From contig CABYXR010000006.1 of NCBI GenBank assembly GCA_902522955.1, forward strand, positions 1 through 37,555: DNA of 37,555 nucleotides. The letters run 5' to 3'. The notes beneath the pieces are model-generated. The model saw only the letters and a program-made list of their open reading frames with translations. It was not told the origin of the DNA and searched no databases. This stretch comes from an uncultured Pelagibacteraceae bacterium (GTDB taxonomy: Bacteria > Pseudomonadota > Alphaproteobacteria > Pelagibacterales > Pelagibacteraceae). This document shows, one piece after another, positions 1 to 37,555 of the stretch; positions within the stretch are counted from its first letter, which is position 1; each line of letters starts with the position of its first letter. A program made the translations under genes and the position numbers.

Positions 1-2
1 AT

Positions 3-770
3 ATTTCAATGACTGATACGATGATCAAAGACGGTTTATGGGATGCCTTTTATGATTATCATATGGGAATGACTGCAGAAAATGTTGCAACAAAATTTCA
101 GGTGACAAGAAAAGATCAAGATAATTTTGCACTAAACTCTCAAGAAAAAGCTTTGAAAGCTCAAAAGGAAAATAAATTTAATAAAGAAATAGTTAATTTC
201 AAAATTAAATCAAAAAAAGCAGAAATAAATTTTAATAAAGATGAGCATCCAAGGGAGGGAATTAATATTGAAAGTTTATCTCGACTCAAACCTGTTTTTA
301 AAAAAGATGGTACAGTTACAGCGGGTAATTCTTCTGGTATTAACGACGGTGCTGCAGCATTAACTTTGATGAGCTCAGAACAAGCCGAGAAAAAAAATTT
401 AAAAAAATTAGTTTCAATAAAATCTTGGGCTAGTTGTGGAGTGGACCCTTCAATTATGGGAACAGGCCCTATACCTTCATCCAAAAAAGCTTTGGATCTA
501 GCCGGTTGGAATATTGAAGATGTTGATTTATTTGAAATTAATGAAGCCTTTGCATCTCAAAGTATTGCAGTTCAAAAAACTCTTTCAATTCCTAGAGAAA
601 AATTAAATGTCAATGGTGGGGCTATTGCTTTGGGTCACCCGATAGGTGCGTCTGGGACAAGAATACTAGTTACTTTAATCCACGAAATGGTAAAACGAGA
701 TGTAAAAAAAGGACTCGCATCTCTTTGCATCGGTGGAGGTATGGGTATTGCAATGTGTGTTGAAAGATAA
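3..770 (+). CDS. Acetyl-CoA acetyltransferase (thiolase), 3' part only
   Basis: Thiolase-family enzyme that condenses two acetyl-CoA to acetoacetyl-CoA or runs the reverse reaction. The reading frame is open to the window edge. The first in-window ATG (position 9) lies inside the conserved segment MIKDGLWDAF, so the true start and the nucleophilic Cys of the N-terminal half are upstream. The C-terminal half is intact: NVNGGAIALGHPIGASG holds the catalytic His (codon 636-638), and SLCIGGGMG holds the second catalytic Cys (codon 726-728). Length and motifs fit the biosynthetic acetoacetyl-CoA thiolase group (AtoB/PhaA), but substrate chain length cannot be fixed from this fragment. The stop codon overlaps the ATG of the next small gene by one base. 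Confidence 0.93.
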   Translation: MSMTDTMIKDGLWDAFYDYHMGMTAENVATKFQVTRKDQDNFALNSQEKALKAQKENKFNKEIVNFKIKSKKAEINFNKDEHPREGINIESLSRLKPVFKKDGTVTAGNSSGINDGAAALTLMSSEQAEKKNLKKLVSIKSWASCGVDPSIMGTGPIPSSKKALDLAGWNIEDVDLFEINEAFASQSIAVQKTLSIPREKLNVNGGAIALGHPIGASGTRILVTLIHEMVKRDVKKGLASLCIGGGMGIAMCVER

Positions 771-904
771 TGGAAATATCAAAACCTTATAAAGGAAAAG
801 GCAAACGAAAATTAAAAAAAATGCCCTTCACTGTAAAAGGGTACATTCTTTATTATGTCTTCTTCTGGATATTAATTATTTCTATTTATTTAGCTTACTA
901 TTAA
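770..904 (+). CDS. Small single-span membrane protein, 44 aa, unknown function
   Basis: The ATG shares its A with the thiolase stop (TAATG), a typical translational-coupling junction, and the stop falls 9 bases before the HDAC start. The product has a strongly basic N-terminal half (Lys/Arg-rich, about residues 5-17), then one hydrophobic helix (about residues 24-43) rich in Phe, Tyr and Ile, ending LAYY. By the positive-inside rule the basic end would be cytoplasmic. I do not recognise the family. Its tight fit between two conserved genes and its protein-like composition argue that it is real. Confidence 0.6.
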   Translation: MEISKPYKGKGKRKLKKMPFTVKGYILYYVFFWILIISIYLAYY

Positions 905-913
905 AAAAGTAGA

Positions 914-1807
914 ATGCAGCTCCCTGTCGTTAATCATCCGGATTACGTTGCAAAAATAAATGACGATAACAAATTTCCTATCAAAAAATTTGGCGCCCTA
1001 GCAAAACATCTATTAAAAACTAAAGTTATAACGAAGTTTCATATTCCTAAAGAATGCTCAATTGAAACAATGAAAACTTCTCATTCTATAGAATATATAA
1101 ATCAAATAAAAAATAAGACTTTAGATATTAAATTACAAAAAAAAATTGGGTTTCCGATTAACGATAGTGTCGTGAGAAGATCGTTCGTTGCAACTGGTGG
1201 AACAGTTCTTGCAAGCAAACTTGCACTAGACTCAAAACTTGCTTGTAATACAGCTGGCGGAAGTCATCATGCTACTTTTAGTTTTGGCGCAGGATATTGT
1301 GTATTTAACGATGTTGCGGTAGCAGCAAATTATCTTAAAAATAAAGGATACGCAAAAAAAATTCTCATTTTAGATTTAGATGTTCATCAAGGAAATGGGA
1401 ATTCTGAAATATTCAAAAATGATAAAGATGTATTTACTTTTAGTATGCACTGCGCTTCAAACTATCCTGCAAAAAAATCAAAAAGTGATATGGACATAGA
1501 GCTGAAAGAACATATGGAGGACAAAGAGTATTTAGATATTCTTAATTTCAACTTAAAAAAACTAAATAAAACAAATTTTGACTTTGTTTTCTATATCGCT
1601 GGGGTTGATGTTCATTATGATGATAGACTTGGTAAGTTAAAACTTTCTGACGAGGGCGTTGAAAAAAGAGACATGCTTGTCATTGAAAATTTTTTTATCA
1701 AAAAAGTTCCTCTATGTGGAGTACTGGGGGGAGGCTATAATAGAAATTTTGATAAACTTATAGAACTACATTCTATACTACATAAAAGTTGTGCAAATTT
1801 TATTTAG
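914..1807 (+). CDS. HDAC-superfamily deacetylase (acetoin utilisation / acetylpolyamine hydrolase type)
   Basis: Zinc-dependent amidohydrolase of the histone deacetylase fold, 297 aa. The family signatures are present in order: the paired active-site histidines in GGSHHATFSFGAGYC (H118, H119), the metal ligands in LDLDVHQGNGN (D156, H158) and in AGVDVHYDD (D232), and the catalytic tyrosine in GGGYN (Y275). It is therefore predicted active. Bacterial members remove acyl groups from polyamines, acetylated lysines or small amides; the sequence does not tell which. It follows the thiolase and a 44-residue membrane protein, so these three may be co-transcribed. The start has no strong ribosome-binding site, but the frame opens only here after the small gene stops. 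Confidence 0.85.
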   Translation: MQLPVVNHPDYVAKINDDNKFPIKKFGALAKHLLKTKVITKFHIPKECSIETMKTSHSIEYINQIKNKTLDIKLQKKIGFPINDSVVRRSFVATGGTVLASKLALDSKLACNTAGGSHHATFSFGAGYCVFNDVAVAANYLKNKGYAKKILILDLDVHQGNGNSEIFKNDKDVFTFSMHCASNYPAKKSKSDMDIELKEHMEDKEYLDILNFNLKKLNKTNFDFVFYIAGVDVHYDDRLGKLKLSDEGVEKRDMLVIENFFIKKVPLCGVLGGGYNRNFDKLIELHSILHKSCANFI

Positions 1808-1908
1808 TTTTTTATCAAATATTTCTTTAATAAAATTTTTTGAACAATCAGTTTTTTATCAGATTTAATTTCTTTTTTTTTAAATAATAGATCAATTAAC
1901 CATTTCAT
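1804..1908 (-). CDS. Candidate small Lys-rich protein, 34 aa
   Basis: Reverse-strand ORF beginning MKWLIDLLFKKKEI and ending in a Lys/Leu/Ile-rich helix. Its stop overlaps the HDAC stop by a few bases in a convergent arrangement. The sequence could form an amphipathic basic helix. AAGG lies too close to the ATG for ideal spacing. It is short and AT-rich, so chance is a real alternative; only conservation in relatives would settle it. Confidence 0.3.
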   Translation of the reverse strand: MKWLIDLLFKKKEIKSDKKLIVQKILLKKYLIKN

Positions 1909-1979
1909 GCCTTATCTGACTAAACTTTGATGACTAAAAATAGCATAAAATGTGTCTAAAATTGAACTATTCACGCAAT

Positions 1980-2009
1980 TTGACCTACTATTTATTAATT
2001 GTTTATTAT
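1980..2009 (+). promoter_or_regulatory. Candidate sigma-70 promoter for the aceE cluster
   Basis: TTGACC (1980-1985) is followed after 18 bases by TATTAT (2004-2009). This would place the transcript start near 2016 and leave a leader of about 40 bases before the aceE ATG. The rest of the 1809-2054 intergenic region is AT-rich without another clear element. Confidence 0.45.
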
Positions 2010-2054
2010 TAGTCCTATTTTAAATATCTTCTTACCGGTTTATAATAAACTTTT

Positions 2055-5000
2055 ATGGCTCAAAATATTTCTGTTCCTGATATCGGTGATTTTAAAGATG
2101 TAGAAGTAATCGAGGTATTAGTGAAACCTGGAGATAAGATTAACAAAAATGATCCGATTGTCACTATTGAGAGTGATAAATCTAGTCTCGAAATTCCCTC
2201 CCCATCAGCAGGAGAAATTAAAGACCTTAAAGTAAAAATTGGTGATAAAGTTTCGGAAGGTAGTTTGCTTGCTACTATAGAAAATGGTCAAGCCGCTAAA
2301 TCTTCTTCAAAAATTAAAGAAACTAAAGTAGAAGAGGTTAAGGAAAAACCTAAATCTAACGGAAATTTAAATCCAGTAAAACAAGTCAAAAAAGTATTTG
2401 CTGAATCAGCCTCTAAAGATGATATTGATCCAGTTGAGACAAATGAATGGATAGAGTCGCTAAATTCAGTAATTGACAATGACGGAGCTTCAAGAGCAAG
2501 TTACCTTTTAAACAAAGTTATAGACCAAGCATATAAGTCTGGATTAGTTCTTCCAGATACCAGAACAACTCCTTACATAAACACTATTCCCCCTGAGATA
2601 GAAGTAAAATCTCCAGGTGATCAAAATATAGAAAAAAAAATCAGAGCTTATGTTAGATGGAATGCAGCAGCTATGGTTGTTAAAGCTAATAAAAAAAGTT
2701 CTGAACTAGGAGGTCATATTGGAACATTCGCATCTGCTGCAACTTTATATGATGTTGGAATGAACCATTTCTGGAGAGCTAAAAATAATAAATTTGGTGG
2801 TGATCTTATTTATTTTCAAGGTCACTCTGCTCCAGGTATGTATGCTAGAGCATTTTTAGAAGGAAGAATGACATCTAAACAACTTGATGGTTTTAGACAA
2901 GAAGTTGCTAAAGGTGGTTTATCTTCTTATCCTCATCCTTGGTTAATGCCAAACTTTTGGCAGTTCCCAACAGTCTCCATGGGCTTAGGACCAATTATGG
3001 CCATCTATCAAGCACGTTTTTTAAAATATTTAATTAATAGAGGTTTAGTTAAAGATGAAGGAAGAAAAATTTGGGTTTTCCTTGGAGACGGTGAAATGGA
3101 TGAACCAGAGTCTCTAGGTGCGATAGGTTTGGCTGCAAGAGAAAAATTAGATAATTTAATTTTCGTTATCAATTGTAATCTTCAAAGATTAGACGGTCCT
3201 GTTCGAGGTAACGGTAAAATTATTCAAGAATTAGAAGGAAGCTTTAGGGGAACAGGTTGGAATGTAATTAAAGTTATATGGGGGTCTTATTGGGATCAAT
3301 TATTAGCAAAAGATAAAACAGGTTTACTTGTAAAAAGAATGAACGAGTGTGTCGATGGTGAATATCAAGCTTTTAAGGCTAAAGGCGGTGAATATGTAAG
3401 AAATAATTTTTTTGGAAAATATCCAGAGCTTAAAGAACTAGTTTCATCAATGACAGATAAAGATATTTGGAGACTTAACAGAGGGGGACATGATCCACAT
3501 AAGGTTTATGCGGCTTACCATGCTGCGATGCAACATACTGGAACTCCTACTGTGATACTTGCTAAAACTATTAAAGGGTATGGAATGGGTAAATCAGGAG
3601 AAAGTATTAATACTACTCATCAGCAAAAAAAATTAGATGAGGAGGATTTGCTTTATTATAGAGATAGGTTTGGAGTTCCTCTTACAGATAAACAAGTTAA
3701 AAATATCGAATACTATAAACCCAGCGAAAATTCAGAAGAAATTAAATATTTAAAAGAAAAAAGAATTAAACTTGGTGGATTTATTCCTGAAAGATCTTCT
3801 TTTGCAAAAGCGATCAAAGCTCCACCCAAAGACATTTTCGATAATTTTATGAAATCTACAGGGGATAAAGAAATGTCAACTACGATGGCACTCGTAAGAA
3901 TGTTAACTGCTTTGCTGCGAGACAAAAATTTATCACCAAGGCTTGTCCCGATAATTCCAGATGAAGCGAGAACTTTTGGAATGGAAGGTTTCTTCCAAAA
4001 AATTGGAATTTATGCTCACGAAGGGCAGAAGTACGAACCTGTTGACTCAGAACAGTTGAGTTCATATCGAGAAGATAAAAGTGGTCAAGTATTAGAAGAG
4101 GGTATTAACGAGTCTGGCGCGATGTCTTCTTGGATAGCTGCTGGAACTTCTTACACAAATCACGATTTAGAAATGATACCAATTTATATTTTTTACTCTA
4201 TGTTTGGTTTTCAAAGAGTTGGAGATCTTGCATGGGCCGCTGGTGACTCCCAAGCTAGAGGTTTTTTAATAGGAGCAACTGCAGGAAGAACAACTTTAGC
4301 AGGTGAGGGACTTCAGCACCAAGATGGTCATAGTCATTTGTTAGCATCTAATATACCAAATTGTGTAAGCTATGATCCAACTTTTGCATATGAGATGGCT
4401 GTAATACTTAGAGAGGGATTAAAACGTATGCACGAAAAAAAGGAAAACGTTTTCTACTATATTACAGCAATGAATGAAAATTATTCTCATCCTGAAAAAC
4501 CAAAAGGGAGCGAAGAGGGAATTTTAAAAGGGATGTATTTGTTTAAAGAAAATAATAATAAAGGAAAAACAAAGGTACAACTTCTTGGCTCAGGTACAAT
4601 TTTAAGAGAAGTAATTTCAGCAAGTGAAATATTATCGAAGGAATATGGGATAGACTCTGATGTGTGGAGTGTGACAAGTTTTAATGAATTAAGAAAAGAT
4701 GGAATGGAGACAGAAAGATGGAATTTATTAAATTCAAATAAAAAAAAGAAATCACATGTAGAAAAATGTTTAGAAAAAAGAGAGGGTCCAATTGTTGCTG
4801 CATCTGATTATGCCAGAGCGTTTTCAGATCAAATAAGACCGTATACTGGAAAATCATTTTATTCTCTTGGAACAGATGGTTATGGAAGAAGTGATACTCG
4901 AAAAAACTTAAGGAAGTTTTTTGAGGTTGATAAAGAGCATATTGTTGCATACACATTGAGTGCCTTAGCTAAAGAACAATTAATAGGTTCTGACCAAGCT

Positions 5001-5060
5001 GAAAAGGCAATTAAGAAATATAAAATCGATAAAGAAAAAGAATTTCCTGCTAACTTATAA
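2055..5060 (+). CDS. aceE: Pyruvate dehydrogenase E1, homodimeric type, with N-terminal lipoyl domain
   Basis: Decarboxylates pyruvate on thiamine diphosphate and reductively acetylates lipoamide in the cytosolic pyruvate dehydrogenase complex. The protein is 1001 aa, against about 890 for E. coli AceE. The excess is at the front: residues 1-80 are a biotinyl-lipoyl domain with the modifiable lysine in ESDKSS (K42), then a Lys/Glu/Ser linker to about residue 120, then the AceE body beginning ETNEWIESLN. The thiamine diphosphate motif runs from GDGEMDEPES (about residue 345) to FVINCN (about residue 375). The lipoyl domain closely resembles that of the following aceF. aceF starts two bases after the stop, so the two are certainly one operon. 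No E3 (lpd) gene lies nearby. Confidence 0.96.
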   Translation: MAQNISVPDIGDFKDVEVIEVLVKPGDKINKNDPIVTIESDKSSLEIPSPSAGEIKDLKVKIGDKVSEGSLLATIENGQAAKSSSKIKETKVEEVKEKPKSNGNLNPVKQVKKVFAESASKDDIDPVETNEWIESLNSVIDNDGASRASYLLNKVIDQAYKSGLVLPDTRTTPYINTIPPEIEVKSPGDQNIEKKIRAYVRWNAAAMVVKANKKSSELGGHIGTFASAATLYDVGMNHFWRAKNNKFGGDLIYFQGHSAPGMYARAFLEGRMTSKQLDGFRQEVAKGGLSSYPHPWLMPNFWQFPTVSMGLGPIMAIYQARFLKYLINRGLVKDEGRKIWVFLGDGEMDEPESLGAIGLAAREKLDNLIFVINCNLQRLDGPVRGNGKIIQELEGSFRGTGWNVIKVIWGSYWDQLLAKDKTGLLVKRMNECVDGEYQAFKAKGGEYVRNNFFGKYPELKELVSSMTDKDIWRLNRGGHDPHKVYAAYHAAMQHTGTPTVILAKTIKGYGMGKSGESINTTHQQKKLDEEDLLYYRDRFGVPLTDKQVKNIEYYKPSENSEEIKYLKEKRIKLGGFIPERSSFAKAIKAPPKDIFDNFMKSTGDKEMSTTMALVRMLTALLRDKNLSPRLVPIIPDEARTFGMEGFFQKIGIYAHEGQKYEPVDSEQLSSYREDKSGQVLEEGINESGAMSSWIAAGTSYTNHDLEMIPIYIFYSMFGFQRVGDLAWAAGDSQARGFLIGATAGRTTLAGEGLQHQDGHSHLLASNIPNCVSYDPTFAYEMAVILREGLKRMHEKKENVFYYITAMNENYSHPEKPKGSEEGILKGMYLFKENNNKGKTKVQLLGSGTILREVISASEILSKEYGIDSDVWSVTSFNELRKDGMETERWNLLNSNKKKKSHVEKCLEKREGPIVAASDYARAFSDQIRPYTGKSFYSLGTDGYGRSDTRKNLRKFFEVDKEHIVAYTLSALAKEQLIGSDQAEKAIKKYKIDKEKEFPANL

Positions 5061-5062
5061 TT

Positions 5063-6322
5063 ATGTCTGATCTTAAAATTACAGTTCCTGATATGGGTGA
5101 TTTTAAGGATGTAGAAATTATTGAAGTGTTAGTAAAAGAGGGTCAAACAATTAATAAAAATGAGTCTTTAATTACCCTTGAAAGTGACAAATCTAGTGTT
5201 GAAGTTCCATCAACACAATCAGGTACTATTAATAAAATTAATGTGAAAGTAGGTGATAAAGTTAATCAAGGCGACCTCATTTTGACTTTAAAATCATCTG
5301 AAAAAGTTGAGCAAGTCAAAGAGCCTGTTACAAAAACCCCAGCAAAAAAAATAGATGTAGAAAAAAATCAACCTAAGAAGATAAAAAATCCTCCGCCTGC
5401 TGCTGTAAAGACAACAAGAACAGGAACAAAGTTGGCTAGTCCTAAAGTAAGAAAATTCGCAAGAGAATTAGGGGCAAACGTATTAGAAATTCCCGGTTCC
5501 CAAAGATCAGGAAGAGTCTCTGAAGAAGACGTAAAAGAATTTGTTCGATCACAAGTAACTGTAAATAAAGGAACAGTTGAAAAAAAAGAATATAAAGAAG
5601 AGTTTACTTACGAGGAATTTGGTCAGATTGAAATAAAAGAAATTCCTAGAGTAAAAAGATTGTCTGGACCACACTTAGTAAGGTCTTGGACTGAAATCCC
5701 ACACGTTACTCAACATGATGAAGTAGATATAACTGAAATGGAACAATTTAGATCGTCGTTGTATGACTATTACTCTGGTGAAATTATTAAAGTAACTCCA
5801 CTAGCATTTATAGCTAAGGCACTAGTTAGTGCTTTAAAAGAGTTTCCTAATTTTAATGCTTCTATTGATCCAAATCAAAATAAAATTGTGTATAAAAAAT
5901 ATTTTCATATAGGTTTTGCAGTTGATACACCCCATGGATTAATGGTGCCTAAAATCAGGGATGTTGATCAAATGAGTATTAAAGAAATTGGAGAAGCTTT
6001 AAAAAAAACTAGTAAGCTTTGTAGAGAATTGAAGATTGATAAAAAAGAGTTTTTTGGTGGTTCAATGACAATTTCAAGTTTAGGAGGAATAGGTGGAACC
6101 TTCTTTACTCCAATAATTAATCCACCAGAAGTAGCTATTCTCGGGGTAGGAAAAACTTTTGATAGACTGGTGAAAATAAAAGGGAATATAGTTTCAAGAA
6201 AAATACTTCCTTTATCTTTATCTTATGATCATAGATTGATTGATGGCGCTGAAGGTGCAAGATTTTGTGTTTATTTAAGCGAGTGTTTAGGTAAAGACTT
6301 CGCATTCAAGCTTGCTGTTTAA
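5063..6322 (+). CDS. aceF: Pyruvate dehydrogenase E2, dihydrolipoamide acetyltransferase
   Basis: Core subunit of the pyruvate dehydrogenase complex; transfers acetyl from lipoamide to CoA. Domains in order over 419 aa: one lipoyl domain (residues 1-80, lipoyl-lysine K43 in ESDKSS), a Lys/Pro-rich linker, a peripheral-subunit-binding domain (LASPKVRKFARELGANV, about 124-165), and the catalytic domain with SYDHRLIDGAEGARF (H390, D394). A single lipoyl domain on E2 contrasts with the three of E. coli AceF; here a second one is carried by E1. The start is two bases after the aceE stop. Confidence 0.95.
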   Translation: MSDLKITVPDMGDFKDVEIIEVLVKEGQTINKNESLITLESDKSSVEVPSTQSGTINKINVKVGDKVNQGDLILTLKSSEKVEQVKEPVTKTPAKKIDVEKNQPKKIKNPPPAAVKTTRTGTKLASPKVRKFARELGANVLEIPGSQRSGRVSEEDVKEFVRSQVTVNKGTVEKKEYKEEFTYEEFGQIEIKEIPRVKRLSGPHLVRSWTEIPHVTQHDEVDITEMEQFRSSLYDYYSGEIIKVTPLAFIAKALVSALKEFPNFNASIDPNQNKIVYKKYFHIGFAVDTPHGLMVPKIRDVDQMSIKEIGEALKKTSKLCRELKIDKKEFFGGSMTISSLGGIGGTFFTPIINPPEVAILGVGKTFDRLVKIKGNIVSRKILPLSLSYDHRLIDGAEGARFCVYLSECLGKDFAFKLAV

Positions 6323-6345
6323 TATAAATTACAATAATAAACATC

Positions 6346-7248
6346 ATGAATAAAAAATTGATCTCTCTGATCTGTGCTATTTCATGTTCATTTTTATGGG
6401 GTACAGCATTTATTGCTCAAGACATGGGAATGGATTATATCGGACCCTTCTCTTTTTCTGCCGGAAGAATGTTTCTAGGTTTTATTACATTAATTCCTTT
6501 TTTTTTCATTTTTGAATTTAAAAAGGTTAAAGAAAAGAAATTTTCTTATAATACTTTTTTAATTTATCCAACTCTTTTGGGATTCTTTCTCAGTGGAGGA
6601 TTTGCATTACAACAATACTCATTACTTTATACAGATGTTGCAAATGCAGCAATATTTACAATATTTTATGTCCTGATTGTTCCTTCTATATCATATTTTT
6701 TATTTTCTAAAAAAATTCACTGGTCTGTTTGGCCATCAGTTTTTGTTTGTGTAATTGGAGGTTTTTTGCTTACTGAAATAAATAATGTGACAGTAAGATT
6801 AGGAGATGCATTGGTCTTACTAGGAGCTTTTTTTTGGGCTTTTCATATTGTTTACTTATCAAAATTTTTAAAGTTATTTAATTATCCTATTACTATAACA
6901 ATGGGAGCTTGTTTGTTTGGGTCTATAATTACTTTTGTACCATCTTTGGTATTTGAAAACATCACGCTGGGAAATTTATTATTGGAAAAAAATGAACTTC
7001 TTTATGCTGGTGTTTTATCTAGTGGAATAGCTTTTTTATTACAAGCTTTTAGCCAACAAAATTTATCTCCAGCCCCAGTAGCAATCATTTTTTCACTAGA
7101 GGGTGTTTTTGCTGCAATATTCGGATGGATGATTTTAAATCAATTTTTAAGTGATATAAAAATATTTGGAATAGTATTAATATTATGTGCTGTAATTTTC
7201 TCTCAACTAGCACCGATTTATGGTAAAAAATCTTATGGACGAAACTAA
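6346..7248 (+). CDS. EamA/DMT-family transporter
   Basis: Inner-membrane permease of the drug/metabolite transporter superfamily, 300 aa with about ten hydrophobic segments arranged as two EamA repeats. The first begins SFLWGTAFIAQDMGMDYIGP; the second starts near DALVLLGAFFWAFHIVYLS. Family members export or exchange amino acids, nucleotides and other small metabolites; the substrate here is not inferable. It follows aceF by 23 bases, and its end overlaps the next gene, so it is probably in the same transcript. LSPAPVAIIFSLEGVFAAIF near the end is typical of the second repeat. Confidence 0.85.
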   Translation: MNKKLISLICAISCSFLWGTAFIAQDMGMDYIGPFSFSAGRMFLGFITLIPFFFIFEFKKVKEKKFSYNTFLIYPTLLGFFLSGGFALQQYSLLYTDVANAAIFTIFYVLIVPSISYFLFSKKIHWSVWPSVFVCVIGGFLLTEINNVTVRLGDALVLLGAFFWAFHIVYLSKFLKLFNYPITITMGACLFGSIITFVPSLVFENITLGNLLLEKNELLYAGVLSSGIAFLLQAFSQQNLSPAPVAIIFSLEGVFAAIFGWMILNQFLSDIKIFGIVLILCAVIFSQLAPIYGKKSYGRN

Positions 7249-7612
7249 AAAAGGTTTTATGCAAAATATTGGGGATTTATCTTTTAAAAAAATAGATGAA
7301 GTTAACTATGAATACAGCATTATAGTTCAAGAAAAATTTTTGAATACTGGCGGTATAGCTCACGGTGGCTTTATTGCAACAATAGCTGATACGGGTATGG
7401 GTAATGCAGCACATATAACAGCTGGTAATAAAAGATGTGTAACTATAAACTTAGATATAAAGTTTATTTCTGCTGGAAAATTAAATGAAAAGTTAATAGG
7501 AAAAGTAAAAGTTTTAAAGAAAACTAAGACATTAGTTTTTATTTCAAGCGAAATATTCGCATCAGAAAAGATAGTTGCAACTGCATCGGGAACTTGGAAA
7601 ATACTAAAATAG
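7235..7612 (+). CDS. PaaI-family hotdog thioesterase
   Basis: Acyl-CoA thioesterase of the hotdog fold, 125 aa. The family motif NTGGIAHGGFIATIADTGMG is present, with the Asp/Gly pattern used for catalysis in PaaI-type enzymes. I place the start at the ATG at 7235 (MDETKKGFMQN) rather than at 7220; either choice overlaps the upstream transporter gene (14 or 29 bases). It probably hydrolyses aryl- or acyl-CoA esters to recycle CoA; the substrate is unknown. The secreted-protein gene follows after six bases. Confidence 0.85.
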   Translation: MDETKKGFMQNIGDLSFKKIDEVNYEYSIIVQEKFLNTGGIAHGGFIATIADTGMGNAAHITAGNKRCVTINLDIKFISAGKLNEKLIGKVKVLKKTKTLVFISSEIFASEKIVATASGTWKILK

Positions 7613-7618
7613 TTTTCA

Positions 7619-9088
7619 ATGAAATCAAAAACTGTCTTTTTTTCAATATTATTAATTTTAATTTCAATAAGAAGTGCATCAGCAAATTTCTTCAATAACA
7701 TTACTGACTTAATAGAAAACAATTATGAAAGTCTTAGGTACGGTATATCTGTAGCTGATGTTAATAACGATGGCACTTATGAGTTTATAGTAGCTGGTTT
7801 TGGGAGTGAAAATTTAGCTTTGTCATACAAAAACAACAAACTAATAAATATTGTGGATGACACTAAGTTTACAGATAGAAAAAGTTTTACCATTGGGGTA
7901 GCTGCTTGCGATATCGACTCTGATGGATACGAAGAGATTTATTTTTTAAATACTGATACTTACAGTGGTGAAAAGAAATATTCCGATCGTTTAATAGATC
8001 TAAAAAATAATAAATTTTTTGATATTTTTGAACAAAAGAAAAATCAAATAGATTTAAACTTCACAGCAGGTCGTTCAGTTGTTTGTATAGATAGGAAAGG
8101 AAATGGAAAATATGGAATTTATGTTGCTAATTATGGCGGTCCAACAAGATTTTACGAGAAGTTTAAAGGAAAAATTAAAGATAGAGCGGCAGAGTTTGGT
8201 TTGGATAAAATAACCGGAGGAAGAGCAGTAGTAGCTGGTCATATATTATCAAACAATATTGATATTTTTGCAGCTAATGAAAGAGGTGTTAACTTTTTGT
8301 ACAAGAACGTTGATGGTACTTTTTATGATGTAGCATCCGTGTACAATGTTTTGGATCCTTATGAAAATGGAAGAGGTACTGCATTAAGCGATATTTTGTA
8401 CAGAGGTCAATTAGATATTGTTAGTGGAAATTGGGATGGAGAACATCGTATTTTTGTGAAAAAAGAAAACTCTTTTAAAGACATTGCCGATAATAATTTT
8501 AAAAGGCCATCTAAAATCCGAACAGTTATCACAGCTGATTTTGATAATGATGGATATGACGAAATATTTTTAAATAATATCGGCGAACCAAATAAATTAT
8601 TTAAAATTAGAAGTAGCGGAAAATTAGAGGAAATTGATATTACATCTAACTCTGAAGCAAATGGTCTTGGAACTGGTGCTGCTGTAACAGACATTGATAA
8701 CGATGGAATTTTAGAATTATTAATTGCACATGGAGAGACAGGAAATCAAATACTTACACTTTACAAAGCTAAAGTAAAAAAAGAGAATAATTATTTAAGA
8801 ATAAAAGCTTTAAATAAAAATGGAGCTCCAGCCAGAGGGGCAACAGTAACACTAACATCTAATTTAAGAAAACATTCTAAAACAATAGACTCTGGTTCAG
8901 GATATCTATGTCAAATGGAACCTGTTGCACATTATGGAATTAGAAATGGTGAAAAAGACTTTGAAATAAAAATCAAATGGACGAACGGAAAAATTAATAA
9001 TTACAAAATTCCTAGGATTGGAAAAACATATATTTTTCAAGAAAGTAAAATGTCAATTAATTCTAAAACTAGTTTAACAATAAAATAA
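7619..9088 (+). CDS. Secreted FG-GAP/VCBS-repeat protein with ASPIC/UnbV-type C-terminus
   Basis: 489 aa with an N-terminal signal peptide (hydrophobic about residues 5-17, cleavage probably after SASA near residue 22). Several calcium-loop-like DxDxDG repeats mark FG-GAP/VCBS beta-propeller blades: DVNNDG (47), DIDSDG (98), DFDNDG (about 310) and DIDNDG (about 358). The final roughly 100 residues (GAPARGATVTL, SGSGYL, HYGI, IKIKW) match the ASPIC/UnbV domain that often ends such proteins. It likely folds into an exported propeller that binds a ligand or surface partner. The biochemical role is unknown. It is last in the aceE-led cluster and converges with the next gene, 4 bases away. Confidence 0.78.
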   Translation: MKSKTVFFSILLILISIRSASANFFNNITDLIENNYESLRYGISVADVNNDGTYEFIVAGFGSENLALSYKNNKLINIVDDTKFTDRKSFTIGVAACDIDSDGYEEIYFLNTDTYSGEKKYSDRLIDLKNNKFFDIFEQKKNQIDLNFTAGRSVVCIDRKGNGKYGIYVANYGGPTRFYEKFKGKIKDRAAEFGLDKITGGRAVVAGHILSNNIDIFAANERGVNFLYKNVDGTFYDVASVYNVLDPYENGRGTALSDILYRGQLDIVSGNWDGEHRIFVKKENSFKDIADNNFKRPSKIRTVITADFDNDGYDEIFLNNIGEPNKLFKIRSSGKLEEIDITSNSEANGLGTGAAVTDIDNDGILELLIAHGETGNQILTLYKAKVKKENNYLRIKALNKNGAPARGATVTLTSNLRKHSKTIDSGSGYLCQMEPVAHYGIRNGEKDFEIKIKWTNGKINNYKIPRIGKTYIFQESKMSINSKTSLTIK

Positions 9089-9092
9089 TTAA

Positions 9093-9791
9093 TTATCTTG
9101 CCATTTTAATAAAAATATCGCCCATACCAATTTTCATTTCTTCTAATGGAATATCGTTTTTAAAAGCACAGAATCTGCCTGTAATTTCATTATCTTCTAT
9201 TTTTTTAATATCAGCTTTCTGACATTTTTTAGCTTCATAAAAAAGACCTATTACGAGTTTGCCATCAACCACAAATACTTCTTCGTCATTTAATTTTTGC
9301 TGTTTACAAAAATAATTCCTATTAACTTCCTTAGGGAAATCTTTTTTTAAACAAGGATTATTAATTAATAAAACGTCGATTTTTTTAGAACCGTCTTTGA
9401 ATTTATGTTTTATCTTTTTTACTTTTGTATAATTCATAAGATCACAAGAGCAGGGCCAACAACATCTATAAAGTTCACCACAAATATTTTTTTGTGTTCT
9501 TAATTCTTTAACAAAAATATAATCAGGTTTTTCACCTGGGTTTATTAGCGACCCTGAAACAGGACAGTAAAGTTTATTATATTCTTTGAACTCCTCGTAA
9601 GTAAGATTTTGGTCTATTAAGTATTTAAAAAATCTTGGACCTGCAGCATTCCTATTACTGTCTGGAAATATTTTAGACCAGTTTTTAACAAGGTTCTCAT
9701 AATAAAATTTTTTTTGTTGAAAATTTACTTCTGAGTTAGCTGATGAGAAGTGAATTAATATTAAAAATAATACTTTTAAAAAAAATTTCAT
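9093..9791 (-). CDS. Cys-rich secreted protein, unknown function
   Basis: 232 aa with a clear signal peptide (hydrophobic residues 3-15, cleavage near SANS, residues 17-20). The mature part has ten cysteines: C76, C104, C110, C111, C114, C116, C147, C162, C190 and C208. The core cluster CGELYRCCWPCSCDL (104-118) looks like a metal site or disulfide knot. The C-terminus has GMGDIFIKMAR. I do not recognise a family. A periplasmic location with this many cysteines would depend on Dsb-type oxidation; dsbB lies elsewhere in this window (23687), which is suggestive only. Confidence 0.7.
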   Translation of the reverse strand: MKFFLKVLFLILIHFSSANSEVNFQQKKFYYENLVKNWSKIFPDSNRNAAGPRFFKYLIDQNLTYEEFKEYNKLYCPVSGSLINPGEKPDYIFVKELRTQKNICGELYRCCWPCSCDLMNYTKVKKIKHKFKDGSKKIDVLLINNPCLKKDFPKEVNRNYFCKQQKLNDEEVFVVDGKLVIGLFYEAKKCQKADIKKIEDNEITGRFCAFKNDIPLEEMKIGMGDIFIKMAR

Positions 9792-9849
9792 GAATAAAAC
9801 TAAATTATTTTAGATTTATTTTCACTGCGGTTTTGTTGCTTAGCTAATA

Positions 9850-9999
9850 TCAATTTTTTCTTCTAATTTTTTTAATCCCACAATCTTTGCATTTTATCGT
9901 TTCAGTTGAACCGCCTGGTCCAAAACTATAATTAATATCAATTTTTTCGTATCTATGAATGCCGACTTTACAAAACAACAAATACAACCACTTAATCAT
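9850..9999 (-). CDS. Small zinc-ribbon-like protein, 49 aa
   Basis: Reverse-strand ORF starting MIKWLYLLFCKVGIHRYEKI. It has a Cys/His pair near the front (C10, H15) and a second pair CKDCG (C37, C40), followed by a basic tail KKIRRKN. CxxxxH plus CxxC with about 20 residues between, separated by SFGPGGST, is the layout of small treble-clef/zinc-ribbon proteins such as the DUF1660-like group; that family placement is tentative. The gene stands alone between the Cys-rich secreted protein gene and a divergent micro-ORF. Confidence 0.6.
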   Translation of the reverse strand: MIKWLYLLFCKVGIHRYEKIDINYSFGPGGSTETIKCKDCGIKKIRRKN

Positions 10000-10044
10000 A
10001 ATTATAACAAAAAGATTATTAATTATATATCAGGAGGTAATTAA

Positions 10045-10098
10045 ATGTCAGGTATTGAATTATTAATAGTTGTAGCTATTTTAGTTGCAATTTTTTAG
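10045..10098 (+). CDS. 17-residue hydrophobic micro-ORF behind a perfect Shine-Dalgarno
   Basis: The ORF encodes MSGIELLIVVAILVAIF. AGGAGGT at 10032-10038 sits six bases before the ATG, an ideal anti-16S match that most genes in this window lack. After the short MSGIE head the peptide is wholly hydrophobic and long enough to insert in or lie on a membrane. The stretch IELLIVVAI resembles the N-terminal helix of type IV pilins and also short hydrophobic type I toxins or TatA-like helices, but the pilin cleavage register (Glu at +5) is absent. The ORF is isolated: divergent from the zinc-ribbon gene and convergent with the TRAP permease. Function unknown. Confidence 0.5.
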   Translation: MSGIELLIVVAILVAIF

Positions 10099-10121
10099 TT
10101 AGTAAGAAAAAAAATATTTAT

Positions 10122-12470
10122 TTAGGTGCTTTTGCTAGGGGAGAATTTTTTTCCAAATTTAGAGTTTGAGTATCCAAATAAAAGCAATAGAAGTAACGCA
10201 AAAGGATAAACTAAGGATTTATTAGGTCTATCCGGATTTTCAATTTTAAAATTACTAATCACATCTCCCATTTGTAGTCCTAATTTTTTTGCCTTTCCTT
10301 TCCAATTTAATTGATCAACTGTTACTTGATTATTTTCATCGATTAAGGTTATACCAAACTCATCAAGTTTGAAGTTAGTTTGAAAACTGTCTTTCTCTAT
10401 AACAAACAATTTATATCTTTCACCATATTCTGTGAATCTCGTTACTTTAATATGTACCTCTTTTGTTGGGTCAAAAATTAATTCTTGTATCTTGCTTGAA
10501 GAGAGTTTTTGCTCGTTAAATTTTGGATAGAATTTACTCAAAACATAATCTGGAGCTAAAAAAGATAAAGATATAATTAAAAAAGCTATAGTTTCATACC
10601 ATCTTAACTTATTTATAAACCATTGTTGTGTTGCTGCCGTAAAAACCAAAATACCAATTAATGAAGTAATTATGACCAATAAACCTTGCCAAATACTATC
10701 TACACCGATTAATAAAAGCTCATGATTAAATAAAAAAACTATAGGCAAAATACCTGTTCTTAAACTGTACCAGATGGCTTGAAGCCCTGTTCTTAGTGGA
10801 TCGCCACCAGAAATAGCTGCGGCTGCATAAGATGCTAAACCAACCGGCGGTGTTACATCAGCCATCAATCCAAAGTAAAATACAAACAAGTGAACAGCTA
10901 TTAATGGAAAAATAAATCCTGAAGCATTTCCAACATCAACTAAAACTGTAGCCATTAATGATGCTACTACTACATAGTTTGCAGTTGTAGGTAGACCCAT
11001 TCCAAGCAATAAACAAAGTATAATTGTTAATAATATTAAAATTATTACATTGTCCTTTGCGATCGTCTCAATAACTATTATTAAATTAGTGCTAAGGCCT
11101 GTTGATCCTACGGCCCCTACAATTATTCCGGCTGTAGCGATTGCGATCCCTACCCCTACCATGTTAATTGCACCTTTTTGAAGACCAACAATTGTTTGAT
11201 TATACCATTCGATCAACCCAGTTTTAAAATCTGAATTTTTAATAACACGACTTATTAAGTTTACTAATATTAAAGATAACGTTGCGTAAAAGATGGAGAA
11301 ACCTGCTGTATATCGCATATAAACAAGTAAAAAAATTAAAACAAAAATTGGTATTAAAAAATGCAATCCAGATAAAAAAGTTTTCTTTAAATGCGGAACA
11401 TCAGCATCATCCATCCCCTTTAATCCTAATTTAAGTGCCTCTAAATGAGATATGTAAAATAAAGCGATATAGGAAATTATAGCTGGTAAAAAAGCATGTT
11501 TAACAACCTCAAAATAAGTAACGCCAATAAAGCTTGCCATAACAAATGCTGCTGCCCCCATGACTGGTGGCATTATTTGCCCATTAACTGATGAGGAAAC
11601 TTCAATAGCTCCTGCCTTTTCTTGGGAGAACCCAGTTTTTTTCATTATAGGAATAGTGAAAGTTCCCGTTGTTACAGTGTTTGCAATTGATGAACCAGAA
11701 ATCATCCCTGTCATCCCGGATCCTAAAATAGCAGCCTTGGCAGGTCCTCCTCGCATTTTCCCAACCATTGCAAAAGCTAAATCTAAAAAATATTTCCCTC
11801 CACCAGCAGTTTCCAACAAAGCTCCAAATAGTACGAATAAAAATATGAAATCAACTGAAACTCCTATTGGAATTCCAAATATTGCTTCTTGGTCAAACCA
11901 TTGAAATCCTACCAATCTTTTTACAGAAAGCCCTCCATGAGAAATAATATCAGGAGCATATTTTCCAAAATAAGAAAATAAGAGAAAACAAACTGCAATT
12001 ATAACTAAAGGTAGGCCTATAGCTCGCCTAGTCGCTTCTAATAAAATTAATATACCTGTGGCACCAATAATAAGTTCAACTGGAATTTTAAAACCGAATA
12101 TTTCTTTGACTAAAAGTATTCCACCTCTATTTACTAAATCATCATAAAAAAAATAAATATACAAACAACAAAAAGCAGCAGTTATACTTATTAGAATATC
12201 AAATACTGCTATCTTTTTTCCCCTAACTGTAGGAAAAATTAAAAAAGCTAAAATTAAAGCAAAACCTAAGTGGATAGCCCTTGCTGGTAAACCTTTGAAC
12301 ATTCCGAAATTAAACCAAAAAGGAAACGGTGAAGCATACCAAAGTTGAAAAAATGTCCAAAGTATTGCAATTCCCAAAACTATCTTTAAATGAACTCCAG
12401 ACAAATTTTTTGTTGGAGAAATATCTTCTTGAATTTTGTCTTTAATTTTACTTTGAATGTTTTGATTCAT
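10122..12470 (-). CDS. TRAP transporter fused permease (DctQ-DctM, TAXI type)
   Basis: Inner-membrane permease, 782 aa, combining the small four-helix DctQ-like unit (about the first 200 residues) and the large 12-helix DctM unit. The DctM motifs are visible: GSGMTGMISGSSIANTVTTG, VNGQIMPPVMGAAAFVMASF and LMADVTPPVGLASYAAAAIS. A soluble extension after about residue 660 (TRFTEYGERYKLFVIEKD onward) and a last hydrophobic segment resemble the DUF3394 tail of these fusions. It drives sodium- or proton-coupled uptake of the ligand bound by the TAXI receptor encoded upstream. An intrinsic terminator separates it from the receptor gene, so permease expression probably depends on read-through. Confidence 0.93.
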   Translation of the reverse strand: MNQNIQSKIKDKIQEDISPTKNLSGVHLKIVLGIAILWTFFQLWYASPFPFWFNFGMFKGLPARAIHLGFALILAFLIFPTVRGKKIAVFDILISITAAFCCLYIYFFYDDLVNRGGILLVKEIFGFKIPVELIIGATGILILLEATRRAIGLPLVIIAVCFLLFSYFGKYAPDIISHGGLSVKRLVGFQWFDQEAIFGIPIGVSVDFIFLFVLFGALLETAGGGKYFLDLAFAMVGKMRGGPAKAAILGSGMTGMISGSSIANTVTTGTFTIPIMKKTGFSQEKAGAIEVSSSVNGQIMPPVMGAAAFVMASFIGVTYFEVVKHAFLPAIISYIALFYISHLEALKLGLKGMDDADVPHLKKTFLSGLHFLIPIFVLIFLLVYMRYTAGFSIFYATLSLILVNLISRVIKNSDFKTGLIEWYNQTIVGLQKGAINMVGVGIAIATAGIIVGAVGSTGLSTNLIIVIETIAKDNVIILILLTIILCLLLGMGLPTTANYVVVASLMATVLVDVGNASGFIFPLIAVHLFVFYFGLMADVTPPVGLASYAAAAISGGDPLRTGLQAIWYSLRTGILPIVFLFNHELLLIGVDSIWQGLLVIITSLIGILVFTAATQQWFINKLRWYETIAFLIISLSFLAPDYVLSKFYPKFNEQKLSSSKIQELIFDPTKEVHIKVTRFTEYGERYKLFVIEKDSFQTNFKLDEFGITLIDENNQVTVDQLNWKGKAKKLGLQMGDVISNFKIENPDRPNKSLVYPFALLLLLLFGYSNSKFGKKFSPSKST

Positions 12471-12492
12471 TTTAGTTAGGATACCTTATTCT

Positions 12493-12525
12493 AAAAAAAA
12501 GGCCCAAAAAATATTGGGCCTTTTT
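12493..12525 (-). terminator. Intrinsic terminator between TAXI receptor and TRAP permease genes
   Basis: Read on the minus strand: GGCCCAA, a six-base loop, TTGGGCC, then a run of eight T. Flanking A/T bases lengthen the stem to about 12 bp. It lies between the stop of the receptor gene and the start of the permease gene. This would lower permease mRNA relative to receptor, a stoichiometry common for binding-protein transporters. Confidence 0.85.
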
Positions 12526-12546
12526 CAGTAAAACTAAAAAGTTAGA

Positions 12547-13551
12547 TTACATTAATCCAGCTTCTTTGTAGTACTTAATAGCACCTGGATGTAATGGAGC
12601 CGATAATCCATCAGCTATCATGTTTTTCTTTTCCAGAGGTCCAAACGCAGGATGTTGAGCTCTGAAATCATCAAAGTTTTCCATTACTGCTTTTGTTACT
12701 AAGTATACAAGCTCTTCAGAAACATCTGCACTTGTAACAACTGTGGCTTTTACACCAAACGTTGTAGCGTCTTTTTTCTGATTAGAGTAAGTTCCTTTTG
12801 GAATAACTGCTTTAGCATAATAATCTGCTCCATCAATTAAACCTTGAACTGGCGCTCCGGTTAAATTAATTGGGCTAGCTTTTGCTTTACATGTAGCTGC
12901 TTGCTCCATAGCGCCATTAGGAAATCCTACCGAATATCCAAATGCATCTATTTTACCGTCGCAAAGAGCTTTTACTTGTTCAGAAGAGGTAAGTTCAGTA
13001 GTTGCTTTGAACATGCTCATATCTGCTCCCATAGCTTTCATTAATTCTTCCATAGTTCCTCTTTGACCAGAACCTGGATTACCGATGTTTACCGTTTTTC
13101 CTTTTAGGCCTTTGAAATTTTTAATTCCGGATTTTTTACTTGCCCAAATTTGGAAAGGTTCGTTGTGAACAGAAAACACAGCTCTTAAATTACTAAATTG
13201 TTTTCCTTCCCATTTGCTTGAACCATTGTAAGCATGATACTGCCAGTCTGACTGTGCAACACCAAATTGAAACTCACCATCTTTGATTTGTCCAATATTG
13301 TAATTAGAACCACCTGTTGAAGGTGCAGTACATCTAAAAGCTTTAGCTGTACCTTTTTTTCTACCGTGATCAGCGCTTATTGCTGACTTATGTAACATTT
13401 TACAGATAGCGTTACCTGTTTGGAAATATACTCCTGTAGGTCCGCCTGTTCCTATTGTAAAGAACTCTGCTGATTTTGCGATTGAAGTAATAGGGCTTGA
13501 AAAAGCAAACATTACTAGTATCGCTGAAATCATTGATATCATTTTTTTCAT
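12547..13551 (-). CDS. TAXI-family TRAP transporter solute-binding protein
   Basis: Periplasmic receptor, 334 aa. A signal peptide covers about residues 1-28 (MKKMISMISAILVMFAFSS, cleavage after SAKSA-like residues). The mature start FFTIGTGGPTGVYFQTGNAI is the hallmark of TAXI proteins, and GKTVNIGNPGSGQRGTMEEL is a second conserved block. Known TAXI ligands include glutamate, 2-oxo acids and similar carboxylates; the ligand here is unknown. The gene has a G-rich ribosome-binding site (GGGGGAT before the ATG). It is followed by the terminator and the permease and preceded, 64 bases away, by an aminotransferase gene on the same strand. Confidence 0.93.
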   Translation of the reverse strand: MKKMISMISAILVMFAFSSPITSIAKSAEFFTIGTGGPTGVYFQTGNAICKMLHKSAISADHGRKKGTAKAFRCTAPSTGGSNYNIGQIKDGEFQFGVAQSDWQYHAYNGSSKWEGKQFSNLRAVFSVHNEPFQIWASKKSGIKNFKGLKGKTVNIGNPGSGQRGTMEELMKAMGADMSMFKATTELTSSEQVKALCDGKIDAFGYSVGFPNGAMEQAATCKAKASPINLTGAPVQGLIDGADYYAKAVIPKGTYSNQKKDATTFGVKATVVTSADVSEELVYLVTKAVMENFDDFRAQHPAFGPLEKKNMIADGLSAPLHPGAIKYYKEAGLM

Positions 13552-13615
13552 ATGATCCCCCGTTTGTTAATAAAATAATTTAACTATGGATAAGGACTAA
13601 CGTCAAAGAGAATCT

Positions 13616-14851
13616 TTATAAATTTTTAGCCCAATTTGATAATTTTTTGACACCTGCAACCACATTTGGGGCATACTCTTCTATAATCCTGTCTTCTAAT
13701 AATTTGCCGTTGGTATTCGAATTAAGAAATTTTTCTCCATCAAAGTCAATATAACATAATCTGGTTAACATCTTTTTAGGATTAAATCCAAATTCGGATG
13801 CTGGTAACATTGCTACTCCAGTTTGGTCTAATATTGTTTCACACAATTCAGTGGAATTTTTAAATTTTTTGTTAGGAAACTCAGGCATTAAGTAAAAAGC
13901 ACCTTGGGGTGGATTAATTAAAACTTTATTAGATTTCAAATGATTATAAACATAATTCCCAACTGATCTTAAAATATTTGTAGTTTTTTTTTTATATTCT
14001 GTAAAATCACCTTCATATGCCTTGACTGCAGCAAATTGAGCAGGGCTATTAACTGTTGAATAAGATTCACTTGCTAAAGTTTTAATATTTTCTAAAAGTC
14101 CTGAAAGTTTATTTGGCACTGCAAAAAAACCGACTCTCCATCCTCCCGCACCACACCATTTACTTAATCCTCCGCTAATAAATGTTCTTTCCGGATAATA
14201 TTCTGAAATTGACTCATACTTGTTGCAAAAAGTAAGATCTGTGTAAATTTCATCAGACAGAACAATTAGTTTATATTTTTTTGCCACCTTAGCGATTTCT
14301 TTTAAATTTTTACACATCGTTCCCGAAGGATTATTTGGTGAATTAAGAATAAATATTAAATTTTTTTTCTTAATAGACTTAATTTTATTTTCAAGTTGTT
14401 TTGCTGTTGGAAACCAATTATTTCCTCTTGAAGTTTGTATCCAATGTACTTTATTTCTTCCAATTATTGCTTGTGGTTCATAAGAAACCCAGCTTGGAGC
14501 TGATAAAATAATCTCTCCATTAAATGCAACATGCAGTAAAAGCATTGCCTCTTTTGAGCCTGGCGTAATAACGATATTTTCTTTTGAATAATTTACACCA
14601 GTTCTTTTTTTTAAATATTTTGAAATTGCATCTCTTAATCTATCAAGACCTTGTATAGGTAAATATTCTTTTCTATGAGCATTCTTTTTTAATGTATTAA
14701 CAATGCTATCTGGGACTGGAAAAGGTGATTGACCAAATCCAAATTGATAAACTTTTTTTCCATTACTAATAAGTTGTTTACACTTTTCATTTATCACTAA
14801 AGTTGATGACTGTTTAAGCTTTAAGATATTTTTTTTTGTTAGGTCTTTCAT
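13616..14851 (-). CDS. Class I/II pyridoxal-phosphate aminotransferase
   Basis: Fold-type I aminotransferase, 411 aa. Cofactor residues are visible: NSPNNPSG (170-177), SDEIYTDL with D200 and Y203, and the Schiff-base lysine K231 in SGGLSKWCGAGGWRVGF. This resembles aspartate/aromatic or alanine-type enzymes; substrate not assignable. It is transcribed ahead of the TAXI receptor and permease, which suggests, as inference, that the imported substrate or its product is an amino or 2-oxo acid. The start is an ATG at 14851; the 169-base gap to the divergent helicase gene must hold its promoter. Confidence 0.88.
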   Translation of the reverse strand: MKDLTKKNILKLKQSSTLVINEKCKQLISNGKKVYQFGFGQSPFPVPDSIVNTLKKNAHRKEYLPIQGLDRLRDAISKYLKKRTGVNYSKENIVITPGSKEAMLLLHVAFNGEIILSAPSWVSYEPQAIIGRNKVHWIQTSRGNNWFPTAKQLENKIKSIKKKNLIFILNSPNNPSGTMCKNLKEIAKVAKKYKLIVLSDEIYTDLTFCNKYESISEYYPERTFISGGLSKWCGAGGWRVGFFAVPNKLSGLLENIKTLASESYSTVNSPAQFAAVKAYEGDFTEYKKKTTNILRSVGNYVYNHLKSNKVLINPPQGAFYLMPEFPNKKFKNSTELCETILDQTGVAMLPASEFGFNPKKMLTRLCYIDFDGEKFLNSNTNGKLLEDRIIEEYAPNVVAGVKKLSNWAKNL

Positions 14852-14932
14852 AATAACTTTTTAATAAAAGCTATTTTTAACCATACGGGGACTAAGGGTT
14901 TTAAGTCAATTTAAATTTTAAAATTAGAACAT

Positions 14933-14961
14933 TTGACAAATTGATTCGGTCATGTTTTAAT
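14933..14961 (+). promoter_or_regulatory. Sigma-70 promoter for the helicase-carD cluster
   Basis: A perfect TTGACA (14933-14938), a 17-base spacer and TTTAAT (14956-14961). It predicts a transcript start near 14968 and a leader of about 50 bases to the helicase ATG. It is the strongest promoter match I noticed in the window. Confidence 0.65.
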
Positions 14962-15020
14962 CTTACTTTGTTCTCAACATTGGTCTATATATAGTATAAA
15001 AAAATTAGTCTAACACAAGA

Positions 15021-17486
15021 ATGGAAAATTTCTCTCAAAAGATCATAGCGCTACTTGGACCAACAAATACTGGCAAAACGCACGTTGCTATAGAGAAAAT
15101 GTTAGAGTTTGACTCAGGTATATTTGGTTTACCCCTAAGGTTACTAGCTCGTGAAGTTTATGATAAATGTGCTAGAAAAATTGGTTTAGATAAGGTTGCT
15201 TTAATAACAGGCGAAGAAAAAATTATTCCTAGTTCAGCTAATTTTTTTATTTGCACTGTAGAGTCTATGCCAAAAAATAAAAAAGTAGATTTTGTAGCGG
15301 TAGATGAAATTCAAATGTGCGGAGATCGTGAAAGAGGACATATTTTTACTGAAAGACTTTTACATGCAAGGGGTCAGAAACTTACAATGTTCCTTGGTTC
15401 CCAAGTTATGGAAGAGATAATTAACAACCTTATTGAAAATGTTGATTTCCAAAAAAAAGAAAGATTCTCGAAATTAAGTTATGCTGGTTACAAAAAAATT
15501 TCAAGATTAGACAGAAAAGTCGCTATCATTGCGTTTTCAATTGAAGAAGTTTACGCGATAGCAGAATTAGTCCGTAGACAAAAAGGCGGAGCTGCTGTCA
15601 TAATGGGTTCTTTAAGTCCTAAAACAAGAAATTCTCAGGTAGGTCTTTATCAATCTGGAGATGTTGATTATTTGATTGCAACAGATGCGATTGGTATGGG
15701 TTTAAATATGGACATAAACGAAATTTATTTTTCTAATTTAAAAAAATTTGATGGAAAAAAAACAAGAAGATTAAATTTAATAGAATTATCTCAGATCTCT
15801 GGACGTGCAGGTAGATTTAAAAATGATGGTTTATTTGGAACAACTGGGGATTGTGAAAACCTAAATTCAGATGAAATCGAAAACATTCAAAAACATCAAT
15901 TACCAGAGACCAAAATGATTTATTGGAGAAATTCTGAGTTAAATTTTGATAAACCAGAAAAATTAATTGCATCTCTTGAACTAAAACCTAATAAAAAAAA
16001 TCTTTTAAGAACTAATGACTCTCTCGATGAAAGTGTATTGAGACATTTTTTAAAAAAAGGTGCTAACAACATTCTTTATCATAAGAATCTTGAATTATTA
16101 TGGGAGTGTTGTCAAATACCAGATTTTGAAAAAAAAGCATATGGACAGCACATAAATGTTATTGATAAGGTTTTTCAATTTTTATCAACTAGAAAAAATA
16201 GGATTCCAAGTAAATTTATGAAAGAACAGTTGAAGGGCTTAGAGAAAGATCATGGAAATGTAGATCTGTTATCTCACAGACTTTCAAATGTAAGAACATG
16301 GTCTTACGTAGCAAATAAAAAAAATTGGGTTGAAAATTCTGATTATTGGGTTCAGTTAACAAAAGATATCGAAGATAAATTGTCAGATAAATTGCACGAA
16401 GAACTAACGAAAAGTTTCATTGATAAAAAAATAAGTATTTTATCCAGAAGTTTAAAACAAGATTTAGTTTTAAATACTGAAATCAATCAAGAAGATAAAC
16501 TACATATAGATGGACAATTAATTGGTGAATTAAAAGGTCTTAAATTTATTATAGAGCTTACATCAAATACTTTGGATACTGACATTAAATCTATAAAAAA
16601 AGCTGCTAGAAGAGGGATAAAAGAGGAATTAGATAAAAGAATAAATGAAATTATAGAAAATAAAGAGATTAGCATCGATCTTCATAGAAAAATAATTTGG
16701 AAAGGGAATCCAATTGGTAGACTAAAAAGAGGTCATAACTATTTAAGCCCTGAAATAGAAATAATTGCGGATGAAGCCCTTGAAGAAGAAACAAAATTGA
16801 AATTTGAAAAATTTCTCAAACAATGGTTTGAAAATTATATAAACAATATTTTAGGAGATTTAATCAATCTGACTAAAAAAAAGGTAGCTAATCAATATTT
16901 GAGAGCTTTAGTTTTTCAATTATTTGAAAAAAATGGAGTTATTAAAAGAAGTGAAATTGAAAATATAGTCAAACTTATTCCAGCAGAGGAAAGAAAAAAA
17001 TTATGGGGAATGGGAATTAAAATTGGAAGGTATCATGTTTATTTGCCAAAAATGTTAAAACCAAAAGCAGTAGAGTTTAGAGTATCTTTATGGAAAATTT
17101 ACAATAATTTGAGTAAAAAAGAGGAAATACCAAAATCAGGCTTAAATTTTATTCAAAATGAAAAATACGAGAAAAACTTTCTTTTATTATGTGGTTTTGA
17201 AAAATTTCGAGAATTCTTTGTGCGAATAGACATTTTAGAGAAGCTGTTCATTAAAATTCTTAATAGTACTAAAGACCGTAAGTTTAAGATAAACGCTGAA
17301 ATGATGAATTTGCTTGGTTGCACAAAAGAAAATTTTTATAAATTAATGACTTATATGAATTATAAAAAAGATAAAAACGAGGATACATATATTTTTAGAG
17401 GAGAAAAAAAATCAATAAATAAGCTTATTAAATTTGACAAAAAAGAAAATCCATTTAAAAAGCTTCTATCTTTAAACATTAAATAA
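15021..17486 (+). CDS. Suv3-like superfamily 2 RNA helicase
   Basis: ATP-dependent helicase, 821 aa, of the type related to mitochondrial Suv3 and usual in alphaproteobacteria. Walker A GPTNTGKT (13-20), DExx box DEIQ (95-98), motif III region FLGSQ, and motif VI in QISGRAGRF (about 258-266). The long C-terminal part (about 330-821) is Lys/Glu-rich without a motif I recognise apart from a GRLKRGHNYLSPEI segment. In mitochondria Suv3 works in RNA turnover; a similar RNA-degradation role is an inference here. It heads a tight cluster: the next gene starts on the base after its stop. Confidence 0.87.
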   Translation: MENFSQKIIALLGPTNTGKTHVAIEKMLEFDSGIFGLPLRLLAREVYDKCARKIGLDKVALITGEEKIIPSSANFFICTVESMPKNKKVDFVAVDEIQMCGDRERGHIFTERLLHARGQKLTMFLGSQVMEEIINNLIENVDFQKKERFSKLSYAGYKKISRLDRKVAIIAFSIEEVYAIAELVRRQKGGAAVIMGSLSPKTRNSQVGLYQSGDVDYLIATDAIGMGLNMDINEIYFSNLKKFDGKKTRRLNLIELSQISGRAGRFKNDGLFGTTGDCENLNSDEIENIQKHQLPETKMIYWRNSELNFDKPEKLIASLELKPNKKNLLRTNDSLDESVLRHFLKKGANNILYHKNLELLWECCQIPDFEKKAYGQHINVIDKVFQFLSTRKNRIPSKFMKEQLKGLEKDHGNVDLLSHRLSNVRTWSYVANKKNWVENSDYWVQLTKDIEDKLSDKLHEELTKSFIDKKISILSRSLKQDLVLNTEINQEDKLHIDGQLIGELKGLKFIIELTSNTLDTDIKSIKKAARRGIKEELDKRINEIIENKEISIDLHRKIIWKGNPIGRLKRGHNYLSPEIEIIADEALEEETKLKFEKFLKQWFENYINNILGDLINLTKKKVANQYLRALVFQLFEKNGVIKRSEIENIVKLIPAEERKKLWGMGIKIGRYHVYLPKMLKPKAVEFRVSLWKIYNNLSKKEEIPKSGLNFIQNEKYEKNFLLLCGFEKFREFFVRIDILEKLFIKILNSTKDRKFKINAEMMNLLGCTKENFYKLMTYMNYKKDKNEDTYIFRGEKKSINKLIKFDKKENPFKKLLSLNIK

Positions 17487-17876
17487 ATGAAAAATTTGGA
17501 AAAAAACGATATTGTTGGTGTAGCTGCGTTATTAGTACACGCTGCAAAAATAGACGAGATATACTCTAATGATGAAAAATCATTAATCAAAAAATTTATT
17601 AAATCTTATCTTAAAAACGATATGGAAGAAAATATTTTAAAAGAGGCTGAAGAAATTGAAAAAAACTCTAATCAACTTTTAAACTTTACTAATATTATTA
17701 AAAAAAATGATGAGGAAACGAAATCAGATATAATTAAACATTTATGGGAAATAATCATTTCTGATAAAACAATAGACCAATATGAGGCTAACTTAATGAG
17801 AAGAATTTGTGGTCTTATATATTTTTCGGATAAAATGAGTGCAGAAATAAAATTAAAGATTTTAAATAGTAGATGA
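17487..17876 (+). CDS. TerB-like helical protein
   Basis: 129 aa, all-helical, with the TerB-family pattern: [20 protein letters not shown] in the first helix pair and [20 protein letters not shown] in the last, where acidic residues follow the helices. TerB proteins are often linked with membrane stress or metal-responsive complexes, but stand-alone short members have no firm role. It starts directly after the helicase stop and overlaps the ferredoxin start by four bases (ATGA), so it is co-translated with its neighbours. In many alphaproteobacteria this slot between helicase and ferredoxin holds an S4-domain RNA-binding protein instead; that is recalled knowledge, not checked. Confidence 0.72.
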
Positions 17877-18214
17877 CCTATATAGTAAAAGATGAATGTA
17901 TTAAATGTAAACTCACTGATTGTGTGGAGGTTTGTCCTGTAGATTGTTTTTATGAAGGAGAAAATTTTTTAGTTATAAATCCTGATGAGTGTATAGACTG
18001 CGGAGTTTGTGAACCTGAATGTCCAATTGATGCTATTAAAGCAGATACAGATGAAAGTGTGAAAGATATGGATAAATGGTTGTTGATTAATAAAAAGTTT
18101 TCTGCAATATGGCCTAATATTTCCAAAAAAAAAGAGCCTATGGAAGAACATGAAAAATTTAAGAATATAAAAGATAAGTATGAAAAATATTTTTCTGAAA
18201 AACCTGGTAAATAA
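17873..18214 (+). CDS. fdxA: 7Fe ferredoxin, FdxA type
   Basis: Cytosolic electron carrier with one [3Fe-4S] and one [4Fe-4S] cluster, 113 aa. Cysteines C9, C12, C17, C21, C25, C40, C43, C46 and C50 match Azotobacter ferredoxin I shifted by one residue. By that comparison C9, C17 and C50 hold the 3Fe cluster, C21, C40, C43 and C46 hold the 4Fe cluster, and C12 and C25 are the free ones. The C-terminal extension (after residue 60) with [16 protein letters not shown] is usual for this family. The start ATG overlaps the preceding stop. Its partner enzyme is unknown. Confidence 0.95.
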
Positions 18215-18219
18215 ATAAT

Positions 18220-18885
18220 ATGCCAAAAAAGACAAAAATCAAAAAAAGCAAAAAAAAGAAACCAATAATTCTTAAATCTAAAAGTAAACAAGCTGCAAAG
18301 ATAAATGAAAAAAAACCTCTTTCATCAAGTTTGGAGGTAAAACTAGAAATAAAAAAAATTAAAAAACAACCTACTGAAAAACGAGCGTATAATCTCAAAG
18401 ATTTTGTAGTTTATCCAAAGCATGGGGTGGGAAAAATAACTGCCATTGAAAAAGCTAAAATTGGAGAAATAGATATACAATTTTATAAAATTTTTATTGA
18501 AAAGGAAAAACTCACTTTAACCGTTCCTATAAACCAACAATCAAAACTTCGATCAATTTCATCTATAAATCAAATAAATAAATGTATTTCTATTTTAAAA
18601 ACTAAGCCAAAAATAAAAAGAACAATGTGGAGTAGACGTGCTCAGGAGTATGATCAAAAAATCAATTCGGGCAAGATTTATGAATTGGCTGAAGTGGTAA
18701 AAGATCTAAACAAAAATACAGATATTATTGCTGATCAATCTTATTCTGAAAGACAGCTTTTTGAAAAAGCCTATGAGAGATTAAAATCTGAATTTGAAGC
18801 TGTTTTAAAAGTCAGTCCTGAAGATGTCCAAAAAAAAATGGATAAAGCTTTAGGTCGTACACAAATTTTGGAGAACGCTGAATAA
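18220..18885 (+). CDS. carD: CarD-family transcription regulator with Lys-rich N-terminal extension
   Basis: CarD binds RNA polymerase beta through its N-terminal Tudor-like domain and stabilises open promoter complexes. Here that domain starts at YNLKDFVVYPKHGVGKI (about residue 57), followed by the helical DNA-binding part (MWSRRAQEYDQKINSG to the C-terminus). The protein is 221 aa. The first 54 residues are an added, disordered-looking tail containing 21 lysines (KKSKKKKP and similar), which could add nonspecific nucleic-acid binding. There is no internal Met between residue 1 and the domain, so the extension is probably real. It is last in the helicase cluster and ends in a shared terminator. 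Confidence 0.9.
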   Translation: MPKKTKIKKSKKKKPIILKSKSKQAAKINEKKPLSSSLEVKLEIKKIKKQPTEKRAYNLKDFVVYPKHGVGKITAIEKAKIGEIDIQFYKIFIEKEKLTLTVPINQQSKLRSISSINQINKCISILKTKPKIKRTMWSRRAQEYDQKINSGKIYELAEVVKDLNKNTDIIADQSYSERQLFEKAYERLKSEFEAVLKVSPEDVQKKMDKALGRTQILENAE

Positions 18886-18886
18886 A

Positions 18887-18923
18887 AAACGCCCTTTTCA
18901 AAAAATATTTAAAAAGGGCGTTT
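18887..18923. terminator. Bidirectional intrinsic terminator between carD and the poly-basic peptide gene
   Basis: A perfect 12-bp inverted repeat: AAACGCCCTTTT (18887-18898) pairs with AAAAGGGCGTTT (18912-18923). It starts just past the carD stop. Read on the minus strand it is followed by six T, on the plus strand by only three, so it should work best for the minus-strand gene while also ending carD. Confidence 0.85.
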
Positions 18924-18935
18924 ATAAAAAGGAAA

Positions 18936-19007
18936 CTATCTTCTTCTTCTTCTTCTTCTAGCTTTCTTTTTAGCTTTTTTAGCTTTTTTTCTTCTACGTT
19001 TAGCCAT
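18936..19007 (-). CDS. 23-residue Lys/Arg micro-protein
   Basis: Starts MAKRRRKKAKKAKKKA and ends in seven arginines. Eighteen of 23 residues are Lys or Arg and the rest are Ala plus the Met. AAGGGAG sits about six bases before the ATG, and the terminator at 18887-18923 follows the stop directly, so this looks like a complete transcription unit. A TTGACA-like -35 lies at 19081-19086 (minus), but no good -10 is paired with it. The composition resembles histone-H1-like or ribosome-associated basic tails; binding to nucleic acid is the obvious inference. The seven AGA codons form a trinucleotide run. Confidence 0.65.
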   Translation of the reverse strand: MAKRRRKKAKKAKKKARRRRRRR

Positions 19008-19214
19008 CTTATTCTCCCTTGTTTTAAACAAATCTTTATGATTCGTTTCTTAAGTTAAACATTAATTAATTTACAATTCATGTCAAATGTAAAATGTTTT
19101 GTAATTTTTGAATTTAAATTAAATATTTTATCTAATTATAATTTTTTTATAAAATTAAAAAAAGTTAGTAATATCAATGTTTTTTTAAGCAAAATTTAAT
19201 TAAATTTTAAAGTT

Positions 19215-20888
19215 TTAATAAAGATTTTCTAATTGTTGTTTATAATTTTTAACAATTTCTTTTCTTTTTAACTTTAATGTTGGTGTTAACATTGCATTTT
19301 CAATAGTAAATTCTTCGTAAATTAAAACAAATTTTTTTATTTTTTCAAAAATATTTAAACTTTTATTAATATTTTCAATTACAAGTTTAATTTTTTCATC
19401 TTTAACTTCCTTTTCACAAACAATAAGTGCAACAAGATAATTTTTTTTGTCACCGTATACAAAGGATTGTTTAATATTTTCATTTAAACATAAAATATTT
19501 TCAATTTTACTTGGTGAAATGTTATCTCCGCCAAGATTTACTATAATATCTTTTTTTCTATCAGTTATTTTTAAATAATTATTTTTATCTAATTCACCTA
19601 TATCACCGGTATGTAACCAACCATCTTTTATCACTTTATCTGTTTCTTCTTTCAAATTCCAATACCCTAACATTATATTTTCACCCTTTATTAAGATCTC
19701 GCCATCGTCAGCTATTTTTACTTTATTGGTTCTGAATGCAGGCCCAACAGTTTCAACTTTTATTAAATTTGGCAAATTACAACTTACCACTGGGGAGGCC
19801 TCAGTTAATCCATATCCTTGAAGTGTAGGCAGACCAACTGCATTTAAAAACTCTCCAATATTTTGATCTAGTGCCCCTCCTCCTGAAACAAAAGCTTGAA
19901 GATTTCCACCAAATTGAGATCTTATTTTTTTTCTGACTAGTCTTTCACATAAAAAATTCATTAATTTTTCAACTAATTTTAATTTCTCTTTTTTAAGTAT
20001 TTTTTTTCCACAAATTAATGTTTGATAGATCATGAATTTTTTTATGCCCGATTGTTTCTCAAAATTCATATTTATTTTTGTGTACAGATTTTGATAAAAT
20101 CTAGGTACCGCAGTCATGATTGTTGGTTTTGCAACTTCCATATTAGAAATTAGTTTTTCTAGACTTTCAGCATAGAAAACTTTTGCTCCAACTATAATTT
20201 GGATAAACTGAACAGTATGTTCATAAGAATGTGATAAAGGTAACCATGTAAGAAATATTGGTCTTTTCTGTTTAATTAAGGGAACAAGAAGTTCTACAGC
20301 ACCTTCGCAGTTGGATAAAATTCCACCATGGCTTAAAACTACTCCTTTAGGATTTCCTGAAGTACCTGAGGTATAAATTATACATGCAGGCATTTTTCTT
20401 TTTAAGTTTCTATTGATAATTTTTTCATGGGATTTTTCGCTTAATATATCTGGCATAAGAAAGCTTTTAGTTTCTATTTTTTCAAATGAAATAATTTTTT
20501 GATCTGAACTTATAAAATCTTTAATCTTTTTGAATTGAGTATTATTTGAAATTATTATTAGAGATGGTTTGCAATCTTTTAAAATAAATTCGTAATCATT
20601 TGAAGAATAAGTTGTAAATATCGGAACTGAAATTCCTCCAGCATTCATTATGGCTATATCGGACATTAGCCAGTAAGGTCTGTTTTCAGATAATATTAAA
20701 CACCTATCTCCCTCCTTAATTAATGATTTAATTTTATATGTAAGTTTAAACACTCTTTCTTTGATATCCCCCCAAGTATAAGTAGGTTTTTCAGGTTTAA
20801 GCCATTTTAAAAATGGTTTTTTGTCTTCAACCTCATCACATTTGTTAAAATATAACTCTACAAGACTATTTAGTTTATTTATCTTCAT
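19215..20888 (-). CDS. fadD: Long-chain acyl-CoA synthetase (AMP-forming)
   Basis: Adenylate-forming enzyme that activates fatty acids to acyl-CoA, 557 aa. ATP-binding motif YTSGTSGNPKG (172-182), LQGYGLTEASP (about 356) and WLHTGDIGEL (about 422) followed by KITDRKKDIIVNLGG. The shape (FAA1-like, ending soon after LTPTLKLKRKEI) fits bacterial long-chain synthetases, but chain length is not certain. The start codon lies only four bases beyond the encoded CCA end of the tRNA-Leu gene on the same strand. Past the stop is an 18-base A/T palindrome (19191-19208) without a T run, so I do not call a terminator. Confidence 0.9.
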   Translation of the reverse strand: MKINKLNSLVELYFNKCDEVEDKKPFLKWLKPEKPTYTWGDIKERVFKLTYKIKSLIKEGDRCLILSENRPYWLMSDIAIMNAGGISVPIFTTYSSNDYEFILKDCKPSLIIISNNTQFKKIKDFISSDQKIISFEKIETKSFLMPDILSEKSHEKIINRNLKRKMPACIIYTSGTSGNPKGVVLSHGGILSNCEGAVELLVPLIKQKRPIFLTWLPLSHSYEHTVQFIQIIVGAKVFYAESLEKLISNMEVAKPTIMTAVPRFYQNLYTKINMNFEKQSGIKKFMIYQTLICGKKILKKEKLKLVEKLMNFLCERLVRKKIRSQFGGNLQAFVSGGGALDQNIGEFLNAVGLPTLQGYGLTEASPVVSCNLPNLIKVETVGPAFRTNKVKIADDGEILIKGENIMLGYWNLKEETDKVIKDGWLHTGDIGELDKNNYLKITDRKKDIIVNLGGDNISPSKIENILCLNENIKQSFVYGDKKNYLVALIVCEKEVKDEKIKLVIENINKSLNIFEKIKKFVLIYEEFTIENAMLTPTLKLKRKEIVKNYKQQLENLY

Positions 20889-20892
20889 AATT

Positions 20893-20979
20893 TGGTGGGC
20901 GAAGAGAGACTCGAACTCTCAAGGTATTGCTACCACCGGATTTTGAGTCCGGCGCGTCTACCAGTTCCACCATTCGCCC
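20893..20979 (-). tRNA. tRNA-Leu (anticodon CAA)
   Basis: Full cloverleaf on the minus strand, 87 nt including encoded CCA. Seven-base acceptor GGGCGAA/TTCGCCC, anticodon stem CCGGA/TCCGG with loop CTCAAAA giving anticodon CAA, a long variable arm (GGTA/TACC) typical of leucine tRNAs, and T arm GAGAG-TTCGAGT-CTCTC. It lies 15 bases after the BASS transporter stop and four bases before the fadD start, all on the same strand, so it may be cut from a longer precursor. Confidence 0.97.
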
Positions 20980-20994
20980 TTTTTTAAGTACAAT

Positions 20995-21840
20995 CTAATT
21001 GATTTTTCTTACTATGAGAACAAAAAATATAGATGTTGTAAACATTATCAAAGCATATGCTGCTGTAGGAACCATAAATACAATATCATCAAATAATTGA
21101 GTAGCTACTACTATTGCCAAAGTTCCATTTTGTAAGCCACACTCTAAAGAAATACATTTTCGTTGTGCAACACCTGAAGCAAAGAATTTTGCAACATAAT
21201 AGCCTACAAAAATCATTGTCATATTTAAAATGAAAGCTATTAAACCTGCTCTAGTAATAAAAGAAATAATTCTATCCCATTCCTCTATCCAAATTGAAAT
21301 AAATACGACTAAGAATAAAGTTACTGACAATCTTTGGATTATGAGAGTTTGGGAAACAATAAAATCTGTCATTAAGCTCCTAACAATCATTCCGAAAATA
21401 ACTGGGACGGTGACTACAAAAAACATTTTTGTAGCTATATTTATCATCGATATTTCCCTCGTAATTTCTATACCTAAAAAATCTGCAGAGTTAAAAACAA
21501 TTAATGGAACTATAAAAATAGATAGTAAACTTACAATCGCTGTTAAACTTATAGACAAGGCAACATCACCGTTAGCGAATTTGGTTAAAATATTAGATGT
21601 TACACCTCCTGGAGCTGCTGCAATTATCATGACCCCCATAGCTATTTCCATAGGGAGTGAAATAATTTGTATAAGAAAAAAAGCTATAATTGGAAGTAAA
21701 ATGACCTGAGAGATAAAGCCGACAAAAAAGTCTCTTGAATTTTTCAGTACTCTTCTGAAATCTGAGAAAGTTAAACCAAGACCTAAACCAAACATTATAA
21801 TTGCCAAGCAAATTGGGGCTATCGTTTTTGCTATTTCCAT
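20995..21840 (-). CDS. Bile acid:sodium symporter (BASS) family transporter
   Basis: Inner-membrane sodium-coupled carrier, 281 aa, about nine to ten hydrophobic helices. Family features: MFGLGLGLTFSDFRRVLKN near the front, the IIAAAPGGVTSNILTKFANG block, and LECGLQNGTLAIVVATQ near the end, which form the sodium sites and crossover region. Bacterial BASS proteins carry organic anions such as pantoate, pyruvate or sulfonates; the substrate is unknown here. It lies 28 bases after the regulator-like gene on the same strand and just ahead of the tRNA-Leu gene. Confidence 0.88.
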   Translation of the reverse strand: MEIAKTIAPICLAIIMFGLGLGLTFSDFRRVLKNSRDFFVGFISQVILLPIIAFFLIQIISLPMEIAMGVMIIAAAPGGVTSNILTKFANGDVALSISLTAIVSLLSIFIVPLIVFNSADFLGIEITREISMINIATKMFFVVTVPVIFGMIVRSLMTDFIVSQTLIIQRLSVTLFLVVFISIWIEEWDRIISFITRAGLIAFILNMTMIFVGYYVAKFFASGVAQRKCISLECGLQNGTLAIVVATQLFDDIVFMVPTAAYALIMFTTSIFFVLIVRKIN

Positions 21841-21868
21841 ATTGTTTTACAATAGTTTTAGAATTTAC

Positions 21869-22900
21869 TTATAATTTGAAATTCGAATTTTTCATTAAAT
21901 CGAATATGTCTGTTAAAAACTCAGCAACATAATTTTGATTTACTAAAAAATTTGAGGCAATTTTACTATTCATTTTTCCCTTAGATGTCATTGTATATTC
22001 TAAATCTTTATTCTTAACAATGCATCCTTGTTTTACTAGCCAGTTTAATTTTCTTATTACAGTGGCTCTAGGTATTGTTGAAATATCTGAAATAGAAGAT
22101 GCATTAATTCCTCTTTTCATTTTAACAGAAACTACAGAACTATAATAGTTTTTAAGACTTATCGGGTCCACAGACTTATCTTTTATTAATTCTTCTTCGT
22201 TATTTTTTGATAAATTATATTGGTGGCTTACAGCTATATTTCCCCAAACGACCCAGGTTTCTAAGTCACCAAAACAATCTCTGTGTCTTGTTAAAAAAGG
22301 AATTTGCAATTTAAAAAATCTTAACCAAATTATTGTAAAGTATTTTTTAATAAATTCTTTAATCTTTTCTTTTGGCCAACTTTCACCAAACCATTCATTT
22401 CCTGCCATCATTCTAGATTTTTTTTCTATAAAAGACGATAACAAGTCGATGGTTTCTTTGGGTTTTTGAAAATCTATACCTTTTTTATCAAAAGTAATTG
22501 ACTTTCCCTCTCTGTAAAGAACTTTCGATTTCTGAAGTTCATTTACTTTTCTACGTATAGTTTCCTTGGGAATATTGAGCTCATTTGATATCTGAATTAA
22601 GTTAATCTTATCAATAGTAACATTTGTGTTATCATAAAATCCATCCATTGAAAGATAATTAAATTTGTCTGATAGATTTTGCCAATAATTTCGAATTAGA
22701 TAAATCATTACAAGATACTTTTCTAAATCTTTAAATGTTTTATAAGCTGTATTTGTCCAGGCTTGTTGAAATTTTCCCCAAGTTTCCCAGTGACTTAAAA
22801 TGTTTTGTTCTAAACTATCTAAAACTAAAGACTTTTCAAATTTAGCCACTTTTATTTGTGGTAAAATTTTTTTAGTTTTAATATCAATAGGTTCTGACAC
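21869..22900 (-). CDS. Regulator-like protein with two winged-helix segments
   Basis: 343 aa, no signal peptide or membrane segment. Two helix-turn-helix-like segments repeat the same pattern: about 95-141 with NELNIPKETIRRKVNELQKS, and about 262-310 with ISTIPRATVIRKLNWLVKQG. In both, a Pro-x-x-T-[IV]-x-R-K recognition helix leads to a beta wing and a KKG/SKG end. The N-terminal part (22-90) and the middle (160-230, Trp-rich: NEWFGESWP, LETWVVWG) have no family I recognise. It probably is a DNA-binding regulator; target genes could be the adjacent BASS transporter or the small membrane protein upstream, which is inference from position. Confidence 0.6.
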   Translation of the reverse strand: MSEPIDIKTKKILPQIKVAKFEKSLVLDSLEQNILSHWETWGKFQQAWTNTAYKTFKDLEKYLVMIYLIRNYWQNLSDKFNYLSMDGFYDNTNVTIDKINLIQISNELNIPKETIRRKVNELQKSKVLYREGKSITFDKKGIDFQKPKETIDLLSSFIEKKSRMMAGNEWFGESWPKEKIKEFIKKYFTIIWLRFFKLQIPFLTRHRDCFGDLETWVVWGNIAVSHQYNLSKNNEEELIKDKSVDPISLKNYYSSVVSVKMKRGINASSISDISTIPRATVIRKLNWLVKQGCIVKNKDLEYTMTSKGKMNSKIASNFLVNQNYVAEFLTDIFDLMKNSNFKL

Positions 22901-22903
22901 AGG

Positions 22904-23089
22904 CTATTTTTTCCAAGTGACAGATTGATTTATCAAAATAGCCATTAATAGCCAAATTATAAAAGTATCTGCTGGAGAAAATCCATAGTTTGCTCCAAAA
23001 ATTCCTGCAACTATAACAATAGAATAAATAGCAATAGTGGATAATATTAAACTTGCCAGGTACCTAAGTATTGTGCATTTTAAATTCAT
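22904..23089 (-). CDS. Small two-span membrane protein, 61 aa
   Basis: Two hydrophobic helices (about 10-31 and 41-55) separated by a short loop with FGANYGFSPAD, ending QSVTWKK. It is three bases ahead of the regulator-like gene, so the two are likely one transcript. Its ATG uses the same CATG as the divergent yqaA start. A perfect TATAAT lies on the minus strand at 23102-23107, inside yqaA, which would give a leader of only a few bases. Function unknown; membrane sensing or modulation of the regulator is only a suggestion. Confidence 0.65.
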   Translation of the reverse strand: MNLKCTILRYLASLILSTIAIYSIVIVAGIFGANYGFSPADTFIIWLLMAILINQSVTWKK

Positions 23090-23687
23090 GATTTTAAAAA
23101 AATTATACGATAGATGTGTTGAGCTTGCTAGACATAAATTTTCAAAGCCACTACTAGGTTTTGTAGCATTTATTGAAAGTTTTTTTTTCCCAGTTCCACC
23201 AGATCTAATGATTATTCCTATGGTTGTAGCAAAAAAAGAAGATTATTTTAAGATTTTTCTTATTGCTACAACAGGTTCCGTAATAGGAGGTTTATTTGGT
23301 TACATGTTAGGAGTATTTTTTTTAGATGCTTCGATGGTTATTATTGAGTTTTATGGATATGAAGAAAAAGTTTTTGAAATTCAAGATAAGATGTCGACTA
23401 AAGGCGGATTTTTTGCATGGTTAGGCATAATGTTCTTAGCGGGATTTACCCCTCTTCCTTTTAAGGTGTTTACAATTACAAGTGGGGTAATTAGTTACAA
23501 TCTTCCTGTATTCTTTTTTATTTGTCTGTTTACTAGAGGATTAAGATTTTTTTTAGTTGCATACTTTACAAACATTTTTGGTAAAAAATTTGGAACATTT
23601 ATTGAAAAAAAAGGAGCACTCTGGTTTACTTTGGCAGGAGTGTTTGTTGTAATTCTAGCTATCATCTTATATATAATTTTCAGTTAA
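23088..23687 (+). CDS. YqaA-family (SNARE-associated / DedA-like) membrane protein
   Basis: 199 aa if started at the ATG at 23088 (MILKKLYDRCVELARHKFS). An upstream ATG at 23037 would add 17 residues, but would lie deep inside the divergent gene and the shorter start matches the family. Family motifs: FVAFIESFFFPVPPDLMIIP, then GSVIGGLFGYMLGVFF with the glycine-rich re-entrant region, and FLAGFTPLPFKVFTITSGV with Pro/Lys residues. Members of this superfamily are linked to lipid (undecaprenyl phosphate) movement in membranes. It is followed with a one-base overlap by dsbB. Confidence 0.82.
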   Translation: MILKKLYDRCVELARHKFSKPLLGFVAFIESFFFPVPPDLMIIPMVVAKKEDYFKIFLIATTGSVIGGLFGYMLGVFFLDASMVIIEFYGYEEKVFEIQDKMSTKGGFFAWLGIMFLAGFTPLPFKVFTITSGVISYNLPVFFFICLFTRGLRFFLVAYFTNIFGKKFGTFIEKKGALWFTLAGVFVVILAIILYIIFS

Positions 23688-24172
23688 TGTTAAATAATAA
23701 CAAATTTATTTTAAACAGTATTTTAGCTTTTAGCATTGTATCCTTATCGATCGCTTATTTTATACAATATGTTTTAGATCACAAACCATGTGATTTGTGT
23801 TTAATTGAAAGAATTCCTTATATAGCCTCCATAATACTTATTGCTTTAATATTTATCATTAATAAATTTGAAAAATTAATATCTTCAGTAGTGTTATTGT
23901 TTTTTGTGTTTGGTACAGTCGTATCTATTTATCATGTAGGAATTGAACAGGGTTTTTTTAGTGAGTCTTTGCTTTGCAATATAAGAATCGGTAGTAAAAA
24001 CTTATCTACAGATGATCTTCTGAAACAGCTTCAAAGCTCCTCGGTTATAAGCTGTAAAGACGTTTCTTTTAGGTTTTTAGGTCTTTCGCTTGCTACAATA
24101 AATACAGTTATATCGGTTTTAATAAGTGTTATTATGGTAAAGGTTGTTAAAAATTATGAACAAAACAAATAA
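23687..24172 (+). CDS. dsbB: Disulfide bond formation protein DsbB
   Basis: Inner-membrane quinone reductase that reoxidises DsbA, 161 aa with four helices. The first redox pair is in KPCDLCLIERIPY (C35, C38) and the second pair is C97 (SLLCNI) and C123 (VISCKD), matching the two periplasmic pairs of E. coli DsbB. The LCLIERIP segment is diagnostic. The start ATG overlaps the stop of yqaA (TAATG). Coq7, a ubiquinone-synthesis enzyme, overlaps its 3' end; DsbB uses ubiquinone, so the pairing makes functional sense. No dsbA lies in the window. Confidence 0.9.
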   Translation: MLNNNKFILNSILAFSIVSLSIAYFIQYVLDHKPCDLCLIERIPYIASIILIALIFIINKFEKLISSVVLLFFVFGTVVSIYHVGIEQGFFSESLLCNIRIGSKNLSTDDLLKQLQSSSVISCKDVSFRFLGLSLATINTVISVLISVIMVKVVKNYEQNK

Positions 24173-24689
24173 AAAAACACTAGAAGAAATTATTAGAGTA
24201 GATCATGCTGGAGAGCGTGGAGCTATAAAAATTTACGAAGGTCAATTATTAGCTTTAAAAACATTTAAGCAAAATGACTCTCTCAAAAGAAAAATTGAGG
24301 AGATGAAGGAACATGAGAAAGAACATTACGAATATTTCGACACTGAAATTAAAAAAAGAAATATTAAACCAACCAAGCTTTTGCCGCTTTGGGATTTAAT
24401 GGGTGTTACATTAGGTTTTGGTACTGCTATGCTAGGTGAAAAAGCGGCGATGCTATGTACTGCATCAGTTGAGGAAGTAATAGATGGTCATTATAAGGAC
24501 CAAACTTATAAATTGGGTAAAGATGAAGAGGATTTAAAAAAAAAGATAATAAAATTTAGACAAGACGAGCTAGATCATAAAGATATTGCTTATGATAATG
24601 GCGCTACAAAAAAAGGTTTATTCGGAGTTCTAGATAAAGTTATCAAAACCTCATCAAGAATTGCTATTACAATTTCAGAGAAAATTTAA
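24156..24689 (+). CDS. coq7: 3-demethoxyubiquinol 3-hydroxylase (Coq7)
   Basis: Di-iron monooxygenase of ubiquinone synthesis. Iron-ligand motifs in order: VDHAGERGAIKIYEGQ, EHEKEHYEYFD, SVEEVIDGHYKDQ and RQDELDHKDIA, as expected for the four-helix bundle carboxylate-bridged type. I use the ATG at 24156 (177 aa, MNKTNKKTLEEIIRVD); an ATG at 24144 would add four residues. Either overlaps dsbB (17 or 29 bases), so they are translationally coupled. The stop abuts the stop of the convergent HNH gene with no spacer. Confidence 0.93.
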   Translation: MNKTNKKTLEEIIRVDHAGERGAIKIYEGQLLALKTFKQNDSLKRKIEEMKEHEKEHYEYFDTEIKKRNIKPTKLLPLWDLMGVTLGFGTAMLGEKAAMLCTASVEEVIDGHYKDQTYKLGKDEEDLKKKIIKFRQDELDHKDIAYDNGATKKGLFGVLDKVIKTSSRIAITISEKI

Positions 24690-25259
24690 TTAAGGTTCTA
24701 ACTCGATATCCCAATATAGGTAGTCCATCCAACTTTCATGAAGAAAATTTGGTGGAAAATTTCTTCCATTTTTATGTAAATCTTCAATAGTTGGCGCATA
24801 AGGTTTATTAGCTAATTTTAAATCACAATTTTGATAAAGTTTACCTCCTTTTTTAACGTTGCAACTGGAACAAGCGGTTACAACATTATTCCAATCAGTC
24901 AAACCACCTTTAGATTTTGGAAGGAGATGGTCGAATGTTAAATCTTTTTTATCTCCACAATATTGACAAGTAAACTTATCTCTTAAAAAAACATTAAATC
25001 TTGTAAAATTAGGATTTTTTGTTGGTTGAATGAAATTTTTTAAAGCTATTACACTTGGCAAATTCATCTCAAATGAAGGACTTCTAATTTTTCTTTTATA
25101 GTTTGAAACTATGCTAACTCGATTAAGAAAAACTGATTTAATAGCATCTTGCCAGCACCATAAAGATAAAGGATAATAGCTCAAAGGTCTAAAGTCAGCA
25201 TTTAAAACTAATGCTGGGCACTTTTCTAATGGAACTTTATCTAATGAAGATATAATCAT
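24690..25259 (-). CDS. HNH endonuclease-domain protein
   Basis: 189 aa with a zinc-bound HNH nuclease domain: CQYCG (C98, C101), DLTFDHLLPKSKGG with D110 and H111, N125, and CSSC-like second pair (C130, C133). The N-terminal region ALVLNADFRPLSYYPLSLWC and the C-terminal NFLHESWMDYLYWD are typical of a widespread, chromosomally encoded bacterial family, not a mobile homing enzyme. Cellular role is not established. It ends exactly where coq7 ends, in convergent orientation. Confidence 0.87.
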   Translation of the reverse strand: MIISSLDKVPLEKCPALVLNADFRPLSYYPLSLWCWQDAIKSVFLNRVSIVSNYKRKIRSPSFEMNLPSVIALKNFIQPTKNPNFTRFNVFLRDKFTCQYCGDKKDLTFDHLLPKSKGGLTDWNNVVTACSSCNVKKGGKLYQNCDLKLANKPYAPTIEDLHKNGRNFPPNFLHESWMDYLYWDIELEP

Positions 25260-25324
25260 TAAATAAAGCTAACTGAAACAGAAAATTATATCAAGTTATT
25301 ATTTTGTAACAGTAACAAAATAAA

Positions 25325-25978
25325 CTAATACAAATGTTTTTTTACAAATTGTAAACCTAGACTTGCGCCTTCTGAGGGGATGCGATGTTCGCAATTTTCA
25401 AATATTTTTGTTTCAATTAAATAATTATTTTTATTAAAAAAATTTTTAGCTTCCAATAATCCGTCTATTGTTACAACTTGATCTCTATCGCCGTGCATCA
25501 GTAAAATATTTGGTCTAGAAACTAAATTCTTAGATAAATGATCTACATTGATTATCTTACCTGAGTAGCCCATTATCGAATTAATCTTATCTTTTCTTTT
25601 AATCCCTGTTTGTAAACTAATCATACAACCTTGGCTAAAACCACTTAAAATGATTTTGTCTGCCGACAAATTATTTTTTAATTTAACTTCATCTATAAAT
25701 TTATTTAATTTAATTTCTGCAACTAAAGATTTTGACAATATTTGATCAGAAGTTTGATCCATTAAGTCAAACCATTGGTACCCGGAAGGGTTGGCAGCAC
25801 ATATTTCAGGTGCATTTGGACATATAAAAATTGTTTCAGGTAAATGAGCTTTCCAATAACTTGCTAAAATCGAAATATCTTTACCATCTCCTCCATATCC
25901 GTGGCAAAGTATTACAGCGTTTTTAGGTTTAGCTTTTGACAATGGTTCTAAAATGGTTGTATTTAATGAATAGCTCAT
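25325..25978 (-). CDS. Phospholipase/carboxylesterase-family alpha/beta hydrolase
   Basis: 217 aa serine hydrolase. Nucleophile elbow GFSQG (S115), acidic residue in HGDRDQVV (D164 or D166), and His in CEHRIPSEG (H198). The oxyanion segment AVILCHGYGGDGKD and FICPNAPE match the YpfH / acyl-protein-thioesterase-like carboxylesterases. No signal peptide, so cytosolic. Substrate is probably a short-chain ester; unknown. Only 20 bases separate its start from the divergent HIG1-domain gene. Confidence 0.85.
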   Translation of the reverse strand: MSYSLNTTILEPLSKAKPKNAVILCHGYGGDGKDISILASYWKAHLPETIFICPNAPEICAANPSGYQWFDLMDQTSDQILSKSLVAEIKLNKFIDEVKLKNNLSADKIILSGFSQGCMISLQTGIKRKDKINSIMGYSGKIINVDHLSKNLVSRPNILLMHGDRDQVVTIDGLLEAKNFFNKNNYLIETKIFENCEHRIPSEGASLGLQFVKKHLY

Positions 25979-25998
25979 GTTAATTATTTAAAAAAAAT

Positions 25999-26199
25999 AT
26001 GACAGAATTTTTTTTCAACTTTATTGGTTTTACTTTATTAGGTGCAGTTGCCATAGTTTTAGTAATGGGTATTTATACTTTATTTAAAGGAGGAAGTACT
26101 AGTAAAAAATATTCAAACAAACTAATGCAGTTGAGGGTCCTATTACAGTTCATTGCAGTAATTGTTTTAGTTTTAATGGCTTATTTTTTTAAAAACTAA
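25999..26199 (+). CDS. HIG1-domain twin-helix membrane protein
   Basis: 66 aa with two membrane helices (about 6-30 and 46-63) around a basic loop SKKYSNKLMQLRVLLQ. That loop (NKLMxLRVLxQ) is the signature of HIG1-domain proteins; mitochondrial members (Rcf1, HIGD1) associate with cytochrome oxidase and respiratory supercomplexes. A comparable respiratory role in this bacterium is an inference. Its last bases overlap the stop of the convergent TlpA-like gene. Confidence 0.82.
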   Translation: MTEFFFNFIGFTLLGAVAIVLVMGIYTLFKGGSTSKKYSNKLMQLRVLLQFIAVIVLVLMAYFFKN

Positions 26200-26723
26200 A
26201 TATACTTTTCTAAAATCTTTATGAAGTCTTTATTAGTAAAATCTATTTCTCCAACAATTCTTCCAAACTCTTTCCCATTTTTGTCTATAAGTATACTTGT
26301 GGGTAAACCTCTCATCTTAAATTGTTTTACTAATTTCAATTCCGGATCAAAATATATATCTAGACTTAAAACACCAATAAATTTAAAAAAATCTTGAGCT
26401 TTTAATTTACTGGGCTTTTCCATATTTATTGCATAAACTTTAATCTCTGGAAATTCAAAGGTAAGCTTTTCCAACGATGGCATTTCTCTTCTACAGGGAG
26501 CGCACCATGTGGCCCAAAAATTTAGTATCATGATGTTGCCTTTTTTATTCGTTAAATCGACATCTTGAAGATTTAAATCTTTAAACTTTAGTTCTTCTAT
26601 TGTCTTTGGTTTTTCGTAAATAACTATATTTTTAGAAAAATCAGTGTCAGCCAAAACGTTTTTGCTGATGAAAAACACAAGTAATATGTGAATATAGATT
26701 TTAAAAGATTTACTAATTTTCAT
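26196..26723 (-). CDS. TlpA-like periplasmic thioredoxin
   Basis: 175 aa with a signal or anchor helix (about residues 8-25, ending VLADTD). The thioredoxin fold carries the redox site WATWCAPCRRE (C74, C77) and the cis-Pro region MRGLPTSILID. This fits the TlpA/ResA group of membrane-tethered or periplasmic thiol reductases that serve cytochrome c or cytochrome oxidase copper-site assembly. The convergent HIG1-domain neighbour is also oxidase-linked in other organisms. The start is 29 bases from the divergent argH start. Confidence 0.88.
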   Translation of the reverse strand: MKISKSFKIYIHILLVFFISKNVLADTDFSKNIVIYEKPKTIEELKFKDLNLQDVDLTNKKGNIMILNFWATWCAPCRREMPSLEKLTFEFPEIKVYAINMEKPSKLKAQDFFKFIGVLSLDIYFDPELKLVKQFKMRGLPTSILIDKNGKEFGRIVGEIDFTNKDFIKILEKYI

Positions 26724-26752
26724 ATTAATTTAAATTGAAAATAACATAGTTT

Positions 26753-28141
26753 ATGACAAATAAAAATAAGACAGTTTGGTCAGGTAGATTTAAAAGCTCA
26801 ACTTCAAAATCTTTTCAAAGAATTGGAGCTTCAATAAATGTAGATAAAAGACTCTACGAACAAGATATCTTTGCATCAAAAGTTCATACTCAAATGTTAA
26901 TTAAGAAAAAAATTATACCTGCTAAAGAAGGCAAAAAGATACTAAAAGGATTAGAAAAAATTAAAGGACAGATTAAAAAAGGCAAGTTTATTTTTAAAGA
27001 AAAATTTGAGGATATTCATTTAAATATTGAAAAAAAACTATACGAAATAATCGGCAGCTCAGCAGGTTTTTTGCACACTGCTAGATCAAGAAATGATCAA
27101 GTAGTTACTGATTTTAAACTTTGGGTTAAAGACTCTTCTCTAATTTTGATCAAAGAACTAAACTCATTAATGAAAAATATTGTAAGCAAAGCAGACAAAA
27201 ATGTGAGTTCTGTAATGCCAGGTTTTACTCATCTTAAAAATGCACAACCAGTATCTTTTGCACATTACCTTTTGGCTTATTATGAGATGCTTAAAAGAGA
27301 CAAAAAAAGATTTCAAAATAATTTAGAATTAATTGATGAGTCACCTCTTGGAGCTGCAGCTTTGTCAGGAACTTCTTATAATATAGATAGAAATTTTACA
27401 TCTAAAAAATTAGGTTTTAAAAAACCAACGGATAACTCGATTGATACAGTTTCTGATAGAGATTTTGCAATAGACTTTCTTTATGCTTGTGCCGTATGTG
27501 CGATGCATTTATCAAGATTGGCTGAAGACTTTATAATTTTAAATTCAGATGCCTATCAACTAATTAACTTTAATGATAAAATGCTTACTGGATCCTCCAT
27601 CATGCCACAAAAAAAGAACCCTGACCCTGCAGAACTTATTAGAGGCAGAACTGGAATTAATTATGGAAAATTAAATTCTATTTTAACAATTATGAAGGGG
27701 CTTCCAATTTCTTATTTTAAAGATCTGCAAGATGATAAAGCATTAGTATTTGATGGATTTGATACTTTGCAAGACACTTTAATCATGAGTAATGAATTAA
27801 TTAAAAATGTAAATCCAAATAAAGCTAGAATGTTTAGTATGGCAAAAACTGGATACACAACAGCAACAGATTTTGCAGACTATTTGGTGAAAGAAAAAGA
27901 ACTATCTTTTAGAGACGCTTATAAAATATCGTCAAAAATTGTTAATTATGCAGAAAAGAATAATAAAAATTTAGATGAGCTGACTTTAAATGAAATTAAA
28001 AAGTTTTATAAACACTTAAGTTGCAATGTTTTAAAAGTTTTTAACGTAAAAAACTCTATGAATTCAAAAAATTCTTATGGAGGAACATCTGAAACAAATA
28101 TCAAAAATATGATTAGAAAATACAAAAGGGAAATTAAATGA
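26753..28141 (+). CDS. argH: Argininosuccinate lyase
   Basis: Last step of arginine synthesis: argininosuccinate to arginine plus fumarate; cytosolic homotetramer. 462 aa, the family's usual size. Early motifs MTNKNKTVWSGRF and FEDIHLNIEKKL (about 84-95), HTARSRNDQVVTDF (about 107-120), and the fumarase/lyase signature GSSIMPQKKNPDPAEL (about 279-294) with the catalytic Ser. The lipoprotein gene begins inside its stop (ATGA), so argH, the lipoprotein, lysA and plsC look like one operon. Confidence 0.97.
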   Translation: MTNKNKTVWSGRFKSSTSKSFQRIGASINVDKRLYEQDIFASKVHTQMLIKKKIIPAKEGKKILKGLEKIKGQIKKGKFIFKEKFEDIHLNIEKKLYEIIGSSAGFLHTARSRNDQVVTDFKLWVKDSSLILIKELNSLMKNIVSKADKNVSSVMPGFTHLKNAQPVSFAHYLLAYYEMLKRDKKRFQNNLELIDESPLGAAALSGTSYNIDRNFTSKKLGFKKPTDNSIDTVSDRDFAIDFLYACAVCAMHLSRLAEDFIILNSDAYQLINFNDKMLTGSSIMPQKKNPDPAELIRGRTGINYGKLNSILTIMKGLPISYFKDLQDDKALVFDGFDTLQDTLIMSNELIKNVNPNKARMFSMAKTGYTTATDFADYLVKEKELSFRDAYKISSKIVNYAEKNNKNLDELTLNEIKKFYKHLSCNVLKVFNVKNSMNSKNSYGGTSETNIKNMIRKYKREIK

Positions 28142-28248
28142 GACATATAATTGCACTTATTTTATTAATATTCATATTAGAATCTTGTGGGAAAAAATCA
28201 GATCCTCAGTACCAAGGTTCAATTAATAGTTTTACGAAGATAATTTAA
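28138..28248 (+). CDS. lptM: LptM-like small lipoprotein, 36 aa
   Basis: Signal-peptide-like helix followed by a lipobox ending in LESC, with the acceptor Cys at residue 17 and CGKKSDPQYQGS after it. The CG-K-K start of the mature part recalls LptM (YifL/LppL), whose known motif is CGxKGPLY. In other proteobacteria that gene also sits directly upstream of lysA or dapF, as here. LptM assists maturation of the LptD/E lipopolysaccharide translocon. The mature peptide would be only 20 residues. The ATG overlaps the argH stop and the stop is three bases from lysA. Homology is inferred from motif and position. Confidence 0.7.
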   Translation: MRHIIALILLIFILESCGKKSDPQYQGSINSFTKII

Positions 28249-28251
28249 TAT

Positions 28252-29481
28252 ATGTCTTATATAAGATATAAAAATAATAATCTATTTGTAGAAAGAGTTT
28301 CTGTAAGAAGTTTAGCTTCAAAATTGAGCACACCTTTTTATCTGTATTCTGAAGGAAATATTATTGAAAACTATAGATCATTTTTAAATAATTTTAAAAA
28401 ATCCAACCCCTTAATTTGTTTTTCAGTAAAAGCAAATTCAAATATACAAATTTTAAAAGTTTTAAGAAAAATGGGATCAGGTGCTGATGTAGTCTCAGGT
28501 GGTGAATTACTAAAAGCTATTAAATCCGGCATAAAACCAAATAAGATCGTTTTTTCGGGTGTTGGTAAAACTGAAGATGAAATTAAATTAGCGATAAGAA
28601 AAAAAATATTATTAATTAATGTGGAGTCAGAAAACGAAGCTGTATTAATTAATAAAATTGCAGGTAATTTAAAAAAAAGGGTTGCTATTGGTATAAGATT
28701 AAATCCTGATATTAACGCTCCAACACACCAAAAAATTTCTACAGGTAAAGCAGAAGACAAGTTTGGTCTCTCAAAAACAAATTTAATTTCATTTTGTTTT
28801 AATATAAAAAAATTAAAAAACTTGAGGCTTAATGCAATAAGCGTACACATAGGAAGTCAAATATTAAGTGAAAATCCTTTCAAAAAAACTTTAAAAGTTT
28901 TAGAGGAAATAATTAAAAAAACTAAAATTTACTTCAAGTTTGTAGATCTTGGTGGTGGTTTTGGAATTGCTTATAAAAAAAGTGATAGACAAATAAATTT
29001 TAAAAATTACTCAAATTTAGTGGAAAAATTTAAAAAAAAATATAACTGTAATATTATTTTTGAGCCAGGACGAGCAATTGTAGGAAATACTGCTATTTTA
29101 GTATCTAAAGTTCAATATCTAAAAAAAGGTTCCAATAAAACTTTTGCGATTCTAAATGCTGGTATGAATGATTTTATGAGAACTGCGCTTTACGATGCCG
29201 TTCACAATATAATCCCTGTGATTAAAAATAGTAAAAAAAATAAAGGGACTTTAGAATTTGTTGGACCAATATGTGAGACTACTTGCAAATTTATCAAATA
29301 TAAAAAATACCAGAAACTAAATCAATCTGATTTTGTTGCTATTTCAGATGTTGGAGCTTACGGCGCATCTTTATCTTCAAACTATAATACTAAACCGTTA
29401 ATAGCTGAGATAATTGTGAAAAATTCTAAAGCAAGAGTAATTAGAAAAAAACAGGATATAAAAAATTTGCTTAAACAATAA
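28252..29481 (+). CDS. lysA: Diaminopimelate decarboxylase
   Basis: Converts meso-diaminopimelate to lysine. 409 aa PLP enzyme of the alanine-racemase-like fold: the cofactor lysine is K60 in CFSVKANSN, HIGSQI carries the conserved His, DLGGGFGI forms the phosphate loop, EPGRAIVGN is the second PLP motif, and GPICETTCKF carries the catalytic Cys. Starts three bases after the lipoprotein gene; plsC begins at its last base. No second start of comparable quality. Confidence 0.96.
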   Translation: MSYIRYKNNNLFVERVSVRSLASKLSTPFYLYSEGNIIENYRSFLNNFKKSNPLICFSVKANSNIQILKVLRKMGSGADVVSGGELLKAIKSGIKPNKIVFSGVGKTEDEIKLAIRKKILLINVESENEAVLINKIAGNLKKRVAIGIRLNPDINAPTHQKISTGKAEDKFGLSKTNLISFCFNIKKLKNLRLNAISVHIGSQILSENPFKKTLKVLEEIIKKTKIYFKFVDLGGGFGIAYKKSDRQINFKNYSNLVEKFKKKYNCNIIFEPGRAIVGNTAILVSKVQYLKKGSNKTFAILNAGMNDFMRTALYDAVHNIIPVIKNSKKNKGTLEFVGPICETTCKFIKYKKYQKLNQSDFVAISDVGAYGASLSSNYNTKPLIAEIIVKNSKARVIRKKQDIKNLLKQ

Positions 29482-30188
29482 TGCAATTTATAAGATCAGT
29501 GTTATTTACCATATTGTTTTATTTAACCTTGATGGTGGTTTTTGTCATCGCGATACCAACATTAATTTTACCAAGTAAAACTACTTTGATCTGTGGAAAA
29601 ATTTTGGCTTATATGATTATTTTTTTATTAAGGTTTATATTAGGAGTTAAAGTTATCTTTTCTGGAATAGAAAATTTGAGAAAAAATGAGAGATTTTTTG
29701 TTGCAAGTGCACATCAATCTTTACTTGAAACATTTATACTCCAAGCTCCTTTACAATATCCTATTTTTATTCTTAAGAAAGAACTTCTTAAAATTCCATT
29801 ATTTGGTTGGTACCTAAAAAAAATTGGTTCAATTGATATCGTGAGAGACACTACAACCAAGGATAATTTAGATTTTTTTGATAAAATTAAAAATAATATT
29901 GAAATTAGTAAAAGACCTTTATTAATTTTTCCTCAGGGAACGAGAGTAAGATTTGGTGAAAGGACACCATTTAAAAAAGGTGCCGGTAGAATTTATCAAG
30001 CATTAAATTTACCTTGTGTTCCCGTCGCATTAAATACAGGTAAAGTTTGGCCAAAAAATAGTTTTTTGAAATATAATCACGACATTAAGATATCTTTCTT
30101 GGAACCAATTGAGCCTGGTAAAGATAAAAATGTTTTTATAAAAGATTTAGAAACAAAAATTTATCATTCTATTGATAATTTAAATTAA
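29481..30188 (+). CDS. plsC: 1-acyl-sn-glycerol-3-phosphate acyltransferase
   Basis: Makes phosphatidic acid from lysophosphatidate at the inner membrane. 235 aa with N-terminal hydrophobic helices (about 7-30 and 40-58). The catalytic block reads SAHQSLLETF (H78, E83): an HX4E form of the usual HX4D, which I recall as frequent in alphaproteobacterial PlsC. The second block FPQGTRVRFGERTPFKKG binds the phosphate. Start codon overlaps the lysA stop by one base. It converges with tyrA, sharing four bases. Confidence 0.88.
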   Translation: MQFIRSVLFTILFYLTLMVVFVIAIPTLILPSKTTLICGKILAYMIIFLLRFILGVKVIFSGIENLRKNERFFVASAHQSLLETFILQAPLQYPIFILKKELLKIPLFGWYLKKIGSIDIVRDTTTKDNLDFFDKIKNNIEISKRPLLIFPQGTRVRFGERTPFKKGAGRIYQALNLPCVPVALNTGKVWPKNSFLKYNHDIKISFLEPIEPGKDKNVFIKDLETKIYHSIDNLN

Positions 30189-31093
30189 TTTTTCTTTCTT
30201 CCAAAATCAGGGCTCTTGACATCTTGTCCAGCTTGAATAATTTCTTTTCTAACATTCTTAGTTGAGGCAAAAATCTTTAAAAGTTTATCACCATTTTTTT
30301 CAATAATAGCTTTTTTAAAATCATCAATGTTTTTAGAAAATTCGTCTAAAATCTTTATTACATTTTCACTATTATCAATGAAAATATCCCTCCACATCAA
30401 TGGATCTGAAGAGGCAATACGAGTAAAATCCCTTAAACCTCCAGCACTATACTTAATAATTTCATCTCTAAATTTTTCATCATTATTAATTGCTGTTTTG
30501 ACGATATTATACGCTACTGCGTGCGGTAAATGACTTGTCAGTGCAAGTATGTGATCATGTTCCTCGATACTCATTAATTTTACCTTGCTTCCTAAAAATT
30601 CCCAAAATTTTTTTAGCTTTTCCACTTTATCCTTGTTTGAATTTTTGGTGTCACAAACAATTGTCCATCTATCTTTAAATAAATCTTTAAAACCTGCGGA
30701 TGGGCCACTTTCCTCTGTACCTGCTATAGGGTGAGAAGCAATCCAGGAAATATTTGTTAAATTTAAATTTTCAAAGACTTTATTTACCTCTTTTTTAACA
30801 GAACCAGTATCCGTAATTAAAACATCCTTTTTAAATGCGTCTTTAGAAGACAGTAAAACTTCTTTGTAAGAACTCAAAGGAATAGCAAGAATTATTAGAT
30901 CTGAGTCTTTAACTGCTGACTGAATATCTTTTGCGATATTACTACATAAATTTTCTTTTTTAATGGTTTCTACTACATTCTTTGATTTATCAAAAACTGT
31001 AATCGATTTACTAATTTCATTATTATTAATATTCCTTAAAATTGATGAACCTATCAAACCACAACCAATAATAGTTATCTTTTCAAACATCAA
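30185..31093 (-). CDS. tyrA: Prephenate/arogenate dehydrogenase
   Basis: NAD(P)-dependent oxidative decarboxylation of prephenate or arogenate in tyrosine synthesis. 302 aa: N-terminal Rossmann motif IIGCGLIGSSIL (about 8-19), then the TyrA block ASHPIAGTEESGPSAGF (about 119-135) with the catalytic His, and SHLPHAVAYNIV in the C-terminal helical half. Whether the substrate is prephenate or arogenate cannot be settled. Its ATG overlaps the hisC stop by four bases, so it is co-translated with hisC. Confidence 0.92.
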   Translation of the reverse strand: MMFEKITIIGCGLIGSSILRNINNNEISKSITVFDKSKNVVETIKKENLCSNIAKDIQSAVKDSDLIILAIPLSSYKEVLLSSKDAFKKDVLITDTGSVKKEVNKVFENLNLTNISWIASHPIAGTEESGPSAGFKDLFKDRWTIVCDTKNSNKDKVEKLKKFWEFLGSKVKLMSIEEHDHILALTSHLPHAVAYNIVKTAINNDEKFRDEIIKYSAGGLRDFTRIASSDPLMWRDIFIDNSENVIKILDEFSKNIDDFKKAIIEKNGDKLLKIFASTKNVRKEIIQAGQDVKSPDFGRKKN

Positions 31094-32166
31094 ATTATCT
31101 TCCTTAAAGTACTTATAAATTTTTTATTTTCTAAATTGTTTCCAACTGTTACTCTTAAAGAGTTCTTAATATTATATACATCCATTTTTCTAACTAATAT
31201 TCCGTTTTTAGCCAATTTTAAAAATATCTTTTTTGCACTACCTTTAACTTTATCAAAGTTAATCAATAAAAAGTTACCATAGCTGGAGTTTGTTTCTATC
31301 CCTAAACTCTTAAAATTGTTATAAAAAATTTTAGTCCATTTATTAACGTGCTTAATTTCTTTACTTAACCACTTAATATCTTTAATTGACTCCACTGCAG
31401 CAAATAAGGCAGCTCGATTAATATTGAAAGGTGGTTTGACTTTATTCAAAGCGTATATCAATTTTTTAGGACCATATCCCCATCCAACCCGTAATCCTGC
31501 AAGGCCATAAATTTTTGAAAATGTTCTTGTAATAATAACATTGTTAGAATTAGAGAATAATTTCATTCCAGATAAGTAATTTTTGTCTTTCACATATTCG
31601 AAATAAGCATCATCTACAACTAATAATATATTACTTCTTAACTTTTTTCTTAATCTTAATAATTCTTTTTTACCAATAATTGTTCCAGTAGGGTTATTGG
31701 GGTTGGCTAAAAAAACAATTTTTGTTTTTTTGGTAACTTTAGAAAGAATATTATCAATAGATATTTTAAAATTTTTTTCTTTAGCATATTTAATCTTTGC
31801 TCCATAAATTTTACTATAGATTCTATAAATTATAAAACTAAACTCAGGAACAATTACTTCATCATTTTTATTTAGAAATGATTTACATATTAATTCAAAT
31901 ATTTGATCAGAGCCAGATCCTAATATAATTCTTTTAGGATCAAGTTTAAATTTATTAGCTAGTACTTTCCTGAGTAGTCTGCCTTCAGAGTCTGGATATC
32001 GTTTTAAATTTTTTGATTCTTTATTGTATTCTTTTATTGCTTTTGGACTTGGTCCCAAAGCTGACTCATTAGCAGAGAGCTTAATTTTAACTGCTTTTCG
32101 CTTGTACAAACTTAATCCAGCAACATATTTTTCTGCATTAATTTTATTTGGCTTTGGTAAATTCAT
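31090..32166 (-). CDS. hisC: Histidinol-phosphate aminotransferase
   Basis: Fold-type I PLP aminotransferase, 358 aa. LSANESALGPSPKA is the HisC N-terminal block, ANPNNPTGT (154-162) and DDAYFEYV (185-192) bind PLP, and K218 in TRTFSKIYGLAGLRVGWG is the Schiff-base lysine. Placed directly before tyrA, it may serve aromatic amino-acid synthesis as well as histidine; HisC paralogues with that role are known in other bacteria. The start is 57 bases away from the metX promoter on the other strand. Confidence 0.9.
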   Translation of the reverse strand: MNLPKPNKINAEKYVAGLSLYKRKAVKIKLSANESALGPSPKAIKEYNKESKNLKRYPDSEGRLLRKVLANKFKLDPKRIILGSGSDQIFELICKSFLNKNDEVIVPEFSFIIYRIYSKIYGAKIKYAKEKNFKISIDNILSKVTKKTKIVFLANPNNPTGTIIGKKELLRLRKKLRSNILLVVDDAYFEYVKDKNYLSGMKLFSNSNNVIITRTFSKIYGLAGLRVGWGYGPKKLIYALNKVKPPFNINRAALFAAVESIKDIKWLSKEIKHVNKWTKIFYNNFKSLGIETNSSYGNFLLINFDKVKGSAKKIFLKLAKNGILVRKMDVYNIKNSLRVTVGNNLENKKFISTLRKII

Positions 32167-32222
32167 TTTATTTAGTTAATATATAAAAAGCTTTAGTAAT
32201 GCTAGTTTCATGACATATGAAT

Positions 32223-32251
32223 TTGACAAGTTTACGACTATTTAGTATTAA
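32223..32251 (+). promoter_or_regulatory. Sigma-70 promoter for the metX leader
   Basis: TTGACA (32223-32228), a 17-base spacer and TATTAA (32246-32251). This puts the transcript start near 32258, immediately at the 5' edge of the SAM-II aptamer, so almost the whole leader is riboswitch plus terminator. Confidence 0.6.
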
Positions 32252-32256
32252 TCTGC

Positions 32257-32312
32257 TCAAGGCGCTGATTTAACCAAATTGCAGGCGCTTGATAAATATA
32301 GCTAAATAGGAG
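32257..32312 (+). promoter_or_regulatory. SAM-II riboswitch aptamer upstream of metX
   Basis: The compact SAM-II pseudoknot is recognisable by its conserved blocks: GGCGCTGATTTAACC (32261-32275), ATTGC (32278-32282), GCGCTTGATAAAT (32285-32297) and TAGCTAAATAGG (32299-32310). Stem P1 pairs GCGC (32262-32265) with GCGC (32285-32288), extended by TCAA/TTGA with one bulged G. ATTGC in the loop pairs with AGCTAA around the SAM-binding U-U position to form the pseudoknot. These match, base for base in the core, the crystallised marine metX SAM-II RNA as I remember it. It binds S-adenosylmethionine and should shut down metX when SAM is high. Confidence 0.93.
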
Positions 32313-32314
32313 AT

Positions 32315-32341
32315 AGCCCAGTTTAGCTGGGCTTTTTTTTT
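32315..32341 (+). terminator. SAM-controlled intrinsic terminator before metX
   Basis: AGCCCAG (32315-32321), loop TTTAG, CTGGGCT (32327-32333), then nine T in total. It ends two bases before the metX ATG. AGCTAAA of the aptamer (32300-32306) can pair with TTTAGCT (32322-32328), the loop and first part of the 3' arm, forming a mutually exclusive antiterminator. Binding of SAM would hold AGCTAAA in the pseudoknot and let the terminator form. Confidence 0.88.
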
Positions 32342-32343
32342 GG

Positions 32344-33483
32344 ATGAATAAAAAACTTGAAAATATTAAAAAATATACTGTCTCAAAACCACTTAAATTA
32401 GATTGCGGCAAGACTATAAATAATTTTCCTCTTGCATATGAAACTTATGGAAAATTAAATGAAAATAAAGATAACGCCATTCTTGTATTTCATGCCCTTA
32501 CTGGAGATCAATTTGTTGCAGGGACTAATCTTATTACAAATAAAGAAGGTTGGTGGGTCACAGCCGTCGGTCCTGGCAAAGCAATAGATACGAATAAATA
32601 TTTTGTTATTTGTGCGAATGTAATAGGTGGCTGTATGGGGTCTTTAGGTCCAAAAGAAATTAATCCAGAAAATAATAAACCATATGGATTAGATTTTCCT
32701 GTAATTACGATAAAAGATATGGTTAAGGCACAAGAATCTTTACTTGATCATTTAGGAATAAATAAACTTTTATGTGCAACTGGTGGTTCTATGGGAGGCA
32801 TGCAGCTATTACAATTCTGCGCAACATTCCCTGATAAAACTTTCTCAGCTATACCTATTGCTTGTAGTTCAAGCCATAGCGCACAAAACATTGCTCTAAA
32901 TGAATTAGCTCGTCAAGCTATTATGGCTGATCCAGTTTGGGATAACGGAAAATATGTTTTAAAAAATGTTCAGCCAAAGAATGGTTTAGCAGTTGCTAGA
33001 ATGGTTGGACACATTAGTTATTTATCTGAAAAGGGAATGCAAGAAAAATTTGGAAGAAAATTGCAAGAAAAAGCAGATTACGAATTCAGTTTTAATGCCG
33101 ATTTTCAAGTGGAAAGTTATCTAAGACATCAAGGATTTGCGTTTGTAGAAAGATTTGATGCAAATTCTGTTTTGTACATAACAAGGGCAATGGATTATTT
33201 TGATCTTTCAAAACAATTTAAAGGTGGACTTACCGAAGCTTTTAAAAATCAAAAAACAAAATTTCTGGTAATATCTTTTTCATCTGATTGGCTTTATACA
33301 ACAAAAGAAAACAAAGATATTGTAATAGCTTTAAATGCTTCTGGAGCAGATGTTTCATATTCAGAAATTATTTCAGATAAAGGGCATGACTCATTTTTGT
33401 TAAATGAACCTGAATTTTTAAAAACGTTAAAAGGTTTTATAGATTCTATGTATGGAAAATTTAAAAATGAAAAAAGAATTTAA
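32344..33483 (+). CDS. metX: Homoserine O-acetyltransferase
   Basis: Acetylates (or, in some relatives, succinylates) homoserine for methionine synthesis. 379 aa alpha/beta hydrolase: nucleophile S149 in ATGGSMGGMQ, Asp in SFSSDWLYT, and His H348 in DKGHDSFLLNEPEF. FHALTGDQFVAG and GSLGPKEINPE are MetX blocks. The ATG is three bases after the terminator T-run and lacks a nearby Shine-Dalgarno; the AGGAG at 32308-32312 lies 31 bases upstream, inside the aptamer edge, and an in-frame stop rules out an earlier start. metW overlaps its 3' end. Confidence 0.95.
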   Translation: MNKKLENIKKYTVSKPLKLDCGKTINNFPLAYETYGKLNENKDNAILVFHALTGDQFVAGTNLITNKEGWWVTAVGPGKAIDTNKYFVICANVIGGCMGSLGPKEINPENNKPYGLDFPVITIKDMVKAQESLLDHLGINKLLCATGGSMGGMQLLQFCATFPDKTFSAIPIACSSSHSAQNIALNELARQAIMADPVWDNGKYVLKNVQPKNGLAVARMVGHISYLSEKGMQEKFGRKLQEKADYEFSFNADFQVESYLRHQGFAFVERFDANSVLYITRAMDYFDLSKQFKGGLTEAFKNQKTKFLVISFSSDWLYTTKENKDIVIALNASGADVSYSEIISDKGHDSFLLNEPEFLKTLKGFIDSMYGKFKNEKRI

Positions 33484-34060
33484 AGTAATCGCAGAATTAC
33501 TATCTAAAAACACAAGGGTACTTGATGTAGGTTGTGGAGATGGGTCTCTTATGGCTTTATTAAAAAAAGATAAAAATATTGAAGTAAGAGGATTAGAACT
33601 CAATCAAGATAAAGTACAACAATGTATTAATAAAGGTTTGCCAGTCATTCAAGGTAACGCTGAAACAGAACTCCATCAATTTCCAAATCAATCTTTTGAC
33701 TATGTAATTTTAAGCCAGACACTTCAAGCGTTTTATAATCCAGAAAAAGTTTTAAAGGAACTTTTAAGAGTTGGAAAATCTGTGGTTATCTCCATTCCAA
33801 ACTTTGGTTTTTGGAAGGTTAGAACAAAACTTTTGTTTTTTGGCAAAATGCCTGTTACTAAAACATTACCAAATACTTGGTATAATACTCCAAATCTACA
33901 TATGTGCACAATAAAAGATTTATTTAATTTTTGTGATGAAAAAAATATTAAAATAAAAAAGGTTATAGGAGTAAATGAAAATAAGACATCATTAATAAAA
34001 AAAAGTAATTTAGAAATTAAAAATCTTTTTTCGAAATTGGGAATTTTTCTAGTTGGATAA
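33467..34060 (+). CDS. metW: Methionine biosynthesis protein MetW
   Basis: SAM-dependent methyltransferase-fold protein that pairs with MetX in alphaproteobacteria and is needed for its acyltransferase activity in several of them. 197 aa when started at MKKEFKVIAELLS (33467); an ATG at 33452 would add five residues. The SAM-binding loop VLDVGCGDGSL and the acidic end of strand two (VRGLELN) are present, and YVILSQTLQAFYNPEKVL is the MetW-specific segment. It overlaps metX by 17 bases. MetW begins under SAM-II control, so its dose follows methionine supply. Confidence 0.93.
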   Translation: MKKEFKVIAELLSKNTRVLDVGCGDGSLMALLKKDKNIEVRGLELNQDKVQQCINKGLPVIQGNAETELHQFPNQSFDYVILSQTLQAFYNPEKVLKELLRVGKSVVISIPNFGFWKVRTKLLFFGKMPVTKTLPNTWYNTPNLHMCTIKDLFNFCDEKNIKIKKVIGVNENKTSLIKKSNLEIKNLFSKLGIFLVG

Positions 34061-34061
34061 T

Positions 34062-34820
34062 ATGAAAGTAGAAATCATAAAATGTTTAAGTGATAATTAT
34101 AGTTATCTAATTTATGAAAAAGAAACTAACACTGTATCTATTATTGACCCTTCTGAATTTGCAGCTTGTGATAAAATTATAAAAAAATACAACAAATTAG
34201 ATTTTATCTTAAATACACATCATCATGCAGATCATGTTGACGGTAATTTAAATCTGAAAAAAAAATATAATGCAAAAATATTAGGTTCTGGTTTGGATAA
34301 AGAACGTATTCCTGGAATTGATGTTTTGCTAAAGGAAAATCAAAAACAAAAGATAGGAAATCTTGAATTTCAAGTAATTTTTGTACCTGGCCACACTAAA
34401 GGTCATATAGCGTTTTATTTTAAAAAGGAAAAAATTGTTTTTACAGGAGATGCATTATTTTCTTTAGGATGTGGAAGGATATTTGAAGGCACTTATAAAG
34501 AGATGTTCGATTCTTTAGTAAAATTAAAAAACTTACCGCCAGAAACAAAAGTTTATTGTGGACACGAATATACCAAATCTAATTTAGAGTTTTGCCTAAA
34601 ATACGATCCAAAAAATAATTTATTAAAAGACAAATCATTAAAACTCGATTCAATATTGAAAAAAAATTTACCATCCATTCCGACTACTATTGAAGATGAG
34701 ATTAAAATGAATATTTTCCTTAGATTTGATAACGTCAGTATTAAAGAGGGTTTAAACCTTAAGGATTCTTCTGATCAAGAAATTTTTAGTAAATTACGAG
34801 ATTTAAAGGACACTTTTTAG
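34062..34820 (+). CDS. gloB: Hydroxyacylglutathione hydrolase (glyoxalase II)
   Basis: Hydrolyses S-lactoylglutathione to lactate and glutathione in methylglyoxal detoxification. 252 aa metallo-beta-lactamase fold with the zinc motif THHHADHVDG (H53, H55, D57, H58), VPGHTKGH (second His), FTGDALFSLGCGRIFEGT (Asp) and YCGHEYTKSN (last His), followed by the C-terminal domain typical of GloB. I use ATG 34062; the TTG at 34053 overlaps metW and adds only three residues. It directly follows metW and may share the SAM-controlled transcript. Confidence 0.93.
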   Translation: MKVEIIKCLSDNYSYLIYEKETNTVSIIDPSEFAACDKIIKKYNKLDFILNTHHHADHVDGNLNLKKKYNAKILGSGLDKERIPGIDVLLKENQKQKIGNLEFQVIFVPGHTKGHIAFYFKKEKIVFTGDALFSLGCGRIFEGTYKEMFDSLVKLKNLPPETKVYCGHEYTKSNLEFCLKYDPKNNLLKDKSLKLDSILKKNLPSIPTTIEDEIKMNIFLRFDNVSIKEGLNLKDSSDQEIFSKLRDLKDTF

Positions 34821-34831
34821 ACTCAATAATC

Positions 34832-34859
34832 TTGACTTGACAATATTGGGAGCTATATT
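34832..34859 (+). promoter_or_regulatory. Promoter for rplU-rpmA-obgE-proB
   Basis: TTGACT (34832-34837), 16-base spacer, TATATT (34854-34859). The start of transcription would be near 34866, leaving a leader of about 20 bases to the rplU ATG. An overlapping TTGACA (34837-34842) has no -10 at the right distance. Confidence 0.6.
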
Positions 34860-34885
34860 GCGTGGAAACTATAAGAAAAAAATTT

Positions 34886-35260
34886 ATGTCATTTGCAATT
34901 ATAGAAACGGGTGGAAAACAATACAAAGTGTCTGCTAGTAAAATATTAGAAATAGAAAAACTAAATGCTAAAGTTGGTGAAACAATAAAATTTAAAAATG
35001 TTTTACTCTTAAATGATAATACTAATACTGAAATTGGAAATCCAAATATTGATGGTGCGACAGTAGAAGCAAAACTTTTAGATAACGTTAAAGACAGAAC
35101 GATATTGGTATTTCATAAAAGAAGAAGAAAGCACTCAAGAAAAAAAAATGGCCATAGACAAAGACATGCAAAAATTCAAATAACAAAAATTTTAGCTAAA
35201 GGTGGAAAAATTATAAGTGAAGCTAAATTAACTGAAAAGAAAAAAAACAATAAAAGTTGA
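34886..35260 (+). CDS. rplU: 50S ribosomal protein L21
   Basis: Large-subunit protein L21, 124 aa from the ATG at 34886 (MSFAIIETGGKQYKVS). An in-frame GTG at 34862 would lie at the predicted transcript start and adds a leader foreign to the family. The C-terminal RNA-binding part VFHKRRRKHSRKKNGHRQRH is complete, then a Lys-rich tail ending KKKNNKS. A run of eight A (35240-35247) precedes that tail. Removing one A would extend the protein to a TAG at 35280 with a different Lys/Glu/Asp tail, so the true C-terminus is uncertain. rpmA follows after 30 bases. Confidence 0.95.
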   Translation: MSFAIIETGGKQYKVSASKILEIEKLNAKVGETIKFKNVLLLNDNTNTEIGNPNIDGATVEAKLLDNVKDRTILVFHKRRRKHSRKKNGHRQRHAKIQITKILAKGGKIISEAKLTEKKKNNKS

Positions 35261-35290
35261 AAAAAAAGATAAAAAAAAATAGGAAATTAA

Positions 35291-35545
35291 ATGGCAACAA
35301 AAAAAGCAGGTGGATCATCGAAAAACGGCAGAGATAGTAAAGGAAGGCGTTTGGGTGTTAAACGATATGGTGATCAAATAGTTATTCCTGGCAATATTAT
35401 AGTAAGACAAAGAGGGACTAAAATTCATCCTGGCGATAACGTAGGTATGGGTAAAGATCACTCCATTTTTTCTTTAATAAAAGGAAAAGTGAAATTTAAA
35501 AAATCTAAATTAAACAGAACTTTTGTTTCTGTAATCCCCAATTAA
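35291..35545 (+). CDS. rpmA: 50S ribosomal protein L27
   Basis: 84 aa, [29 protein letters not shown] being the canonical L27 N-terminus (shown here in part: [19 protein letters not shown]). The free N-terminal tail lies near the peptidyl-transfer centre. No leader to be cleaved is present, unlike in Firmicutes. A weak AGGAAA precedes the ATG. Standard neighbour of rplU and obgE. Confidence 0.97.
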
Positions 35546-35547
35546 AT

Positions 35548-35573
35548 ATATAAATAATTTAAGTTATTTATAT
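35548..35573. repeat. A/T-only 10-bp inverted repeat between rpmA and obgE
   Basis: ATATAAATAA (35548-35557) and TTATTTATAT (35564-35573) pair perfectly around a six-base loop. No T-run follows on either strand, so it is not a standard terminator. In DNA this AT-rich such an element can arise by chance, though it fills most of the gap before the obgE ATG. Confidence 0.4.
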
Positions 35574-35583
35574 TATATCCAAA

Positions 35584-36570
35584 ATGAAATTTTTAGATCA
35601 AGCTAAAATATATATAAAAGCGGGAAATGGTGGTTCAGGATCGGCTAGTTTTCGTAGAGAGAAGTTTATTGAGTATGGCGGACCAGATGGAGGTGATGGT
35701 GGAAATGGAGGTTCGATAATAATTCAATCAGATAGAAATTTAAATACTCTAATTGATTTTAGATACGCTCAACATTTTAAAGCTGAACATGGAAAACCTG
35801 GAAGTAAGAGAAACAAAACAGGTGCTAATGGAGAGGACTTAATTTTAAAAGTTCCTTTAGGAACTCAAATTTTTGAGGAGGACAATAATACATTAATTTA
35901 TGATTTCACTTCAAATAAAGAAAAATATCTTGTTGCTTTGGGAGGAAAAGGTGGACTTGGTAATGTAAGATTTAAAAGTTCTACAAATAGAGCTCCGAAA
36001 AAGAAAACCTCGGGTAAGTCGGGTGAGGAGTTTTGGATATGGTTACAATTAAAGGTAATTGCTGATATCGGAATTATTGGAAAACCAAATGCTGGTAAAT
36101 CTAGTTTATTAGCAGCCTTAACAAGAGCTAAACCTAAAATAGCGAATTATCCTTTTACTACGATTAATCCAAATTTAGGAGTAACCTACTATTCGGGAAA
36201 AGAAGTTACTTTAGCTGATATTCCTGGACTCGTTGAAGGAGCTCACAAAGGAGTTGGACTTGGAGATAAGTTTTTACGCCATATAGAAAGATGTAAAGTT
36301 TTGTTACATTTAATTGACTTATCAGAAAATGATTTAATAAATACTTACAAAAAAATCAAACAAGAGTTAATTTCTTATGATAAAAAATTAGCTAATAAAA
36401 AAGAGGTTATATTTTTTAATAAATCTGATTTATTGAATATAAAGGACATTAAAACAAAATTAATTGAGTTTAATAAAAAAATAAATTCTAAGTATGAAAT
36501 AATTTCAGTCTTTTCAAAAGATGATATCCAAAAAATTAAAAAAATATTAATTAAATATGCTGATCGATAA
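35584..36570 (+). CDS. obgE: Obg-family GTPase (CgtA/ObgE)
   Basis: Ribosome-associated GTPase acting in 50S assembly and stress control. 328 aa: glycine-rich Obg fold (1-158, with GGPDGGDGGNGG and KGGLGNVRF), then the G domain with G1 GKPNAGKSS (166-174), G3 DIPG (212-215) and G4 NKSD (279-282). The variable acidic C-terminal extension of some Obg proteins is absent; it stops soon after the G domain. proB starts within its last 14 bases. Confidence 0.96.
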   Translation: MKFLDQAKIYIKAGNGGSGSASFRREKFIEYGGPDGGDGGNGGSIIIQSDRNLNTLIDFRYAQHFKAEHGKPGSKRNKTGANGEDLILKVPLGTQIFEEDNNTLIYDFTSNKEKYLVALGGKGGLGNVRFKSSTNRAPKKKTSGKSGEEFWIWLQLKVIADIGIIGKPNAGKSSLLAALTRAKPKIANYPFTTINPNLGVTYYSGKEVTLADIPGLVEGAHKGVGLGDKFLRHIERCKVLLHLIDLSENDLINTYKKIKQELISYDKKLANKKEVIFFNKSDLLNIKDIKTKLIEFNKKINSKYEIISVFSKDDIQKIKKILIKYADR

Positions 36571-37555
36571 TTCAAAAAAAATAGTAATAAAATTAGGCTC
36601 TTCAACAGTAATTGATAGTAAAGGAAAATTTAAAAGAAAGTGGGTCACATCTTTAATAAATGATATAAAAAAATATGGTAAGGGAAAAAATTTTGTTATT
36701 GTCTCCTCAGGAGCGATAGCCTTAGGACAAAAATATTTAAAGATTAAAAAAAAGAAAATTAAGTTAGAAATGAGTCAAGCTATAGCAGCAATTGGACAAA
36801 TTCATTTAGCAGGTGAATTTCAAAAACTTTTTGATAAATTTAAAATTAAATCTGGGCAAATTTTGATAAGCCCTGATGACACTGAGCAAAGGAAGCGTGC
36901 TTTAAATGTTAGAAGCACTTTTGAAAATCTTTTCAATCTTAAAGCTATACCTGTAGTTAATGAAAATGATACGACTGCTACTGCAGAAATAAAATATGGA
37001 GATAATGATAGACTTGCTGCGAGAGTAGCACAAATTATTGCTGCGGATACTTTAATAATTTTTTCAGATGTTGATGGTCTTTATGATAAGTCAAAAAAAA
37101 TAGTTAATATAGTGAAAAAAATTGATGAAAAAATTTACTCTTTAACTAATAATAATAAAAACTTTTATGGGTCAGGAGGAATTTCTACAAAATTAGACGC
37201 AGCAAAAATTTGCATTAATTCTGGTTGCCACATGTTTATAGCTAATGGAAAAAAAGAAAATCCTATTGAAAAAATGCTCAGAAAAAAAGTTTTTACTCAT
37301 TTTATACCTAAAATTTCTAGTTTAGATGCCAGAAAAAAATGGATAATAGGATCTTTGAATTCATCTGGAGTTATTCATATAGATAAAGGAGCTGCAAAAG
37401 CACTTTTAAATGGAAAAAGTTTATTAGCGGCTGGAATAACTAAAATTAAGGGGCCGTTTGATAAAGGGGAAAATGTACTGATTATCGACGAGAATGAGAA
37501 ACAATTGGCACGAGGTTTGGTATCATTCAATTCTTTTGAAATTGATAAAATTAAG
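36557..37555 (+). CDS. proB: Glutamate 5-kinase, 3' end beyond window
   Basis: First step of proline synthesis: ATP-dependent phosphorylation of glutamate. The frame is open from the ATG at 36557 (MLIDNSKKIVIKLGSS) to the window edge, 333 codons without stop; the family is usually about 370 aa. Amino-acid-kinase motifs: VIKLGSS, VSSGAIALGQ, VNENDTTATAEIKYGDNDRL and FYGSGGISTKLDAAKI. From about residue 275 a PUA domain begins (AAGITKIKGPFDKGENV), as in full-length ProB. It overlaps obgE by 14 bases, so it is translationally coupled. The last codon is exactly at 37553-37555, with the stop outside. Confidence 0.95.
   Translation, partial: MLIDNSKKIVIKLGSSTVIDSKGKFKRKWVTSLINDIKKYGKGKNFVIVSSGAIALGQKYLKIKKKKIKLEMSQAIAAIGQIHLAGEFQKLFDKFKIKSGQILISPDDTEQRKRALNVRSTFENLFNLKAIPVVNENDTTATAEIKYGDNDRLAARVAQIIAADTLIIFSDVDGLYDKSKKIVNIVKKIDEKIYSLTNNNKNFYGSGGISTKLDAAKICINSGCHMFIANGKKENPIEKMLRKKVFTHFIPKISSLDARKKWIIGSLNSSGVIHIDKGAAKALLNGKSLLAAGITKIKGPFDKGENVLIIDENEKQLARGLVSFNSFEIDKIK

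Follow-up and report, generated by a model that had tools for sequence, protein, structure and literature searches.

Is a 23-codon open reading frame (ORF) that encodes almost nothing but lysine, arginine and alanine a gene and, if so, what might such a peptide do in a SAR11 cell? Few cells in the ocean are as numerous as SAR11 bacteria, which also serve as models of genome streamlining. The question is raised by a stretch of 37,555 nt of Pelagibacteraceae DNA (the window), in which the candidate gene, referred to here as the micro-gene, occupies 18936..19007 on the minus strand; its assignment is based on translation, synteny in relatives and an excess of third-position changes. Translation of 19007→18936 gives MAKRRRKKAKKAKKKARRRRRRR, bearing out the original prediction of a 23-residue protein with 78 % Lys/Arg: 8 Lys and 10 Arg account for 18 of the 23 residues, the first half is Lys-rich, proline is absent and the C-terminus consists of seven arginines. 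This is the sole ATG-initiated ORF of at least 15 aa with at least 60 % Lys/Arg in the 37,555-nt window, and no ORF of at least 18 aa with at least 75 % Lys/Arg was obtained in 300 Markov-shuffled windows (orders 1, 3 and 5; 100 each).

The predicted Shine-Dalgarno sequence and terminator are both present around the ORF. The ribosome-binding site, AAGGGAG (CTCCCTT on the plus strand), is located at 19014..19020 (-), 6 nt 5' of the ATG, and its GGGAG is free of changes across the 68 leaders of the window's genus. Some relatives have in-frame upstream TTG 'starts', which were disregarded because the ribosome-binding site lies immediately 5' of the ATG. Between the micro-gene and its neighbour, a G+C-rich hairpin (ACGCCCTTTTc..tAAAAAGGGCGT; 18888..18922) forms a bidirectional intrinsic terminator for the micro-gene on the minus strand and carD on the plus strand, recognized by its sequence and by the conservation of its stem (CGCCC/GGGCG), which is maintained throughout the window's genus. 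The convergent neighbour, at 18220..18885 (+), is carD, as had been supposed, with the Pfam domains CarD_TRCF_RID and CarD_C above cut-off and a Lys-rich N-terminal extension. This extension is H1-tail-like and of variable length in SAR11 (about 55 aa in the window, longer in genus g3); two other alphaproteobacterial CarD proteins that were examined lack a long extension of this type. Upstream of the micro-gene, beyond an acyl-CoA ligase gene, lies a tRNA gene (20896-20979, -), the sole Rfam match in the window.

The micro-gene is not confined to the window. The matches of a search with carD belonged to Pelagibacteraceae, HIMB058 being in the window's genus, which places the window in SAR11, and all 80 loci sampled from other SAR11 records carry the micro-gene beside carD; 74 of them contain complete ORFs in the same place and orientation, and the other six are contig ends at which the 3' part of the ORF is still visible. 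A further sample of Pelagibacterales, taken across the order and including two families, contained the ORF in every locus for which the correct flank was read, although some genomes occur in both samples and the locus counts do not represent independent species. Two genomes missed by the exact leader pattern also carry the micro-gene. Among SAR11 loci with a readable correct flank, there was no genuine absence: the apparent absences (L014, L051, L056, L067, L072, L073, L130, L134, G015 and G028) proved to be contig ends, wrong flanks or leaders that the exact pattern had not caught, and the gene was shown in all these cases (for L130, via its genome, G109) except L134, for which the flank is missing. 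A basic micro-gene facing carD was found in none of 28 alphaproteobacterial loci outside Pelagibacterales, and a profile search found no paralogues in the genome. Judged from its order-wide synteny beside carD, the micro-gene is a genuine SAR11 gene.

According to the original prediction, coding would be supported if relatives had an ORF downstream of carD that is conserved but varies in its codons, and such an ORF was found across the loci of both the carD search and the order-wide sample. In the window's genus, there are 37 distinct ORF sequences of 21–25 codons, all in frame, and no frameshifted or stop-broken copies were seen in relatives. The out-of-frame change in length of the AGA run that had been named as a refutation does not occur among these 37 sequences; in any case, an AGA run could slip by threes. 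The A-runs of the ORF could slip by a single base, and the 37 sequences contain no such slips. Parsimony on a carD tree gives 32 changes at the first codon position, 63 at the second and 117 at the third, these counts being approximate because the alignment is uncertain in the gapped repeat part. The genus ORFs make use of K, R, A, T, G and M only; Lys/Arg exchange (AAA/AGA) is frequent, and glutamate (GAA), an equally simple first-position change from AAA, does not occur once in the 37 distinct ORFs. There are no acidic, aromatic or large hydrophobic residues in these peptides besides Met1, and their net charge is +17 to +20. Given that lengths remain in frame, that changes favour third positions and that charge is maintained, the micro-ORF is, from these comparisons, coding. 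The greater conservation of the leader than of the ORF could suggest that what is conserved is a non-coding RNA, or the terminator region of carD, and that the ORF is incidental. This is very improbable in view of the exclusively in-frame lengths, the third-position excess, the charge-preserving K/R exchanges and the maintenance of the ribosome-binding site, and no Rfam family matches at the micro-gene (the whole window yielded only the one tRNA); the argument was rejected on the basis of this coding constraint in relatives.

The leader is the strongest signature of the family and, in the sequences compared, is conserved more than the product. Its -35 promoter element, TTGACA (19081..19086, -), is followed after 16–17 nt by a probable -10 region, TAATGTT (19058..19064, -), deduced from the spacing in the conserved leader, and then by a hairpin, AAACGAATC-ATAAA-GATTTGTTT (19026..19048, -), identified by folding and conservation and containing an invariant CGAATC (a GANTC site). 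In each of the 111 units whose upstream sequence is long enough, TTGAC is separated by 38–41 nt from the CGAATC that opens the hairpin. The 68 genus leaders have no changes in TTGACA or in the arms AACGAATC and GATTTGTTT; the loop is variable. The hairpin of the window folds with -7.5 kcal/mol (z -5.1), and leaders fold far better than shuffled sequences do, with z values of -2.4 to -6.1. In genera g2, g4 and g5, the 3' arm differs, its pairing partner is shifted, and two pairs are compensated on both sides, whereas the arms are nearly invariant in g1 and g3, in which the exchanges that keep pairing are one-sided only, chiefly G-C/G-U. Geometry thus gives the predicted hairpin good support, and covariation modest support; a reading of CGAATC as a DNA site is a possible alternative. 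The genome contains no further exact copy of the dyad, which is thus private to the micro-gene, and the idea of a regulon was abandoned. TTGAC and CGAATC at the right spacing occur once in genome G000 and mostly once, adjoining carD, in f1 genomes, the bare pattern not being specific outside Pelagibacterales. Most f2 genomes have a second conserved TTGAC...ATTACGAATC match (TTGACTATATATAGTAGTTCAGGTCTCATAGTTATATTACGAATC; G002:C2:86606-86650 and equivalents), away from carD. With a standard promoter, the mRNA would start a few nucleotides before the hairpin. Stem-loops within a few nucleotides of the transcript start protect mRNA, and the hairpin probably protects the 5' end of this mRNA and keeps the transcript abundant. 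The expression signals were judged to be strong because TTGACA, the leader hairpin, AAGGGAG and the terminator are all present.

The product itself varies considerably. Orthologues were recognized by their place beside carD and by their leader, as low-complexity residues alone cannot prove homology; they range from 21 to 99 aa and are usually longer outside the window's genus. The versions from this genus (21–25 aa, 78–82 % Lys/Arg) are among the shortest and most basic. Lengths are 21–35 aa in genus g3 (MPKKRKKAAKKTKKKAKKKAKKRRRK type), 31–38 aa in g2 and g4, 34–50 aa in g5 (MAKKRKKAAKKKAPAKKKKVAKKRKPAAKKK...) and 40–99 aa in family f2 (MEELKVIFAKARKKAKKKAAPKKKRKAAKRKPAKKK...), in which the Lys/Arg share is lowest, at 53–61 %. 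Net charge is +17 to +53 across seven groups, though sequence and length vary. The position of f2 outside f1 suggests that the direction of change was one of shortening. The longer orthologues are plainly histone-H1-tail-like, with AKKKAPAKK and KKAAPKKKRKAAKRKPAKKK repeats; they are Lys/Ala/Pro-rich low-complexity sequences with almost no acidic or aromatic residues, as H1 tails are, whereas the copy in the window consists of Lys, Arg and Ala without Pro. The H1-like gene of f2 with 76–99 aa (e.g. L116 720-981) contains a second long open frame as well (79 aa, Lys/Arg/Leu-rich), which is probably a by-product of the repeat codons.

The H1-type repeats of the longer relatives and the lack of a fixed length make a free-standing H1-tail-like polycation that coats or compacts DNA the likeliest role, and this can be put forward with moderate confidence. 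It agrees with the original prediction of a free-standing polybasic tail possibly coating DNA, RNA or ribosomes, the resemblance of the longer relatives to histone H1 tails favouring nucleic-acid coating, with the partner deduced from sequence. The peptide would be disordered and, with 17–20 positive charges in 21–25 residues, would bind the phosphates of nucleic acids without sequence specificity, most likely acting on chromosomal DNA, as the C-terminal tails of H1 do. It would work beside the HU/IHF-family proteins of the same genomes; two or three copies of this family were found in 38/38 genomes, which would make the micro-protein an extra component. The absence, from the window's own version, of the Pro of H1-type repeats counts against an H1 tail, and rRNA or tRNA would likewise be bound by such a polycation, the sequence not separating DNA from RNA. 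The main rival is, accordingly, a micro-protein associated with ribosomes or RNA, either as an extra small ribosomal protein on rRNA (like bTHX, bS22 and bL37) or as a general RNA shield. The size, the charge and the N-terminal MAKRR resemble those of small ribosomal proteins, and the strong expression signals would also fit, but a length that varies between 21 and 99 aa, with expansion of repeats, is not what is usually seen in a ribosomal protein that occupies a fixed pocket, there are no aromatic positions, no PDB chain matches, ribosomal proteins included, and the longer orthologues resemble H1 tails; this role is possible, but rather unlikely. The run of identical codons directly 5' of the terminator could also be that of an amino-acid attenuation leader peptide, in which the seven Arg codons would sense charged tRNA-Arg. 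This is extremely improbable, as gene order refutes it: there is no co-directional gene after the terminator, the next gene being carD, which faces the micro-gene on the opposite strand. The Arg run is, moreover, not constant (RRRKRR, RRKKRRR), and orthologues reach 99 aa.

An addition to the H1-tail explanation, rather than an alternative protein function, is that methylation by CcrM, together with GcrA, might gate expression of the micro-protein via the GAATC at the transcript start, which would tie synthesis of the peptide to a fixed point in the replication cycle. The site, a GANTC, is present in 111/111 leaders, no more than about ten nucleotides into the inferred transcript, and GcrA and a CcrM-type methylase with a RAMA domain are both encoded in the genome. 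Two GANTC sites precede the ATG of ccrM itself, at 28 and 12 nt (CGATTC and GAATCA; L166 1365-1428, G000:C1), reminiscent of the self-regulating ccrM leader reportedly described in Caulobacter. GANTC is scarce in the window (1-37555), with 57 sites observed versus 97 expected under a first-order Markov model, a depletion of about 1.7-fold. GANTC methylation in Pelagibacter (PMC9516812) and a CcrM homologue in SAR11 (PMC3973325) have both been published. However, every one of the 111 leaders has A as its N, which is not free as in a CcrM/GcrA promoter, although CcrM accepts any N in GANTC, so that the constraint is not on GANTC alone but on CGAATC or the hairpin. The finding that nearly all GANTC sites are fully methylated in Pelagibacter culture (PMC9516812) also counts against such gating, which is possible but unproven and, on balance, quite unlikely. 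The combined scheme, in which all SAR11 would package their nucleoids with an extra layer next to HU/IHF, consisting of a bare H1-type tail of some 23 residues whose production is timed by CcrM/GcrA methylation at the start of its own transcript, is decidedly improbable; if true, it would constitute a bacterial parallel to the replication-coupled supply of histones.

Whatever its partner, the micro-gene is very likely to be important, because it is found in every checkable member of two families, in a constant place and with a leader conserved beyond its product. Its length is under the usual limits for genes, and tryptic proteomics would lose its peptides. Stripped down to little more than charge, such an H1-like protein raises the questions of the minimum length of a functional chromatin tail and of whether its target is DNA or RNA.

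Searches of Pfam and NCBIfam with the 23-mer and longer orthologues gave no families at E<=1, no curated model of the H1, Hc1/Hc2 or AlgP type among them; as HMMER discounts low-complexity queries, this carries little weight in either direction. The 23-mer matched no PDB chain at E<=10, ribosomal chains included, and an 85-aa orthologue gave only a chance-level PDB match (E 0.52); a class-wide search with this orthologue was empty and uninformative, the query having no match even in its own order. No paper on such a SAR11 protein was found in the open-access literature. Several known systems are nevertheless comparable. Protamines share the Arg runs, extreme charge density and tiny size of the micro-protein, with no demonstrated relation; the SAR11 protein is bacterial, occurs alongside HU and has a Lys-rich first half. 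The small ribosomal proteins bTHX, bS22 and bL37 (about 20–40 residues, polybasic) are similar in size and basicity, but the SAR11 protein has no PDB sequence match, is not of fixed length and is repeat-like. Chlamydial Hc1/Hc2 and Bordetella BpH1 are small basic H1-like nucleoid proteins of bacteria; in a comparison made via Pfam only, the SAR11 protein has no Pfam match, and it is much shorter, with no further domain in the window's genus. Close parallels in composition are provided by Pseudomonas, in which AlgP is a KPAA-repeat protein of 352 aa with a helical N-terminal domain and a DNA-binding H1-like tail (PMC9239181). The C-terminal tails of AlgP and PhaF are, like the SAR11 protein, Lys/Ala(/Pro)-rich, predicted to be disordered and strongly cationic (PMC9239181), and AlgP-like composition (KKAAPKK/KKAPAKK) is seen in the longer SAR11 orthologues of family f2 and genus g5; the SAR11 protein differs from AlgP in being the tail alone, at 21–99 aa, with far more Arg and, in the window's genus, no Pro. 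H1-like bacterial tails, such as that of AlgP, are, thus, an already known kind (PMC9239181), and what appears to be new, relative to the databases and papers searched, is a free-standing tail of about 23 residues, conserved throughout an order and provided with its own structured leader.
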